In this document: positions 1-64,000 of the stretch, in pieces
How the letters are laid out: each line of letters starts with the position of its first letter
How positions within the stretch are numbered: position 1 is the stretch's first letter
Assembly (NCBI RefSeq): GCF_015687155.1
Contig: NZ_JADPQF010000001.1
Coordinates: 868,001-932,000, forward strand
Direction of reading: 5' to 3'
Length of the DNA stretch: 64,000 nucleotides
DNA from: Aliikangiella sp. G2MR2-5
Lineage (GTDB): Bacteria; Pseudomonadota; Gammaproteobacteria; Enterobacterales; Kangiellaceae
Notes under the pieces: generated by a model
Told to the model about the DNA's origin: nothing
The model's input: the letters and a program-made list of their open reading frames with translations, nothing else
Databases searched by the model: none
Program-made: the position numbers and the translations under genes

Positions 1-1
1 T

Positions 2-673
2 GTCCTTGGAACAAAAAATATCGCAAGCTTAGCAAAGCTGTCTAAGGCAGAGCAAGCTATTCTGATTTCGACAGATAAAGCAGTGAACGCTGTTTCTGTT
101 ATGGGAAAAACAAAGCGTATTGCCGAGCATCTTTTTCAATCTGCGGCACAAGAGGTTGCTGGTGATACTGAATTTAAGATCATCAGATTTGGGAATCTTA
201 TCGGTTCTTCCGGTTCCGTGATTCCGCTTTTTAAAGAGCAGATAAGACAAGGCAAGAACCTAACTATAACTGAGCCCGAAATGACTCGCTATTTTATATG
301 TATCAGCGAAGCTGTTAATTTGACGCTCTTATCGACAAAAATGAGTATAGATAATAAAGTCATTATTTTTGATATGGGTGAGCCCGTCAGAATCCTGGAT
401 ATTGCTAAAAAATTAATAGAGGAATCAGGGTATTCTGTACGGGATACGAAAAAACCTGAAGGAGAAATTGGTATTGAATTTATTGGTATGAGGCGAGGGG
501 AGAAACTTCACGAGGAGTTATCGTTCAATTCTGAATTAAAAAACAGTGAATATCCAAAAATCAAACTTGCTGATGAACCTGTAATGAGTAGAAAAGAAGT
601 TAATGCATTGCTCGAAAAGATCGAAAAAGCTTGTCAATGCCGAGATATTAAAACCCTGAACAAACTAATTTGA
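2..673 (+). CDS. FlaA1/CapD-type nucleotide-sugar 4,6-dehydratase, C-terminal part
   Basis: The reading frame is open from base 2, so the 5' part of the gene lies outside the window and 223 codons are seen. The visible part is the C-terminal half of an extended short-chain dehydrogenase. It has ISTDKAVN followed by VMGKTKR, where Met replaces the usual catalytic Tyr of the YxxxK motif, as in the FlaA1/WbpM/PglF class. GNLIGSSGSVIP, ITEPEMTRYF and GMRRGEKLHEEL are further family hallmarks. Such enzymes convert UDP-GlcNAc to a 4-keto-6-deoxy sugar; the larger members are anchored in the inner membrane. This is the first step toward bacillosamine-, legionaminic- or fucosamine-type sugars. The gene converges on the leftward operon that begins with a NeuC-type epimerase. 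Substrate and stereochemistry cannot be read from this part. Confidence 0.85.
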   Translation, partial: VLGTKNIASLAKLSKAEQAILISTDKAVNAVSVMGKTKRIAEHLFQSAAQEVAGDTEFKIIRFGNLIGSSGSVIPLFKEQIRQGKNLTITEPEMTRYFICISEAVNLTLLSTKMSIDNKVIIFDMGEPVRILDIAKKLIEESGYSVRDTKKPEGEIGIEFIGMRRGEKLHEELSFNSELKNSEYPKIKLADEPVMSRKEVNALLEKIEKACQCRDIKTLNKLI

Positions 674-732
674 ATTGGAAGAAATCCATTTCAAGGATTC
701 TCCCGTAAAAAATAGAATGTTTCATTTAGTAA

Positions 733-3700
733 CTAGTGATAGCGTGTATTATATTTAGCATGCATCAGATCTCTCTGGATACTTGCTTTTCCCGGTAATG
801 GACCGACTGTTTCACCATCTTGCGTATATAGATCCATATCTTTGACCCATCCCTTTGCTTCTAATACAAAATAGCGTTTCCAGCCATCATTTAATGTTTG
901 TTTCAATTGTGGGAACTTGAGTTTAAGGCCTTCGCCGGGGCCTATGACGGCTACAGCGCTATCATCGTTTGCTACAAGCTCGGTGACGTCGCCAAATTCT
1001 GAGTAGTAACCGGAGGGATGTCGAGTATCCCATAGTGGGGCGCTTTTGTTAAAATCATAATGCGGCAAGCGTTGAGCTCCAGTTGTCCTTAATGCAAATC
1101 CGGTCTGCAGTGCTTCCGCTTTATCAATGTGAAGTCGCTGAATCCGACTTCTCTCTGGAATTTCTTTAAGATCTTTCCGGTAAACCAGTTGAATACGATC
1201 CCAGTAAATTTCCATATTTGAGCTCAGGCGTAATTCGGTGATATTTTCCGGCAAATTATTTAATGGAAGTGTCATTTGCCTGGGCATACCAGCAGGGTAA
1301 CCAAATTCGGAATAAAGTGTTTTCCATTCCCCGTTGGCTTGACGAAATTCGAGATCGGCTGCTTGATATGAACGATTGGCCTGCCATGAGGCAAAGCTAG
1401 TTTGAGAATAGGGATACTCCACCCAGCCATCAATGATAAGGGTAGGGTTTTTATCGTATTCAATCGGGTTTTCAAAAATAAAAGAGACCTGATGGTGAGT
1501 CTGGGTCATACCGATGAACCTGTGATCCAGTTTCCCTACTGGCGGCGCTTTATGATCAAGTAGACTGATGCTGTTCAATACATCTTCTCCACGATCATTG
1601 TATGCATGTATTGGCTTAACTATATCACTGTAAACGAAAGCTTTTCCTGTTGGTAGCGGATTACCCACGCCCATTCTTTCATCAACTGCTAAATGTAAAT
1701 CCGCAGGTAAGTCATACACCACAAGCTCGGCATGATCGAAATACATTACTTCTTCCATAGGTTCTGAGATAATCATTTGATAGAAGCCGTCTTTTGCCTG
1801 TAGTAAGTTCTCCGGAATTAAAAAGTTCTCCCAAGGTCTTGGGGTTGCGTATTCCCCCGGGCCAATAGCAAATCCTAATCCGCCGACGCCAATGATATCG
1901 CTGACAAATTCAAACCTTTCGCCATTCCAAACAAATAGCACCGGACAACTGGCCAACTGACGCTGTGTTTCTGTAATCTTATTCAAGCCTGCTTTTAAGT
2001 TTAACTCTGTTTGATAGACTCCATCGGACCATTCCATAGCGACGAAATCGATACTTTGAGAATCACCCATTCCGACGGCAACTGGTTGTAAGCTTTGGCC
2101 TGGACCAGAGTATTTGCGAAAGGTACTAGTAATAGTCCAGTTAGACCCATTTCTAACGGCGATTTCAGTACCTATTCCTGACGCATTCGAGCGCATGGAG
2201 TCGGCGGCCTTTTCCAATCCTGAAAACTGCATCGTCACAAATGGGTAACGTCCAACGCCGGGCGCCCATTCTAGTAGTTCATTTTTTTCGTTTATAGCAA
2301 AGATTGAAGGACCTTTACTATGCGAATTAATGACGGGAAGCCAGTCAACCAAAGCACTGGAAGTACTTGCCTTATATCGGAGTTTAAATTTCAAGGGGAT
2401 ATGCTCAAAACTATAAACACTCCAGCTATTGCCATCGGAAGTAATAAGCTCAAGTTTTCCGTCGCCAGTAATATCCTGTGTCGCCAGCTTAGGATTGTGA
2501 GAAAGATCAGGTTTGATGTCGAATAGAACCGGCGTTTCAATCCACAATTTATCTTCTTTGAACCAGCGACTAAGTTGACCTAGTGAATTTTGTGTATAAA
2601 TTTCTGGTATCCCATCTGCGTCAAGGTCGGCTGCTACAGCGGCTTTGATATCTGACTGAATTAGATGCTGAAAGGCTTCTGAGTTTTGATAGCGCCATAA
2701 GCGATCATTTTGATATGCTTCATGAGGAGGCTTTCGATTGATTACTAATAGGTCAGTATCTCTATCTTGATCAAAGTCGAAGGTTAATACCTGCTGAGAA
2801 GATCGTGATTGATTGCTTATTTGATACTTGTCTGTGAGAGAGCGAAAAGTGCCGTCAAGATTGTTGTTTAGCAAATCATTTTTACCATTAGAATTGATCA
2901 CAAGTATATCAAGGTCACCATCGTGATCTGCATCAAAAATCGCACCGTCCACGCTATTATTTTCTTCACCAGAAATTCCGGGGAGTTCAGCGATTTGAAA
3001 GCGCCCATCTCCAATGTTTTTCCACATTTGATTCTTGCCATTTCTTAGAAGATATATATCTACCAATCCGTCATTGTCAAAATCACCCAATAGACTTGAG
3101 TTGACGCCTTTTACTTTTGCGATATCATCCTGAGTTGAACCGCCTTGCTGCTGCCAGCCTGTGATTGAATCCTGAATCAGCAAAGTGTTGATATGAGAGT
3201 CATGCACAATGAGGTCTTGTTTGTCATCATGATTAAAATCTGCTGTTGTTATAGATTTCTTCTTAAAACCAGACGGCGTTTGGTTCTCATTATCCGAAGA
3301 CAGTGATGCATATTTTACGGGGTCTACAAATAATGGACCGCCAGGAGTTGGTAGGGGAGAGCTTTGATTGATGTTTATAGCTTTGACTTCTGCCAGCGTA
3401 CCCATCCGCGTGTACTTTATTTCGACCAGCTCTGCACGAGGGTTATTTCGTAAGGCTTCAAACTCCTTCAGATACTGGCGAGCAAGTTCTCGCTGTTTTA
3501 GCTTCTGCGAGGCCTGAAAAGCACCATAGTATACGCTTCGCAAATAAGGATTAATGCTTGCGGCTCTTTGATAATAGCTTAAGGCTTGTTGATGTTTATT
3601 TTTTTGAGATAACGCTTGCGCTAAAAAATAAGATGCATGTGCACTATTGCCTTCATTATCAAGCACCCAACGGAATTCCAATATTGCTTGATCAATATTT

Positions 3701-4065
3701 CCAACATATTGCGATAGTATACCTTTGATATAATGTGCTCTTATATTATTTGGTGCTTGATTAAGTATTTCTGAAATTAGAGTTAATGCCGTTTGTACAT
3801 CACCTTCCTGATTTCGATTTAGTTGCGCGATGACACGATTTATTGCTACATCGGTCCATTCTGGATTTTCTTTAGTTAATGATTCAAAAATGGAAAGGGC
3901 TGCAGTGTAATCAAATTGTCCCATCAAGCCCACTGCAAGATTATTTTTCTGAACCATTTCCAGAGTGATTTTTTTTGAGAGCTCTTCTTTTGGTTGAGTG
4001 TCACATCCGGAAATCAATAGCAATATAACTGGCAACACACTCGCAATTTTGAAAAATTGTTTCAT
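733..4065 (-). CDS. Large lipoprotein with TPR, FG-GAP/VCBS repeats and a conserved C-terminal domain
   Basis: The 1110-residue product begins with a lipoprotein signal ending in LLISGC (Cys-21). Asp follows the Cys, which in enterobacteria favours retention in the inner membrane. Residues about 35-215 are TPR repeats. About 270-540 carries several degenerate FG-GAP/VCBS loops of the DxDxDG type, for example DFDNDGLVDIY and DADHDGDLDIL. From about residue 705 (CPVLFVWNGERFEF, GVGGLGFAIGPGEY) comes a distinct region that I recall from other FG-GAP/TPR proteins but that has no name I know. It is the last gene of the leftward operon, 50 bp after the TPR gene. It is probably a protein- or glycan-binding scaffold. 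No enzymatic motif was seen and the exact function is unknown. Confidence 0.8.
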   Translation of the reverse strand: MKQFFKIASVLPVILLLISGCDTQPKEELSKKITLEMVQKNNLAVGLMGQFDYTAALSIFESLTKENPEWTDVAINRVIAQLNRNQEGDVQTALTLISEILNQAPNNIRAHYIKGILSQYVGNIDQAILEFRWVLDNEGNSAHASYFLAQALSQKNKHQQALSYYQRAASINPYLRSVYYGAFQASQKLKQRELARQYLKEFEALRNNPRAELVEIKYTRMGTLAEVKAININQSSPLPTPGGPLFVDPVKYASLSSDNENQTPSGFKKKSITTADFNHDDKQDLIVHDSHINTLLIQDSITGWQQQGGSTQDDIAKVKGVNSSLLGDFDNDGLVDIYLLRNGKNQMWKNIGDGRFQIAELPGISGEENNSVDGAIFDADHDGDLDILVINSNGKNDLLNNNLDGTFRSLTDKYQISNQSRSSQQVLTFDFDQDRDTDLLVINRKPPHEAYQNDRLWRYQNSEAFQHLIQSDIKAAVAADLDADGIPEIYTQNSLGQLSRWFKEDKLWIETPVLFDIKPDLSHNPKLATQDITGDGKLELITSDGNSWSVYSFEHIPLKFKLRYKASTSSALVDWLPVINSHSKGPSIFAINEKNELLEWAPGVGRYPFVTMQFSGLEKAADSMRSNASGIGTEIAVRNGSNWTITSTFRKYSGPGQSLQPVAVGMGDSQSIDFVAMEWSDGVYQTELNLKAGLNKITETQRQLASCPVLFVWNGERFEFVSDIIGVGGLGFAIGPGEYATPRPWENFLIPENLLQAKDGFYQMIISEPMEEVMYFDHAELVVYDLPADLHLAVDERMGVGNPLPTGKAFVYSDIVKPIHAYNDRGEDVLNSISLLDHKAPPVGKLDHRFIGMTQTHHQVSFIFENPIEYDKNPTLIIDGWVEYPYSQTSFASWQANRSYQAADLEFRQANGEWKTLYSEFGYPAGMPRQMTLPLNNLPENITELRLSSNMEIYWDRIQLVYRKDLKEIPERSRIQRLHIDKAEALQTGFALRTTGAQRLPHYDFNKSAPLWDTRHPSGYYSEFGDVTELVANDDSAVAVIGPGEGLKLKFPQLKQTLNDGWKRYFVLEAKGWVKDMDLYTQDGETVGPLPGKASIQRDLMHAKYNTRYH

Positions 4066-4115
4066 GAATGATCTCTCGGTCTTAAGGAATAGGTTGAAGA
4101 ACTAACAAACATGTT

Positions 4116-5735
4116 TCAGTTGCACGCTTTACCGCCAGGCATATTTCGTAGCAACCGCTCATAGTTTTGCTTTAGCTTAGGTAATTTGGGGTCTGATGGG
4201 TCAATACTATTTAAAACTTGTTCTACCAGTGTGCTGGCATTTTGACAGGAGCCAGTTTCTACATATGCTCGAATTAGGGTATCTGCGTGCTCTAATGTTG
4301 GTTGAGCGCTCATTACAACTTTCGCCAACTGGAGAGCTTTTGTTCCATCGCGCAAACCTTGTTGTGGGACTGTAACTAATGCTCGTGCTAAGTCGTGTGC
4401 TATCAGTCCATCAGTTGGATGCGCTTTATTGACTTGCTCCAGAATCTCTATTGCTTTCTGATACTGTTTTTTATGAAATAAAAGATTTGCATATCCCGCC
4501 TGTGCAACAGTGTTTTCCGGTGATATTTTATTAATCTTTTCAAAGTTCCTTAATGCTTCATCTATCTTGCCCGTATATTGCTGTATGTTAGCCAATTCAA
4601 ATAAAATACCTGCATCTGTTGGTGATATTTTTGCCGCAGATTCAAAATGTTTAAGTGCACCCGAGTATTTCTTCTGGTGCTGTAACAATTTGGCTAGATT
4701 AAAATGTGCGGTAGCATTCTCTGGTGCTAGTTCTATTGCTTTTTCCAGGTGTTCCTGCGCATCGGCAATTTTATTCAGCTTTGTTAGTGCTGCGGATAGA
4801 TTTATTCTAGCGCGTACACTGTCAGGAGCTGCAGCCAACGCTTCCTGGAAGCTGTTTATGGATTCTTGATATTTACCCATAGCAAACTCATTTTTTCCTT
4901 GTAGCAATTGCACTCGTTCACCAGCCAGTAACTGCTCCAGATTTTCTCGGATAGGATCATGTGGCTTTATCCCTATTTTTCCGCTAAGTTTTAAATGTTC
5001 CCTCGCTTTTATTTCATCTCCCAAACCTCGGTACGCCATTGCTATGGAGTAGTGTAGTCTGTCAGCTTGTGGAACGAGTTTTAGCGCCTGTTCAAAGAAT
5101 TGAATTGATTGTTTGTATTTCTTTTCTGATAGTAATAATTTACCTATTCCCGCAAATATGCTCGGCTCATTAGGAGTCAGTTCCTGAGCCTTCTGGAAAG
5201 CAATTTTTGATTTGTCATATCGAGAAAGCTGTTCAAGAGTTTCACCAAGGTTAATCCAAAGAGCTGGATAAGCCGCATTTATACGTTGCGCCTGAACAAA
5301 ACTCTCTACAGCTTCATTGGGCATTTCACTACTGCGAAAAACCAGAGCCAATAAATATTGCGAAGTGAAACGTCCTGGCTCCAGTTGAAGTGCATTTTGA
5401 TAACTAATCTTTGCAGGTTCGTAAAGTTCATATGCATGGTATAGTTGACCCATTAGCTCATATTGCTGTGCGAGCTTTGTTTTGTTCTGCATGAACTCGA
5501 CTAATTGTTGATTGATTTTTTTGTTCTGAGATTCTATTTGCTCTACGACAGCACTTTCCAGGTTTTTTTTCTGCAGAACCGGAAGCTGGGTGAGGGGGCT
5601 AATATCAACGTTGATAGTTTGTTCGATACTCTGTTCGGTTGCATTAATATTAGTTGTTAACATAGTTGCAATCAGAGGAGGAAAAAAGATATTTCTGAGC
5701 CATGTTCTTCTTTTTATCATATTGTTATTACGCAT
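4116..5735 (-). CDS. Exported TPR-repeat protein
   Basis: I chose the ATG at 5735 (539 residues) because a GAGGAAA ribosome site lies just upstream. An in-frame extension to 5774 lacks one. The N-terminus has a basic stretch (MIKRRTW) and a hydrophobic segment ending near NINA, consistent with a signal peptide. Residues about 60-520 are a near-continuous series of TPR units of 34 residues, with phrases such as ALKHFESAAKISPTDAG and AQEHLEKAIELAPENA. TPR proteins act as binding scaffolds, often in polysaccharide or cell-envelope assembly. It lies between two FG-GAP proteins in one operon, 42 bp after the preceding gene. No catalytic domain is visible and the partner is unknown. Confidence 0.8.
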   Translation of the reverse strand: MRNNNMIKRRTWLRNIFFPPLIATMLTTNINATEQSIEQTINVDISPLTQLPVLQKKNLESAVVEQIESQNKKINQQLVEFMQNKTKLAQQYELMGQLYHAYELYEPAKISYQNALQLEPGRFTSQYLLALVFRSSEMPNEAVESFVQAQRINAAYPALWINLGETLEQLSRYDKSKIAFQKAQELTPNEPSIFAGIGKLLLSEKKYKQSIQFFEQALKLVPQADRLHYSIAMAYRGLGDEIKAREHLKLSGKIGIKPHDPIRENLEQLLAGERVQLLQGKNEFAMGKYQESINSFQEALAAAPDSVRARINLSAALTKLNKIADAQEHLEKAIELAPENATAHFNLAKLLQHQKKYSGALKHFESAAKISPTDAGILFELANIQQYTGKIDEALRNFEKINKISPENTVAQAGYANLLFHKKQYQKAIEILEQVNKAHPTDGLIAHDLARALVTVPQQGLRDGTKALQLAKVVMSAQPTLEHADTLIRAYVETGSCQNASTLVEQVLNSIDPSDPKLPKLKQNYERLLRNMPGGKACN

Positions 5736-5777
5736 GGATTTTCCTCTATAGTACACCGGTTTGATGATACACACTTA

Positions 5778-7514
5778 TTATTTTAACTTTTGGATTGTTT
5801 GGTAGTTATTATATGAAAACTGTTTTACTTCCTGAGTACTGCCATCTGGCCAATGTATATAAATCGATTCTATATCTCTGGCCTTATGTAAACCAATGAG
5901 AACTCGGGGATCGTTAGCTGAACAGTAGCTACCGTCCGTTCTCACTCGTCGCCACATGGAATTTTTGTTTTTGAACTTAAGTTCTACTTGCGCTCCATGG
6001 CTGTCTCTTTTTAATAGCTTATCCGTCAGTCTAAAACCAATCCAGGAATTTTTTTGTCCTACGTTATTTAACAATATTTTGACCGGCCCGTTATTGTTGA
6101 AAATAACAAAGTCCATGTCTCCGTCATTGTCGATATCGCCAAAGGCTGCGCCGCGAGAGACATTTTGTTGCTTAAGTGCAAGAACACGATTGTCGTCGAT
6201 TTCCTGAAATCGCTTACCGTCAATATTTTTGAATATTTGATTCGGTTGCTTAAGAGGATAATTTTCTCCTGCTTTTAGTTGATGTTCAAGTGTAGCAACA
6301 GCGCCATTGAGAATGATCAAGTCAAGAAAAGCATCGTTGTCAAAATCCAGCCATGCTGTACCAAATGCCGTGTATGGCAAACTGGACAGCCCAAGTCCGG
6401 CGTCCTGAGTGATGTCTTCAAAAATTCCACTTCCATCGTTTCGATAAAGCGTATTCGTTTCACCCATCAAATGTGTCATAAACAGATCTGTATCACCATC
6501 GTTATCAAAATCAGCTGCATCGATCCCCATACTCGCCTCAGCTTTTCCATCACTGTTTACTGAGGTTCCTGAAAAGAGGGCGTCATCCTCGAAGAATTTT
6601 CCTTTTCTGTTCAGCCATAACTGATTTGCCGCGCCATCATTTGCTACGTAGATATCAATCCAACCGTCTCCATTAAAGTCAGCAGTGACGACACCCAGTC
6701 CTGGCCCCGCTTTGTAATCACGAAGTAGAGATTGAGTGACGTCTTTGAATGTGCCGTTTCCCTGATTATGATACAAAGTGTCGACTTGCGGTATAAAAGC
6801 TGCAGGTCCACAGTAATCTTGACGACTGCTGCGTGCATAACAGTCTTTTTTGTTGTTTACATCGTATTCGACATAGTTCGCTATATAAATGTCAAGATAG
6901 CCGTCTTTATCAAAATCGAAAAATGTCGCACTGGTACTCCAGCGGTTATCATTTTTCTCCAGTACCAGAGATTCATCGGTAAAAGTACCATCACCATTAT
7001 TTTTTAGCAGACGATTTTTGCCATAATTCGTGATCAGAAGATCTATCCAGCCATCGTTGTTATAATCTCCAGTTGCGACTCCCATGCCATAGTCTTGGAT
7101 ATTCAGTCCACTTTGTTCAGTAATGTCAGTGAAACTAACGCTTGATTGTTGTTTTGAACCAGATATCAAGTTATTACGGAACAAGCGATCTCTCGGTGTA
7201 CCTTGAATAGGAAACATCGCTTGTTTGATGCTATCTTTCTTACCGAGCAAATTTCCCTGTACCAGATACAGGTCGAGATCGCCATCGTTATCATAATCGA
7301 ATAGAGCTCCACCAGAACCAGTCATTTCTGGAAAGTAGTACTCTCCGGTCATACCGTTGAAATGTACGAAATTAATTCCTGAAGAGGAGGTGATATCTTC
7401 AAAAATTGGTGGTGTCGTTTCTCTTTTTTCCGCAGCAAAAACTAACAGTGTATTAATGTTGTAGGATAAAATGAGGACTATAATAATTTTTATAGGGATG
7501 CTGCTAAGTTGCAT
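5778..7514 (-). CDS. CRTAC1-like FG-GAP/ASPIC-UnbV secreted protein
   Basis: The start at 7514 (MQLSSIPIKI) puts a hydrophobic signal segment at the very N-terminus and gives 578 residues. An in-frame ATG at 7553 would add 13 residues inside the preceding gene. Seven calcium-loop repeats are visible, for example DYDNDGDLDLY, DYNNDGWIDLL, DFNGDGWIDIY and DIDNDGDMDFV, as expected of a beta-propeller of FG-GAP/VCBS units. The C-terminal roughly 100 residues (SWIGFRL, DSHGAQVEL, VRTDGSYCSANDPRVLIGL, IHWPDGSTQEV) form an ASPIC/UnbV domain. The family is exported and often described as calcium- or glycan-binding, but its biochemical role is not settled. It overlaps the end of the aminotransferase gene by 11 bp, so translational coupling is likely. 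Confidence 0.88.
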   Translation of the reverse strand: MQLSSIPIKIIIVLILSYNINTLLVFAAEKRETTPPIFEDITSSSGINFVHFNGMTGEYYFPEMTGSGGALFDYDNDGDLDLYLVQGNLLGKKDSIKQAMFPIQGTPRDRLFRNNLISGSKQQSSVSFTDITEQSGLNIQDYGMGVATGDYNNDGWIDLLITNYGKNRLLKNNGDGTFTDESLVLEKNDNRWSTSATFFDFDKDGYLDIYIANYVEYDVNNKKDCYARSSRQDYCGPAAFIPQVDTLYHNQGNGTFKDVTQSLLRDYKAGPGLGVVTADFNGDGWIDIYVANDGAANQLWLNRKGKFFEDDALFSGTSVNSDGKAEASMGIDAADFDNDGDTDLFMTHLMGETNTLYRNDGSGIFEDITQDAGLGLSSLPYTAFGTAWLDFDNDAFLDLIILNGAVATLEHQLKAGENYPLKQPNQIFKNIDGKRFQEIDDNRVLALKQQNVSRGAAFGDIDNDGDMDFVIFNNNGPVKILLNNVGQKNSWIGFRLTDKLLKRDSHGAQVELKFKNKNSMWRRVRTDGSYCSANDPRVLIGLHKARDIESIYIHWPDGSTQEVKQFSYNNYQTIQKLK

Positions 7515-8661
7515 TTCTGATTCCACACTGATATTGACCTGATAAGCTATCACTCAATCTGCAAAGGTTAAACTTTACTTTATCGACAACTGTTTGTATG
7601 TCTTTTTCCGATATATTGTTAAAAAATGGTAGCGCCAAACCGTTACGGGCAAGAATTTCTGTGTTGGGTAGTGAAATTGGTGAGAATTGCTTTTGATAAA
7701 ACGGCTGCAAATGTATGGGTGAAAAATAGCGACCACACGCTATTCCATCTTCTCCCAGGCTCTGGCACAGTTCGTCTCTATGATGTGCGAAGCTATTATC
7801 GATATGAATTACATAAGCAAACCACATTGACTTATATTCATGCTGACTAAAACAGGGGAGGGTAATAGGCTTGAATGCGTTGAAAAATTTTGCATAATTT
7901 TCGTTAACTTTCTGTCTCTTTTTACGGATGCTTTCCAGACGACGAAGTTGTGCAAATCCTATTGCTGCGCTTAATTCGTTCAGGCGGCTATTTGTACCAA
8001 CGCTATCCTGATCCAGCCAGCGGCCATCCATTTTTCGACCATTATTACGTAATTTGATAATTTTATCTGCAATCGCTGAATTGTTAGTAACTATCATACC
8101 TCCTTCACCAGTGGTTACCTGTTTGTTAGCATAAAAGCCAAAAACGCCGATAACACCCCAACTTCCCAGTGCTTTTCCCTTGAAACAGTTTCCGGTGGCT
8201 TCACAAGCGTCTTCGATTACGGGTATTCCATATGATTCGCAAATAGCAATGATACTATCGATATCAGCAGCTTGACCAAACGAATGAACAACTATGACTG
8301 CTTTGGTTTGAGGAGTGATTGCACGCTTTAAGCAAGTTGGCGACATGCCTCGTGTATCTAGATCAATATCAATCAGTATTGGTGTCGCACCAACCGAAAT
8401 AATAGCATTTACCGTAGCGGGGACCGTATAAGACACGGTAATGACTTCGTCTCCAGAGCCAATTTCCATTGCTTGTAGCGACATGATTAAGCCAGAGGTT
8501 CCTGAGCTAACTCCTAACGCATATTTAGTTTTCGTTAACGTGGCAAACTGCGCTTCAAACTTTCTTAACATTGGGCCTCTGGAAAGCTGGCCAGAATCCA
8601 AAACTTCGAGAACCAATTCTTTTTCCAATTCGGATATGTCGGGTTGAGCAAGTGGGATCAT
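7504..8661 (-). CDS. DegT/DnrJ/EryC1-family sugar aminotransferase
   Basis: This 385-residue protein is full length for the family of PLP-dependent sugar aminotransferases. It starts with IPLAQPDI. It carries the cofactor pocket SSGTSGL (about 52-58), IEDACEA (about 149-155) and the Schiff-base lysine in FYANKQVTTGEGG (Lys-180). Enzymes of this family add an amino group to a keto sugar nucleotide, usually UDP- or dTDP-4-keto-6-deoxyhexose. The gene starts 2 bp after a NeuC-type epimerase gene, and a dehydratase gene of the FlaA1 class lies 7 kb away. Together these fit the early steps of a bacillosamine/legionaminic-acid-like pathway, in which it would take the LegC/PglE role. The acetyltransferase, synthase and CMP-transferase steps are not in the window, so the exact sugar is not established. 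Confidence 0.88.
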   Translation of the reverse strand: MIPLAQPDISELEKELVLEVLDSGQLSRGPMLRKFEAQFATLTKTKYALGVSSGTSGLIMSLQAMEIGSGDEVITVSYTVPATVNAIISVGATPILIDIDLDTRGMSPTCLKRAITPQTKAVIVVHSFGQAADIDSIIAICESYGIPVIEDACEATGNCFKGKALGSWGVIGVFGFYANKQVTTGEGGMIVTNNSAIADKIIKLRNNGRKMDGRWLDQDSVGTNSRLNELSAAIGFAQLRRLESIRKKRQKVNENYAKFFNAFKPITLPCFSQHEYKSMWFAYVIHIDNSFAHHRDELCQSLGEDGIACGRYFSPIHLQPFYQKQFSPISLPNTEILARNGLALPFFNNISEKDIQTVVDKVKFNLCRLSDSLSGQYQCGIRNAT

Positions 8662-8663
8662 AA

Positions 8664-9824
8664 TTATATGGTTGACTTCTTAAATAACAGTTTTTCTTTT
8701 GATGGTAATCTCTTTAGCACTTCAAGAATTCTTTCTGCGGCGTGTCCATCCCCATAAGGGTTGATTGTATTTTTTATTGACTCCTTAAAGGCTGGGCATA
8801 AGGCCTTTTCAATTGCAATTGATATTGCAGTTGCGTCCGCTGAAACATCAATTATGTTTTTTGCCTGCTCTCGCCCTTGTTGTCGTAATCCAATATTAAC
8901 CGCTGGTAAACCCATACTTGGCGATTCCATGATTCCACTAGATGAATTCCCAACCATCATGTTGGCACAGCATAAAAGTCCAAAATAAGTGATCGGGTCG
9001 AGATTAACTCTAATTTGCGCTTTTGGGTGGCGCGCACTGAATTTTTCTGCTTTTTCCATAATTTGATGTGAGCCTGTATCTGCGTTAGGAAAACAGAAGA
9101 CAATTTGTTCATTGCGTTTTTCGAGTGCTTCAAATAAGGATTCCATTTCGGCCGTTGTATGGTCAAGCAGGGTTACCGGGTGATAAGCAACGATAATTAT
9201 TTTATCAGTTTCTGTCAGAGATAATTTTTCTCGAACAAGTTTTTCGTCTGGAATAGAGGAACGACGTAGATGATCCAGAGAAGGAGCGCCTGAAAAATAA
9301 ACTCGCCAGGACTCTTCACCCATCTTAAGAACTCGTTGCCGCGCGGATTCGGTTGGAGTGAAATGTAAATGACTCATTTTGGTTAGTGCGTTACGTACCG
9401 CATCGTCAATCGCTCCTTCACTGATATCTCCACCTTCAATATGAGCGATAGGTATTCTCAAGGTCAGAGCTACACTGGCAGGTGCTAACATTTCGTAACG
9501 ATCAGCGATTAGTAGTAATAAGTCCGGACGTAGATTATCTAGTTGATCTGCCAAGCCCAATGTAGCAAGTCCAAGAGATTTTGCCATCCCAACATCGGAA
9601 TCAGAGCTTACCAGACATTCAAGCTTTTCTATGCGTTTAAAGCCTGCATTTTCGATTTCACTCCAGGTGTTTCCATACTCTGGTGATAAGTGTGCCGCCA
9701 TCGCTAGTACCGTCAGCTCAATCGATGACTCGGCTTCCAATAAGCGCAACGGCCAATAAAGGTGACTAAAATCTGCACGAGATGTCGATACAGCGACCAC
9801 TTTTAATTTATTATTTGAATTCAT
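8664..9824 (-). CDS. UDP-N-acetylglucosamine 2-epimerase, hydrolysing (NeuC/LegG type)
   Basis: The 386-residue product matches the NeuC branch of UDP-GlcNAc 2-epimerases. It begins VVAVSTSRADFSHLYWPL, a variant of the usual GTRADYG start. It then shows LLIADRYEML, HIEGGDISEGAIDD, KMSHLHFTPTE, VAYHPVT and MVGNSSSGIMESP. NeuC-like enzymes release UDP and give ManNAc or, in the LegG branch, a 2,4-diacetamido-6-deoxymannose, both precursors of nonulosonic acids. It is the first gene of the leftward five-gene operon, 2 bp ahead of the aminotransferase. The coupled aminotransferase makes the LegG role somewhat more likely than sialic acid synthesis. No NeuB/LegI synthase is present here to confirm it. 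Confidence 0.88.
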   Translation of the reverse strand: MNSNNKLKVVAVSTSRADFSHLYWPLRLLEAESSIELTVLAMAAHLSPEYGNTWSEIENAGFKRIEKLECLVSSDSDVGMAKSLGLATLGLADQLDNLRPDLLLLIADRYEMLAPASVALTLRIPIAHIEGGDISEGAIDDAVRNALTKMSHLHFTPTESARQRVLKMGEESWRVYFSGAPSLDHLRRSSIPDEKLVREKLSLTETDKIIIVAYHPVTLLDHTTAEMESLFEALEKRNEQIVFCFPNADTGSHQIMEKAEKFSARHPKAQIRVNLDPITYFGLLCCANMMVGNSSSGIMESPSMGLPAVNIGLRQQGREQAKNIIDVSADATAISIAIEKALCPAFKESIKNTINPYGDGHAAERILEVLKRLPSKEKLLFKKSTI

Positions 9825-10132
9825 GTATTGATAAATTGTCTAATTATTGGCCAATGCTAACTGTTTTAGTGTGAAAGCAACCCAGACTAAGTATGAATTT
9901 TCGCGTAGTTACCATTTAATGTCACGTTTCCATTGAAGTTTAACAAATTAATCCACTGTTAAGGAGTATCTAGAATGGACTCATTCTCACTTTTATATGT
10001 ATTAGTTGCATAATTAATAACCTTTGCTTCCTTCTTGCAAGCGCTTCACGTTCGAGCCTGTAGTCTGGCTATTTAAGTCCGATCAGAATATACTTCTGCC
10101 CAATAAAGAAGTCCTTAAAAGTATTTATTATC
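9825..10132. promoter_or_regulatory. Divergent intergenic region between the epimerase operon and galU
   Basis: These 308 bp separate two divergent transcription units and should hold both promoters. I see no JUMPstart/ops element. A 12-codon open frame at 9975-10013 on the plus strand (start ATG, product MDSFSLLYVLVA) has a good AAGGAG site 10 bp ahead of its ATG and could be a leader peptide, or chance. galU itself has no obvious ribosome site. No confident -35/-10 pair could be assigned by eye. Confidence 0.4.
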
Positions 10133-11023
10133 ATGGTACGAAATCTAAAAGCAGTTATCCCTGTGGCTGGTCTTGGCACTCGAATGTTACCAGCTACTAA
10201 GGCGATCCCAAAAGAAATGCTACCTATCGTCGACAAACCTCTTATTCAGTACATAGTCAATGAGTGTATCCTGGCTGGGATAAAGGAAATCGTATTGGTG
10301 ACTCACTCTTCTAAAAATGCGATTGAAAATCACTTTGACAAGTCCTTCGAGCTTGAAACCACACTGGAAAAAAGGGTTAAACGCCAATTACTGGAAGAAA
10401 TTCAAGCTATTTGTCCGAAAGATGTAACCATTATGCATGTTCGTCAGGGTGAATCTAAAGGATTAGGGCATGCGATATCGATTGCCAGGCCTCTGGTTGG
10501 AGAAAATCCGTTTGTTGTGGTATTACCCGACGTTATTATTGATGATGCAAATTGTGACCTGCAAAGTGATAATCTGGCGGCAATGATAAGGAGGTTTGAG
10601 GAGTCAGAAGTATCCCAGGTGATGGTGGAGCCTGTTCCTGATGAGAAAATTTCTAATTATGGAATTGTCGACTGCGACGGCTGTGATTTGAAAAAAGGTC
10701 ATTCGATTCAAATGCAACGTGTTGTAGAAAAGCCTAAAATAGGTGAAGCACCTTCAAACTTGGCTGTTGTAGGTAGGTATGTATTGTCGAAAGGAATATG
10801 GGATTTATTAGAAAACACAGCACCCGGAGCAGGGGATGAAATTCAACTGACAGATGCAATTGATGAGCTTACGAACCTGGAAACTGTAGAAGCTTATCAC
10901 ATGGTCGGTAAGTCTCATGACTGTGGTTCAAAACTCGGATACATGCAAGCTATCGTTGAGTACGGATTGCGTCATTCAGAAATAGGGGAACGGTTTCGAG
11001 ATTACCTGAAAAGAATTCAATGA
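10133..11023 (+). CDS. galU: UTP-glucose-1-phosphate uridylyltransferase
   Basis: This enzyme makes UDP-glucose from UTP and glucose-1-phosphate in the cytosol. The 296-residue protein has the family's usual length. The nucleotide-binding start [19 protein letters not shown] is diagnostic, followed by [29 protein letters not shown] and [14 protein letters not shown]. It opens the rightward block of sugar-nucleotide genes and supplies the substrate of the ugd gene 3.3 kb downstream. The start places the glycine-rich loop about 12 residues from the N-terminus, as normal. There is no strong Shine-Dalgarno ahead of it. A 194-bp gap follows before pgi. Confidence 0.96.
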
Positions 11024-11217
11024 GAGAGGATTTAGTCAAACGCTATTGACTAATTAAGCCTGCGGTGACGAATCCTGAGATGGCTAGACGCTAGTCTTTC
11101 TCAGACTTTATTTTCCACTGTATTTATTGTTAATGCTATTAACAACAAATCTGGCGCGATAAGTTTTTATTTTAACTATTACAACTAACTGAATTATTAA
11201 CAGTAGCCTTACGAATA

Positions 11218-12891
11218 ATGCTAATTTCTAATACTAAAGAATGGAAAGCTTTAGAAGCCCACCATCAATCACTTGCAGACATAAAAACTTGTCAACTCTT
11301 AAAGGACAGAGAGAGAAATGACTGCCTGTTCAAAGGTTTTGATAAAATAACAATAGATTTTTCGAAACAAAAAATCAGTGCCAATACATTGGAAATGCTT
11401 TTTGAATTAGCTTTATCGGTAAATCTAAATGAAAAAATTTCAGGTCTGCTAAGTGGAGATAAAGTAAATACAACCGAAGACAGGGCTGCACTTCACACCG
11501 CTCTTCGCTTGCCTGCCGAAAAGTCTTTAATTTTAAATGGAGAAGACATTAATTCCGACGTACAGTTACAGTTAACCAAAATGGAAGAAATTGTTAACCG
11601 GTTAATTAATGGGCATTGGAGGGGGTTCAGTGGTAAGCCGATTACCGATGTAGTTAATTTGGGAGTCGGAGGTTCAGATTTAGGTCCGCTTCTTGTTTGT
11701 GATGCTTTAGATGAATACGAAGTTCAAGGTGAAACAGGAATTAACGTTCACTTTGCATCTACCATGGATGGCTCTCAGATTTCTTCTTTGTTTAGCTCAC
11801 TTAATCCAGAAACTACATTGTTTATTGTTGTATCCAAGTCGTTTACGACGATTGATACTCTGACAAATGCTGAGACGGCTAAACAATGGGTTTTAGAGCA
11901 ATGCAGTAATGAAGCATTGGTAAGTAAACAGCATTTTATAGGTGTTTCTGCTAGCCCTTCTAAAATGGAAGAGTGGGGAATTGTAGCTGAACATCAGCTG
12001 CTCTTTTGGGAATGGGTTGGAGGTCGTTTTTCGTTGTGGTCAAGTGTTGGTATTTGCATTGCTATTAAGCTTGGTATGCGGAATTTCAGGCTGCTGTTAC
12101 AGGGTGCTCATGAAATGGATAAGCATTTCCTTTCCGCTGAGTTTGAAAATAATTTACCCGTTCTCCTTGGCTTGATTAGTATATGGAATGTCAATTTTCG
12201 TAAGATCAACGCTCAAGCAATATTGCCCTATGATGCTCGCCTGGCGGTATTCCCTGATTACCTGACTCAGTTAGAAATGGAGAGCAATGGCAAGTCTGTA
12301 ACATTGAATGGTGAAGCAGTTGATTACGACACTTGTCCTGTACTTTGGGGGGAAGTAGGACCAAATGCTCAACATGCTTTCTATCAGCTGTTACATCAAG
12401 GTACGCAAAAGGTAAATTGCGATTTTATTGCGCCAGTTAAACGGTTTTGTAATACCGACGGAGAGCACGGTAAACGTCTTAAAGAGCAACACCTTTTGAC
12501 GTTGGCCAACTGTTTTGCACAATCGAGAGCTTTGATGTTAGGTTCATCTAGCTCAGAAGGAATATCAAACAAAACCAGAGAAGAATCCGCGAACTCAACT
12601 TCTCATCGACATTACCCAGGAGAGCAACCCTCTACCACTATTTTGCTAGAGGAGTTATCGGCCTATTCACTAGGGCAGTTGATTGCTCTTTACGAGCATA
12701 AAGTCTACGTTATGGCTGTACTATGGAATATCAACCCTTTTGATCAGTGGGGTGTCGAATTAGGAAAGGTTATGGCAGAGGGGACACTCGATGCATTATC
12801 GAATAAGGGTAAAGTTGATGATTTTGATCAGTCGACAAACAAGTTAATTCGTTTCATAAACTCTAAAGTCAAGGATAGCGGAGGTCTATGA
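11218..12891 (+). CDS. pgi: Glucose-6-phosphate isomerase
   Basis: The enzyme interconverts glucose-6-phosphate and fructose-6-phosphate, linking glycolysis to sugar-nucleotide supply. At 557 residues it is slightly longer than the E. coli protein. Both family signatures are present: WEWVGGRFSLWSSVG in the middle and the WNINPFDQWGVELGK segment near the C-terminus. VNLGVGGSDLGP and QLEMESNGK, the latter with the catalytic Glu, are also seen. The gene overlaps the next one, the stop TGA sharing one base with the following ATG, so translational coupling is expected. Placement of pgi inside polysaccharide clusters is common in other gammaproteobacteria such as Acinetobacter. No obvious ribosome site precedes the ATG. 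Confidence 0.96.
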   Translation: MLISNTKEWKALEAHHQSLADIKTCQLLKDRERNDCLFKGFDKITIDFSKQKISANTLEMLFELALSVNLNEKISGLLSGDKVNTTEDRAALHTALRLPAEKSLILNGEDINSDVQLQLTKMEEIVNRLINGHWRGFSGKPITDVVNLGVGGSDLGPLLVCDALDEYEVQGETGINVHFASTMDGSQISSLFSSLNPETTLFIVVSKSFTTIDTLTNAETAKQWVLEQCSNEALVSKQHFIGVSASPSKMEEWGIVAEHQLLFWEWVGGRFSLWSSVGICIAIKLGMRNFRLLLQGAHEMDKHFLSAEFENNLPVLLGLISIWNVNFRKINAQAILPYDARLAVFPDYLTQLEMESNGKSVTLNGEAVDYDTCPVLWGEVGPNAQHAFYQLLHQGTQKVNCDFIAPVKRFCNTDGEHGKRLKEQHLLTLANCFAQSRALMLGSSSSEGISNKTREESANSTSHRHYPGEQPSTTILLEELSAYSLGQLIALYEHKVYVMAVLWNINPFDQWGVELGKVMAEGTLDALSNKGKVDDFDQSTNKLIRFINSKVKDSGGL

Positions 12892-14177
12892 TGAATATTT
12901 TGGTTGTTGGTGGAGGACTAAACTCTTTTGTTTCTGCATCTTTATTTGCCTCGGTAGGAAACACTGTATATTTTAATTCTTTTGGGTGTTCTATTTCGCG
13001 TTATCAGCTAGAACCGGGATTGGAGTCTCTTTTTAAAGAGCAGGTTGAAGTAGGACGAATAGTAGAGATTTCGACCACTAATCAAAAGCTTGAAGAGTCC
13101 TATGAAATTATTGTATTGGGTGAAGAGGTTGAAACTTACTCATTAGAAGATATTGATTGGACGATTAAATTTACCCTGGACCAAGCTATCTGGATTCTCT
13201 TGTCTCCATCTGATATTGGTGAAGCTATTTATTGGAAAAAACGTCTGAACTCTCGAAACAATGGCAATGGCTCAACAGTAAAAAATTGCATTGATGTGAT
13301 TAGTTGTCCCTTGTTAATAAGAGAAGGGAGGGCTCTGGAGGATTTTTCAAGACCAGAACTAATTACATTAGGTTGCGATACGGAATGCTCTGCTATAAGG
13401 GTTAAGGCATTAATGTATCCGTTCAACAGACAAAAAGATGATATTAAAATCGTATCTACCAAAGAGGCCGAGTTTGCCTGTTTTGCGAGTCATGCAATGT
13501 TAGCTACTCGGCTTAGTTTTATGAATGAAATGGCTGCACTAGCTGAGAAAACGGGAGTTGATATCGATGTGATCAGAGCTTGCATCGGCTCAGATCCAAG
13601 GATTGGTTCTAGTTATCTATACCCTGGGTGTGGGTACGGAGGAGCCACGTTGTCTAAGAATCTTCAGCGAATTTCGAGTAAATTGAAACGGAGAAATGAT
13701 GATCTTGGTTTATTGGATATAGTTGCGGAAATAAATAATCGTCAAAAAGATTTGCTATTTAGAAAAATTTGGCATTTTTTTGGAGGCTCTTTAAAAGGAA
13801 AGGTGATTGCTGTCTGGGGGGTGTCTTTTAAACCGGAGACAGATTCTATAGAGGGGGCTCCGGCGCTTCAATTGATTGAGTCACTTACCGCACAGCAAGC
13901 CGAAATTGTTTTCTACGATCCAATGGCTAAACAGAACGCTATTGAGTACTTTGCTGAAAGAGAAATTTCAGTAAAAGCGACGGATAGAGCTATGGATGCA
14001 TGTGACAATGCGGATGTATTGGTTGTGTGTACAGAGTGGAAGGAACTATGGAATCCAAGCTTTGCTGAACTTGCAGCGAGGTTAAGATGCAAAGCGATTT
14101 TTGATGGCAGAAACATCTACGGACCAGACCAGGTTAAACTAGCCGGTCTGAAATATTTTGGTATTGGTAGGCAATAA
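12891..14177 (+). CDS. Degenerate UDP-glucose dehydrogenase paralogue, probably catalytically inactive
   Basis: I prefer the second of two adjacent ATGs, because GGAGG is then 6 bp upstream; the product is 428 residues. The fold is clearly that of UDP-glucose 6-dehydrogenase: LEPGLESLF, MLATRLSFMNEM, PGCGYGGA, WGVSFKPETDSI, VVCTEWKELWNP and AIFDGRNIYGP match the next gene closely. Nearly every active-site residue is changed. The catalytic Cys (Cys-266 in the neighbour) is Thr-253, and the Lys and Asn of KYAAN are Cys-197 and His-201. The Asp of FPKD is Asn, and the first Glu of PEFLxEG is Leu-141. The dinucleotide loop also reads GGGLNSF. The frame is intact, so a structural or regulatory role beside Ugd is possible. 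Alternatively the gene is decaying. Confidence 0.9.
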   Translation: MNILVVGGGLNSFVSASLFASVGNTVYFNSFGCSISRYQLEPGLESLFKEQVEVGRIVEISTTNQKLEESYEIIVLGEEVETYSLEDIDWTIKFTLDQAIWILLSPSDIGEAIYWKKRLNSRNNGNGSTVKNCIDVISCPLLIREGRALEDFSRPELITLGCDTECSAIRVKALMYPFNRQKDDIKIVSTKEAEFACFASHAMLATRLSFMNEMAALAEKTGVDIDVIRACIGSDPRIGSSYLYPGCGYGGATLSKNLQRISSKLKRRNDDLGLLDIVAEINNRQKDLLFRKIWHFFGGSLKGKVIAVWGVSFKPETDSIEGAPALQLIESLTAQQAEIVFYDPMAKQNAIEYFAEREISVKATDRAMDACDNADVLVVCTEWKELWNPSFAELAARLRCKAIFDGRNIYGPDQVKLAGLKYFGIGRQ

Positions 14178-14312
14178 CTTTGAGCATTAGCCTCAGTTTG
14201 CGAATATATGAAAGCATTTCGAGGAAAAAATTTAAAACTTCGAGTTGCTCGTGATTTCCCTTTGATAAGATGACATGGGAAGAAATATAAAAACTAGTTA
14301 GGTAGTAGTTTA

Positions 14313-15656
14313 ATGAAAGTTACAGTTTTTGGCATAGGGTATGTTGGATTAGTACAGGGAGCTGTTCTAGCCTCAGTTGGTCATGACGTTGTTTGTGTTG
14401 ATGTTGATGAAAGAAAAGTTAAAGACCTTGAAAATGGCATTATCCCTATCTACGAACCGGGGCTGACGTCCTTAGTAAACGAAAATGTTCATGCTGGTCG
14501 TCTAAAGTTTACAACTGACTCTGAATTTGCCGTGGACCATGGTCGGTTTCAATTTATTGCAGTCGGTACACCGCCCGATGAGGACGGATCCGCAGACTTA
14601 AAATATGTATTGGCAGTTGCAGAAACTATTGCGACTTATATGGAAGACGAAAAAATTATTATTGATAAATCGACAGTACCAGTAGGAACTGCAGATAGAG
14701 TCTCAAAAGTCATTCAAGCAAAGTTGGATGCTAGACAAGTAGATCAAAAGTATTCCGTTGTTTCTAATCCAGAGTTTTTGAAAGAAGGAGCTGCAGTTAG
14801 TGACTGTTTAAAGCCAGACCGAATAATTATTGGAACTGAATGCGACACCGCGATTGCGGCTATGCGAGAGTTGTACGCGCCGTTTAGTCGAAACCACGAA
14901 AAGCTTATAGTCATGGATGTGCGTTCTGCTGAGCTAACAAAGTATGCTGCCAACTGTATGCTCGCAACTAAAATATCTTTTATGAATGAAATGTCAAATC
15001 TGGCGGAAAAGTTGGGTGCGGATATTGAAGCTGTACGTCAAGGAATTGGATCCGACCCAAGGATAGGATACCAGTTTATTTACCCTGGTTGTGGTTATGG
15101 TGGTTCTTGTTTTCCCAAAGACGTTCAGGCTCTGATTCGAACAGCAAAAGAAATCGATTATGCGCCGCAGATTTTGGAAGCGGTGGAAGCAGTAAATAAT
15201 CGTCAGAAAAACAAACTTTTTGAATACATTAAGAGTTACTTTGGAAAATCAATTGAAGGAAAAACGATTGCACTTTGGGGGTTAAGCTTTAAACCTAATA
15301 CTGACGATATGCGAGAAGCGTCAAGCCGCACTCTTATGGAAGCCTTATGGCACAATGGCGTAACCGTTAAAGCCTTCGATCCAGAGGCAATGAAGGAGTG
15401 TGAACGAATATATGGACAGAGGGATGATTTAGTATTATGTAACACCAAAGAGCTAACATTGATTCATGCAGACGCCCTGGTTATTTGTACGGAGTGGAAT
15501 CAGTTCAGAGCTCCAGACTTTGAGTTAATTGGTCAGTCTTTAACTAATAAAGTGATTTTTGATGGAAGAAATCTTTATGAGCCTAAACTCATGACTGAAA
15601 AAGGTTTTAGTTATTATGCGATAGGGCGCGGCGATTCTGTTCAAGTGGCGATATAA
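14313..15656 (+). CDS. ugd: UDP-glucose 6-dehydrogenase
   Basis: The enzyme oxidises UDP-glucose twice with NAD+ to UDP-glucuronate. The 447 residues hold the N-terminal Rossmann motif [18 protein letters not shown], then [22 protein letters not shown] and [14 protein letters not shown]. The catalytic set is complete: Lys-210 and Asn-214 in TKYAANCML, Cys-266 in [10 protein letters not shown], and Asp-270. The C-terminal domain shows [17 protein letters not shown]. It lies between its degenerate paralogue and a UDP-glucuronate epimerase gene, which uses its product. GalU supplies its substrate from the same block. Confidence 0.96.
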
Positions 15657-15684
15657 AGAAAAAGCATTTACGAAGAGCTCTACT

Positions 15685-16695
15685 ATGAAAATATTAGTTA
15701 CTGGTGCTGCAGGTTTTATTGGGTTTCATGTAGCGGAATATCTATTAAAAAGGGGCGATGAAGTAATTGGTATTGATAGCATTAATGACTATTACGACCC
15801 TGATTTAAAATATGCTCGTCTCAAGAATTTGAAACCTTATAAACGCTTTCGGTTTGTCAAACTTGATATTGCCGATAAAGATATTGTTGCTACTCTTTTT
15901 GAAAGGGAAAAGTTTGACACGGTAGTACATATGGCGGCACAGGCTGGAGTCAGATATTCGCTGGAAAATCCTCATGCTTATACGCATTCGAATATTGTCG
16001 GTCACCTCAATATTCTGGAGGGATGTCGTAACAATAATATAAGACATTTGGTTTATGCCTCATCCAGTTCAGTTTATGGTGCCAATACTGCGCAGCCTTT
16101 TTCCGAGCATCACAGTGTGGACCATCCTGTATCGCTTTATGCGGCAAGCAAAAAGTCTAATGAACTAATGTCTCATAGCTATTCACACCTGTATAACATC
16201 CCGACAACAGGTCTAAGGTTTTTTACCGTATATGGCCCATGGGGAAGGCCCGATATGGCACCAATTCTTTTTGCCAATGCGATTGAAAGCGGAGAAGCAA
16301 TTAAGGTATTTAATAGTGGCAATATGTATCGGGACTTTACCTTTATAGACGATATAGTTGAAGGTGTTATTCGAGCTCTGGATAACCCGGCTAAACCAAA
16401 CAGTGAGTGGAATAGTGATACCCCGGACCCAGCGACGAGTTATGCGCCTTACCGAATCTACAATATAGGAAATAATAGTCCGGTAAAGCTGATTGATTTT
16501 ATTGAAGTTCTTGAAGAAGCCTTTGGAAAAAAGGCACTTAAAAATTATTTACCCATGCAAAGTGGCGATGTCGTAAGTACTTGTGCAGACTCTTCAGCCT
16601 TATATGAGGAAGTAGGTTTTAAGCCCACAACGACTTTAAACATTGGCGTGAAAAAGTTTGTAGAATGGTATAAACAGTATTATTTAAAAGGTTAA
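15685..16695 (+). CDS. UDP-glucuronate 4-epimerase (NAD-dependent epimerase)
   Basis: This 336-residue extended SDR has [16 protein letters not shown] at the N-terminus. The reading [17 protein letters not shown] is typical of UDP-glucuronate/galacturonate epimerases. ASSSSVYG with YAASKKSNE (catalytic Tyr and Lys) is present, as are [13 protein letters not shown] and [14 protein letters not shown]. It would convert UDP-GlcA from Ugd into UDP-GalA for an acidic capsule or lipopolysaccharide. It starts 28 bp after ugd and ends 4 bp before the mutase gene, so these are co-transcribed. The substrate is assigned from family resemblance and context. Confidence 0.9.
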
Positions 16696-16699
16696 TTGA

Positions 16700-18082
16700 A
16701 TGAATTTAAAATGTTTTAAAGCGTATGATATTCGAGGCAAGCTCGGCGAAGAGCTTAATGAAGATATCGCCTATGCTATTGGACGAGCTTACGCAGAGTA
16801 CTTAAAGCCAAAGTCGATAGTGCTGGGCGGGGATGTTCGAGAAACGAGTGAAGAGTTGAAAATGGCGCTTGCTAGAGGGATCATGGATACTGGGAGTAAC
16901 GTTATCGATATTGGTTTAACCGGTACCGAAGAAGTTTATTTCGCAGTCCAACATCTTGGCGTTGATGGCGGCATCGAGGTTACCGCTTCACACAACCCAA
17001 TCGATTACAATGGAATGAAACCTGTTAGGAAGGGCTCAAAACCCATATCCAATGACTCTGGCTTACTGGATATTAAAAATTCTGCAGAGATTATTTTGAA
17101 AGATATTTCTGCAATAGAAAATTCTGAAGAGAAAAAAGGTGAGTATTGTCAACTGGATAATCTTGAGGCCTATGTTGACCACCTTTTATCTTATATAGAC
17201 ACCAAAAAGCTTGCTCCACTTAAATTAGTGGTCAATTCAGGTAATGGTGCTGCAGGTCATGTCATTGATCGAATTGAAGAAAAGTTCAATGAAAACAAGG
17301 TTCCTGTTACTTTTGTAAAGATCCAGCATGAACCTGATTGCAATTTTCCCAATGGAATTCCCAATCCGATATTGCCTGAGAATCAACAAGTGACTTCAAA
17401 GGCGGTTCTGGAAAGTAGTGCAGATTTTGGAATTGCATGGGATGGCGACTTTGATCGTTGTTTTTTGTTTGACCAAAATGGACGCTTTATTGAGGGATAT
17501 TACATTGTTGGCTTGTTGGCGGAAGCATTTTTACAAAAGAAAAGTGGTCAAAAAGTCATCCATGATCCTCGTTTGGTATGGAACACCCAGGAAATAGTCT
17601 CCGCTGCCGGCGGTGAAGCTGTTCAATCGAAAACCGGACACGCTTTCATCAAAGAAAGAATGCGAATTGAAGATGCTGTTTATGGTGGAGAAATGAGCGC
17701 TCACCATTATTTCAGGGATTTTGGATATTGTGATAGCGGTATGATTCCCTGGCTGCTGGTTGCTGAGTTAGTGAGTTTATCTAAAAAGCCTCTGTCCACG
17801 CTAGTGGATGAAAGGATTGAGAAATATCCTTCTCCAGGTGAAATTAACTTTAAAGTGACGGATACCGCAGAGACGATTAGCAGAATTGAACAAATATACT
17901 TAGATGACGCCCATACGGTTGATCGGACGGATGGTATCAGTATGGAGTTTGAATCTTGGCGCTTTAATCTAAGGGCATCCAACACCGAACCGGTAATTAG
18001 GCTCAATCTGGAAACGCGCGGAGACAAAGAGCTAATGAAAGAAAAGCTGGCTGAGCTGTGCAAAATTATTGAAGAGCGATAG
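16700..18082 (+). CDS. manB: Phosphomannomutase/phosphoglucomutase
   Basis: The protein (460 residues) is an alpha-D-phosphohexomutase with all four family motifs. These are the phosphoserine loop [15 protein letters not shown], the metal loop [12 protein letters not shown], the sugar-binding [12 protein letters not shown] and the phosphate-binding [12 protein letters not shown]. It interconverts hexose 6- and 1-phosphates. It most resembles CpsG/ManB, which gives mannose-1-phosphate for ManC, encoded two genes downstream. It may also act on glucose-phosphate for GalU. The N-terminus [25 protein letters not shown] is standard for the family. The gene lies 4 bp after the epimerase and is part of the same transcription unit. 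Confidence 0.93.
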
Positions 18083-18167
18083 GGTAAAGTCAGGACTGCT
18101 TGACTAGTTTCCCGATTAGTGGATAATTTCCCGAGCTTTTAGCCCGGTTAAAGGAAATATAGGAATA

Positions 18168-19448
18168 ATGGATAGAAAAATATCAGTAATAGGCCTCGGA
18201 TATGTAGGTTTGCCTGTCGCAGTGGCATTTGGAAAGTCTCACCAGGTCATTGGTTTCGATTTAAATCAGACTCGTATCGATGAGTTAAAGTCTGGTAGAG
18301 ATCATACTCTGGAAGTAGAAGATTCTGAACTTGCAGAAGCCGATATTTTGTTCACCGCTGATCCAGAAGATCTGAAAAAGGCAGATTTTCATATTGTGGC
18401 AGTTCCGACACCTATCAACCATGCAAATCTGCCAGACCTATCTCCTATGCTAGGAGCATCAAAGACAATCGGCCAAATTCTTAAGAAAGGCGATATTGTT
18501 GTATTTGAGTCAACCGTATACCCCGGAGCAACTGAAGAAGATTGTGTTCCCGTACTGGAAGCTGAGTCAGGTCTTAAGTGTGGAGTTGACTTCAAAGTGG
18601 GATATTCGCCTGAACGTATCAATCCGGGAGACAAAGAAAGAACTTTCACCAAGATACTTAAGATAGTATCGGGAATGGACAAGGAAACCCTGGATATTGT
18701 TGCTGATGTCTACTCGAGCGTCGTAACTGCAGGCGTTCACCGTGCTCCAACCATCAAAGTAGCTGAAGCAGCCAAGGTCATTGAAAATACCCAGCGGGAC
18801 CTGAATATTGCTTTAATGAACGAGTTGTCAGTTATTTTTGAACGTATGGGAGTTGATACCCTGGATGTTCTTGAAGCGGCTGGTACCAAGTGGAATTTTT
18901 TACCGTTTAAACCGGGTTTAGTCGGAGGACACTGCATTAGCGTTGACCCGTACTATTTGACCTATAAAGCAGAACAAGTCGGTTATCGACCTGAAGTCAT
19001 CCAGTCGGGACGAAGAGTCAATGACAATATGGGACACTTCATCGCTGAACGTTGCGTTAAGAATATGATTTTGAAAGATACCAAAATCAAAGGAGCGAAA
19101 GTTGCTATTCTGGGTCTGACCTTCAAAGAAAACTGTCCGGATCTGAGAAACTCTAAAGTTGTCGACCTTGTTAAGGCTTTTCAAGGGTTTGGTATTCAGC
19201 CAATTGTTACTGATGCCTGGGCTGAGTCCTCTGAAGCCACCAGGTTCTATGGCATTAATCTAAGTCCCCTTGAGGCTGTTAAAGATTGTGAGTTGGTGGT
19301 GGTTGCAGTTTCTCACAAAGAATATGTTAAGCTTGACGTTGAACAGTATAAAGCAATGCTTTCTCCGACCGGAGCTCTATTTGATATTAAAGGCATTTTG
19401 CCGAGGGAAGAGCTCGCCAGTCAGGGGGTTGAAGTTTGGCGAATCTAG
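18168..19448 (+). CDS. UDP-N-acetyl-hexosamine 6-dehydrogenase (WbpO/TviB type)
   Basis: The 426-residue protein is a nucleotide-sugar dehydrogenase distinct from the Ugd pair. It has VIGLGYVGLPVAVAFGK, VPTPINHANLPDL, FESTVYPGATEEDC and YSPERINPGDKE. It also has VIENTQRDLNIALMNELS and the catalytic Cys in GLVGGHCISVDPYYL. This reading matches the WbpO/TviB group that oxidises UDP-GlcNAc or UDP-GalNAc to the uronic acid. With ugd and the epimerase it points to a strongly acidic polysaccharide. It is 85 bp after the mutase gene and 42 bp before manC. Which N-acetylhexosamine is used cannot be decided from the sequence alone. Confidence 0.92.
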   Translation: MDRKISVIGLGYVGLPVAVAFGKSHQVIGFDLNQTRIDELKSGRDHTLEVEDSELAEADILFTADPEDLKKADFHIVAVPTPINHANLPDLSPMLGASKTIGQILKKGDIVVFESTVYPGATEEDCVPVLEAESGLKCGVDFKVGYSPERINPGDKERTFTKILKIVSGMDKETLDIVADVYSSVVTAGVHRAPTIKVAEAAKVIENTQRDLNIALMNELSVIFERMGVDTLDVLEAAGTKWNFLPFKPGLVGGHCISVDPYYLTYKAEQVGYRPEVIQSGRRVNDNMGHFIAERCVKNMILKDTKIKGAKVAILGLTFKENCPDLRNSKVVDLVKAFQGFGIQPIVTDAWAESSEATRFYGINLSPLEAVKDCELVVVAVSHKEYVKLDVEQYKAMLSPTGALFDIKGILPREELASQGVEVWRI

Positions 19449-19490
19449 CGCACAGCTTTAGTTGTTGGATTATTATTTAAGGAAGATATT

Positions 19491-20897
19491 ATGATTTTGC
19501 CCATTATTATGGCTGGCGGTTCGGGAACGCGACTCTGGCCTTTATCTCGTCAACTTTACCCTAAACAATTCCTCAATATCATTGGGGAAAATACAATGCT
19601 CCAAGATACGGTCGCTCGCCTGGAAGGACTCGATGTTAAAAATCCTCTGGTGATTTGCAACAATGAACACCGGTTTTTGGTAGCTGAGCAATTGAGAGGA
19701 AAGGGCGGGGCAGGAGAAATCATTCTTGAACCAGAAGGCCGAAATACAGCACCTGCGATAGCACTGGCGGCGCTCAGAGCGATAGAAAATGGGGACGATC
19801 CTTTGCTACTAGTGCTGGCGGCGGATCACGTTATCTTGAATACCAAAGCTTTCCAGTCTTCGGTTAAAGCTGCCGAGAAGTTTGCCAGTGATGGTTCTCT
19901 GGTGACCTTTGGAATAGTCGCCAATACACCCGAAACAGGTTACGGTTATATTAATCGCGGTGCAGAGCTTTCGGAGACAGCGTATAAAGTTGCAGGATTT
20001 GTCGAGAAACCGAATCTGGAGACAGCCAGGAAGTATTTTGAAAGTGGTGATTATTACTGGAATAGCGGCATGTTTATGTTCAAAGCCAGTAGCTTTCTAG
20101 CAGAATTGGAACAATTTCGACCTGATATTCTGGACGCGTGCCGACGCAGTGTAGCTAAAGCTCAGCAGGACCTGGATTTTATTCGAATTGACAAAGAAGA
20201 GTTTGCTCAGTGTCCCTCAGAATCGATAGATTATGCGGTAATGGAGAAAACCGAAAAAGCGGTGGTCGTGCCAATGGACGCAGGCTGGAGTGATATCGGA
20301 TCCTGGTCTGCAATTTGGGATGTCAGTGACAAAGATGACAATGGCAATCGTACCTTAGGAGACGTCATTGCCGAGGACTCCAAAAATTGTCTGGTACATG
20401 GCGAAGACAGGCTGGTTTCATTACTTGGCCTAGAAGATATTGTCGTTGTGGATACCAAAGATGCGGTGCTCGTTGCTCACAAATCTAAAGTACAGGATGT
20501 CAAAAAGATTGTTGAAAAATTAAAGTCAAGTGATCGCTCGGAATGGAAAATTCATCGAGAAGTCTACCGTCCCTGGGGGAAATATGACTCTATCGATATG
20601 GGTGAGCGCTATCAGGCAAAGAGAATCACCGTTAAACCAGGGGCCAAATTAAGTGTTCAAATGCATCATCATCGAGCAGAGCACTGGGTGGTAGTTTCGG
20701 GTACCGCTTCCGTTACTAATGGCGAAAAGACGTTTTTGGTTTCGGAAAATGAGTCGACCTATATCCCAATAGGGCAGATTCATGCTCTGGAGAATCCGGG
20801 TAAAGTGCCATTGGAGTTAATCGAGGTACAAACTGGCTCCTATCTCGGAGAGGATGATATTGTCAGGTTTGATGACAGGTATGGTCGCGCAGACTAA
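19491..20897 (+). CDS. manC: Mannose-1-phosphate guanylyltransferase / mannose-6-phosphate isomerase
   Basis: The 468-residue bifunctional enzyme makes GDP-mannose. The N-terminal pyrophosphorylase has [48 protein letters not shown] and SIDYAVMEK. The C-terminal cupin-type isomerase domain has [28 protein letters not shown] and [16 protein letters not shown]. Length and order match AlgA/ManC/XanB. It is the last gene of the polysaccharide block and is followed 22 bp later by a strong terminator hairpin. It would use the product of the phosphomannomutase gene at 16.7 kb. Confidence 0.95.
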
Positions 20898-20919
20898 ATT
20901 CCATTAGTATGTTGATAAG

Positions 20920-20943
20920 AAAGCCCTCTAAGAGGGCTTTTTT
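20920..20943 (+). terminator. Rho-independent terminator after manC
   Basis: A perfect 9-bp stem (AAAGCCCTC / GAGGGCTTT) with a 3-base loop is followed by a run of T. It lies between convergent manC and the VanZ-like gene and marks the end of the polysaccharide block. Confidence 0.88.
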
Positions 20944-21319
20944 ATTGATCTCGTATTTTGTATGTAGATAAGTATTTTACTATTAAAACTCCGAGCAGAA
21001 CTCCCAGAACATCCGCAAGAATATCGGCAAGACTGAAGGACCTATTAGGGATAAAGTGCTGCACAATCTCGATCATAACTCCGAACAAGCAGGAAAGCGT
21101 AATTAAATAAAATATTTTTAAGCTACTAAAAGCCAGCCTGAAACTCCCACTGAATGAAGCAAAAGCAACAAGGTGATAGATTTTGTCAATATTATTTAGA
21201 CTGACCGGGCTAACAACTTTTGGGCTTAAAGTTAAAGATAGAAGCGCTATAGAAATGCCGCAAAACAGGGGACGCCAGAAGAACTCATAATTTCGTGGTT
21301 CTACAATAAATTTCAGCAT
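20942..21319 (-). CDS. VanZ-like small membrane protein
   Basis: This 125-residue hydrophobic protein has about four predicted membrane segments. It shows the VanZ-family pattern NIDKIYHLVAFASFSGSFRLAF in the first half, then GVMIEIVQHFIPNRSFSLADILADVLGVLLG, with the conserved Glu and the R-x-(6)-D spacing. VanZ-like proteins are linked to low-level teicoplanin resistance in some Gram-positive bacteria, but the role of the short Gram-negative versions is unknown. It often lies next to polysaccharide clusters. Its stop codon overlaps the T-run of the manC terminator. Confidence 0.75.
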   Translation of the reverse strand: MLKFIVEPRNYEFFWRPLFCGISIALLSLTLSPKVVSPVSLNNIDKIYHLVAFASFSGSFRLAFSSLKIFYLITLSCLFGVMIEIVQHFIPNRSFSLADILADVLGVLLGVLIVKYLSTYKIRDQ

Positions 21320-21560
21320 GCTTTATGTGAATCCGATATTTTTGAAATGCGAATTTGGGGCCATAATAAACCTATTTATTGGTTATGAACACATTCCAGA
21401 TGGAACTTTTCTTCCTGATATTGAGACTGCTAATGTACGCCCTTTATAGAATTTCAATAGCTAAAGGTTTCAATTTAGTATTAAAGTTACTAGAATACGC
21501 GCTTTCAAGGACAAATCTTAATTTGAATCGAAGCCTGACACTTATACAAGCCATCAAAGT

Positions 21561-22460
21561 ATGAAAATTACACATTTAAAACAACTAGAAGCTGAAAGTA
21601 TTCAGATATTCAGGGAAGTTGCAGCAGAGTTTGAAAATCCGGTTATGCTGTATTCTGTCGGAAAGGACTCGTCAGTACTTCTACATCTGGCACGCAAGGC
21701 ATTTTTCCCAGGTAAAATTCCGTTTCCCCTGCTGCATGTTGACACGGGATGGAAATTTAAGGAAATGATTGCTTTTCGCGATAATATTGCAACTGATTTG
21801 GGAGTGGATCTGCTTGTCCACCAAAATCCTGAAGGTCTGGAAATGAATATCAGTCCATTCGTCCACGGAAGTGCCAAACATACTGACATAATGAAAACTC
21901 AAGCTTTAAAACAGGCCCTAGACAAGTATGGATTTGATGCTGCTTTTGGTGGGGCAAGAAGAGATGAGGAAAAATCCAGAGCTAAGGAAAGAGTCTATTC
22001 ATTTAGAGATAAGAAACACCGCTGGGATCCTAAGTCTCAACGTCCTGAGCTATGGAATATTTATAATGGCAAAGTTGACAAGGGTGAGAGCATTAGAGTA
22101 TTCCCTTTGTCGAATTGGACTGAACTAGATATCTGGCAATATATTTATCTGGAAAATATTCAAATTCCCGACCTTTATTTTTCCAAGCCGCGTCCGGTTG
22201 TTGAAAGAGATGGAACATTGATTATGGTTGATGACGACAGAATGCCGTTGAAAGAAGGGGAAGAGCCTGAAATGAAGAATGTTCGCTTTAGAACGCTTGG
22301 CTGCTACCCGTTAACCGGAGCTGTTGAATCGACCGCAGCAACTTTGCCTGAAATTATTCAGGAAATGTTGTTAACCAAAACATCAGAACGACAAGGCAGG
22401 GTCATAGACAGTGATTCAGTTGGTTCTATGGAAAAGAAGAAAATGGAGGGATACTTCTAA
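21561..22460 (+). CDS. cysD: Sulfate adenylyltransferase subunit 2
   Basis: CysD is the catalytic ATP-sulfurylase subunit that forms adenosine 5'-phosphosulfate from sulfate and ATP. The 299-residue protein has the PP-loop [59 protein letters not shown] and [16 protein letters not shown], all typical. It ends one base into cysN, so the pair is coupled. About 240 bp of apparently non-coding DNA precede it and should hold the promoter. The neighbouring genes do not include assimilatory PAPS or sulfite reductase. Confidence 0.96.
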
Positions 22461-23869
22461 TGAGTCATGCATCACCTCTAATTGAAAAAGATATTTTAGG
22501 ATACCTTAAACAGCATGAAGAAAAAGAGTTACTCAGGTTCATCACATGTGGAAGTGTTGACGACGGCAAGAGTACCTTAATTGGCAGATTACTTCATGAC
22601 AGTAAAATGATTTTTGAAGACCAACTTGCCGCTATCAGCGAAGATAGTAAAAAAGTTGGTACACAGGGAGAAGAAATTGACCTGGCATTGCTGGTTGATG
22701 GTTTGCAGTCTGAGCGAGAGCAAGGGATTACCATTGACGTAGCTTACCGCTATTTCTCAACGGACAAGCGCAAATTCATTATTGCCGATACTCCGGGGCA
22801 TGAGCAGTATACCCGTAACATGGCAACCGGAGCGTCAACCTGTGATTTGGCTATTATTCTGGTTGATGCACGCAAGGGTGTACAAACGCAAACACGCCGA
22901 CATAGTTTTATCTGTTCATTGTTAGGAATTAAACAAGTTATCGTTGCGATCAACAAAATGGATTTGGTTGACTATTCTCAAACTCGTTATAAGGAAATCC
23001 AGGACGAATATCTATCCATGGCTGGATCTCTGGATATTCCTGACATACGTTTTGTTCCGATTTCCGCATTAAAGGGTGACAACGTTGTAAACCCTAGCGA
23101 GAAGCTTGCCTGGTTCCGGGGCTCTACCTTGATGCAATATCTTGAAACTACAGATATCGAGTCTGTCCATGTGAGCGAAGATTTCAGGTTTCCAGTTCAG
23201 TTAGTTTCTCGCCCAAACTCTGATTTTAGAGGATTCCAGGGAACGGTTGCAGCTGGCTCTGTGAAGGTGGGAGATACAGTAAGAGTATTGCCATCCGGAA
23301 CTATTTCCAGCGTCAAATCGATAGTAACTTTTGATGGAGAATTAGAAGAAGCTCATTTTCCGATGGCCGTGACCTTGACATTGAATGATGAAGTTGACGT
23401 TAGTCGAGGATGCATGATCGTTAAAAAGGATGCATTACCGCATGTATCACCGCGATTGAAAGCCAAGATCATCTGGATGCACGAAGACGCGATGAAAGCG
23501 AATCGCGAATATATTTTTAAGTTTGCGGGTAAGATGACTTCCGGGGACTTTGAAAAAATTCGTCATAAGATAGATGTTAATACTCTGGAAGAAACCGATG
23601 CAAATTTCCTTGAGCTTAACGAAATTGGCGTTGTTGATATCAGCTTGAGTGAGCCGGTAGTTTTTGATGCTTATATTAAGAACAAGCAAACTGGCGGATT
23701 TATCATTATTGACAGATTGAGCAATCTTACCGTTGGTGCTGGAATGATAGACTCTGCACTTGTTGCAACTAAAGAAGTTCAGCACGAAAAAGTTGCGTTA
23801 AGTCCTTTTGAAAAAGACTTGATAGAACTTGTTAGAAAACACTTTCCTCAGTTGACGGAAAAACTTTAA
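22460..23869 (+). CDS. cysN: Sulfate adenylyltransferase subunit 1 (GTPase)
   Basis: CysN couples GTP hydrolysis to APS formation by CysD. The GTPase motifs are clear: [36 protein letters not shown] and [10 protein letters not shown]. Elongation-factor-like domains follow. At 469 residues it lacks a fused APS kinase, which is encoded separately by cysC 76 bp downstream. The start codon overlaps the end of cysD. A strong terminator follows the stop codon. Confidence 0.96.
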
Positions 23870-23885
23870 TTATTTAAGAAACTAA

Positions 23886-23913
23886 AAAAGCTCCTTTTTT
23901 AAGGAGCTTTTTT
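23886..23913 (+). terminator. Rho-independent terminator between cysN and cysC
   Basis: An 11-bp stem (AAAAGCTCCTT / AAGGAGCTTTT) around a TTTT loop runs into a T-tract 16 bp after the cysN stop. It would separate cysDN from cysC and its followers, or act as a partial attenuator. Confidence 0.85.
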
Positions 23914-23945
23914 AATGATATATCAAACAAAATAGAACTTAAGCA

Positions 23946-24542
23946 ATGAATAGCAACATAGTTTGGCATAATGCATCTGTGACTACAGGCGAGCGTAATG
24001 AGCAAAAAGGACATGCTCCTTGTTTGCTATGGTACACCGGACTTTCTGGTTCTGGAAAGTCGACCATTGCCAATGCAGTAGATAGAATTTTATTTGAACG
24101 AGGTTGTCATACTTATTTGTTGGACGGCGACAATGTTCGTCATGGTCTTAACTCTGACCTGGGGTTTGATGACAACTCGCGTAAAGAAAATATTAGACGG
24201 ATTACAGAAGTTGCAAACCTTTTTGCCGATGCCGGCTTGATTGTAGGCACCGCGTTTATTTCTCCTTTTATTGCTGATAGAGAGCAGGCCCGAAATTTAG
24301 CCAAAGAGACTTTTATCGAAGTTTTTGTTGATACTCCACTCGAAATTTGTGAACAGAGAGATCCAAAAGGGCTTTACACTAAAGCAAGAAAAGGAGAAAT
24401 TCCAAACTTTACCGGTATTTCTTCTCCGTATGAAGCCCCGCCAAGTCCACAAATTCATATTGAAACAGATAAGTTATCGATAGAAGAAGCAGCGAATCAA
24501 ATAGTCGAATATCTGGTTAAACACAAAGTGATTCCCGCCTAA
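23946..24542 (+). CDS. cysC: Adenylyl-sulfate kinase
   Basis: CysC phosphorylates APS to PAPS, the sulfate donor for sulfotransferases and PAPS reductase. The 198-residue protein has the Walker A GLSGSGKSTIANAV, LLDGDNVRHGLNSDLGF and RKENIRRITEVANLFADAG. FISPFIADREQARNL and DPKGLYTKARKGEIPNFTG complete the family pattern. The start at 23946 gives the standard IVWHNASVT beginning. It is 14 bp ahead of the DHH phosphoesterase gene. A terminator separates it from cysDN. Confidence 0.95.
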   Translation: MNSNIVWHNASVTTGERNEQKGHAPCLLWYTGLSGSGKSTIANAVDRILFERGCHTYLLDGDNVRHGLNSDLGFDDNSRKENIRRITEVANLFADAGLIVGTAFISPFIADREQARNLAKETFIEVFVDTPLEICEQRDPKGLYTKARKGEIPNFTGISSPYEAPPSPQIHIETDKLSIEEAANQIVEYLVKHKVIPA

Positions 24543-24556
24543 GAGAGATTGTTTAA

Positions 24557-25531
24557 ATGAAAGTATATGATGTATTTAATGGAGATGCGGACGGTATCTT
24601 TTCTTTGATTCAATTAAGAAAGTCTAATCCTGTAAAAGGAGAACACCACTTAGTTACTGGTGTCAAAAGAGACATTAAGCTTTTATCAAAAATTGACACA
24701 AATAATCTCTCTGGCAGTCATATCAATGCGCTCGATATTTCTTTCGATAAAAACGTTAAAGACGTAGAGAGGCTCCTTGAGGCTGGTGCTTCGGTTTTTT
24801 ATTGCGATCATCACAAGGCTGATAGCTTATTTGAGCATCAATCTCTGCAAAGCATTATTGACACTTCGGCGTTTGTTTGTACTGGATTGTTAATTAATAA
24901 GCACATTGAAGGAAAGCATGCTCTATGGGCATTGGCAGCATTATTCGGTGATGGACTTGATAAGTCCGCCTACGAGTTTGCGAAGCAGTGCGAACTGGAC
25001 AGCTCAGATATCGAAGCAATTAAAAATCTCGGAGTCTTGGTCAATTATAACGGGTATGGTAATTCTCTCGAAGATTTACACTATGATCCTGCGGATTTGT
25101 ATCGTATTTTAGTTGAATATGACTCTCCTCTAGACGTGATTGCCGATAGTCATTCTCCTTATCAAAAGCTTACAACAAGCTTTGAAAGCGACTTGTCAAA
25201 CGCGCTTGCTTGTATGCCAATTGCTGAGTCGGAAACCCTGGTTGCAATCAAGTTGCCCAATGAAGCCTGGTCCAAGCGTATTAGCGGAACCTATGGCAAT
25301 CGTTTATCAAAAGAGAACCCTGATAAAGCCGTGATCATTGCCTCAGACAATCCCGATGGAACACTAACCATCAGTTTAAGAGCGCCTAAGTCAAAACCAT
25401 TTGGCGCCAGCGACCTGTGCGGCCAACATCCCAGCGGTGGAGGACGAGCAAGTGCAGCAGGAATCAACGCGCTCGAAGATTTCCAGCTCGATGATTTCAT
25501 TTCAACAGTTGCGGATTTCTACGCCAGCTAA
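24557..25531 (+). CDS. DHH/DHHA1-family phosphoesterase
   Basis: The 324-residue protein has the DHH superfamily motifs in order: VFNGDADGIFSL (motif I), NALDISFDKNV (II), YCDHHKADS (III) and LFGDGLDK (IV). A C-terminal DHHA1-like GGGRASAAGIN follows, where the usual GGGH reads GGGR. These residues bind two metal ions. Relatives such as NrnA hydrolyse short RNA oligonucleotides and 3'-phosphoadenosine 5'-phosphate (pAp). Being 14 bp downstream of cysC, it is a candidate for removing the pAp that sulfotransferases release, the job of CysQ elsewhere. That role is inference. A nuclease or other phosphoesterase remains possible. Confidence 0.82.
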   Translation: MKVYDVFNGDADGIFSLIQLRKSNPVKGEHHLVTGVKRDIKLLSKIDTNNLSGSHINALDISFDKNVKDVERLLEAGASVFYCDHHKADSLFEHQSLQSIIDTSAFVCTGLLINKHIEGKHALWALAALFGDGLDKSAYEFAKQCELDSSDIEAIKNLGVLVNYNGYGNSLEDLHYDPADLYRILVEYDSPLDVIADSHSPYQKLTTSFESDLSNALACMPIAESETLVAIKLPNEAWSKRISGTYGNRLSKENPDKAVIIASDNPDGTLTISLRAPKSKPFGASDLCGQHPSGGGRASAAGINALEDFQLDDFISTVADFYAS

Positions 25532-25671
25532 ATTGATGCAAAAACTTTTTTAAAGTCCAGATTGATTTTGAATCACCCGGACCTTTGAGCTTTACAAACT
25601 TTGCTCTTTAGACCTTGAGAACAATTGAGGCAAATAGCATTAATTGTTGAAACAGAACCGAGCATAAGATA

Positions 25672-27438
25672 TTGGCAACCTATATTACGATTTCAATTGT
25701 GGCTGGGTGTTTTATAACCCTTTTCACCACTAAAAAAGAACCCGAGTTGATATTTGGCGGGGGATTGCTGCTGTTACTGATATTCAATCAGGTGTCTATC
25801 GAGTCAGCCCTGAGTGGTTTTGCCAGTCCAGGCTTTTTTACGGTTGCCTGCCTTTATGTAGTTGCCGCTGGAATCAAAGAAACAGGATTGCTTCAACCTG
25901 TTCTCAATCAAATGTTGGGCAATGTTCGAAGCTATCGGCGGGCTCATTTAAATATTACTATTCCTGTTAGTGCATTAAGCTCAGTCATGAATAACACGCC
26001 AATTGTTGCCGCGCTATTACCAGGAATATCTTCTTGGTGTCGTTCTAACCAATGGAGTAAACGAGGCTTTTTATTGCCGCTTAGCTACGCGGCAATAATG
26101 GGAGGAACCTGTACTGTCATTGGTTCGAGTACCAACTTGCTAATATTTGGTTTTCTTCAACAGTCGTCGAATTCAGAAAAATTGGGTTTTTTTGATTTAG
26201 GACTAGTCGGTTTGCCTATTACTATTTTCGGCATACTTTTTCTCGTCCTATTTACTAAAAGGATTCTAGGCGAAGATGACTCTAGTCGAAAACAGGCAGA
26301 GAAAACCAGAGAGTATACTGTCGAAATGATTGTGGCGAAAAATGGGCCACTTGAAGGTAAAACTATCGAACAGGCGAACCTGAGAAAATTAAAAGGACTT
26401 TACCTGATCGAGATAATTCGTGGTGATCTGATATTGGCAGCGGTCTCCCCATCGACCAAGCTCAGCGGGGGCGATCGCTTGGTGTTTACCGGCAAAGTTA
26501 CCAGTATTTCGGATTTGATTAATGTTGAAGGGCTTAAGGTTGCGGAAGACCAGGTATTCAAACTGGCCAATGACACTGGAAAAGCAACAATGGTGGAAGT
26601 TGTCGTCGGTGCTTCAAATCCGTTAGCTGGAAAAACTGTCAAGCAAGTCGGATTTCGAAAACAATATAATGCGGTCATTATTGCTGTGCTAAGAGAAGGA
26701 GAGCGAATTGACAAAAAGATAGGGGATATCAGGCTGGAGCGCGGTGATACCTTGTTAATGTTAGCCAGAAGGAGCTTCATTGAACAATATCGGTATTCGA
26801 AGGACTTTTTATTGGTTCATGCTAGCCACGAACTCTCCATTCGTCCAAGTTCAAAACGGGCTTATGCATTTTTCTTCACGGTCGGGTTTATAATCGCCGC
26901 AGCATCTGGATTAATACCCGTCGTAGTGGCTGCAATGGCTGCTGCTTTACTGATGGTGTTGTTCGGATGTATTTCACTAGAACTTGCAAAGAAAAGCATC
27001 GATTTGCAAGTTTTGCTGACAATCGGCAGTGCTTATGGTATCGGTGCCGCTATGACAGAAGGGGGGAGCGCGCAATTAATTGCACAAGCCCTTGTTAACA
27101 CTGTTGGCAGTAGTCCATTTGGCCTGCTGGTCGCAACCTACTTTTTAACAGTAATTTTGACTGAGCTAATTACCAATAATGCGGCTGCAGTCTTGTCATA
27201 TTCGTTGATTTCCAGCGTAGTCATCGCGCTTGGCTACAATATTGTGCCTTATGCGGTGGCTATCATGATTGCTGCGTCTGCGAGCTTCATTTCTCCTCTG
27301 GGATATCAAACCAACCTGATGGTATATAGTGCCGGACGTTATCAGTTTAAGGACTATATAAAGCTGGGTATACCTCTTAGCATAATATCTGCACTGATTT
27401 CTCTTGGGTTAATTCCTGTAATCTGGGAGTTAAGCTAG
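25672..27438 (+). CDS. SLC13-type anion permease with two RCK_C domains
   Basis: The frame opens after a stop at 25648 and its first usable codon is TTG at 25672, so a TTG start is likely (588 residues). Membrane segments fill residues 1-200 and about 395-588, with the family's SSVMNNTPIVAALLP and TELITNNAAAVLSY repeats. Between them lie two TrkA-C (RCK_C) domains, with NGPLEGKTIEQANL and ASNPLAGKTVKQVGF. This layout is that of bacterial SLC13/DASS-like transporters often linked to sulfate. Next to cysDNC, sulfate uptake is the most likely function. The substrate is inferred from context. Confidence 0.85.
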   Translation: MATYITISIVAGCFITLFTTKKEPELIFGGGLLLLLIFNQVSIESALSGFASPGFFTVACLYVVAAGIKETGLLQPVLNQMLGNVRSYRRAHLNITIPVSALSSVMNNTPIVAALLPGISSWCRSNQWSKRGFLLPLSYAAIMGGTCTVIGSSTNLLIFGFLQQSSNSEKLGFFDLGLVGLPITIFGILFLVLFTKRILGEDDSSRKQAEKTREYTVEMIVAKNGPLEGKTIEQANLRKLKGLYLIEIIRGDLILAAVSPSTKLSGGDRLVFTGKVTSISDLINVEGLKVAEDQVFKLANDTGKATMVEVVVGASNPLAGKTVKQVGFRKQYNAVIIAVLREGERIDKKIGDIRLERGDTLLMLARRSFIEQYRYSKDFLLVHASHELSIRPSSKRAYAFFFTVGFIIAAASGLIPVVVAAMAAALLMVLFGCISLELAKKSIDLQVLLTIGSAYGIGAAMTEGGSAQLIAQALVNTVGSSPFGLLVATYFLTVILTELITNNAAAVLSYSLISSVVIALGYNIVPYAVAIMIAASASFISPLGYQTNLMVYSAGRYQFKDYIKLGIPLSIISALISLGLIPVIWELS

Positions 27439-27577
27439 TCAGTCTTTTTGTTGGACTTTCTCAATAAAGAGAAAAGGCCAGACAAACGCGGTTCAATTTC
27501 TTCTTTGCTTTTCAACGCCTTATTAGCTATCATCCGCGGGTTAAATGCGGCAATTTTAAGCGCTTGTCTCTATCAGG

Positions 27578-27608
27578 AAGCACCGAAAAAGGGTGCTTTC
27601 TTAGTTTT
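27578..27608 (+). terminator. Possible terminator upstream of thrS
   Basis: A 7-bp stem (AAGCACC / GGTGCTT) with a 7-base loop is followed by TCTTAGTTTT. It may end the SLC13 transcript or be part of the thrS leader. The T-tract is interrupted, so the call is weak. Confidence 0.4.
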
Positions 27609-27693
27609 ACACTCAAGCCAAACTCTAAAGCCGTTCGAGATATGTTTATAACTTATTGATTATTAAATAATAAATTAAGGTTTTAATAGAACA

Positions 27694-29628
27694 ATGCCAG
27701 TAATTACACTTCCTGATGGTAGTCAGAGAGAATTCGACAGCGCAGTGACTGTACATGATGTTGCTGCCGATATCGGTCCCGGCCTGGCAAAAGCTGCTTT
27801 GGCCGGCAAAGTAAATGGGAAAGAAGTGGATACCTCTTTCACCATCACCGAAGATGTTGATTTGGCAATTATCACCGAAAGAGATGTAGATGGTCTTGAA
27901 GTATTGCGTCATTCCTGTGCTCACTTGCTGGCACAAGCAGTAAAGGAGCTGTTTCCTGAAGCTCAGGTAACAATCGGTCCGGTTATCGACAATGGATTCT
28001 ACTATGACTTTGCCTACGAGCGTCCTTTCACGCCGGAAGATTTGAGCAAGATTGAGAAAAAGATGGGCGAGCTGGCCAAGGCTGATTACTCTGTCGAGCG
28101 TTCGGTTATGATGCGTGATGAAGCGGTTCGGTTTTTTAAAGATATGGGCGAAGCCTACAAAGCAGAAATTATTGCAAGCATACCGGGTAATGAAGAAATC
28201 TCACTGTATAAGCAGGGGGATTTTATTGATCTTTGCCGTGGTCCGCATGTACCAAGTACTGGCCGTTTGAAAGCATTCAAGTTAATGAAAGTAGCTGGAG
28301 CTTATTGGCGAGGTGACTCAAATAATGAAATGCTACAACGTATCTACGGTACCTGCTGGGCAAACAAAAAAGACTTAAAAGCTTATCTACATCGTTTGGA
28401 AGAAGCCGAAAAGCGTGACCATAGAAAAGTGGGTAAACAGCTTGAGTTATTCCATTTTCAGGAAGAGTCTCCTGGTATGGTTTTCTGGCACAATGATGGC
28501 TGGACCATTTTCAAAGAGCTTGAAGCTTATATTCGGGATGTCCTTAAAAAACATGATTACCAGGAAGTAAAAGCGCCACAGGTACTTGATCGTAGTCTTT
28601 GGGAAAAATCGGGGCACTGGGATAAGTTCAAAGATGATATGTTCACGACTGAATCAGAAAGTCGTACTTTTGCGGTTAAGCCGATGAACTGTCCTGGACA
28701 CATTTTGATTTACAATCAAGGGCTTAAGTCTTATCGCGACTTGCCTTTACGTATCGCAGAGTTTGGTTCCTGTCACCGCAATGAGCCTTCTGGCGCATTG
28801 CACGGATTGATGCGTGTTCGCGGTTTTACTCAGGATGATGCTCATGTCTTCTGCACCGAGGAACAGATTCAGGACGAAGTTAGCGTACTAATCGATATGA
28901 TTTATGCTGTTTACGCAGACTTCGGCTTTGAAAATATCGAAATTAAACTGTCAACTCGTCCTGAAAAGCGGGTTGGAGACGATGCAATATGGGATCAATC
29001 TGAGAAGGCTCTGGCGGACGCGCTTGAGTCGAAAGGTATTGAATATGAGCTGCAGCCAGGCGAAGGTGCTTTCTATGGACCAAAAATTGAGTTTGCATTG
29101 AGAGATTGTCTCGACAGGGTATGGCAATGTGGTACAGTTCAGCTGGACTTCTCGATGCCTGGGCGCCTTGGAGCTGAATATGTTGCGGAAGATGGCAGCA
29201 AGAAAGTACCAGTAATGATCCATCGTGCGGTATTGGGTTCACTGGAGCGATTTATTGGTATTTTAATCGAAGAGTATGCCGGCAAGTTCCCGCCATGGTT
29301 GTCGCCAACGCAGGCGGTTTTGATGAATATTACCGATAAACAGTCGGAATATATCGAAAAATGTGCGAAATATTTGAATTCTCAAGGGTTTAGAGCAAAA
29401 TCGGACTTGAGAAACGAGAAGATCGGCTTTAAAATTCGCCAACATACGTTACAGCGCATACCTTACTTGTTGGTAGCGGGTGACAAAGAGGTCGAAAATA
29501 GTACGATTTCGGTTAGAACTCGTTCCGGTAAAGATTTGGGCACTATGTCCATTGAAGCCTTTGCTGAGCACATAAGTGCTAATATTGCATTGAAAGGCAA
29601 GTACGAAGAAGAATCGGTCGAGAAGTAA
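27694..29628 (+). CDS. thrS: Threonyl-tRNA synthetase
   Basis: The 644-residue enzyme charges tRNA-Thr. It has an N-terminal TGS domain ([14 protein letters not shown]) and the editing domain with [16 protein letters not shown] and RGPHVPSTG. The class II core shows [14 protein letters not shown] and [19 protein letters not shown], and the anticodon domain lies at the C-terminus. Length matches E. coli ThrS. It heads the conserved thrS-infC-rpmI-rplT cluster. In E. coli the leader is a translational operator bound by ThrS; I could not recognise such a structure here by eye. Confidence 0.97.
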
Positions 29629-29808
29629 ATTTTTCTTCAAGGCTTGTGAAAATAAACTATATTTTCAATGTGTTAGCTTGGCTTTCGAATTGATAAGCGG
29701 GTGAACATACAAAAGTAAAGGAGTGCAGGAGAAGTCGGTAAAGGTTAAAGAGTTAGGGTACCGTCAGCTTCTCGCTGTTAATTGATAACCATTTAGAGGA
29801 TATTTAAC

Positions 29809-30354
29809 ATTAAAAGAGCAAGACCAAAGGCAGGCCAAAAAGAGCAACGTGCCAATATAAATGAAGAAATAACTGCACGCGAAGTACGATTGATTGGTTC
29901 AGATGGAGAAGCAATTGGTGTCGTATCCATTCAGGAAGCGCTTGATGTAGCCGAAAGAGAAGAACTTGATTTAGTTGAAATTTCTCCGGGAGCTGAGCCG
30001 CCGGTATGCAAAGTGATGGATTACGGCAAGTTTATTTTCGAGCAGAAAAAAGCAAAAGCTGCTGCGAAGAAAAAACAAACCGTTGTTCATGTAAAAGAGA
30101 TTAAATTCCGCCCCGGTACTGACATTGGTGATTACAATGTTAAGTTGAAGAAATTGACTGAATTTCTTGAAGATGGCGATAAAACGAAAATTACTGTTCG
30201 CTTCCGTGGCCGTGAAATGGCTCATAAAGAACTCGGAATGGAGTTGATGGAGCGGGTGGAAAAGGACTTGGCTGAAATCTCTGAAGTTGAAGCCAGGCCA
30301 AAACTTGAAGGTCGCCAGATGATTATGGTGTTGGCGCCTAAAAAGAAAAAGTAG
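29809..30354 (+). CDS. infC: Translation initiation factor IF-3, AUU start
   Basis: IF-3 binds the 30S subunit and checks start-codon selection. The conserved frame continues upstream of its first standard start codon at 29890 to an ATT at 29809, giving (M)[20 protein letters not shown] and a 181-residue protein close to the E. coli length of 180. An AGAGGA ribosome site at 29795-29800 is 8 bp ahead of this ATT. There is no ATG, GTG or TTG between. The AUU start of infC is known from E. coli, where IF-3 represses its own synthesis by rejecting it. Core motifs such as [20 protein letters not shown] and [13 protein letters not shown] are present, and the C-terminus ends [11 protein letters not shown]. 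Confidence 0.95.
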
Positions 30355-30392
30355 TTTTCAGCGAATTATTGAGGTTCGCAAATAGAATAAAT

Positions 30393-30432
30393 AGCCAATA
30401 ATATTGCTTTTTTCGATATTGTTGGCTGTTTT
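30393..30432 (+). promoter_or_regulatory. Hairpin in the infC-rpmI intergenic leader
   Basis: AGCCAATAATA and TATTGTTGGCT can pair over 11 bp (one T-G wobble) around a 13-base loop, followed by GTTTT. It lies in the 248-bp leader before rpmI-rplT, where L20 autoregulation acts in E. coli. It could be an attenuator or part of such an operator; this is a structural observation only. Confidence 0.4.
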
Positions 30433-30602
30433 ATCTGCGCGAGGTTTTTGGCAACCCCGTGTGGATTTTGGTGAGAAGGTTAAATGAATTTTTAATTTTC
30501 TTGAAAGTTAAACACTGTTAGGTACCCCAAAACAGTAAAAGAAGTTGGCCTTTTAGTTAACTGATTTTACGACCTGCAGATGCTAATTTGGAGTAAAAAG
30601 CA

Positions 30603-30800
30603 ATGCCAAAAATTAAATCAGACAGTGGCGCTGCAAAGCGTTTCAAGAGAACTGGTAAAGGTGGTTTCAAGCACGCTCAATCGCATCGTCGCCACATTCT
30701 TACTAAGAAGAGCACTAAGCGTAAACGCCATTTGCGTGGTATGGAAATGGTTAAAGCTTCAGATGTTGAACAGTTGAATCGTCAACTGCCTTACGCGTAA
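30603..30800 (+). CDS. rpmI: Ribosomal protein L35
   Basis: This 65-residue basic protein of the large subunit reads [20 protein letters not shown], then [23 protein letters not shown], as expected for bL35. Length is the usual 64-65 residues. It starts 248 bp after infC and ends 19 bp before rplT, with which it forms a pair. GGAG lies upstream of the ATG. In E. coli the pair is repressed by L20 binding in this leader. Confidence 0.97.
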
Positions 30801-30819
30801 GAATTGGGAGGTTTAAAAG

Positions 30820-31176
30820 ATGCCAAGAGTTAAACGTGGTGTGACCGCCCATAAGCGTCACAAAAAAGTCTTAAAAGCAGCAAAAGGTTATTACGGTGCT
30901 CGTAGCCGTGTTTTCCGCGTTGCTAAACAAGCGGTAACAAAAGCAGCTCAGTATGCTTACCGTGACCGTCGTCAGCGCAAGCGTCAGTTCCGTGCATTAT
31001 GGATCCAACGTATTAACGCTGAAGCACGAGTTAATGGTATGTCTTACAGCCAATTTATCAACGGTTTAAAGAAAGCGTCTATCGCAATCGACCGTAAAAT
31101 TTTGGCGGACATTGCTGTTTTCGATAAAGAAGCATTCGCTACTTTAGTTGAAAAAGCAAAAGCAGCTCTTGCTTAA
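30820..31176 (+). CDS. rplT: Ribosomal protein L20
   Basis: The 118-residue protein is a primary 23S rRNA binder needed for early large-subunit assembly. It reads [57 protein letters not shown] and the conserved [11 protein letters not shown]-like C-terminal region (here [14 protein letters not shown]). Length is that of E. coli L20. GGGAGG precedes the ATG. It is followed by a strong terminator, so pheST probably has its own promoter. Confidence 0.97.
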
Positions 31177-31230
31177 GCACCAACTGAATTTGAAGGTTAG
31201 CTAATAATAGTTAAACTTTTTCAGTATTTG

Positions 31231-31268
31231 AAAGGGAAGGGCGTCAGTCCTTCCCTTTTATTTTTTAT
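31231..31268 (+). terminator. Rho-independent terminator after rplT
   Basis: A perfect 10-bp stem (AAAGGGAAGG / CCTTCCCTTT) with an 8-base loop is followed by TTATTTTTT. No phenylalanine-rich leader peptide like E. coli pheM is visible between rplT and pheS, so this is a simple terminator rather than an obvious pheST attenuator. Confidence 0.88.
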
Positions 31269-31397
31269 GACTTCTGAGCTTTATTACCAATAGTTCATTT
31301 AAGAATTTAAAAAAGATAAAGATAATCACTACTAAGTATTAATTTATTAGCTTTGAACCCTAAAGCTGAATCAATTAGTACTTATTCCAAGAGTTAA

Positions 31398-32438
<1,041 letters not shown>

Positions 32439-32536
32439 AGCTGCAAAGACGAGACTCGTGTAGCGAGTTAGAGTCATATAAAAGAAACAGAAAATTTCAA
32501 AGATTAAACAGTTAAAAAGAATTCGGAAAACGAAAA

Positions 32537-34918
32537 ATGAAAGTAAGTGAAAATTGGTTAAGAACCTGGGTTAATCCAAACATCTCTACTGATGAGCTAG
32601 TCGCTACTTTGACTATGGCCGGGCTGGAAGTCGATGGTGTTGAAACCATGGGCGCAGAGTTACAAGGTATAGTTGTCGGTCAAATTGAAACTACTGAGAA
32701 ACATCCTGAAGCAGATAAGCTTCAGGTCTGTTCGGTTAATGTTGGTGGTGAAGAAAATCTGCAAATTATTTGTGGAGCGCCAAATGCCAGAGCGGGGTTA
32801 AAAGTCGCAGTCGCTACTATCGGCTGTGTCCTGCCAGGCGACTTTAAAATCAAGAAAGCCAAAATGCGTGGTGTTCTTTCGTTCGGCATGTTGTGTTCGG
32901 GTAAAGAGCTGCAAATTTCTGATGATCACGATGGCATTATGGAACTGGCAGAAGACGCCAAAATTGGTACTCAGTTAATCGATTATCTGGGACTTAAAGA
33001 TAATGCGATTGAAGTGGATTTGACGCCTAACAGAGGCGATTGTCTTGGTATTAAAGGGATCGCGACTGAAGTGGGTGTACTCACTCAAACTACAGTTGAC
33101 CCGATTGAAATCAAAAAAGCTCCGGTTACTATCGATGACAAGGTTGAAGTGACTTTAAGTGCACCGGCAGCCAATCCGCGTTTTGTAGCTCGCGTGATGA
33201 AAGGGGTAAACATCAAGGCGGCTACGCCAGAGTGGATGAAAGCCAGGTTACTGGCGTCTGACATTCGAAGCATCGATCCGGTGGTTGATGTGACCAACTA
33301 TGTGATGCTGGAACTCGGTCATCCTATGCACGCGTTTGACTTAAATAATGTTAACAATGGCAAACTGGAAGTTCGTTTTGCCAAAGAAGGTGAAAAACTG
33401 ATCCTGCTAGACGATAGCGAGATCACTCTGCGTGACGATACCCTGGTGGTAGCGGACGATGAAAAAGCCTTGTCGATGGCCGGAATTATGGGCGGTAAAT
33501 TCTCCGGTATTAATGAAGATACTGTCGACCTGTTACTGGAAGCCGCGCATTGGGAGCCGGTGGCAATTGCTGGGAAAGCAAGAAGTTATGGGCTACATAC
33601 CGATGCCTCGCACCGCTTTGAGCGTGGGGTAGACTATAACCTGAGTGCCGATGTCATTGAGCGCGCTACAGAGCTGCTACTCGAGATTGTCGGCGGTGAA
33701 GCTGGCCCTATCGTTGATGAAATCGCCAGCGAACATTTCCCGCAAGCCAGGCAGGTTAAATTGCGCCGCGCCAGAATAGAACGTCTTCTGGGAATTAAAT
33801 TAGCCGATGAACAGGTAGAAGATATCCTCACTCGCCTTGGTATGAAACTGTCTTCAAACGACAAAGGCTGGGATGTTGAAGTTCCGAGCCAAAGGTTTGA
33901 TATTTCAATTGAAGCAGATCTAATCGAAGAGCTGGTTCGTGTTTACGGTTACAATAATGTACCAAGCCGCAAGCCGGTCAGTGAAATGGCGATGATTCGT
34001 CAGCCGGAAAAGAAACTTCAAAAGCTGCAATTGGCACGTTTGCTTGCAGCCCGCGGTTATCAGGAAGCCATAACATATACTTTTATTGATCGTGATTCTC
34101 AACAGCTGATTGACCCGGATCTGGAGCCTTTGGCATTACTTAATCCGATCTCTTCTGAACTGGGTGTGATGCGCACTTCGCTTTGGCCCGGATTGATTAA
34201 GGCGGTAGAGCATAATCAGAAGCGCCAGCATGATCAGGTTAAGATGTTCGAAACCGGTTTGAAATTTGTACCAACAGAAGATGGGCTGGAGCAAACACAG
34301 GTTATCTCAGGCATTATCTCTGGTCGTCGCTACCCGGAAAACTGGGAAGCGCAAAATGAAATGGTGGATTTCTTTGATTTGAAGGGCGATCTGGAAGCGT
34401 TATTTGCGCTCACAGCTGCAGCGGATCAGTTTACTTTTGTTGCCGCGCAACGAAACGGACTTCATCCGGGGCAGACTGCGCAGATTTTGCGAAATGGTCA
34501 GGAATGCGGATATATCGGTAAAGTTCACCCGCAAACAGAGAAAGATTTTGATCTGGAAATGCCTGCTTATGTCTTCGAGCTAGAGCTTAAGCGTACTGTT
34601 TCACGCAAGATCCCGAAATTTGAACCACTTTCCAAATTTCCAACCATTCGTCGTGATTTGGCAATTTTAGTAAAAGAAAGCGTGACTTCCACGCAAATTG
34701 TTGATTTAATTGGACAAACAGCTAAAAATTGGCTAAAAAGTATAGTGATATTCGATATTTATCGCGGTAAAGGTATTGAACCGGGTCACAAGAGTGTTGC
34801 GATTGGCTTTACATTAGAGCGAAACGACCGTACCTTTAAAGATACCGAGATAAGTAAAACACTCGATAGAATCATTTCGGCGTTAACAGAAAAACTGGGT
34901 GCAGTTTTAAGGGATTAG
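32537..34918 (+). CDS. pheT: Phenylalanyl-tRNA synthetase beta subunit
   Basis: The 793-residue beta subunit matches the E. coli length (795). It has the N-terminal [14 protein letters not shown] and a tRNA-binding OB domain ([20 protein letters not shown]). The B3/B4 editing region shows [16 protein letters not shown] and [11 protein letters not shown], and the C-terminal ferredoxin-like anticodon domain shows [15 protein letters not shown]. It ends 2 bp before ihfA, the arrangement known from enteric bacteria and many other gammaproteobacteria. Confidence 0.97.
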
Positions 34919-34920
34919 CG

Positions 34921-35223
34921 ATGGCATTGACTAAAGCAGATATGGCAGAACGTCTTTTTGAGGACTTAGGTCTTAATAAGCGTGAAGCTAAAGAAATGGT
35001 AGAAGGGTTTTACGAAGAGATTCGGGACTCACTAGCAAATAACAGGCAGGTGAAGTTGTCTGGTTTTGGCAACTTTGACTTAAGAGACAAGAAGCAACGT
35101 CCTGGACGGAATCCCAAAACTGGCGAAGAGATCCCTATAAGTGCTCGTCGTGTAGTAACTTTTCGTCCTGGTCAAAAACTAAAAGCCCGAGTAGAGGCCT
35201 ATGCTGGAAGCAAGCAACAATAA
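34921..35223 (+). CDS. ihfA: Integration host factor alpha subunit
   Basis: The 100-residue DNA-bending protein has [60 protein letters not shown] and [10 protein letters not shown]. The beta-arm proline region (GRNPKTGE) is intact. It pairs with IhfB to bend DNA at promoters and recombination sites. It follows pheT by 2 bp and overlaps the MerR-type gene by 23 bp, consistent with co-transcription. Confidence 0.97.
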
Positions 35224-35551
35224 CGAACTTTTACCCATTCCGGACAAACGTTATTTTACCATAGGGGAAGTTAGCGAATTATGTCTGGTTAAACCCCATG
35301 TTTTGCGGTACTGGGAGCAGGAATTTCCTCAACTCAAGCCGGTAAAACGTCGGGGTAATCGTCGCTATTATCAGCGCGACGATGTGTTAGTTATCCGTGA
35401 AATCCGCGAATTACTGTATGAACAGGGATTTACCATCGGTGGTGCCCGTCAGCAGCTTGAAGCTGAAGATGCGCCTTCCGGGGCAGATCCTAAAGTGATT
35501 AATGCAATCATTGGTGAACTGGAAGAAGTGCTGCAAATCCTCAAGCACTAA
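35201..35551 (+). CDS. MerR-family transcriptional regulator
   Basis: The 116-residue protein has an N-terminal winged helix typical of MerR ([26 protein letters not shown], then [30 protein letters not shown]). There is only a short C-terminal coil and no metal-binding Cys motif. This small MerR protein directly after ihfA and before tRNA-Pro is a conserved arrangement in gammaproteobacteria, with unknown target. The start at 35201 lies inside ihfA. An internal later start is possible, but the N-terminal extension is short. Confidence 0.9.
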
Positions 35552-35582
35552 TTTTCTGTTACTAACAAAGCAATCTCTAAAA

Positions 35583-35621
35583 AATGCGAGCACTTTTATA
35601 CATCTAGTGCTTGCATTGTTT
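35583..35621 (+). terminator. Terminator after the MerR gene
   Basis: AATGCGAGCACT and AGTGCTTGCATT pair over 12 bp (one G-T wobble) around an 11-base loop, followed by GTTTT. It would end the pheST-ihfA-merR transcript before tRNA-Pro. Confidence 0.6.
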
Positions 35622-35684
35622 TCCCAATCAGGTAATATTCCGGCCTCAAATCGAAGACATCGGTTTGGTCAAGAATTTCTCAAT

Positions 35685-35761
35685 CGGAGCGTGGCGCAGC
35701 CTGGTAGCGCACTTGCATGGGGTGCAAGTGGTCGGAGGTTCAAATCCTCTCGCTCCGACCA
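35685..35761 (+). tRNA. tRNA-Pro (anticodon GGG)
   Basis: A 77-base cloverleaf is seen. The acceptor arms CGGAGCG / CGCTCCG, D-arm GCGCAGCCTGGTAGCGC, anticodon stem CTTGC / GCAAG with loop ATGGGGT (anticodon GGG) and T-arm GGAGGTTCAAATCCTC are complete, and CCA is encoded. It reads proline CCC codons and lies in its usual place after ihfA and the MerR gene. Confidence 0.97.
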
Positions 35762-35887
35762 TTCTTTTCAAAATTTATCTTTTTCTGTTCATTACTTTCT
35801 CTGTACGACATGTTCTTTGAACAGAATTGTCCCTTAAAAATATGCTATGTACTATTACAAACAAGTCTGCACTCATCAGGAAGGTTA

Positions 35888-36463
35888 ATGAATAAGTACT
35901 ATCTATTGGAATCTAGCTGCTATGTTGATTATGGAATTACTAAATCGCCTAAATTGGGAGCGGAAAGTGTTTTTGCAGGGCGTCTGCTAAAAAGAGATAA
36001 CCTTCCTCCATTGATATTTGAACACAACTTTCCTGGTAATGAGACTATTCCTGGCTTGTTAGTGGATAGTGCAGTTTTGGTGAGTCAATTTTTTGTAGAC
36101 ACGCTAAAAATAGCTAATGTCGATAACTTCCAAATATTTCCGGTAACACTAATTAATCCTGAAACTAATGAAGAAAGAAAAGACTATTTTTTGTTTAACG
36201 TAATTGGTCTGATGAAAGTTACAAATATGGAGCGTTCTGACTATGACGAAATTATGCCGGGAAATCCAGAAACTGGCATGCTTCCTCTTGTTGCGTTTAA
36301 CAAAATAGTCATTGACGGAAAGAAGACTCAAGATGTGAGTATGTTTAGACTTGCTGAAGACCCACGCTCAATCATAATTAGTGAATCAATTGTAAAGGCT
36401 TTAAAATCGAATAAACCCAGTGGAGGATGGGGGGTAATCATCGAAGAGTTAGAGCTGTATTAA
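35888..36463 (+). CDS. Orphan immunity-like protein (possible Imm11/DUF1629 type)
   Basis: I chose ATG 35888 because CAGGAAGG lies just ahead; upstream extensions run into the tRNA. The 191-residue soluble protein has no signal peptide. The C-terminal pattern DVSMFRLAEDPRSIIISESIVKAL followed by WGVIIEELELY resembles proteins of the Imm11/DUF1629 group, where a 'serves as active if protected' immunity role against polymorphic toxins has been proposed. This is a tentative likeness from pattern only. No toxin gene is next to it. It lies immediately after tRNA-Pro, a place where acquired genes often sit. Confidence 0.6.
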   Translation: MNKYYLLESSCYVDYGITKSPKLGAESVFAGRLLKRDNLPPLIFEHNFPGNETIPGLLVDSAVLVSQFFVDTLKIANVDNFQIFPVTLINPETNEERKDYFLFNVIGLMKVTNMERSDYDEIMPGNPETGMLPLVAFNKIVIDGKKTQDVSMFRLAEDPRSIIISESIVKALKSNKPSGGWGVIIEELELY

Positions 36464-36953
36464 ATACTATTTTGATGTCAATTATTCAGGTTCAAACGTG
36501 TCTAAAAAATAAGTGTGACTTTGCCTGTGTCAACAAAATGTCAATTACAGAAAGTCTTCAGTAATCCGCCTATGTGGATTAGTCTTAGTATAAAGAACTT
36601 ACCGGTTAGATAAAATCTGACAATTTTAATTTTGAAACAGATAAGACTACCGGGAGGTTTTGTTGCATTTGACGCGAACGAGAAAATAATTTTTTGATTT
36701 TATTGCTTTAATCTTTTACCTTGATTTTTATAAGCACAAAACAACCATAAAGGGTTAGTGATCGGTGTCGGACCTACACAACTTATTGAAAGCTATACTA
36801 AATCAATCAAAAGCAAGAATCTAAAGAAGCTTAAAAGCAACTTACTGGCCGCAATATTCTAATATAAAGGATGTTTGACTTTAAGTTAGATTCCGGCATA
36901 GAGCAGTACTTAATGATTGAGCGTTAACGCCCCAAGTTTCTTAAATTTACCAA
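36464..36953. other. 490-bp stretch without a confident gene
   Basis: The stretch is AT-rich. The only item of note is a 34-codon frame at 36758-36862 (GTG start after AAGGGTTA), too short to support. No RNA gene, repeat or clear terminator was seen. It could be the decayed remains of an insertion beside the tRNA. Confidence 0.4.
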
Positions 36954-38336
36954 TCACTTCACCCGCCGAGCCTTAAATATCCTGCCTTTTATTTTATCGT
37001 TATTTAAAAGATCAAGCGCTAACGCAGCCTTGCTTGAATTAACCGCAACGTAGCTTAAGCGTTCAAAGCGATCAATTTTACCGATGTCACTGCCGGCGAT
37101 CTGTTTTGCCGCTGTCAGCGCTCCTAAAATATCGCCGGCGCGAAGTTTGTCTTTGCGTCCACCGTTGATCTCCAGAGTAATTTTCTCGGGTTTTACCCGG
37201 TAATCCTTATCCGCTTTAATGTCACTTGCCTGTTTAAATGACAGACTTTGCTGGCACTCGTTTTCAATCGCGATCACCTTGGGCATTTCGGATGCCTGAA
37301 ACAAACTGTAGGCATGTCCCCGGGCGCCAGCGCGACCGGTGCGGCCAATTCGGTGGACGTGGACTTCGGCATCGTGTGACAACTCAAAATTAATCACCAT
37401 GGGCAGATCTTTAATATCCAGTCCGCGCGCGGCGACATCGGTGGCAATCAGGATATTACAACTTTGGTTACAGAACTGGGAAAATACCCTGTCCCGATCT
37501 TTTTGGTCGAGGTCTCCGTGCAGCGCCTTGGCCGCGATGCCTCGGGCGTTGAGTTCCCGGGCCACGTCGTTACACTGCTGTTTGCGATTGCAGAAGATAA
37601 TGCAGGATTCAGGCTGCGCCTGACCAAGAAGCTTGAGCAGGGCATCGATACGATTCTCGGGTTCAACTTCGAAAAAGACCTGTTCAATATCGCTGTCTTC
37701 ATGGCGACTTTCCACCCGCACATCAATAGGCTGATTTTGTACCGAGGCGCTGATGTGTTTGATTTCATCGGGGTAGGTGGCCGAAAACAGCAGAGTTTGC
37801 CGCTGCTTTGGCACGCGTTCAATAATCGTTTTAATATCGTCGATAAAACCCATGTCGAGCATACGGTCGGCTTCGTCGAGCACCAGAGTCTTCAGGTGAT
37901 TAAGGCGTAAGCTGCCCTTGGTCAGGTGCTTTAACAATCGTCCCGGCGTACCCACAACGATATGCGGAGCACATTCCAGAGAAGCCAGTTGTCCGCCCAT
38001 GGGTTTACCACCACAAAGTGCAGTAATTTTGGTATTGGGTATGGCACGAGCCAGACGGCGTAACTCGTTACACACCTGGTCCGAGAGTTCGCGGGTGGGG
38101 CAAATCACCAGCGCCTGGGTTGTGAACTCGGTTACATCGAGCCGGTGCAGCAGGCCGATGCCAAATGCGGCGGTTTTACCGCTACCTGTCTTGGCCTGTG
38201 CTATCAGGTCGTTACCTTTGAGTATCTCCGGCAGGCTATGCTGCTGGATCGGCGTCATTGCAGTGTAGTCGAGAGTCTTTAAATTGGCGAGCATCGCTTT
38301 TGACAGCGGCAGGGTCGAGAACAAAACAGGGGTCAC
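36954..38336 (-). CDS. dbpA: ATP-dependent RNA helicase DbpA
   Basis: The 460-residue DEAD-box helicase has the Q motif (MTPIQQHSLPEIL), AKTGSGKTAAF, CPTRELSDQV, GTPGRLLKHL, LDEADRMLDMGF, LLFSATYP, ATDVAARGLDIKDLP and HRIGRTGRAGARGHA. The C-terminal roughly 75 residues (KITLEINGGRKDKLRAGDILGAL) are the DbpA-specific RNA-binding domain that recognises 23S rRNA hairpin 92. Base composition is noticeably GC-richer than the neighbouring accessory genes. It functions in late large-subunit assembly. Confidence 0.95.
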   Translation of the reverse strand: MTPVLFSTLPLSKAMLANLKTLDYTAMTPIQQHSLPEILKGNDLIAQAKTGSGKTAAFGIGLLHRLDVTEFTTQALVICPTRELSDQVCNELRRLARAIPNTKITALCGGKPMGGQLASLECAPHIVVGTPGRLLKHLTKGSLRLNHLKTLVLDEADRMLDMGFIDDIKTIIERVPKQRQTLLFSATYPDEIKHISASVQNQPIDVRVESRHEDSDIEQVFFEVEPENRIDALLKLLGQAQPESCIIFCNRKQQCNDVARELNARGIAAKALHGDLDQKDRDRVFSQFCNQSCNILIATDVAARGLDIKDLPMVINFELSHDAEVHVHRIGRTGRAGARGHAYSLFQASEMPKVIAIENECQQSLSFKQASDIKADKDYRVKPEKITLEINGGRKDKLRAGDILGALTAAKQIAGSDIGKIDRFERLSYVAVNSSKAALALDLLNNDKIKGRIFKARRVK

Positions 38337-38697
38337 TTAAAATATTCCTAAAATCTGTATAAGGCTCAGTCAGGTTGAGCAAGCCGATAATTCAAACATC
38401 GGTTCTGGATGTGAAATCAACCCTGTTACCAATTGAGAATGGGCGTTGCCAAATGGGAGTGGACGCCATCAGAGCGATCTAAAACCAATATCGGACGGGG
38501 TTGATTAAATTGTGGGCGATTATACGCGGTTTGCGTGATAATGATAGCAATAAGGTCAAAAAAGGCTCACCACTAAAGGAGAGCTTTCTGGTATCGACGT
38601 TCACCAGATTCTGGTCCCATACTTGCTCTGAACTTGTTCCGCTCTGTCATACTGTTTAAATAATTAATTCATACATCAGGATTTATACTCGCTCCTG
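38337..38697. other. 361-bp divergent intergenic region
   Basis: This region separates dbpA from the M14-like gene and should carry promoters in both directions. A separated inverted pair AATCAACCC ... GGGTTGATT is present at roughly 38420-38500, of unclear meaning. No gene or RNA is recognised. Confidence 0.35.
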
Positions 38698-39483
38698 ATG
38701 AAAAATACTCCCAAACATAAAAGAAGCGGTGAAGGCCAGCGCCTAATGCAAAAACGTTTGCCTGAACTGGTCGAACTGGAAAGACTACTCAATTTTGGTC
38801 AGTTAGATTCTGTCAGCTATCGCAAGCTGGATATTCTCCAGTATAAGGAAATTGCTGTTCCGGTATATGCAATAGATATTGGTCGTGCAGTCAAAGGAAA
38901 ACCTCATTTGCCCTGGTATCGAGGTAAAGTAGGGCTGTTTGCCAGAGAAAACCAGCTGCTAGAAAAAGGACTCGAAAGGATAACGCAGGTATCACCATTT
39001 ACTATCGCCATTGACTGTCATTCCGGTTTGGGACTTGTTGATAGAATATGGTTTCCCTATGCATATCGACGTGGACCTATGAAAGATGTTGCTCAGATGG
39101 TTGCTCTAAAGCTACTGTGGGAAAGTAGCTATCCCAACCATAGATATATTTTTGAACCGCAATCAAATCACTATTGCACAAATAGCGATTTATGGGATTA
39201 TTTCTACAAGAAGTATGGCCGAGGAAGGAATCGTTTGTTACCTTTGACTCTGGAAATGGGGTCATGGAGCTGGGTGAAAAAGAGACCACTTCAACTTTTT
39301 CAATTTGAAGGAATGTTTAACCCAATGGTTCCCCATCGTTTGCAGCGCACTTTAAGAAGACACTTACCTTTAATGGATTTTCTCTGTCATGCAACCCAGA
39401 GTTATCAAAACCGGTATCCCGATGAAAGAGAGCAATCGAGTTTGAAGCAAATGGCACATAGTTTATGGCATCAGCGAGATTAA
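38698..39483 (+). CDS. M14-family zinc carboxypeptidase lacking the HxxE zinc motif
   Basis: The 261-residue product matches the C-terminal half of M14 carboxypeptidases. FTIAIDCHSG holds the third zinc-ligand His (His-108), and LPLTLEMGSWSWVKK the catalytic Glu. The N-terminal LPELVELERLL and VPVYAIDIG also match the start of full-length relatives of about 370 residues. Directly after YAIDIG the sequence jumps to GKPHLPWYRGK. The usual segment with HGxE and the substrate-binding Asn-Arg is absent. This looks like an in-frame internal deletion of roughly 100 residues. Without two zinc ligands it should be inactive as a peptidase. It may be a remnant or a non-catalytic variant. Confidence 0.7.
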   Translation: MKNTPKHKRSGEGQRLMQKRLPELVELERLLNFGQLDSVSYRKLDILQYKEIAVPVYAIDIGRAVKGKPHLPWYRGKVGLFARENQLLEKGLERITQVSPFTIAIDCHSGLGLVDRIWFPYAYRRGPMKDVAQMVALKLLWESSYPNHRYIFEPQSNHYCTNSDLWDYFYKKYGRGRNRLLPLTLEMGSWSWVKKRPLQLFQFEGMFNPMVPHRLQRTLRRHLPLMDFLCHATQSYQNRYPDEREQSSLKQMAHSLWHQRD

Positions 39484-39593
39484 TGGGAAAGTCTATAAGT
39501 ATCGAAAGTTGAATGTGTGAATATTTAGGCTTGAATTGAAAACATAGCCTTGCGTAAAAGGCTGAACATTATAAGCGAAGAGTTTTTTCATCC

Positions 39594-40376
39594 ATGCGAA
39601 TAGTTCTATTGAGAGGTCTTGGCAGGGACCAGGAACACTGGACTCCACTTTTAAATGCGCTCAAAAAGTGTAGTTCTGATTTGAAAATTGAAACTCCAGA
39701 CTTGCCCGGTGCAGGGGTTCTATTCAAGCAAAAGAGTCCGACTGAAATCGATGCCTACATTAGTGCTCTGGAGTCACAAGTGACTAACACTGACGAGCCA
39801 ACCATTCTTGTTGGTTTATCACTAGGTGGAATGATTGCACTTAAATGGGCAGAAAAATATCCACAAAAATTTAGCCAACTAGTGTTGATTAACTCCAGTA
39901 GTCGGTTGTCACCGTTTTACCGACGATTGAATCTGCTGCGCATTTTAAAGTTTCCGCAACTGTTTATGCCTGTATATATAGATCGCAAGGAAAGTGCTAT
40001 TTACCAGTTAACCTGTAATAAAAGGCCGCTGCAAAAAAGTTTGATCGAAAAGTGGGTTGATATACAACTGAAGCATCCTGTGAGCTCAACCAATCAGTTG
40101 AGGCAGCTTATTGCTGCTTTCAAATTTTCACTTCCTAAACCGGAAAAAATTCCTTTTACTACGATTCTTTATTCGATTGAGGATCCACTGGTTTCATTTC
40201 AATGTAGTCGCGATCTTATAAACTACTATCAAACAGCTCATTACTGTCATTCCTGGGGCGGACATGACTTACCACAGGACGATCCTGAGTGGGTGGCAGA
40301 AAAGCTTGTTTGCATAGCGAATCAGGCTGCTAGCAAGATAATCAGAAATAGCGAGTTAACTACAAACGGCTGTTAA
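39594..40376 (+). CDS. Alpha/beta hydrolase (BioH-like)
   Basis: The 260-residue hydrolase has the nucleophile elbow GLSLGGMIALKWAEKYP (catalytic Ser). An acid is likely in YSIEDPLVSFQ, and a His in WGGHDLPQDDPEWVAE, so the triad is complete. It starts with LLRGLGRDQEHWTPLL, the oxyanion segment; HG is replaced by RG, a variation seen in some members. It is of BioH/MenH-like size, but no biotin or menaquinone genes are near and the substrate is unknown. It lies 110 bp after the M14-like gene on the same strand. Confidence 0.8.
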   Translation: MRIVLLRGLGRDQEHWTPLLNALKKCSSDLKIETPDLPGAGVLFKQKSPTEIDAYISALESQVTNTDEPTILVGLSLGGMIALKWAEKYPQKFSQLVLINSSSRLSPFYRRLNLLRILKFPQLFMPVYIDRKESAIYQLTCNKRPLQKSLIEKWVDIQLKHPVSSTNQLRQLIAAFKFSLPKPEKIPFTTILYSIEDPLVSFQCSRDLINYYQTAHYCHSWGGHDLPQDDPEWVAEKLVCIANQAASKIIRNSELTTNGC

Positions 40377-40517
40377 AAATATCGCGACAAAAATATTTGG
40401 GGAACCGATCAGATGTTCCAGGTAATTAGTCGTCACATAAGTGTCGAGGTTTCTTCATTTGCATATCATTTTTCATTCCTAGGATAATCTTTAAAATCCG
40501 AAAAAGAGTGTCAAAAG

Positions 40518-40733
40518 ATGACTAGAAGAGTTGTGAACAGCGGTTATGGTACTGTTTCACCCGTTGGTAATTGTGTCCAGGAAAGCTGGCAATCGCTCAT
40601 TAATGGTTGCTCGGAAATTGACGTTATCAGCAAGTTTGATACCGAGGGATTTCCAGTGAAGGTTGCCGGAGAGGTCGAACTCAATATTGATGAGTGGCTG
40701 GAATCAAAAACAGCCAGACGCCTGAATATGTGA
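40518..40733 (+). pseudogene. Truncated fabF-like 3-oxoacyl-ACP synthase fragment
   Basis: The 71 codons align to the first part of FabF/KAS II: a TRRVV start, then GYGTVSPVGNCVQESWQSLINGCSEI, FDTEGFPVKVAGEVE and ARRLN. The frame stops just before the position of the conserved MDxFxQ segment. No downstream remnant in any frame was recognised. The active-site Cys and both His residues are therefore missing. The initial TGLG of intact proteins reads SGYG. A ribosome site is weak. It is most likely the leftover of a decayed duplicate rather than a functional gene. Confidence 0.75.
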
Positions 40734-41057
40734 GTCAATGTCTTTTTTAATTTAGGACTGTTAAGTTGAGGGATTTTTTCGCTCACCAAAGATTCTACGT
40801 TAATCATACAGAACCTGTATAAATGTACTATCACTGAAAGTGAAATAAGCCCTAAAATCGACAAAGCTTATATGTCGAAAATGGCCAAAGCCAGTAATAA
40901 ATAAGCGACAGATATTAGAGCTATTTTTATACTCAGTATCTTTAATGATTGTTACAGCAAAATGATAGTAGTATGTCGTTTCTATGACTAACTAAAAAAA
41001 GCACCTTCCGGTATGGAAAGTGCTTTTCATCTATTTGAAAACTGGGTATTTAGATAA
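40734..41057. other. 324-bp gap after the fabF fragment
   Basis: Apart from the minus-strand terminator at its right end, I see nothing recognisable here. It may contain fully decayed fabF sequence, but translation in the three forward frames shows no synthase motifs. Confidence 0.4.
40994..41027 (-). terminator. Terminator after the metalloprotease gene
   Basis: On the minus strand a 13-bp stem (one mismatch, core GGAAAGTGC / GCACCTTCC) is followed by a run of seven T. It lies about 30 bp after the stop of the metalloprotease gene. Confidence 0.8.
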
Positions 41058-42155
41058 TTAATTTACATAGATTCTCAAATAGGTCGCATTATTGGCACCG
41101 GTTGTTTCGGCAATCGCGTTATTGCTGTCTATGACTGCACCAATCCAGTAGTATTGCCCGGAGTTAAGACTTGAAGGAATGGTCAAAGAGCGCTGGAAAG
41201 TGTAGGGGGTATTTCGATTTAACGTCAGCGAACCTGTACCTATATTCTGGTCACCGGTAGAGATGATATTATTGGTCGAAATGTAGTACTTGATTTGCGG
41301 AGTTTGAGAAGACTTTCCGTTATTCTCAGCGGTTAATTCCAGCTTAACTGATTGGCCTTTATTTACCCGATAGACTCTTTCTCCACTGTTGACAAAACTA
41401 CTCAGGTTTCCGCCGGTACTTGTGTAAAGTTTAGTCGATTGATGGGTAGAGTATTCACCGCTGGTTCCCAGATATTTGTGATGAGTCAAAGAGACATCTT
41501 CCATAGTGCCGGTTGTGGTTCCATAAAGAATTACTGAACCATTTGCAGCGTCTTCACCAAGATAAGCTCGAGTTGAATTACCGTTAGCATGAATATGATC
41601 CCAGTCCTGTCCCATTATGTTGTAGAAACGGTTTTCATGCAGTAATCCCATCGCGTGTCCGAACTCATGGGTAGCTGTTGTTCTGAAAGGACGGAACGAA
41701 CCACCGTAGGTTATAGAACTACTTTTGTTTGAAGAACTGGTGTATGCAACGTTATTGTTAAACAGGACATCAACTTCATCTATACCGTAGTGCCAGCCAA
41801 ATAGCCAGTAACAATGACTCCAGGTAAAAGCTACCGCTGGTGCTCCATCTAGTGCTGCTGAGTCGTTAGTAAACCAGGTCTCATTCTGACCATTGTCAAA
41901 GCCGACAGAAGTATCTCCGGTTTGCAGACTGAAATTGAACTTACTTGGGTTGTCATTCACTCGGCTGATTACCGTTTGCAGTGCGCTTAAATAAGAACTG
42001 CCTGACGGGAAGCTGACATTGCTGGCTCTAAAGGTTTTTGAATTACTTCCCCATTTGATTTTATTGCCATCACAAGTTCTCCAGGCCGCAGCTTCTGAAT
42101 TGGATATGTTAAATAACGCTGCGATTGCAATTGATGCTAAAACTAATTTTTTCAT
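41058..42155 (-). CDS. Secreted matrixin-type zinc metalloprotease
   Basis: The 365-residue protein has a signal peptide (KKLVLASIAIAALFNISNSEA). Its metzincin zinc motif is HEFGHAMGLLH (HExxHxxGxxH) in TTATHEFGHAMGLLHENRFYN, followed by IMG as the Met-turn. The C-terminal part from about residue 250 (GQSVKLELTAENNGKSSQTPQIKYYIS, AVIDSNNAIAETTGANNAT) is a CARDB-like beta-sandwich used for adhesion or targeting. It is presumably exported by Sec and acts outside the cell or in the periplasm. It is the second gene of a two-gene leftward unit, 57 bp after a secreted partner of unknown function. Confidence 0.88.
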   Translation of the reverse strand: MKKLVLASIAIAALFNISNSEAAAWRTCDGNKIKWGSNSKTFRASNVSFPSGSSYLSALQTVISRVNDNPSKFNFSLQTGDTSVGFDNGQNETWFTNDSAALDGAPAVAFTWSHCYWLFGWHYGIDEVDVLFNNNVAYTSSSNKSSSITYGGSFRPFRTTATHEFGHAMGLLHENRFYNIMGQDWDHIHANGNSTRAYLGEDAANGSVILYGTTTGTMEDVSLTHHKYLGTSGEYSTHQSTKLYTSTGGNLSSFVNSGERVYRVNKGQSVKLELTAENNGKSSQTPQIKYYISTNNIISTGDQNIGTGSLTLNRNTPYTFQRSLTIPSSLNSGQYYWIGAVIDSNNAIAETTGANNATYLRIYVN

Positions 42156-42212
42156 GATCTCATCCTAAGTTTAATTATTAAAAACAAATAGATAACCTTC
42201 CACTGGTTAGCT

Positions 42213-43100
42213 TTATTTAGATTGTTTGAATTTTGCTGGTACGTTAAGAACAGGTTCGCCATTGCTTTCCAAAATAGCTTGTTCTTCCCATTGGTCATAA
42301 GCCGATTTGGCACGCCCTGTTGCTGTAGGTTGTTTGGGTGAACGCAATGGATTTAATGATTGCGCAGCATCTTTTGGTGTAGCAGCTTTAAACAAAGGTG
42401 TTGAGAAATCCAGTTTAGCATTGCTGGATTTAAAACTTGAACCCTTTAACAAACCATTGGCTTGCATGCTGATTGATTTGTCTTTTATCATTGCAACAAA
42501 TGTTTGCGTATCGAGCACCGAAGTGTTCTTTTCTACTTGAGGTTTTGATTCATTTTCATAATTGCTCAGTCCTTTGGCGAAGCCTGTTTTTCGATTGGTA
42601 GAAGATATTTGTTCTACCATACTGTCTTTGCCTAGCTTGAATTCACCTTGTCCATTCATCATTAATGGCTGGCCATGTTCATTTGAAACCAGACCATTGA
42701 GATCTCGATATCGCCCCTGGCTACAATTAACTAGAGGGCAAATGACAGAATTGTTTTTACTGACGAAAAGAATATCTTTTTCGCCTTTTTCAAAGGTAGG
42801 AACTTCCGAAACCGAAAGGTAACGAATAATATCGCCTTTCTTTTGCTCGCCTCCGATAAAGCGTAAGGTGACCGTTTTATTTCGAGTGTTTCCTGCAATC
42901 AAATTGTCAACACGATAAGTAACGAAAGTGTGGGGTAGTCCTTCGTTTGAATCTTTGTATTCAATGTTGACGACTTCACCTTGAATAACCAGATCTGATT
43001 TTGCGAGTAGACGTTCGACTTTTACATCGCTGTCAGCCATTGTAAGTTGGCTGAATGCTGTCAGGCTGATTGCAGCGGCAATTGCATTAAGTTTTTTCAT
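42213..43100 (-). CDS. Secreted protein of unknown function, partner of the metalloprotease
   Basis: I chose ATG 43100 (295 residues) because AAGGAAA precedes it and a signal peptide follows (MKKLNAIAAAISLTAFSQLTMADS). A longer frame to 43199 lacks both. Residues about 25-130 look like a beta-rich domain (LVIQGEVVNIEYKD, VTYRVDNLIAGN, TVTLRFIGGEQKKGD). It has two close Cys (CPLVNCSQGRYRDLNG), which may pair. The rest is low in hydrophobic residues and may be disordered. I do not recognise a named family. Proteins with this opening often accompany matrixin-like proteases, so a role as substrate, inhibitor or chaperone is conceivable. Confidence 0.72.
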   Translation of the reverse strand: MKKLNAIAAAISLTAFSQLTMADSDVKVERLLAKSDLVIQGEVVNIEYKDSNEGLPHTFVTYRVDNLIAGNTRNKTVTLRFIGGEQKKGDIIRYLSVSEVPTFEKGEKDILFVSKNNSVICPLVNCSQGRYRDLNGLVSNEHGQPLMMNGQGEFKLGKDSMVEQISSTNRKTGFAKGLSNYENESKPQVEKNTSVLDTQTFVAMIKDKSISMQANGLLKGSSFKSSNAKLDFSTPLFKAATPKDAAQSLNPLRSPKQPTATGRAKSAYDQWEEQAILESNGEPVLNVPAKFKQSK

Positions 43101-43438
43101 TATAAATTTCCTTTTTATTAAAATTTCCTTGTGAATTGTTGGCTTGACTTGATTTGTTTTTCCTGTTCGAGCCAAGCGAGCACATGATAGGATTTTCATT
43201 CAGTAAAAAATAGAACCAAATTACTCAAAGTTTTGTAAGCCTTTGCCTACACAAAAAGTGAGATAAAAGTTAGTTTATTTGCTATATCTCAAAAGTGGAT
43301 GCTTGCTTTTGGGTGAGCCAAGTTAGACGGCCGTAAGGGATTTGACGTTAAATTTAGCGTTAAATTTGAAATTGAATTTGCTGACAACTACTAGAGAATC
43401 ATATAAGGTTCCAACATGTTCACTAGAGAGGAAAAAGA

Positions 43439-44113
43439 ATGACCGAAACGACTGCTAATACTGCAAATCAAATTCTGGACGAGGCGCTAAAACTTTATTC
43501 TTTTGGTTATACAGATCGTTCGGGAAAAGTTCGTTGGCTGGCTGAGGAATTGGGTATATCGGTAGAAGAGCACAAAGTCGAGGTTGGTGACAATCGTAAA
43601 CCTGAATATAAGCAAATTAATCCTTTCGGTGCGATTCCTACGGCTATTTATCGCGGCGAAACTCTGACGGAATCAACTGCAACCTGTATTCATCTCGCAG
43701 AAATGTTTCCGGAAAAGGGGATGGCTGTTTTTGCCAAAGAGAAAGAGCGTTATGAATATTTGCGTTGGATTTCTATGAGCGCAGAATCTATGGAGGGCAA
43801 ACTGGTCGATTATATTCTGGCAAGTTATGGAATTATGCCGGAAGAGTTAAAGGGAATTTTTCAGCAGCTACTCGAGTTTAAATGTAGAGCGTTTGCACAA
43901 CAGCTACCGGAAGAAGGCTTTCTCGTAGCTAACCGCTTAACTGTGGCCGATATAGTCACCGCTTATTCGCTTAAGCTCGGAATTTTGAATGGATTTATCC
44001 AATATGAGCAGGTAGAAGGATACCTTGGACCCCTGATGCAACGGAAAGCGGCAGCTAAGGCACACTTTTTCGATGGGTTAAAAGCGTTTCTGGAGAAGTC
44101 TGTATCTAACTAG
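43439..44113 (+). CDS. Glutathione S-transferase family protein
   Basis: The 224-residue protein has an N-terminal thioredoxin-like fold with LYSFGYTDRSGKVRWLAEELGI, NPFGAIPTAIYRGETLTESTATCIHLAEMFP (cis-Pro and ESxA glutathione site), then an all-helical C-terminal domain with LTVADIVTAYSLKLG. No Cys or Tyr typical of a defined class is seen at the active position, where Ser is likely. It is alone between the protease pair and the WYL regulator, preceded by tandem 12-bp repeats at 43346-43369 (CGTTAAATTT-type). Substrate unknown. Confidence 0.85.
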   Translation: MTETTANTANQILDEALKLYSFGYTDRSGKVRWLAEELGISVEEHKVEVGDNRKPEYKQINPFGAIPTAIYRGETLTESTATCIHLAEMFPEKGMAVFAKEKERYEYLRWISMSAESMEGKLVDYILASYGIMPEELKGIFQQLLEFKCRAFAQQLPEEGFLVANRLTVADIVTAYSLKLGILNGFIQYEQVEGYLGPLMQRKAAAKAHFFDGLKAFLEKSVSN

Positions 44114-44132
44114 TGTTGATGAATCAGAACAA

Positions 44133-45119
44133 CTATTGATTAAAAAGCCAGGGCGATAGTTCATCCTGGTTTCTAATCATAATCTGTGATGCTAACGGAC
44201 TGGTATTTGCTACATCAAGCCTTAACAGTTGCATGACGTACTGTACTAGCGCTCCGCGAGTGTTTATTTTTAATAGTTGCTCCTCCATTCCATAATCCTG
44301 AGCTATAACTTTCTGCTGGTGCGCATTGAGTCGCTGGTCGGGGACGACCTGAATTTCTACCTGAGTATTCCATGCTACATCATCAGCGATAGTGACTTCC
44401 GATTGTAGAGTAGTTTCTGGCTTTTCGGTTAGTCTGGATAGCAGGAAGTCTCTAAATTCTCCTGACTTTTCACAGTATGCCCTGATGTGCCATCTATACC
44501 CGTTGAAAACCAGAGTATGAGGGGCGATAACTCGACCATCATTGACCGGATTAGTCAGCGAAGCGTAGCTGATATCGATACGCTTGTTTTCTCGAGCGGC
44601 TTGCAATATAGGTCTGACGTATTCTGGATTGACCTTTCTCATCAACGGATTTAATAGTTCGGTGTTGGTTTGCTGCACATTAAGTGACTCAAATTGGGTC
44701 ATTAAATCTTGGCGACTGCTGATAAGCTGGAGGTATTCATTGATATCGCCAGAGGATACTTTTGGGGTAAACATTTCTGTAGGAGCATAGCCTTTAAGGG
44801 TTTTATCATATGTCAGATTTTGGGGGGCAACATCTTTGATGTAGTTGTTAATATCCTTGCTGGCTTGTTGGCGCCCTATACCAAAGGCTGTTTGCAGAGA
44901 ATTAGTGGTCAGGCGTCCTTCCCACAATGCAATGATTTCAATCAGGCGGTAACGAAGCAACAAGTCCCAGCGATAAGGCCTTTGGGTGTTATTTTTTAAA
45001 TGATTGCGCTTCAATTTATCACCTGTAGTTAACTCGATTGAATTTGATTTTCCCAAATCAGACTTGTTTGAATCAGAGCTATAAACGCTCGGACCATCGG
45101 AAAGATTAACTTTGGGCAT
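44133..45119 (-). CDS. WYL-domain transcriptional regulator (CapW/BrxR-like layout)
   Basis: I use ATG 45119 (328 residues). A GTG four codons earlier is too close to the AGGGAAA site. After a low-complexity N-terminus comes a winged helix (RWDLLLRYRLIEIIALWEGRLTT, FGIGRQQASKDINNYI) and NLTYDKTLKGYAPT. A WYL domain (HTLVFNGYRWHIRAYCEKSGEF) and a C-terminal WCX-like part follow. This order and wording resemble CapW/BrxR proteins that repress CBASS or BREX defence genes. No defence genes are recognised here. It is divergent from paaI, so it could instead control phenylacetate genes. Both ideas are inference. Confidence 0.82.
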   Translation of the reverse strand: MPKVNLSDGPSVYSSDSNKSDLGKSNSIELTTGDKLKRNHLKNNTQRPYRWDLLLRYRLIEIIALWEGRLTTNSLQTAFGIGRQQASKDINNYIKDVAPQNLTYDKTLKGYAPTEMFTPKVSSGDINEYLQLISSRQDLMTQFESLNVQQTNTELLNPLMRKVNPEYVRPILQAARENKRIDISYASLTNPVNDGRVIAPHTLVFNGYRWHIRAYCEKSGEFRDFLLSRLTEKPETTLQSEVTIADDVAWNTQVEIQVVPDQRLNAHQQKVIAQDYGMEEQLLKINTRGALVQYVMQLLRLDVANTSPLASQIMIRNQDELSPWLFNQ

Positions 45120-45323
45120 GAGTAAATACACTTTCCCTGCAATTGTGGAGTTCCCCCAAAAAAAGCAATAACGCTATAATGACACTTTACTTGCCGGACT
45201 GAAAGCTCAGCTTGATTCTGCGATGGCTTTCGCTGCCAGGAAGTCAGTTTTGATTTTTTTTACTAAGCGTTTATTCTATGTGCAAACTGACAACCTAAAT
45301 TTATATTGTTGGAATTATTGAGT

Positions 45324-45725
45324 ATGAACAGAGTCGAGCAGTTGTTAAATAATGATCCGGCATCACAGATGCTCGGCATTACGCTGGAAAAGTGCACTAA
45401 GGATGAGTGTCGATTAGTGATGCTGGTGACTGATGCTATGACTAATGGATATGACTTCTGTCATGGTGGATTTGTTTACTCCCTGGCGGACACTGCCAGT
45501 GCTTTTGCTGCAGCTGTCGAGGGGGAGACCATTCTAACGGCCAGTCATCTGATTGAGTATCTGGCACCAGCAAAAAACGGTGACAGGCTCACCGCGGAGG
45601 CAAAAGTTTCAATAAATAGTGGTCGCAACCGCTTTTGTGATGTTAAAGTCTGCGACCAAAATAATCAGCTGATTGCAGTGAGTCGTAGCAAGCTTATTAG
45701 TAAGCGAATAGCGAATAGCGAATAA
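45324..45725 (+). CDS. paaI: Phenylacetate pathway hotdog thioesterase PaaI
   Basis: The hotdog-fold thioesterase (133 residues from ATG 45324) has AMTNGYDFCHGGFVYSLADTASAFAA, with the Asn, His-Gly and Asp pattern of PaaI, and ILTASHLIEYLAPAKNGDRLTAEA. PaaI rescues CoA from stalled ring-hydroxylated intermediates. An in-frame TTG at 45306 is a less likely start. It heads the rightward paa block, with paaJ 76 bp downstream, and is divergent from the WYL regulator. Confidence 0.9.
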   Translation: MNRVEQLLNNDPASQMLGITLEKCTKDECRLVMLVTDAMTNGYDFCHGGFVYSLADTASAFAAAVEGETILTASHLIEYLAPAKNGDRLTAEAKVSINSGRNRFCDVKVCDQNNQLIAVSRSKLISKRIANSE

Positions 45726-45801
45726 GCTTGCCAATAGCAACAGCGTAAAAGAATTTATCATCATATTTCGAGTTTTAGAGAATAGAAAATCAGGAAAACC
45801 A

Positions 45802-47004
45802 ATGAAAAAGGTATTTATTTGCGATGCAATACGTACGCCCATAGGTCGTTTTGGAGGCTCTCTGTCCGGAGTCAGAGCGGACGACTTAGGCGCAATTCCT
45901 ATGAAAGCATTGATGGAGCGCAATCCACAAGTCAACTGGGAAAGTGTGGATGATGTTTATTATGGCTGTGCCAATCAGGCAGGCGAAGATAACCGTAATG
46001 TTGCTCGCATGAGTAGCCTGCTAGCTGGTTTACCACAGTCGGTACCAGGTATGACCATTAATCGACTTTGTGGCTCAGGAATGGATGCCGTGGGTACGGC
46101 GGCCAGAGCTATTGCGACCGGTGAGCAATCTCTGGTGATTGCTGGTGGGGTAGAACAGATGTCGCGTGCACCTTTTGTTATGCCAAAAGCGGAAACGCCA
46201 TTTTCCAGAAAAGCGGAAATCTACGACACAACTATGGGCTGGCGGTTTATTAATAAGCAGATGAAAGAAGTTTACGGTGTCGACTCTATGCCGGAAACGG
46301 CGGAAAATGTCGCAGAGCAATTTAATATTAGTCGCGAAGATCAGGATCAGTTTGCTTTAAATACACAGAACAAAACACAAAAAGCACAGCAAGCTGGTAT
46401 TTTTAATGATGAAATCGTACCGGTTACCGTTAAGGTTAGTCGCAAAGAAAGCAAAGAGTTCGCGGTCGATGAGCACCCTCGTCCTAGCACAATTGAAGGA
46501 CTGGCCAAATTAACGGCGCCATTCAGAGAAGGTGGTAGCGTGACTGCCGGTAATGCATCCGGGATTAATGATGGAGCCTGTGCGTTACTATTAGCGAGTG
46601 AGGAAGCCATGAATGCTAATGGATTGAAGCCATTGGCCAGAGTCGTAGGCATGGCTGTTTCCGGAGTAGAACCACGAATCATGGGAATCGGGCCGGTCAG
46701 CGCGTCACAAAAAGTACTGGAAAAAACAGGTTTAACACTCGATCAGATGGATGTCATTGAACTGAATGAAGCATTTGCGGCTCAAGGACTTGCTGTACTG
46801 CGCGAGCTGGGAGTTGCTGATGACGATCCTCGTGTTAATCCAAACGGGGGCGCAATTGCTCTGGGCCATCCACTGGGTATGAGTGGCGCTCGACTGGTGA
46901 CAACTGCTGCTTACCAACTAAAACGAAGCGGGGGTAAATATGCGCTGTGTACTATGTGTATCGGCGTAGGCCAGGGTATTGCTCTGATTATCGAAAGCGC
47001 ATAG
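45802..47004 (+). CDS. paaJ: 3-oxoadipyl-CoA / 3-oxo-5,6-dehydrosuberyl-CoA thiolase
   Basis: The 400-residue thiolase has the acyl-binding Cys in [46 protein letters not shown] and the C-terminal [17 protein letters not shown] and [10 protein letters not shown]. The N-terminus [25 protein letters not shown] is typical of PaaJ/PcaF. It catalyses the last thiolytic steps of phenylacetate breakdown to acetyl-CoA and succinyl-CoA. It lies between paaI and paaA and is followed by a strong terminator, so paaABCDE has a separate promoter. Confidence 0.94.
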
Positions 47005-47040
47005 TCATCGATCAGAAAGCAATACTCATCTTAATCGTCT

Positions 47041-47073
47041 AAAACCCGGAGCAGAATCTGCTTCGGGTTTTTT
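47041..47073 (+). terminator. Rho-independent terminator after paaJ
   Basis: A stem of about 12 bp (AAAACCCGGAGC / GCTTCGGGTTTT, one G-T wobble) around AGAATCT runs into a T-tract 36 bp after the paaJ stop. Confidence 0.85.
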
Positions 47074-47093
47074 ACTAACTATCTTTTTTGTAG

Positions 47094-47125
47094 CCTGCAT
47101 CCTGCATCCTGCATCCCGCATCCTG
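47094..47125. repeat. 7-bp tandem repeat (CCTGCAT)
   Basis: Four consecutive 7-bp units are present: CCTGCAT three times and CCCGCAT once, followed by a partial CCTG. They lie between the paaJ terminator and the paaA promoter region. Copy number could vary by slippage. No function is implied. Confidence 0.85.
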
Positions 47126-47153
47126 TTTGGCGCTTGGTTTGACCTCTGAGATA

Positions 47154-47198
47154 ATATGATACACATATTGATTGATATTGAGGATATTAGTATCATAT
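47154..47198. promoter_or_regulatory. Inverted repeat ahead of paaA, candidate operator
   Basis: ATATGATAC and GTATCATAT are perfect 9-bp inverted copies separated by 27 bp, ending 30 bp before the paaA start. The placement is that of a repressor site. PaaX, encoded at the end of this operon, is the obvious candidate, but the match to a known PaaX box was not established. Confidence 0.4.
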
Positions 47199-47228
47199 CT
47201 GCATTGATAATAATGGAGAAAAGTGCCA

Positions 47229-48182
47229 ATGCGATCTCAAGATGAAGAGGCCTTGCTCGAAGAGTTCGAGCGTAAAATTGAGGCAGAAGAGAAAATTGAA
47301 CCGACAGACTGGATGCCAGAAGCTTATCGTAAAAATTTGATCCGTCAGATGTCCCAGCATGCGCATTCTGAAGTTATCGGTATGCAGCCTGAAGGTAACT
47401 GGATTACTCGCGCGCCAAGCTTGCGCAGAAAAGCGGTTCTTCTGGCCAAGGTGCAGGATGAAGGTGGACACGGACTCTATCTATACAGTGCGACTGAAAC
47501 ATTGGGCATTTCTCGTAGCGAAATGATTGAAGCATTGCAAACCGGTGTTGCCAAATACGCCTCTATTTTTAACTATCCGACATTGACCTGGGCAGATGTT
47601 GGCGCAATTGGCTGGTTGGTTGATGGTGCTGCGATTGTGAATCAAATTTCACTCCAGCGAACCTCTTATGGTCCCTATTCACGTGCGATGATTCGTATCT
47701 GTAAGGAAGAGAGTTTTCATCAGCGTCAAGGCTACGAAATCATGTATCAGTTAGCCAAAGGATCTCCTGAGCAAAAGAAAATGGCACAAGATGCGATGAA
47801 TCGTTTCTGGTGGCCGTCATTGATGATGTTTGGACCACACGACAGCGAGTCAGCCCATAGTGGTCAATCAATGAAATGGAAAATTAAGCGTCAGTCCAAC
47901 GATGAATTAAGACAGAAATTCATCGATCAAACTGTTCCTCAGATCGAAGTGTTAGGTTTGGAAATGCCCGATCCTGAAATCAAGTGGAATGAAGAGCGTG
48001 GCCACTATGACTCTGGCGAAATAAACTGGGAAGAATTTTACCAGGTTATAAACGGCAGTGGCCCCTGTAATCACCAGAGAATCAAGCATCATGTTAAAGC
48101 GCATGAAGAGGGTGAGTGGGTGCGTGAAGCTGTGAGAGCTTATCGCGCAAAGCAAGCAGCTAAAAAAGAAAACGCTGCCTGA
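47229..48182 (+). CDS. paaA: Phenylacetyl-CoA 1,2-epoxidase catalytic subunit PaaA
   Basis: PaaA is the di-iron subunit that epoxidises the ring of phenylacetyl-CoA. I prefer ATG 47229 (10 bp after GGAG) over GTG 47223. The 317-residue protein has [62 protein letters not shown] (Glu and His ligands), [15 protein letters not shown] and [19 protein letters not shown]. All are diagnostic. It opens paaABCDE. PaaC and PaaB form the complex with it, and PaaE supplies electrons. Confidence 0.96.
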
Positions 48183-48276
48183 TTTTCGAAGGATTGATTT
48201 TGGATAGGTCTAGTTTGGACAGTTATATTTTTGAAAGACGACCAAAAATATTATCGAATTTTAAGAGAGAAAAATT

Positions 48277-48564
48277 ATGAGTCAGGAACATTTAGCGGTA
48301 TACGAAGTTTTCGTTCGTTCAGCCAGAGGATTGGATCATAAACATGTCGGCAGCTTACACGCAGAAAGCCCTGAGCACGCGTTAATGTATGCCCGTGATT
48401 GTTATATTCGTCGCTCGGAAGGGGTAAGTATCTGGGTTGTAGAATCTAAAAACATCACTGCGTCGCAAGATAACGATACAGAAAATTTTGTCGAGCCGAT
48501 GGACGATAAACCATACCGCCATGCAACACATTACGTGTTGCCTGATAGCGTCAACAACATGTAA
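48277..48564 (+). CDS. paaB: Phenylacetyl-CoA epoxidase subunit PaaB
   Basis: The 95-residue protein shows AVYEVFVRSARGLDHKHVGS, HALMYARDCYIRRSEGVSIWVV and FVEPMDDKPYRHATHYVLPD, the characteristic PaaB sequence. It is a small bridging subunit needed for assembly of the PaaAC epoxidase. It lies 94 bp after paaA and 12 bp before paaC. Confidence 0.96.
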   Translation: MSQEHLAVYEVFVRSARGLDHKHVGSLHAESPEHALMYARDCYIRRSEGVSIWVVESKNITASQDNDTENFVEPMDDKPYRHATHYVLPDSVNNM

Positions 48565-48576
48565 GAGGTTGGTGTA

Positions 48577-49338
48577 ATGGATCAGCAACAGCAAAACCTC
48601 TATCGCTTTTTAGTCGGCCTGGGTGATGACTCAGTCGTGTTAAGTCATCGCTTGTCAGAATGGTGCAGTAACGCTCCCTACCTTGAAGAAGATCTGGCCT
48701 TGTCTAATGTCGCTCTAGATTATATTGGCCGTGCTCGAATGTTTTATCAGTATGCTGCAGAAATTGAAGGCAAAGGGCGCACTGAAGATGACATTGCTTA
48801 TTTAAGAGATGAAAGAGAATTTACCAATCTCTTAATTCATGAGCTACCTATTAACGACTTTGCTTTTACCATGCTTAGACAGTTCTTTGTGGATGTCTTC
48901 TATTGTAATTATCTGGAAGAGCTCTGCAAGTCAAGTGATGAGCGAATCGCGGCAATAGCAGCTAAGGCTGTCAAAGAAAGTCGATATCACTTAAAGCGAA
49001 GTGAGCCATGGATCAGACAGTTAGCCGAAGGCACCGATGAGAGTCGCCGAAGAATAGAAAATGCTTTGGCAGAGCTTGAAAACTTTCTTGGAGAGCTTTT
49101 TGAAATGCCTGCCTGGGAAGTTGAACTGGCTGAGCAAGGTATCGCCGTGGATCGCAAAGCACTTAAAGCTAACTGGGACGAATACGTTCAACAATTTCTT
49201 AAAGCTTCAGATATTGACTTTGCAGAAAGTCGTTTGTTAGTTCAAGGTGGTCGAGAAGGGATCCATACAGAGCATTTAGGTCATATGTTGAGTGATATGC
49301 AATATGTTCAACGAGCTTATCCCGGTCAACAGTGGTAA
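48577..49338 (+). CDS. paaC: Phenylacetyl-CoA epoxidase structural subunit PaaC
   Basis: The 253-residue protein is a ferritin-like paralogue of PaaA that stabilises it. It has FLVGLGDDSVVLSHRLSEWC, APYLEEDLALSNVALDYIGRA, ESRYHLKRSEPWIRQLAEGTDES and HTEHLGHMLSDMQYVQRAYPG. Spacing and order follow the standard paaABC layout. It is followed 43 bp later by paaD. Confidence 0.95.
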   Translation: MDQQQQNLYRFLVGLGDDSVVLSHRLSEWCSNAPYLEEDLALSNVALDYIGRARMFYQYAAEIEGKGRTEDDIAYLRDEREFTNLLIHELPINDFAFTMLRQFFVDVFYCNYLEELCKSSDERIAAIAAKAVKESRYHLKRSEPWIRQLAEGTDESRRRIENALAELENFLGELFEMPAWEVELAEQGIAVDRKALKANWDEYVQQFLKASDIDFAESRLLVQGGREGIHTEHLGHMLSDMQYVQRAYPGQQW

Positions 49339-49381
49339 CCAGCTTAACGAAGCAAACTAGTTTTTTAACGACGGAAGAATC

Positions 49382-49921
49382 ATGAGCCCCTCCGAAAAAG
49401 TCATTCCTACCTTAAACCCGGTGTATGCGGCGAGATTAAACCATAGAAATAATTCGCCGCATCAGAAAATCTGGGAAATTCTGGATAATGTTTTTGATCC
49501 CGAATTACCCGGACTAACCATTTGGGACCTAGGTATTTTACAGGATGTTCAGCTGGTGGAAGGTGAAGACAGTTCGGATAGCATTTGGCGAATCGTTGTT
49601 ACTCCGACCTATAGTGGGTGCCCGGCAGTTGAAACGATCAATCAGGATATCGTGACAACATTAAATGACGCTGGTTATCTAGATGTAAAAGTTGATCTGG
49701 TTTTATCGCCAGCGTGGTCTACCGAAATGGTTTCTCCAGCGGGAAAAGCTCACCTGAAAAGTATTAATATAGCGCCCCCAAATGAGCAGGACCAGGTTTG
49801 TTGCCCCAAGTGTGAAAGTGAAAATACCAAAATCATCAGTCAGTTTGGTTCGACTGCATGTAAGGCTTTTTATCAATGTAACGATTGTTTTGAGACTTTC
49901 GATTACTTTAAACACTTTTAA
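49382..49921 (+). CDS. paaD: Phenylacetate epoxidase maturation protein PaaD
   Basis: PaaD is a SufT/MIP18-like protein thought to help insert or repair metal centres of the epoxidase. The 179 residues contain ILDNVFDPELPGLTIWDLGIL and TPTYSGCPAVETI of the DUF59 domain, and a C-terminal zinc-type module (CCPKCESENTKIISQFGS, ACKAFYQCNDCFETFDYF). Both parts are intact. It lies 43 bp after paaC and 54 bp before paaE. Confidence 0.94.
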   Translation: MSPSEKVIPTLNPVYAARLNHRNNSPHQKIWEILDNVFDPELPGLTIWDLGILQDVQLVEGEDSSDSIWRIVVTPTYSGCPAVETINQDIVTTLNDAGYLDVKVDLVLSPAWSTEMVSPAGKAHLKSINIAPPNEQDQVCCPKCESENTKIISQFGSTACKAFYQCNDCFETFDYFKHF

Positions 49922-49975
49922 ATGGCGCTAGTGGTCAAACAGAGTAGAGCAATCAAAAGAACATAAGGAATCAAA

Positions 49976-51067
49976 ATGAGCACAGAATTCCATCCTTTAA
50001 AAATAAGTAAACTGGAAAGGCTGACAAAAGATGCAGTTTCGATCAGTTTTGAATTACCCAAAGAGCTGGCTGATGAGTATCAATATCGTCAGGGCCAGCA
50101 CTTAACTTTGAAAGCTGATATAGACGGGCATGATGTACGCCGTTCATATTCGATCTGTAACAGTGCAAATGAACAAAAATTAACCGTTGGTATCAAGCGA
50201 ATTGACGCAGGTCTTTTTTCTAATTATGCCAATGACAAGCTTGAAGCGGGTATGACTCTCGAAGTGATGCCGCCGCAAGGCCATTTCTATACAGAGTTAA
50301 GTGAAACTAATAGTAATCACTATTTAATGGTGGCTGCAGGAAGCGGTATCACTCCGATGCTGTCTCATATTCAGACGATTCTTGAAAACGAGCCCAAAGC
50401 CATGGTAACTCTGATTTATGGTAATAAATCAACACCTCTTATGATGTTCCGAGAAAAATTGAGTTTTATTAAAAACCGATTTATCGACAGACTTCACTGG
50501 ATCAATTTGTTTACTCAGGAAGAAAATGAAGCGGAAGTCTTTAACGGAAGAATTAGTGCTCAGAAATTACTGGATTTAAACAAAGCGAGAGTCATCGATT
50601 TGGCAAGCTTTGATGAAGTTTTTCTGTGTGGACCGGAGTCGATGATTAATGATGTGGCTGCATTTTTTGAAGTAAATAAAATGCCGAAAGAAAAAATTCA
50701 CTATGAGCTCTTTTTCGCCGGATCTGCAGAAGACAAAGCCAGTGAAAAAATTGCACAAAGAGCTGAAAAATATGGCGAGAAAACCGCAAAGGTTTCGGTA
50801 AAAGTCGCTGGTCGCAAGACCACGCTTGAGCTGGCAATGGGGGGAGATAACATCCTCGATGCTGCGATGGAAGCCGGGGCCGATTTACCTTTCTCCTGTA
50901 AAGGCGGCGTTTGCGCTACCTGTAAGGCAAAAGTTGTGAAAGGTAAAGTTGAAATGGACTTAAATCATTCATTAACACCTGAAGAAGTTGCCGAAGGTAT
51001 GGTGCTGACATGTCAATCGCATCCAGTTTCAGATGAAGTCGAAATTGATTTCGACCTGAACAATTAA
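49976..51067 (+). CDS. paaE: Phenylacetyl-CoA epoxidase reductase PaaE
   Basis: The 363-residue reductase moves electrons from NADPH to PaaA. It has an FAD domain (YRQGQHLTLKADIDGHDVRRSYSIC), an NAD(P) domain (LMVAAGSGITPMLSHIQTIL, VFLCGPESMINDV) and a C-terminal plant-type 2Fe-2S ferredoxin. The ferredoxin Cys residues are in FSCKGGVCATCKAKVVKG, plus the last one in LTCQSHP. Order and length are standard. It is the last epoxidase gene; paaX follows 34 bp later. Confidence 0.95.
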   Translation: MSTEFHPLKISKLERLTKDAVSISFELPKELADEYQYRQGQHLTLKADIDGHDVRRSYSICNSANEQKLTVGIKRIDAGLFSNYANDKLEAGMTLEVMPPQGHFYTELSETNSNHYLMVAAGSGITPMLSHIQTILENEPKAMVTLIYGNKSTPLMMFREKLSFIKNRFIDRLHWINLFTQEENEAEVFNGRISAQKLLDLNKARVIDLASFDEVFLCGPESMINDVAAFFEVNKMPKEKIHYELFFAGSAEDKASEKIAQRAEKYGEKTAKVSVKVAGRKTTLELAMGGDNILDAAMEAGADLPFSCKGGVCATCKAKVVKGKVEMDLNHSLTPEEVAEGMVLTCQSHPVSDEVEIDFDLNN

Positions 51068-51101
51068 TCGCTGACCGATACGATTTGGCAGGTGCCGATT
51101 G

Positions 51102-52055
51102 ATGGAGACCAGGTTGGATTTTTCTGACTTAACTCGACAATTTATTAGCAATCGAGTAATCGACAAAGAGATTAGCTGTAAATCCTTTGTCGTTACCTTT
51201 TTTGGTGATCTGGTATCGCAGCATGGTGGCTGGATCTGGATGGGAAGTTTGATTGCGGCATTAGAACCATTGGGATTCTCCGAACGGTTAATTCGAACGT
51301 CGGTCTTTCGTCTGGTACAGGATGATTGGCTTAAGGTAGAAAAGGCAGGGCGAAAGAGTTTCTACGCATTCACTGACTCTGCGTTACGACACTATACAAA
51401 AGCCGCACGTCGTATTTACGCCAATAAGACATATAGTTCAGACTCTCGTTGGTTAATTGTTATTCCAACAGCCGTTCCAGAGCCAAAGCAGCAAAGTTTT
51501 CGGCGGCAGCTGCGTTGGCTTGGTTTTAGTCCGTTGGCATCCGGGGCCTTTGCCCATCCGTCCATTGAGTCGGAGTCTTTAAATGAAACGTTAAAGGAGC
51601 TTTCACTTACCGATTCGGTAATAGTATTTTCTTGCGAAACTGCGGATCAAAATTCCAGTCAAGTCCTCAAAAATTTTGTCAACAAGGCCTGGGATTTAGA
51701 AGCGCTGGCAAATGGCTATAAAGAATTTGTCGAGGCCTACAAACCGTTTAGGGAGTTTATCGAATTTGCTGACAAAAAAACCGACATGCCATTGAACGAT
51801 CAAGAGGCACTACATTTAAGATTGCTTCTTATTCATGAATATCGAAGAATATTGCTAAAGGATCACGAGCTACCAGAGGCAATGTTGCCTGCTAACTGGC
51901 CTGGCTATGAAGCATGCATATTGGTTGGTAAAATCTATCAGTATTTTTCGCATTTTTCCTTGCGCTATATTGAAAATCATTTTGAAAATTCGTATGGCCT
52001 AATGCCTCAAGTTAGTAGCTCTTTTAGCCGAAGATTTTCGAGTACAAGAAATTAA
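51102..52055 (+). CDS. paaX: Phenylacetate pathway repressor PaaX
   Basis: PaaX is a GntR-like repressor released by phenylacetyl-CoA. From ATG 51102 (preceded by a TTG in frame) the product has 317 residues. It shows SFVVTFFGDLVSQHGGWIWMGSL, the winged helix LGFSERLIRTSVFRLVQDDWL, GRKSFYAFTDSALRHYTKAARRIY and AMLPANWPGYEA. Position directly after paaE, in the same direction, suggests co-transcription and so feedback control of paaABCDE. The inverted repeat before paaA is a possible target. Confidence 0.93.
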   Translation: METRLDFSDLTRQFISNRVIDKEISCKSFVVTFFGDLVSQHGGWIWMGSLIAALEPLGFSERLIRTSVFRLVQDDWLKVEKAGRKSFYAFTDSALRHYTKAARRIYANKTYSSDSRWLIVIPTAVPEPKQQSFRRQLRWLGFSPLASGAFAHPSIESESLNETLKELSLTDSVIVFSCETADQNSSQVLKNFVNKAWDLEALANGYKEFVEAYKPFREFIEFADKKTDMPLNDQEALHLRLLLIHEYRRILLKDHELPEAMLPANWPGYEACILVGKIYQYFSHFSLRYIENHFENSYGLMPQVSSSFSRRFSSTRN

Positions 52056-52064
52056 TTTGATTAT

Positions 52065-52090
52065 CTGCTGTATGTAGTCAAATACAACAG
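52065..52090. promoter_or_regulatory. Inverted repeat ahead of the bifunctional dehydrogenase gene
   Basis: CTGCTGTAT and ATACAACAG form a 9-bp inverted repeat with one mismatch around GTAGTCAA, 50 bp ahead of the ATG of the next gene. It could be an operator for the downstream MarR protein or PaaX, or simply chance. Confidence 0.3.
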
Positions 52091-52139
52091 CTAAATGAAT
52101 ATATAACATAACAGTATTTTAATTATTTTGGAAAATAAT

Positions 52140-54203
52140 ATGGCCAACTCAGAAATCAACTCGGTGAACTTAATTGAGAAAAACTCATTGGGAATTATTG
52201 AAATTGACTACGCTCCGGTTAATGCGCTTTCGCAAGGTGTTCGTCAGGGAATTGTTGACGGAATTGAAAAGTTTGAAGCCAGTGGTGAAATAAAAGCCAT
52301 TATCATTCGCTGTAAGTCACGAACTTTTATTGCCGGTGCTGATATTAAGGAGTTTGGAAAGCCGCCAACAGAACCATTTTTACCTGATGTTGTTAATCGT
52401 ATTGAAAATTGCAATACACCTGTGATTGCAAGTCTCTTTGGTACTTCTCTTGGAGGAGGTTTTGAGGTGGCTCTCGCTTGTCATTACAGGGTAGCGCTAG
52501 AATCGGCCAAGGTAGGATTGCCTGAAGTCAACCTCGGTCTTATTCCGGGAGCTGGAGGAACACAAAGATTGCCTAGAGTTGTTGGTGTGGGCAAAGCCCT
52601 TGAAATGGTAACCAATGGCAAACACTACCGGGTGAACGAACTATCTTCGACAGGACTTATTGACAAGCTATTTCCGGTAGATGCGGATCTGGATGAAGCA
52701 ACTGAATCTTACGTTGAAGAGCTTATTAGTAGCGGACAGTTAGTCGTCAAACGAGTTGGCGAGAAGAGTGTCGAAACGAGTGATATCGACTGGGATCAGG
52801 AAATTTCAAATATCAAAAGAAAGGCTCGAGGAAAGGATGCTCCGGTGGTTGCCGCTGAAGTTATTAGAAAGTCGCTGGAAAACAGTATTGAAAATGGCAT
52901 GAAATTCGAGCGAGAAGCGTTTTTAAAATTAAGGGAGTCTGAGCAATCTGCAGCACTCAGATATGCTTTCGCAATTGAAAGAGCTGCGGGTAAAACTGAC
53001 CTTACAACAGTGCCACTCGAAGTGAATAACGTTGGTGTTATCGGTGCCGGCAATATGGGCTCGGGAATTGCGACAGCGTTCCTGACATCAGGATTTCAAG
53101 TGCAGCTGATAGAGCAGACAGCAGAGGCTTTAGCGGCGGGTATGGAAAGAATAGAAAAAAATCTTTCTTCAAATGTAAAGCGTGGGCGAATGAGCCAGTC
53201 ACAATTCGAGGAATGTCTTTCTCGTGTTCATATTAGCACGGAGTATGAGTCATTATCAGGATCTGACCTTGTGATTGAAGCGATCTTTGAGAACATTGAT
53301 ATTAAGAAATCAGTTTTCTCCAAACTGGATAGTGTAACTCGGGAAGATTGTATTCTTGCTACCAATACATCTTATCTGGATATCAATGAAATTGCTTCAG
53401 TGGTAAATGATCCTCCTCGCGTAATCGGAATGCACTTTTTTAGTCCCGCTAATATTATGAAACTACTGGAGGTGGTCAGAGCTGAAAAATCTTCAGAACT
53501 AGCTCTTGCAACAGCAATGTCTGTTGGCAAGAAACTTGGAAAGATGAGTGTTCTGGTCGGGGTTTGTTTTGGTTTCGCTGGAAACCGTATGTATACCCGC
53601 TATGGAAGGGAAATACAACAAATGTTGCTTGAAGGCGCTAGCATTGAGCAAATCGACAAGGCTATGACAAATTGGGGGATGGCAATGGGGCCTCTTGCGG
53701 TACAGGATTTGTCCGGGATCGATATCGGTCACAATGCACGAAGCGCGCAACCATTTCCTGAACATGATCCTGGTTATTTCCGCGCAGCAGCTACTATGGT
53801 GGAAAATGGAAGGCTGGGCCGTAAGACAGGAATGGGGTTTTATCGTTATGATGAAGAAGGCAAAAAGTATGCTGACGAAGCTGCCGAAAGTCTGATCAGA
53901 ACGAAAGCTACCGAGCTTGGTATACAGCTACGAACTTTTGAAGATGAAGAAATAGTCGACAGAGCCATACTCGCACTAATTTCGGAAGGTTTGGCCTTAT
54001 TCAAAGAAGGGATAGTACAGCGTATCAGCGATATTGACGTCATTTGGCTGCACGGTTATGGCTTCCCGCGCCACAAAGGAGGACCCATTTTTCAGGCCAA
54101 ACAGATGGGCAAACTGCTGGTTGAACAAAAATTGGATGCTCTCAGAGATAAAGAAAGTGCAAGAATTTGGCCTCAGGTTGAACTGTCCATTTTAAATTCC
54201 TAA
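52140..54203 (+). CDS. Bifunctional enoyl-CoA hydratase / 3-hydroxyacyl-CoA dehydrogenase
   Basis: From ATG 52140 the product has 687 residues. The N-terminal crotonase domain (about 15-200) has SRTFIAGADIKEFG, FGTSLGGGFEVALACHYRVAL and GLPEVNLGLIPGAGGTQRLPR with both catalytic Glu positions. The dehydrogenase part begins at about 296 (VGVIGAGNMGSGIATAFLTSG) and has HFFSPANIMKLLEVV with the catalytic His. Two C-terminal domains follow. The layout is that of the FadJ/peroxisomal type. Beside the paa genes it likely performs the hydratase and dehydrogenase steps done elsewhere by PaaF and PaaH. General beta-oxidation is also possible. Confidence 0.9.
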   Translation: MANSEINSVNLIEKNSLGIIEIDYAPVNALSQGVRQGIVDGIEKFEASGEIKAIIIRCKSRTFIAGADIKEFGKPPTEPFLPDVVNRIENCNTPVIASLFGTSLGGGFEVALACHYRVALESAKVGLPEVNLGLIPGAGGTQRLPRVVGVGKALEMVTNGKHYRVNELSSTGLIDKLFPVDADLDEATESYVEELISSGQLVVKRVGEKSVETSDIDWDQEISNIKRKARGKDAPVVAAEVIRKSLENSIENGMKFEREAFLKLRESEQSAALRYAFAIERAAGKTDLTTVPLEVNNVGVIGAGNMGSGIATAFLTSGFQVQLIEQTAEALAAGMERIEKNLSSNVKRGRMSQSQFEECLSRVHISTEYESLSGSDLVIEAIFENIDIKKSVFSKLDSVTREDCILATNTSYLDINEIASVVNDPPRVIGMHFFSPANIMKLLEVVRAEKSSELALATAMSVGKKLGKMSVLVGVCFGFAGNRMYTRYGREIQQMLLEGASIEQIDKAMTNWGMAMGPLAVQDLSGIDIGHNARSAQPFPEHDPGYFRAAATMVENGRLGRKTGMGFYRYDEEGKKYADEAAESLIRTKATELGIQLRTFEDEEIVDRAILALISEGLALFKEGIVQRISDIDVIWLHGYGFPRHKGGPIFQAKQMGKLLVEQKLDALRDKESARIWPQVELSILNS

Positions 54204-54264
54204 GGAATAAAGGTAATATCGAAGGTTTGTTATTGACGAAACTTAGCGTTTGGGAGTTCGATTG

Positions 54265-54810
54265 TTGAACATACAAGCTGACGAGAACGAATTTTCGGTT
54301 GAAAAACCTTTGAGAAAGGAAGCGGGAAAGTGTCAATATACACTTGACCTGCAAAGCTTTCTTCCGTATCGAATGTACCGGCTTGCTGCGCAAATGGCTC
54401 AGGCCGGAAATAAGCTTTCCTTTTTGCTTCAGGAAACGGGTGTACCCATAGGTGAGCGAGAATGGCGGGTTATTTCCGTATTAGGTTCTTACGGCGGATT
54501 GACCAATGGCCATGTAGCTGACGTACTAAAAACAGACGCGGCAACTGTGACTCGCGCAGTAAAGGTATTGAAGAAGCTTGGCTTTGTTGATACCAGGAAT
54601 TCCAAACGAGACAGACGTAAGCAGCTAATTTATTTGACTGAAGAAGGAGCGGCCTTCCATGATGTCATTACTCCCCGGCGAATTGAAACCGGTGATTTGA
54701 TTGAGAGCTGCTTTTCCTACGAAGAAAAAGAACAGTTACATCATCTTCTTAACAAACTCGATCGTCATCTGGAACATATGGAGAATGAGCAGGAAGACGA
54801 GTGGGAATAG
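54265..54810 (+). CDS. MarR-family transcriptional regulator
   Basis: No ATG is available before the conserved region. TTG 54265 lies 8 bp after GGGAG and is preferred over TTGs at 54250 and 54262, giving 181 residues. The winged helix is clear: REWRVISVLGSYGGLTNGHVADVL, DAATVTRAVKVLKKLGFVDTR, SKRDRRKQLIYLTEEGAAFH. MarR proteins often sense aromatic compounds or their CoA esters. Coming 61 bp after the bifunctional dehydrogenase gene, it may regulate that gene or the following maiA-like gene. The ligand is unknown. Confidence 0.85.
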   Translation: MNIQADENEFSVEKPLRKEAGKCQYTLDLQSFLPYRMYRLAAQMAQAGNKLSFLLQETGVPIGEREWRVISVLGSYGGLTNGHVADVLKTDAATVTRAVKVLKKLGFVDTRNSKRDRRKQLIYLTEEGAAFHDVITPRRIETGDLIESCFSYEEKEQLHHLLNKLDRHLEHMENEQEDEWE

Positions 54811-54968
54811 GTTTAAGTCTAACAATTGGTCACAAAACAACCTATTAAAGGTTAATGAATGTAAAACCGCTTTGTGATGGAGCATGGGCTGTGTAAAATG
54901 CTCTGCGCTTGATGGAGTATTCAACTTTGTAGAGAACAACCATTTGGTTTAGCAATTGAGGGAAGGCT

Positions 54969-55619
54969 ATGATTAAACTATACGGCTATTGGCGTTCAAC
55001 TGCGGCTTACCGCGTTCGTATCGCACTTAATCTCAAGCAGATTTCTTATTCTCAAGTTTCTGTTCACCTGGTTAAAGAGGGTGGAGAGCAGCATAAGCCC
55101 GAGTATCTACGGTTAAATCCTCAAGCGCTGGTCCCTACACTGGAAGATGATGGTGTTGCGATTGGGCAGTCTCTGGCGATACTCGAATATCTGGAAGATA
55201 AATATCCTTCTCCGGCACTGTTGCCCAAGGATATTAGGCAAAGAGCTTTAGCCAGACAGCTAAGTCAACTTATCGCTTGCGATATTCACCCGCTAAACAA
55301 TCTACGGGTGTTACAGTATTTAACTAATGAGCTTTCTGTAACCGAGGAAGCCAAAACTAAATGGTATCATCATTGGTTGGAAAAAGGCTTCAATGCCTAT
55401 GAAGAATTGCTAGCTAAATACGATATTATTGGACCTTATTCCTTAGGTGAGGAACTTTCCATCGCTGATGCCTGTCTTATTCCGCAGATTTACAATGCAA
55501 ACCGCTTTGATTTTCCGATGGGCAAATTTAAGCGTATAAGTACAATTAACGAGAACTGTCTAAAGCTTGAACGCTTTCAAAATGCAGTTCCTGAAAACCA
55601 GCCTGATGCTGTGAAGTAA
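54969..55619 (+). CDS. maiA: Maleylacetoacetate isomerase, zeta-class GST
   Basis: The 216-residue protein has YGYWRSTAAYRVRIALNLK (the zeta-class start, with Ser and RVRIAL), HLVKEGGEQHKPEYLRLNPQALVPTLEDDG, IGQSLAILEYLEDKYP and ACDIHPLNNLRVLQYL. These match MaiA, which isomerises maleylacetoacetate in tyrosine or homogentisate breakdown using glutathione. The Cys of the canonical SSC motif is Ala, as in many bacterial members. No hmgA or fumarylacetoacetase gene is next to it. A ribosome site GAGGGAAGG precedes the ATG. Confidence 0.88.
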   Translation: MIKLYGYWRSTAAYRVRIALNLKQISYSQVSVHLVKEGGEQHKPEYLRLNPQALVPTLEDDGVAIGQSLAILEYLEDKYPSPALLPKDIRQRALARQLSQLIACDIHPLNNLRVLQYLTNELSVTEEAKTKWYHHWLEKGFNAYEELLAKYDIIGPYSLGEELSIADACLIPQIYNANRFDFPMGKFKRISTINENCLKLERFQNAVPENQPDAVK

Positions 55620-55670
55620 CTGCTGGACCACTTGTATAAACTAAAACAAATTAAAGAAGTAGAAAGAATA

Positions 55671-57083
55671 GTGAATAGATTTAATAAATTGCTTGCGGTT
55701 TCAGCAGTGAGTTTAGCTGTAAATAACGCGATTGCCGCCGACGCATATGAACTGATAGACCTGGGTGAACTCGATAAAGCTACGAGTTTCGCTTATGGAA
55801 TTAATAATGCCGGGGAGGTCGTGGGCTATTCGACCATTTCCGTTGATGGAGAAGATTCACTGCATGCTTTTAAATATTTATCGGGTTCTATGACCGATTC
55901 TGGAGCGATAGTCAATGAAGATCCAAGTGAAGCCTTTGTTCTCAATGCAAAAGACTTCAGCATAGCTTTCGCAATCAATGATATTGGAGCATCGGCAGGG
56001 CTATCGAAAGAAATTGTCTCTCGAGATAAATTAGATGATAACGATGAAGTCGTGTTAGATTCTAACGGAGACCCTGTAATAGAATACCTGTCGGCTGAGA
56101 GAGCTACTATTTTTCAAAATGATGGAACAATCGTAAAAATTCCCTTTTTCGAAGATGCTACTGAAAGACAGTTAAGTTCGGGTAGCAGCGCTGCGGCCAT
56201 TAATAATGATGGAATTGTAGTCGGTTCCGCATTTTATGATCGTCCGGATGATGTAGATGGGAATGGCAATAGTACTTCCGTCTACATGAAGCATGCTTTT
56301 ATATACGATAGCAGCAATGAACTTCTTACTGCTATCCTACCTGAGAACACCGCTGTTGCTGTTACCTCAAGCTTTAGAGATATTAACAACACAGGTGTTG
56401 CCGTAGGCTGGCACTCAACAGAAAACTCTACGTCAGATACCAGAGCTGTCTACTATGATTCAACGATTTCCGATAATTTGGTAAATTTGGAAGTTTATGG
56501 TTCAGAAGATGAAATTGCTATTGCGACAGCAATAAATGACAGTAATGTCGTGGTAGGTAGAGCTTATCGTCCTGATGAAGGACATTTCACAGCATATACG
56601 CACGATATTAACACTGGCGAAACTAATAGTTTAGGCTTTTTAAATACGACCTCGGTTAATGGACAGGAGTCCGAAGCATACGATATTAATAATTCTGGCC
56701 AAGTTGTAGGGCGGTCAATATATAGTATCTACCCAAATGTTTATCATGCATTCGTATATGATAATGGCGAAATAAAAGATATTAATGACTTAATTGACTG
56801 TGTCCAGGAAGGTAACGAGCCTGTCGGAGAGAGAGATTGGGAAATCGTTGAGGCACGAAGTATTAATGATGAGGGAGTGATAGTTGGCAGCGGTATCTTT
56901 AGCCGTTATGTGAATGGAGAGCCTGTTGCTGAGCTTAGAGCGGTAATGCTTAGACCAAAGGAAGGAGAGGTTCCTGTAGCTTGCCCGGTCATTGATGACG
57001 AAGATGAAAGTGGGGGCGGAAGTATTCCATTTATAAGTCTTTTGTTGTTCCCATTGTTAACAACCTTTAGAAAAAAGAGCTAA
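55671..57083 (+). CDS. Secreted HAF-repeat/DUF3466-like protein with GlyGly-CTERM-like tail
   Basis: A GTG at 55671 gives a proper signal peptide (VNRFNKLLAVSAVSLAVNNAIAADA), so I prefer it over an in-frame TTG at 55632; the product has 470 residues. It contains at least four repeats of the HAF type: AYGINNAGEVVGYS, AAAINNDGIVVGSAF, DINNTGVAVGWH, AYDINNSGQVVGRS. These beta-structured repeats are seen in exported proteins. The tail SGGGSIPFISLLLFPLLTTFRKKS has Gly residues, a hydrophobic helix and basic residues, the pattern of GlyGly-CTERM sorting signals cut by rhombosortase. Function is unknown, and no rhombosortase gene is in view. Confidence 0.8.
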   Translation: MNRFNKLLAVSAVSLAVNNAIAADAYELIDLGELDKATSFAYGINNAGEVVGYSTISVDGEDSLHAFKYLSGSMTDSGAIVNEDPSEAFVLNAKDFSIAFAINDIGASAGLSKEIVSRDKLDDNDEVVLDSNGDPVIEYLSAERATIFQNDGTIVKIPFFEDATERQLSSGSSAAAINNDGIVVGSAFYDRPDDVDGNGNSTSVYMKHAFIYDSSNELLTAILPENTAVAVTSSFRDINNTGVAVGWHSTENSTSDTRAVYYDSTISDNLVNLEVYGSEDEIAIATAINDSNVVVGRAYRPDEGHFTAYTHDINTGETNSLGFLNTTSVNGQESEAYDINNSGQVVGRSIYSIYPNVYHAFVYDNGEIKDINDLIDCVQEGNEPVGERDWEIVEARSINDEGVIVGSGIFSRYVNGEPVAELRAVMLRPKEGEVPVACPVIDDEDESGGGSIPFISLLLFPLLTTFRKKS

Positions 57084-57089
57084 AACCCT

Positions 57090-57117
57090 GTCCCGTCTTA
57101 GAATAGGTTGACGGGAC
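57090..57117. other. Hairpin just after the HAF-repeat gene
   Basis: GTCCCGTC and GACGGGAC form a perfect 8-bp stem around a 12-base loop, 7 bp after the stop codon. There is no T-tract, so it is not by itself a terminator. Confidence 0.6.
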
Positions 57118-57135
57118 CCCCTAAATAAAAAAGCC

Positions 57136-57146
57136 GCTTTTAAAGC
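57136..57146. repeat. Left target-site duplication of the IS4-family element
   Basis: GCTTTTAAAGC is identical to 58567-58577 on the other side of the element. The 11-bp length is that known for IS4. Confidence 0.93.
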
Positions 57147-57198
57147 TAATGCCGATCAGTTAAGCATAAACCGCTTGATTTTTTCGGCAATGAGATCA

Positions 57199-57231
57199 AA
57201 ATCCGGTGATCGATGATCACCGGATTTTTTT
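57199..57231 (+). promoter_or_regulatory. Hairpin with T-tract directly before the transposase start
   Basis: AAATCCGGTGATC and GATCACCGGATTT are a perfect 13-bp stem with a 3-base loop, continuing into seven T and then the ATG at 57232. It is shaped like a rho-independent terminator and leaves no room for a ribosome site. It should block outside transcription and limit transposase translation, a known strategy of IS elements. Confidence 0.85.
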
Positions 57232-58557
57232 ATGCAACTCGCCCAAGCTTTAGATGCCATCAATCATTTCGCACCGAACAAAATAGACACCTTATGTGAC
57301 TTGCTACCCCTTGATTTAATCAATCAAGCCCTTGAACAAACCGAAACGGTGACATTGAGAAAGCGTAAACTCTCGTTAGAGTCGATGGTGTGGCTCACCA
57401 TAGGAATGGCTATCTACAACGATAAACCACTCTCTCAAGTGGTTAACATGCTGGATATAGTAAACCGTCAAGGAAAGCCTTTTGTTGCACCAAGTGCCAT
57501 AGTCCAAAGACGCCAAGCCCTAGGTGAAGACGCGATAAAAGCCGTGTTTGAACTGACTCAACGACACTGGAATGACCAAGCGCTTCATCCCCACTGGAAT
57601 GGTTTGACTTTATTGGGCGTAGACGGTGTCGTCTGGCGCTTACCGGACAGCGATGAAAATAAAGCCGCGTATAGCCGCCATATCAACGCGAATAAAACAA
57701 ACAGTGAATACCCCCAAGTTCGTATGGTCTGCCAGATGGAACTCAGCAGCCACCTAATCACCGCCAGTGCTTTTGATGATTACTCTGTTAATGAAATGAA
57801 GCTCGCTGAGCGGCTGATTATCAATACGCCCGATCATAGTCTGACATTATTTGACCGGGGGTTTTACTCACTTGGATTACTCCACCATTGGCAATCTGAG
57901 GGAACTGAACGCCACTGGCTAATTCCACTTAGAAAAGGCACACAATATGAAGTGCTGAGAAAACTTGGCCGTACTCAAAGCATTGTCCGCTTAACGAGTA
58001 ATCCGAGAGCCAGAAAGCTTTGGCCGAACCTCCCCGAAACGATAGAAGCTCGGTTAGTGAGCAAGAAAATCAATGGGAAACTCACTCAAGTGCTCACATC
58101 GATGACCAATGTACAGAGGTATCCAGTTGAAGATATCGCTGATTTATACAGTCACCGTTGGGAAATTGAGCTCGGTTTTCGAGAGCAAAAACAGTATATG
58201 CTCGGCAATCGTTTAACCTTACGCAGCAAGCTTCCGGAAATGGCCCGTCAGGAGCTATGGGGAATACTACTGACTTACAATATGATTCGATTTCAGATGG
58301 TTAAAATGACTCATCATCTAAAAGGAGACTATCTGCCTTATCAACTTAGCTTTAATGGTGCTTTAGCCCATATCGTCAGGTTATTAGTTGGGTTACCGTT
58401 TTCGTCTCCCGGCGCTATACCTGGACAACTTAAGACATTTTACGAATTATCAAAAAGTCTAGTGAATGAACCAAGGCGACAGCGGAGTTATCCGCGAGTC
58501 GTCAAGAAAAGACCGCAACGCTATGCGCAAAAAAAATGCCAGTCAGTTCTTAACTGA
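57232..58557 (+). CDS. IS4-family transposase
   Basis: The 441-residue DDE transposase has [14 protein letters not shown] (first Asp, Asp-131), [14 protein letters not shown] (second Asp) and [15 protein letters not shown]. The last fits the IS4 signature Y-(2)-R-(3)-E-(6)-K exactly and carries the catalytic Glu. It cuts and joins the element's ends. The frame is intact and the stop codon lies within the right inverted repeat. There is no Shine-Dalgarno; the ATG follows a strong hairpin, so expression should be very low. The C-terminal [21 protein letters not shown] is strongly basic, suiting DNA contact. Confidence 0.95.
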
Positions 58558-58565
58558 CTGGCATT
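58535..58565. repeat. Perfect hairpin at the right end of the IS
   Basis: AATGCCAGTCAGTT and AACTGACTGGCATT form a perfect 14-bp inverted repeat around CTT. It includes the terminal repeat and the transposase stop codon (58555-58557). Confidence 0.9.
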
Positions 58566-58566
58566 A

Positions 58567-58577
58567 GCTTTTAAAGC
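58567..58577. repeat. Right target-site duplication of the IS4-family element
   Basis: GCTTTTAAAGC repeats the left copy at 57136-57146. Outside it, GGCTTTTTT is the complement of AAAAAAGCC outside the left copy. Confidence 0.93.
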
Positions 58578-58604
58578 GGCTTTTTTATTTGTGTAAAGAT
58601 GAGG

Positions 58605-60260
58605 TTACATGTTGGGGTAGTTGGGCCCGCCTGCGCCTTCTGGTACAACCCAGTTAATATTTTGACTTGGATCTTTGATATCACAGGTTTTACAGTGAAC
58701 ACAGTTTTGAGCATTGATCTGAAACTTGGGGTTATTACCATCATCATCGGTAATGACTTCATATACCCCAGCAGGGCAATACCTTTGTGCTGGTTCGTCA
58801 AAATCTCTTAAGTTAACTTCGATAGGAATATTCTTATCTTTTAACTGAAGGTGAACCGGTTGATCTTCTTCATGGTTGGTATTTGATATAAATACCGAAC
58901 TCAGTTTATCAAACGACAAAACGCCATCCGGCTTTGGATAATCAATTTTTGCACAGCTTGAAGCTTTTTTCATTTGAGCATGATCAGGTTTTGGATCCTT
59001 CAACGTCCAGGGGAGGGAGCCATTGAATAAGTTAATATCAACAAAGGCATAAGCGGAACCAAGAATGTTTCCCCATTTATGTTGAGCCGGCCCGAAGTTT
59101 CTTTGGATGTGTAGCTCTTTATGAGCCCATGAGTTTTTATAGGCTTCGCTATATTCATTGAGTTCGTCATTTGCTCGATTTTCAGCAAGAGCCATACTTA
59201 CTGTTTCTGCGGCTAACATACCCGACTTCATTGCAGTATGTGAGCCCTTAATTTTGGCAAAATTAAGGGTGCCAGCATCATCACCAATCAAAAGACCTCC
59301 CGGGAAAGTCATTTTAGGTTGAGACTGCAAGCCTCCTTTAGTGATTGCTCTCGCACCATAAGCAATACGTTCGCCCCCTTTCAGGTATTGGCTAATCATC
59401 GGATGATGTTTGTAGCGCTGGAACTCGTCAAATGGACTGACATGTGGGTTAGAGTATGAAAGATCGGTAATTAACCCAACAACCACCTGGTTATCTTCAA
59501 TATGATACAAAAAGCCGCCTCCAGCACTACCGCTTTCTTTTAGCGGCCAACCAGCGCTATGAACAACCTTTCCTTGTTGATGTTGTTCTGCAGGAACCTT
59601 CCACAATTCCTTGATTCCAATACCATAATGTTGTGGATCTTTACCTTCGTCAAGCTTATATCTTTCAATTAAGCGCTTGCCCAGATGGCCACGGCAACCT
59701 TCTGCAAATAAGGTATATTTGGCGTGAAGCTCCATACCAGGCATAAAGCCGTCTTTTTCGCTTCCATCTTCCGCAACGCCCATATCTCCGGTTAATATTC
59801 CTTTAACACTGCCATCTTCATTGTAAAGGATATCTGCTGCAGCAAATCCAGGGAAAATCTCTACCCCCAGGCTCTCCGCTTGTTCTGCTAGCCAACGACA
59901 AAGGTTGCCCAGACTGATGATGTAGTTACCTTCATTGTGCATAGTCTTGGGCGCAAAAAATCCCGGGATTTTTAAACCCTTGCGCTCATTGGGTAGCAGT
60001 AATATATCGTCGCCTGCAACTTCTGTATTGAGAGGTGCGCCTTTTTCTTTCCAGTCAGGGATCAATTCATTTAGTGCGGTCGGTTCGAAAACAGCCCCTG
60101 ATAAGATATGAGCTCCTACTTCTGAACCTTTTTCGACGACACAGATCATTCTTTCTTCGCCTGATTCTTGCGCAATTTGCGCCATGCGTATAGCGGCAGA
60201 TAATCCTGCTGGACCTGCGCCGACAATAACTACATCAAACTCCATAGACTCGCGTTCCAT
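58605..60260 (-). CDS. Electron transfer flavoprotein-ubiquinone oxidoreductase
   Basis: ATG 60260 is chosen since AAGGGGG precedes it closely; the product has 551 residues, typical for ETF-QO. It passes electrons from reduced ETF to ubiquinone at the inner membrane. The FAD motif VVIVGAGPAGLSAAIRMAQ opens the protein. GAHILSGAVFEP, NEGNYIISLGNLCRWLAEQAE and GLLIGDDAGTLNFAKIKGSHTAMKSGM follow, and the C-terminal 4Fe-4S site is CPAGVYEV plus CVHCKTCDIKDP. It is divergent from etfBA. With the acyl-CoA dehydrogenase-type pathways it completes fatty-acid and amino-acid oxidation. Confidence 0.95.
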   Translation of the reverse strand: MERESMEFDVVIVGAGPAGLSAAIRMAQIAQESGEERMICVVEKGSEVGAHILSGAVFEPTALNELIPDWKEKGAPLNTEVAGDDILLLPNERKGLKIPGFFAPKTMHNEGNYIISLGNLCRWLAEQAESLGVEIFPGFAAADILYNEDGSVKGILTGDMGVAEDGSEKDGFMPGMELHAKYTLFAEGCRGHLGKRLIERYKLDEGKDPQHYGIGIKELWKVPAEQHQQGKVVHSAGWPLKESGSAGGGFLYHIEDNQVVVGLITDLSYSNPHVSPFDEFQRYKHHPMISQYLKGGERIAYGARAITKGGLQSQPKMTFPGGLLIGDDAGTLNFAKIKGSHTAMKSGMLAAETVSMALAENRANDELNEYSEAYKNSWAHKELHIQRNFGPAQHKWGNILGSAYAFVDINLFNGSLPWTLKDPKPDHAQMKKASSCAKIDYPKPDGVLSFDKLSSVFISNTNHEEDQPVHLQLKDKNIPIEVNLRDFDEPAQRYCPAGVYEVITDDDGNNPKFQINAQNCVHCKTCDIKDPSQNINWVVPEGAGGPNYPNM

Positions 60261-60664
60261 GGATACCCCCTTTGTTGTTTTACTTTCAGTTGCCTGTTGG
60301 ATTGACTGCTTCAACGGTTTTGACCAAATAATAGTCAAAATAGCGCAATCAAATCTTGAATCATGTCATTTACAGCGCTTAGCCGTAGCGGAATGCTATC
60401 GGGCTTTGATTTAGCTGCTTTTCGGGCCGCATAGTATGCCATAGAAATGAAAATCTGTGACATAAGTCATTCCCATATCGGGTATAGCCGGAAAGTAGCG
60501 CATTATACCCGATTTTGGTTGACGTTAAACGCGTAAAGCGGCAAGATCCCGCTTTCTTTTTCAATAGTTTAAAAGCCTTGCTAGCATAAGAGAGAGCTTT
60601 TAGAGCCTATTGGCCGAAAGTGTCTAAACTAGTTAAAGCCCAACCAACCGCAACAGGTGTCTAG
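60261..60664. promoter_or_regulatory. 404-bp divergent promoter region of ETF-QO and etfBA
   Basis: The region contains no gene that I can support. It holds a perfect 10-bp inverted repeat (60477-60513) near its middle, which could control one or both directions. The etfB side contains GGTTGACG as a possible -35. No PsrA- or FadR-like box was recognised. Confidence 0.5.
60477..60513. promoter_or_regulatory. Inverted repeat between divergent ETF genes
   Basis: ATCGGGTATA and TATACCCGAT are perfect 10-bp inverted copies separated by 17 bp. The position suggests an operator shared by both promoters. It could also fold into a hairpin, but no T-tract follows. Confidence 0.45.
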
Positions 60665-61414
60665 ATGAAAATATTAGTTACCGTTAAGCGAGTTATCGAT
60701 TACAACGTAAAAGTACGTGTTAAAGATGATAATTCTGGTGTCGAAACCGCTAACGTTAAAATGTCGATGAATCCTTTCTGTGAAATCGCTGTAGAAGAAG
60801 CTGTGCGCCTCAAAGAGAAAGGCGTTGCAACCGAAATCGTTGTCGCTTCTATTGGTCCAGCGCAAGCTCAAGAAACGCTTCGAACAGCTTTGGCGCTTGG
60901 CGCGGATCGCGCAATACTGGTTAAAACCGATGAAAATGTTGAGCCTCTTGGTGTAGCTAAGATTTTCAAAGAAATCGTTGCTAAAGAATCTCCCGAGATG
61001 GTCATCATGGGTAAACAGTCTATTGATGGAGATAACAATCAATCTGGACAAATGTTAGCGGCACTACTTGACTGGCCACAAGGAACTTTCGCATCTGAAG
61101 TCAATGTTGCTGATGGAAAGGTTGCAGTTACTCGAGAAATTGATGGTGGTCTGGAAACAGTCGGCCTAACACTTCCCGCTGTAGTAACTACCGATCTTAG
61201 ACTAAATGAGCCTCGTTTTGCCAAGCTTCCGGATATCATGAAAGCCAAGCGCAAGCCATTTGAAGAAATCGCTCCCGCTGATTTGGGGGTAAATGTTGAA
61301 GCGCGTACTGAAACGCTTAAAGTTGAAGCTCCTGCACAAAGAACTGCCGGGATCAAAGTTGAAAGCGTTGAACAGCTTGTCGATAAACTGAAAAACGAAG
61401 CGAAGGTGATCTAA
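60665..61414 (+). CDS. etfB: Electron transfer flavoprotein beta subunit
   Basis: The 249-residue subunit has [51 protein letters not shown] and [21 protein letters not shown], then [24 protein letters not shown]. These are the AMP-binding and recognition-loop regions of EtfB. With EtfA it accepts electrons from acyl-CoA dehydrogenases. Its stop codon overlaps the etfA start (TAATG), so the two are coupled. Confidence 0.97.
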
Positions 61415-62346
61415 TGGCTATTTTAGTAATTGCAGAACACAATAATCAGGATTTAGGTGCATCAACGCTTTCAACATTGGCGGCGGCTCAAAGATTAGGA
61501 AGTGAAGTTCACGTGCTCGTCGTTGGCAATGCTTCTCAGTCCGTTGCTGAATCAGCTGCTGCCTGCAATGGAGTGGTTAAAGTTCTTCATGCTGAAAATG
61601 AAGCCCTTGAACATGCGACTGCAGAAAGCATTGCCGATATCGTTGTCGCTAATGCCGAAGGTTACAGCCATATTCTGGCGCCTGCATCGACTTTCGGTAA
61701 AAACTTTATGCCGCGAATCGGTGCTAAATTAGACGTTCAGCCTATCTCTGATATCATCAGTGTGGAATCGGAAGATACTTTCAAGCGTCCGATTTATGCT
61801 GGTAATGCGATAGCGACAGTTAAATCTAGTGATAGCGTAAAAGTTATTACAGTTCGCGGTACTGCCTTTGACGCGGTTGATACAACTGGCGGTAGTGCTG
61901 AAATTTCAGCCATCGATGCTTCTGCTCAAATTTTTGCCAATTCGAAGTTTGAATCGCAAGAGCTGACCAAGTCAGAACGTCCCGAGTTGACTGCAGCTAA
62001 AGTGATTATTTCTGGTGGTCGTGGTATGGCAAGTGGTGACAACTTCCATATGTTGGAAGAAATTGCTGATAAATTAGGTGCGGCGGTTGGTGCTTCAAGA
62101 GCTGCTGTTGATGCTGGATTTGTTCCTAATGACTATCAGGTCGGTCAAACAGGTAAAATTGTAGCTCCCGAACTTTATATTGCTGTTGGTATTTCTGGCG
62201 CTATACAACATCTTGCAGGTATGAAGGACAGTAAAGTTATTGTAGCCATCAACAAAGATGAAGAAGCACCAATTTTCCAGGTAGCAGACTATGGTTTGGT
62301 TGCGGATTTATTTAAAGTGCTCCCTGAATTAAAAGAAGCTCTTTAA
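61414..62346 (+). CDS. etfA: Electron transfer flavoprotein alpha subunit
   Basis: The 310-residue subunit carries the FAD in its C-terminal domain: [64 protein letters not shown] and [21 protein letters not shown]. The N-terminal part has [13 protein letters not shown] and [22 protein letters not shown]. Length is standard. It is translated with etfB and followed by a strong terminator. Confidence 0.97.
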
Positions 62347-62365
62347 TTAAACATGATCTATTTAT

Positions 62366-62390
62366 AAAGGCTTCTTCGGAAGCCTTTTTT
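62366..62390 (+). terminator. Rho-independent terminator after etfA
   Basis: A perfect 9-bp stem (AAAGGCTTC / GAAGCCTTT) closes on a stable TTCG tetraloop and is followed by a T-tract, 20 bp after the etfA stop. Confidence 0.93.
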
Positions 62391-62629
62391 ATTTCTTATG
62401 CCTTTCTTAGTATTGATTTTTAAAACAGTAAATCGTTAACGCGTTCATTAATTTTTTATAAGAAAAATCTTAAAAGTTTTTCAAAAATTGTGATTGTCCA
62501 GGTAACTTTTTTTATTAATTCATCTAATATAGTGTGGAGTGTTACAACTTTTATTCGTAGATGAATTCGGTATTAAGTTGTTTTTTTTCACTCGGAATCA
62601 CAAATAACTATAAATCAAAGGATGGGATG

Positions 62630-64000
62630 ATGAACATAATAAAACCTTTTAGTTTTCTCTTGCTTACACTTTTATCACTTTCTGCAAATGCAACATGTAA
62701 CGTTTATACATTAAATGACGGAAATGGATGGGGTACTCTTCGCGCTTGCATTAATAACTCTCGTTCAGGAGAAACGATAGAGTTCAGAGTAACAGGGCGA
62801 ATCAAACTGACTTTGGGCGAGTTAACTATTGCCGATAAAAATTTAACAATCAATGCTCAGTCTCCAGGCTCGATTATTATTGACGGTCAAAGTCAGTCTA
62901 GACTATTTAAAGTACAGCGAAGCCGAGTGACATTTAGAAACTTGCATTTTGTTAATGGAAAGACTGCTTCAACTGGTACCTATGATGACCGAAGAGGTGG
63001 AGCGATTCAAAATGATTATGCGCACCCGAATGATGCCAGAAAGGTTACTGTAATTAATGGTAAATTTGTCAATAACGTTGCAACAGATGAAGGTGGCGCT
63101 ATTCATTCGATAGGCCCCCTTGAAATTGTTAATTCAAAATTTCAATTGAATAGAGCTGGAATTAACGGTGGCGCAATTGACGCTGGCACAGCATACAATC
63201 GACATAGTGTAATTATTCGAGATTCTTATTTTTCGCTTAATTCTGCTTCTCCGTCATCTATAGTGACTGATTCAACTGGAGCAGTTAGCGTCCACTGGTT
63301 TGATTTAAATATTTCGAACTCAACTTTTTATCGTAATTCTGGTGCCCATACTGGGGCTGTCGGTTTTTCCGGTGAAAGGGCGAACACACTAATCCTGAAT
63401 AGCGTTCGATTTAGTAACAATGAGTCAACATACAATACTCGGGGATATGGAGGTGCGCTAAAAATCAGTCATGCAGGAACGGCATCTATCAGTAACTCTG
63501 AATTCGTTAACAATGATAGCTCAGGATTTGGGGGAGCTATATGGCTGCAAGATAATGTAAATGTTGGAATAGGCTCTTCGACTTTTGCTGACAATTACAG
63601 CAGAATTGATGGCGGAGCGATTCAGTTTGGACTTATTACTGACGAAAATACTGGCAATGTAACTATAACTAATTCGACATTTTCCAGAAACAAAGCTGAA
63701 CGAAATGGTGGCGCAATTAGTAAACCTGCAAGGGGCGGAGTTAAACTAACTTTGCATCATGCGACCATTGCCGACAATGTTGCCCTCAATCAGGGAGGAG
63801 GAATACATTCTGATTACACTTCTTCGATAATGTTTCCGAATAAAGAAGTCATCGCATGGAACACTATTGTAGCTCAAAATAGCGCTTCGTCAGGGCTCGA
63901 TTGCTTTGGAACCGTTCACTACCGGGGAGATAGTCTATTTGGCTCAGAGGATAACTGTGCATTAAAAGTCGGATATCGAGGAGCCAATAAAATTATCTCT
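62630..64000 (+). CDS. Secreted right-handed beta-helix / PMP-like repeat protein, N-terminal part
   Basis: The frame is open from ATG 62630 (7 bp after AAAGGA) to the window end, 457 codons, with the 3' end outside. A signal peptide (MNIIKPFSFLLLTLLSLSANA) precedes TCNVYTLNDGNGWGTLRACINNS. The body repeats GGAI and FxxN motifs, for example RRGGAIQND, DEGGAIHSIG, GGAIDAGT, FGGAIWLQ, DGGAIQFG, RNGGAISK and GGGIHSD, about one per coil. This is the pattern of chlamydial PMP-type and other right-handed beta-helix surface proteins. The part near the window edge (WNTIVAQNSASSGLDCFG) resembles choice-of-anchor Q proteins. An adhesin or surface role is likely. Anchor and full length are not visible. 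Confidence 0.85.
   Translation, partial: MNIIKPFSFLLLTLLSLSANATCNVYTLNDGNGWGTLRACINNSRSGETIEFRVTGRIKLTLGELTIADKNLTINAQSPGSIIIDGQSQSRLFKVQRSRVTFRNLHFVNGKTASTGTYDDRRGGAIQNDYAHPNDARKVTVINGKFVNNVATDEGGAIHSIGPLEIVNSKFQLNRAGINGGAIDAGTAYNRHSVIIRDSYFSLNSASPSSIVTDSTGAVSVHWFDLNISNSTFYRNSGAHTGAVGFSGERANTLILNSVRFSNNESTYNTRGYGGALKISHAGTASISNSEFVNNDSSGFGGAIWLQDNVNVGIGSSTFADNYSRIDGGAIQFGLITDENTGNVTITNSTFSRNKAERNGGAISKPARGGVKLTLHHATIADNVALNQGGGIHSDYTSSIMFPNKEVIAWNTIVAQNSASSGLDCFGTVHYRGDSLFGSEDNCALKVGYRGANKIIS

Follow-up and report, generated by a model that had tools for sequence, protein, structure and literature searches.

The gene that follows pgi in the window (the whole 64,000-nucleotide stretch of DNA analyzed here) encodes, as judged from its residues, a member of a conserved family of UDP-glucose dehydrogenase (UGDH)-like proteins without the residues for dehydrogenase chemistry. 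We refer to this family as pUGD. Our best explanation, to which we assign a probability of about 0.5, is that pUGD is dehydrogenase-dead and acts as a UDP-sugar-binding, non-catalytic partner of GalU and/or Pgi. pUGD would be an added pseudoenzyme family in UDP-sugar metabolism, and it includes the gene annotated as ugd in Acinetobacter baumannii capsule loci.

Residue changes in the window protein

The original prediction described an intact frame with a good ribosome-binding site and coupling to pgi, encoding a UGDH paralogue that had lost its active site. The ORF is indeed full-length, with no stop codon or frameshift. Two start codons are candidates, ATG 12891 and ATG 12888, the latter lying in an ATGA that overlaps the pgi stop codon; a GGAGGT is located 5 nt ahead of the former and 2 nt ahead of the latter. 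The two upstream genes carry names that we assume from their sequence type (Table 1).

Table 1. Coordinates of pUGD, its sequence features, and neighboring genes in the window
Feature	Position	Strand	Remarks
galU, UDP-glucose pyrophosphorylase (presumed)	10133..11023	+	Used as a query in the neighbor search
pgi, glucose-6-phosphate isomerase (presumed)	11218..12891	+	Overlaps pUGD start; homologues located by tblastn
pUGD, UGDH-fold putative pseudoenzyme, 428 aa	12891..14177, start possibly 12888	+
Degenerate Rossmann motif GGGLNS (canonical GxGYVG)	12909..12926	+	Sequence alignment
Arg237 codon (SpUGDH Arg244), kept	13599..13601	+	130/130 pUGD, 70/70 canonical
Thr253 codon at nucleophilic Cys260 position	13647..13649	+	Cys in 0/130 pUGD, 70/70 canonical
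FRKIW signature, residues 290-294	13758..13772	+	W294 in 130/130 pUGD, 0/70 canonical
Canonical catalytic ugd (BceC/TuaD type), 447 aa	14313..15656	+	Catalytic residues complete

The window protein is 36% identical to the adjacent Ugd, and all of the predicted substitutions were found: Thr253 replaces the catalytic Cys, Cys197 and His201 replace the Lys and Asn of KYAAN, Asn257 stands at the Asp of PKD, Leu141 stands at the first Glu of PEFLxEG, and the dinucleotide loop is altered. Roles of the scored UGDH residues were taken from excerpts of a published study (PMC4794789). At those positions, the window protein has Leu at Tyr10 (thioester hydrolysis), Leu at Glu141, Cys at Lys204, His at Asn208, and Asn at Asp264; the NAD site carries, besides GGGLNS, Ser at Asp29, a gap at Thr83, and Glu at Arg327. 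Gly9 is retained, yet it is present in only 9 of 130 family members. Given the changes at Lys204, Asn208, and Asp264, the sugar pocket of this protein is more altered than that of most members. Conserved residues include E145 (the second Glu of PEFLxEG), R237 of DPRIG, K314 of FKP, and R407 of DGRN. The UGDH fold and the UDP-binding domain are present: the central and UDP-binding domains score well over their Pfam cut-offs, and the NAD-binding domain scores 23.4 bits, under its 27-bit cut-off. The window protein therefore very probably has no UDP-glucose dehydrogenase activity.

A conserved family linked to galU and pgi

A scan of genome contigs with the window protein alone as the query found no relative, and an alignment-based scan yielded 32 loci, 27 of them pUGD and five canonical by their residues (L050-L053, L056). 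Searches at the order and class levels, using profiles or an early-branching member, were dominated by canonical Ugds (one gave 29 new loci, including six pUGDs: L082-L085, L087, L095), and no class-wide pUGD frequency is therefore given. From 277 ORF hits, 208 were kept (≥380 residues, ≤10 X, not identical), 131 without and 77 with the catalytic Cys. One fragment (L002) and seven distant Cys-bearing homologues under 300 bits, none with the Trp described below, were removed, leaving 130 pUGD and 70 canonical sequences. As the two sets were divided by the Cys itself, its presence in 0 of 130 pUGDs holds by construction; the clade and Trp294 each reproduce the same split independently. Members occur in Kangiellaceae, Alcanivorax, Marinospirillum, Terasakiispira, Halopseudomonas, Moraxella, Acinetobacter, and others.

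In the tree, 44 Cys-less representatives, including the window protein, fall on one side of a branch with 100/100 support, recovered in 100% of 200 bootstrap trees; the exact sister of this clade (L100) is weakly placed (91/68). The tree was rooted at its midpoint; flags were raised for long end branches, among them that of one pUGD (L027), and for unusual residue composition in 12 rows, of which 10 are pUGDs. The tree places the window protein apart from the adjacent Ugd; the suggestion that pUGD is a recent paralogue of its neighbor is therefore rejected, and it belongs instead to an older, separate clade. pUGD is under strong purifying selection: dN/dS, from a simple Nei–Gojobori count with Jukes–Cantor correction, was 0.03–0.14 across eight pairs, compared with 0.037 for ugd and 0.055 for pgi as controls, the values being rough in the five of ten pairs, controls included, where dS exceeds 0.7 (two >2).

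Besides the Cys, Thr83 is retained in none of the 130 pUGDs (its position is a gap in 80), Tyr10, Gly12, Asp29, and Glu141 in three each, and Arg327 in five; Tyr10 and Gly12 are present in all 70 canonical Ugds. In contrast, Arg244, Gly257/258, Glu201, Asn219, Asn287, and Lys320 (as K/R) are retained in all 130, and Glu145 (as E/D) and Lys204 (as K/R) in 123. According to excerpts of the SpUGDH study, Arg244 reaches the glucose of the partner subunit (PMC4794789). Read from these residues, the UDP-sugar contacts are kept, with the partner-subunit Arg and the diphosphate Lys/Arg each in 130/130, whereas the nucleophile and the NAD contacts, and with them NAD binding, are lost. Variation exists within this pattern. 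Arg at Lys320 together with Lys at the DGR arginine is found in 23 Moraxella-type pUGDs, and Gln replaces the DGR arginine in 23 others; with these swaps the ligand may have changed. Thr118 and Ser117 are kept in 55 and 58 of the 130, respectively, which suggests that the old NAD pocket survives partly in some lineages. The family also has residues of its own: Trp294 is found in 130/130 pUGDs and 0/70 catalytic Ugds, and Arg291 in 129/130 versus 8/70 canonical, both being present in the window protein. The FRK of FRKxW is shared by several canonical Ugds, so that the specific element is Trp294 and largely Arg291.

The genomic setting is similarly constant. galU or pgi lies upstream on the same strand in 129 of 130 cases, the remaining pUGD being at a contig end, and pgi lies downstream in 41. 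By a simple start-codon choice, the upstream gene is ≤30 nt away or overlapping in 91 cases, and the largest upstream gaps are ~0.7 kb. Overlaps of 4 nt or 1 nt between pUGD and pgi, whether pgi is upstream or downstream, are recurrent. galU and pUGD overlap by 4 nt in Terasakiispira and are spaced by 2 nt in another genome; no pgi adjoining pUGD was found in either. Operon neighborhood alone is no proof of interaction.

Explanations for the function of pUGD

The closest known enzyme is the BceC/TuaD-type UDP-glucose 6-dehydrogenase (EC 1.1.1.22; PDB 2y0c-e, 3gg2), from which pUGD differs in the absence of Cys260, Tyr10, an intact GxGxxG, Asp29, Thr83, and Arg327, and in having its own Trp294 and the galU/pgi linkage. 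By its sequence, pUGD retains the UGDH fold and a large part of the UDP-sugar pocket, with the NAD site, nucleophile, and hydrolysis tyrosine gone. In the mechanism that we favor, a pUGD homodimer would bind a UDP-sugar, either UDP-glucose or UDP-glucuronate, and act as a non-catalytic partner on the GalU and/or Pgi encoded alongside, matching hexose-phosphate flow to the UDP-glucose pool; Trp294 and Arg291 may form a pUGD-specific contact or switch surface. Retention of UDP-sugar binding is somewhat probable, and we give a role as partner or regulator of GalU/Pgi slightly less than an even chance. More tentatively, pUGD could be an unrecognised sugar-nucleotide sensor that reads the level of UDP-glucose or UDP-glucuronate and sets GalU and/or Pgi activity, a reading that might extend, with similar reserve, across several gammaproteobacterial families and the A. 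baumannii capsule locus, where such a sensor would have been mistaken for a UDP-glucuronate synthase. A conceptual likeness is offered by GalF of Enterobacterales, which is likewise encoded in a polysaccharide locus and is a catalytically dead paralogue of an enzyme of the UDP-glucose pathway. According to excerpts of one paper, E. coli GalF is reported to interact with GalU (PMC11796359). GalF, however, is a relative of GalU, and pUGD is by homology and fold a relative of Ugd; they have no common origin.

The original prediction proposed a pseudoenzyme, perhaps a regulatory subunit of Ugd, rather than random decay. Its first part is strongly supported. The loss of many catalytic residues could in principle mark a decaying ugd duplicate, but nearly all 130 distinct homologues lack Cys, Tyr10, Gly12, and the NAD contacts alike, and the family forms a single clade with invariant residues of its own, conserved synteny, no stop codons, and dN/dS of 0.03–0.14; decay is rejected, its probability being negligible. 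The second part fared differently. A regulatory or structural subunit could pair with catalytic Ugd through the conserved central helix and lend its Arg244 equivalent, and the strict conservation of this Arg and of the central-domain Glu201 and Asn219 is in line with such a heterodimer, as is the position of ugd immediately after pUGD in the window and in three other genomes (G001, G007, G008). This order in some Kangiellaceae is also what a Ugd-partner model predicts. Arg244 could equally serve a pUGD homodimer, however, and the constant neighbors are galU and pgi, not ugd. Moreover, at E ≤ 1e-10 pUGD is the sole UGDH-family match in five genomes: M. catarrhalis, M. bovoculi, Moraxella sp. 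VT-16-12, Marinospirillum minutulum, and one genome of the window's family (G024). In Moraxellaceae, where pUGD was tallied in 96 of 119 (L142, L149, L152, L173, and L210 by the Cys-based ORF set, L209 by motif only), 25 of the 96 pUGD-bearing genomes have a single match to a canonical Ugd query at E ≤ 1e-20, which is pUGD itself in at least 20. The Cys-bearing Ugd-like matches in Aliikangiella marina are one TviB-type and one short divergent protein only. Since no catalytic Ugd turned up in many of the genomes with pUGD, a Ugd subunit is rejected as the general role, and we consider this explanation improbable.

Two further explanations were considered. A re-tooled enzyme, acting on a UDP-sugar without NAD and with Ser, Thr, or Asn in place of the Cys, is suggested by the acidic and basic pocket positions E/D145, K/R204, and D/E264, which hold in 121–123 of 130, and by the invariant Trp294. 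Yet the Cys260 position varies freely (S 44, T 39, N 33, A 7, G 4, Q 2, H 1), unlike a new catalytic residue, and Lys204 and Asp264 are gone from the window protein. Nor is the galU–pgi pathway known to lack an enzyme, and we regard re-tooling as unlikely. Recurrent 4-nt and 1-nt overlaps with pgi favor co-translational assembly, and pUGD, without binding a ligand, might accordingly serve Pgi or GalU as an assembly scaffold or as a co-translational chaperone; a pure scaffold would have no need of the largely conserved UDP-sugar pocket (Gly257/258, Lys/Arg320, Arg244), which makes this quite unlikely.

The ugd gene of Acinetobacter baumannii capsule loci

The gene called ugd in each of three named K loci of A. 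baumannii is pUGD and lies between galU and gpi. The ugd of Region 3 (galU-ugd-gpi-pgm) belongs to the same family as the window protein, with which it shares 31% identity, and close relatives of it fall inside the pUGD clade. Its motifs are GTTLHA, PDVIQEG, GFGGENFSHD, and FRKLW in the three records, two of which have an identical protein. Gene order differs: Acinetobacter has galU-pUGD-pgi, the window galU-pgi-pUGD. In the laboratory strain Acinetobacter baylyi ADP1, galU carries the locus tag ACIAD0099 and pgi ACIAD0101 (PMC2606687), so that its pUGD is probably ACIAD0100.

Papers, in the parts considered here, treat the K-locus ugd as an active dehydrogenase. As described in excerpts of one study, galU, ugd, gpi, and pgm are present in all A. 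baumannii capsule clusters, and this ugd is credited with UDP-glucuronate synthesis (PMC9676051). Since the K-locus ugd belongs to a family that appears catalytically dead, the usual annotation is probably wrong: according to its sequence, the protein in the three named records cannot perform the chemistry that makes UDP-glucuronate. Our open-access literature search found no report that a capsule ugd is without its catalytic Cys. Correction would then be needed wherever ugd is counted as a dehydrogenase in metabolic models, capsule-structure predictions, and target lists, and this "housekeeping sugar gene" of capsule loci would become a conserved protein between GalU and Pgi, no longer assigned as a dehydrogenase.

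The same excerpts state that D-GlcA is predicted from ugd2-ugd5 of Region 2, in 24 of 237 K loci, and that neutral sugars are expected when a locus has no more than the common genes of Region 3 (PMC9676051). A dead Region 3 ugd would give a simple reason for predicting D-GlcA from the additional ugd2-ugd5. The D-GlcA table covers Region 2 modules only, and structures fail to confirm some homology groups (PMC9676051, in part); these data thus agree with the Region 3 ugd being inactive but are no proof of it.

Residues lost and retained in pUGD

Residues were counted in 130 distinct pUGDs, the Cys-less UGDH-like family that includes the window protein, and in 70 catalytic Ugds. Residue roles were taken from the accessible part of PMC4794789, in which Cys260 is the nucleophile, Gly9, Gly12, Asp29, Thr83, and Arg327 contact NAD, Tyr10 hydrolyses the thioester, Gly257 binds the UMP ribose, Arg244 reaches the glucose of the partner subunit, and Lys320 is assigned to the diphosphate. 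Cys260 was present in 0/130 pUGDs versus 70/70 catalytic Ugds. These five NAD contacts, each found in 70/70 catalytic Ugds, were reduced in pUGDs to 9/130 (Gly9), 3/130 (Gly12), 3/130 (Asp29), 0/130 (Thr83, a gap in 80/130), and 5/130 (Arg327); Tyr10 and Glu141 remained in 3/130 each and Asn208 in 27/130. A Trp (W294 in the window protein), a marker independent of Cys, occurred in 130/130 pUGDs versus 0/70 catalytic Ugds, and Arg291 in 129/130 versus 8/70. Judged from its sequence, pUGD is a dead dehydrogenase.

Other positions were retained: Glu201, Asn219, Asn287, Gly257, Gly258, Arg244, and Lys320 (as Lys/Arg) in 130/130 pUGDs, Gly7 and Pro140 in 129/130, Glu145 (Glu/Asp) and Lys204 (Lys/Arg) in 123/130 each, and Asp264 (Asp/Glu) in 121/130. 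The retained side of the pocket may still bind a UDP-sugar, and the lost contacts suggest that NAD would not be bound. Ser117 (58/130) and Thr118 (55/130) showed intermediate retention, which argues against a clean loss of the entire NAD pocket. Substitution has gone further in the window protein than in most members: Lys204 is replaced by Cys, Asn208 by His, and Asp264 by Asn.

In Moraxella-type pUGDs, such as loci L057–L060, Arg in place of Lys320 goes together with Lys at the DGR arginine in 23 members; Gln replaces that arginine in 23 others. These proteins share a long stem in the tree, and the substitutions suggest a changed ligand.

Phylogeny, selection, and distribution

A midpoint-rooted maximum-likelihood tree (81 rows, 442 columns) was built from representatives of the pUGDs (44) and of the catalytic Ugds (30), together with 7 distantly related dehydrogenases. 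A branch with support of 100/100 set all 44 pUGDs apart, within a larger group joining them to proteobacterial BceC-type Ugds (100/99); the pUGD and Ugd of the window lay far apart. The tree is most simply explained by a single, ancient loss of the dehydrogenase, with the protein retained ever since. In eight pUGD pairs, dN/dS was 0.069, 0.029, 0.028, 0.042, 0.055, 0.136, 0.071, and 0.061 (controls: ugd 0.037, pgi 0.055), which plainly indicates purifying selection.

The genus was covered by seven genomes, one being the window's own; besides that one, three have a 50–54% identical gene, among them Aliikangiella coralliicola and A. marina. The close form occurs in 6/40 genomes of the family, again counting the window's own, and a more distant form in at least four genomes of another genus of that family (L023–L025, L027). 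Scanning named genomes with a six-sequence alignment matched 32 loci, classified by residues as 27 pUGDs and 5 ordinary Ugds; the pUGD hosts were Aliikangiella, other Kangiellaceae, Alcanivorax, Alloalcanivorax, Marinospirillum, Terasakiispira, Halopseudomonas, other Pseudomonas, Moraxella, and some unplaced assemblies. In Moraxellaceae, the family of Moraxella catarrhalis, 105/119 genomes had a match, the best locus being pUGD in 96 and an ordinary Ugd only in 9. The original prediction of a pseudoenzyme rather than plain decay is thus borne out by catalytic losses common to one clade, relatives in several genera, and purifying selection.

Contig BMPS01000013.1 (L061), titled Streptomyces cinereus, contains a Moraxellaceae-type galU-pgi-pUGD-gne locus and is probably a contaminated or mislabelled record.

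Gene neighbourhood and possible partners

In 129/130 pUGDs, galU (48) or pgi (81) lies upstream on the same strand; the last locus is at a contig end. The gap is ≤30 nt or an overlap in 52/81 loci with upstream pgi and 39/48 with upstream galU, the largest gaps being ~0.7 kb, and pgi lies downstream in 41/130. Terasakiispira shows a 4-nt galU/pUGD overlap and locus L178 a 2-nt gap, and no pgi was found adjoining pUGD in either. Given this operon-like linkage, pUGD may act on GalU or Pgi. The closest functioning parallel is GalF, a catalytically dead relative of GalU in enterobacterial polysaccharide loci; according to PMC11796359, a GalF–GalU interaction has been reported in E. coli, and stable hetero-oligomers are doubted in Klebsiella. 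By analogy, pUGD would play a comparable role, having arisen from another ancestor.

Alternatively, pUGD may be a re-tooled enzyme, serve purely as a scaffold, or be a subunit of Ugd, the last only in lineages like the window's. Catalytic ugd is an inconstant neighbour of pUGD. Only pUGD, with no catalytic ugd at E ≤ 1e-10, was found in M. catarrhalis, M. bovoculi, Moraxella sp. VT-16-12, Marinospirillum minutulum, and one Kangiellaceae genome (G024). A single UGDH-family match at E ≤ 1e-20 was obtained in 25/96 pUGD-bearing Moraxellaceae genomes and, among the matches listed, was pUGD in at least 20 of these. The assemblies in both searches vary in completeness.

Aliikangiella marina (L032) carries pUGD, and the sole Cys-bearing Ugd found besides a TviB-type enzyme was a divergent protein (397-residue open frame upstream of galU). 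By length and motif we take it to be E. coli-type; the BceC-type ugd has apparently been replaced. The window cluster also encodes a third nucleotide-sugar dehydrogenase, presumably TviB/WbpA-like.

Additional dehydrogenase gene of the window cluster
Feature	Position	Strand	Remark
Third nucleotide-sugar dehydrogenase	18168-19448	+	Normal Pfam NAD domain

The Acinetobacter K-locus ugd

In three named, chromosome-sized A. baumannii records, the K-locus genes run galU-ugd-gpi-gne1-pgm, and the ugd position is taken by a 420-residue pUGD that shares 31% identity with the window protein; the names gne1 and lldP in these records are presumed from homology.

In the accessible parts of PMC3628348, PMC11494974, and PMC6596342, K-locus ugd is assigned as UDP-glucose dehydrogenase, and a Ugd described as cytoplasmic and NAD-binding appears as a candidate in PMC6596342. 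A 9-residue epitope differing from pUGD in one letter suggests that this candidate is the same protein as pUGD. According to the accessible part of PMC9676051, galU, ugd, gpi, and pgm occur in every A. baumannii capsule cluster, D-GlcA is predicted from ugd2–ugd5 in 24/237 K loci, and neutral sugars are expected where the common Region 3 genes stand alone. This would be expected were the ubiquitous 'ugd' not to make UDP-glucuronate; the pattern fits rather than proves it, since the table covers Region 2 modules only and some groups are unconfirmed by structures.

Conserved pseudoenzymes as such are a known kind. No link of UDP-glucose (6-)dehydrogenase to 'pseudoenzyme' was found in the open-access papers searched, and the Acinetobacter papers, in their accessible parts, treat K-locus ugd as active or leave it undiscussed. 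The pUGD family itself, how widely it occurs, and the recognition of A. baumannii K-locus ugd as pUGD appear to be new.

Records L184–L186 (CP064203, CP077849, CP104448; 3.6–4.1 Mb) are listed in PLSDB as A. baumannii plasmids, contain K-locus genes, and look like chromosomes instead.
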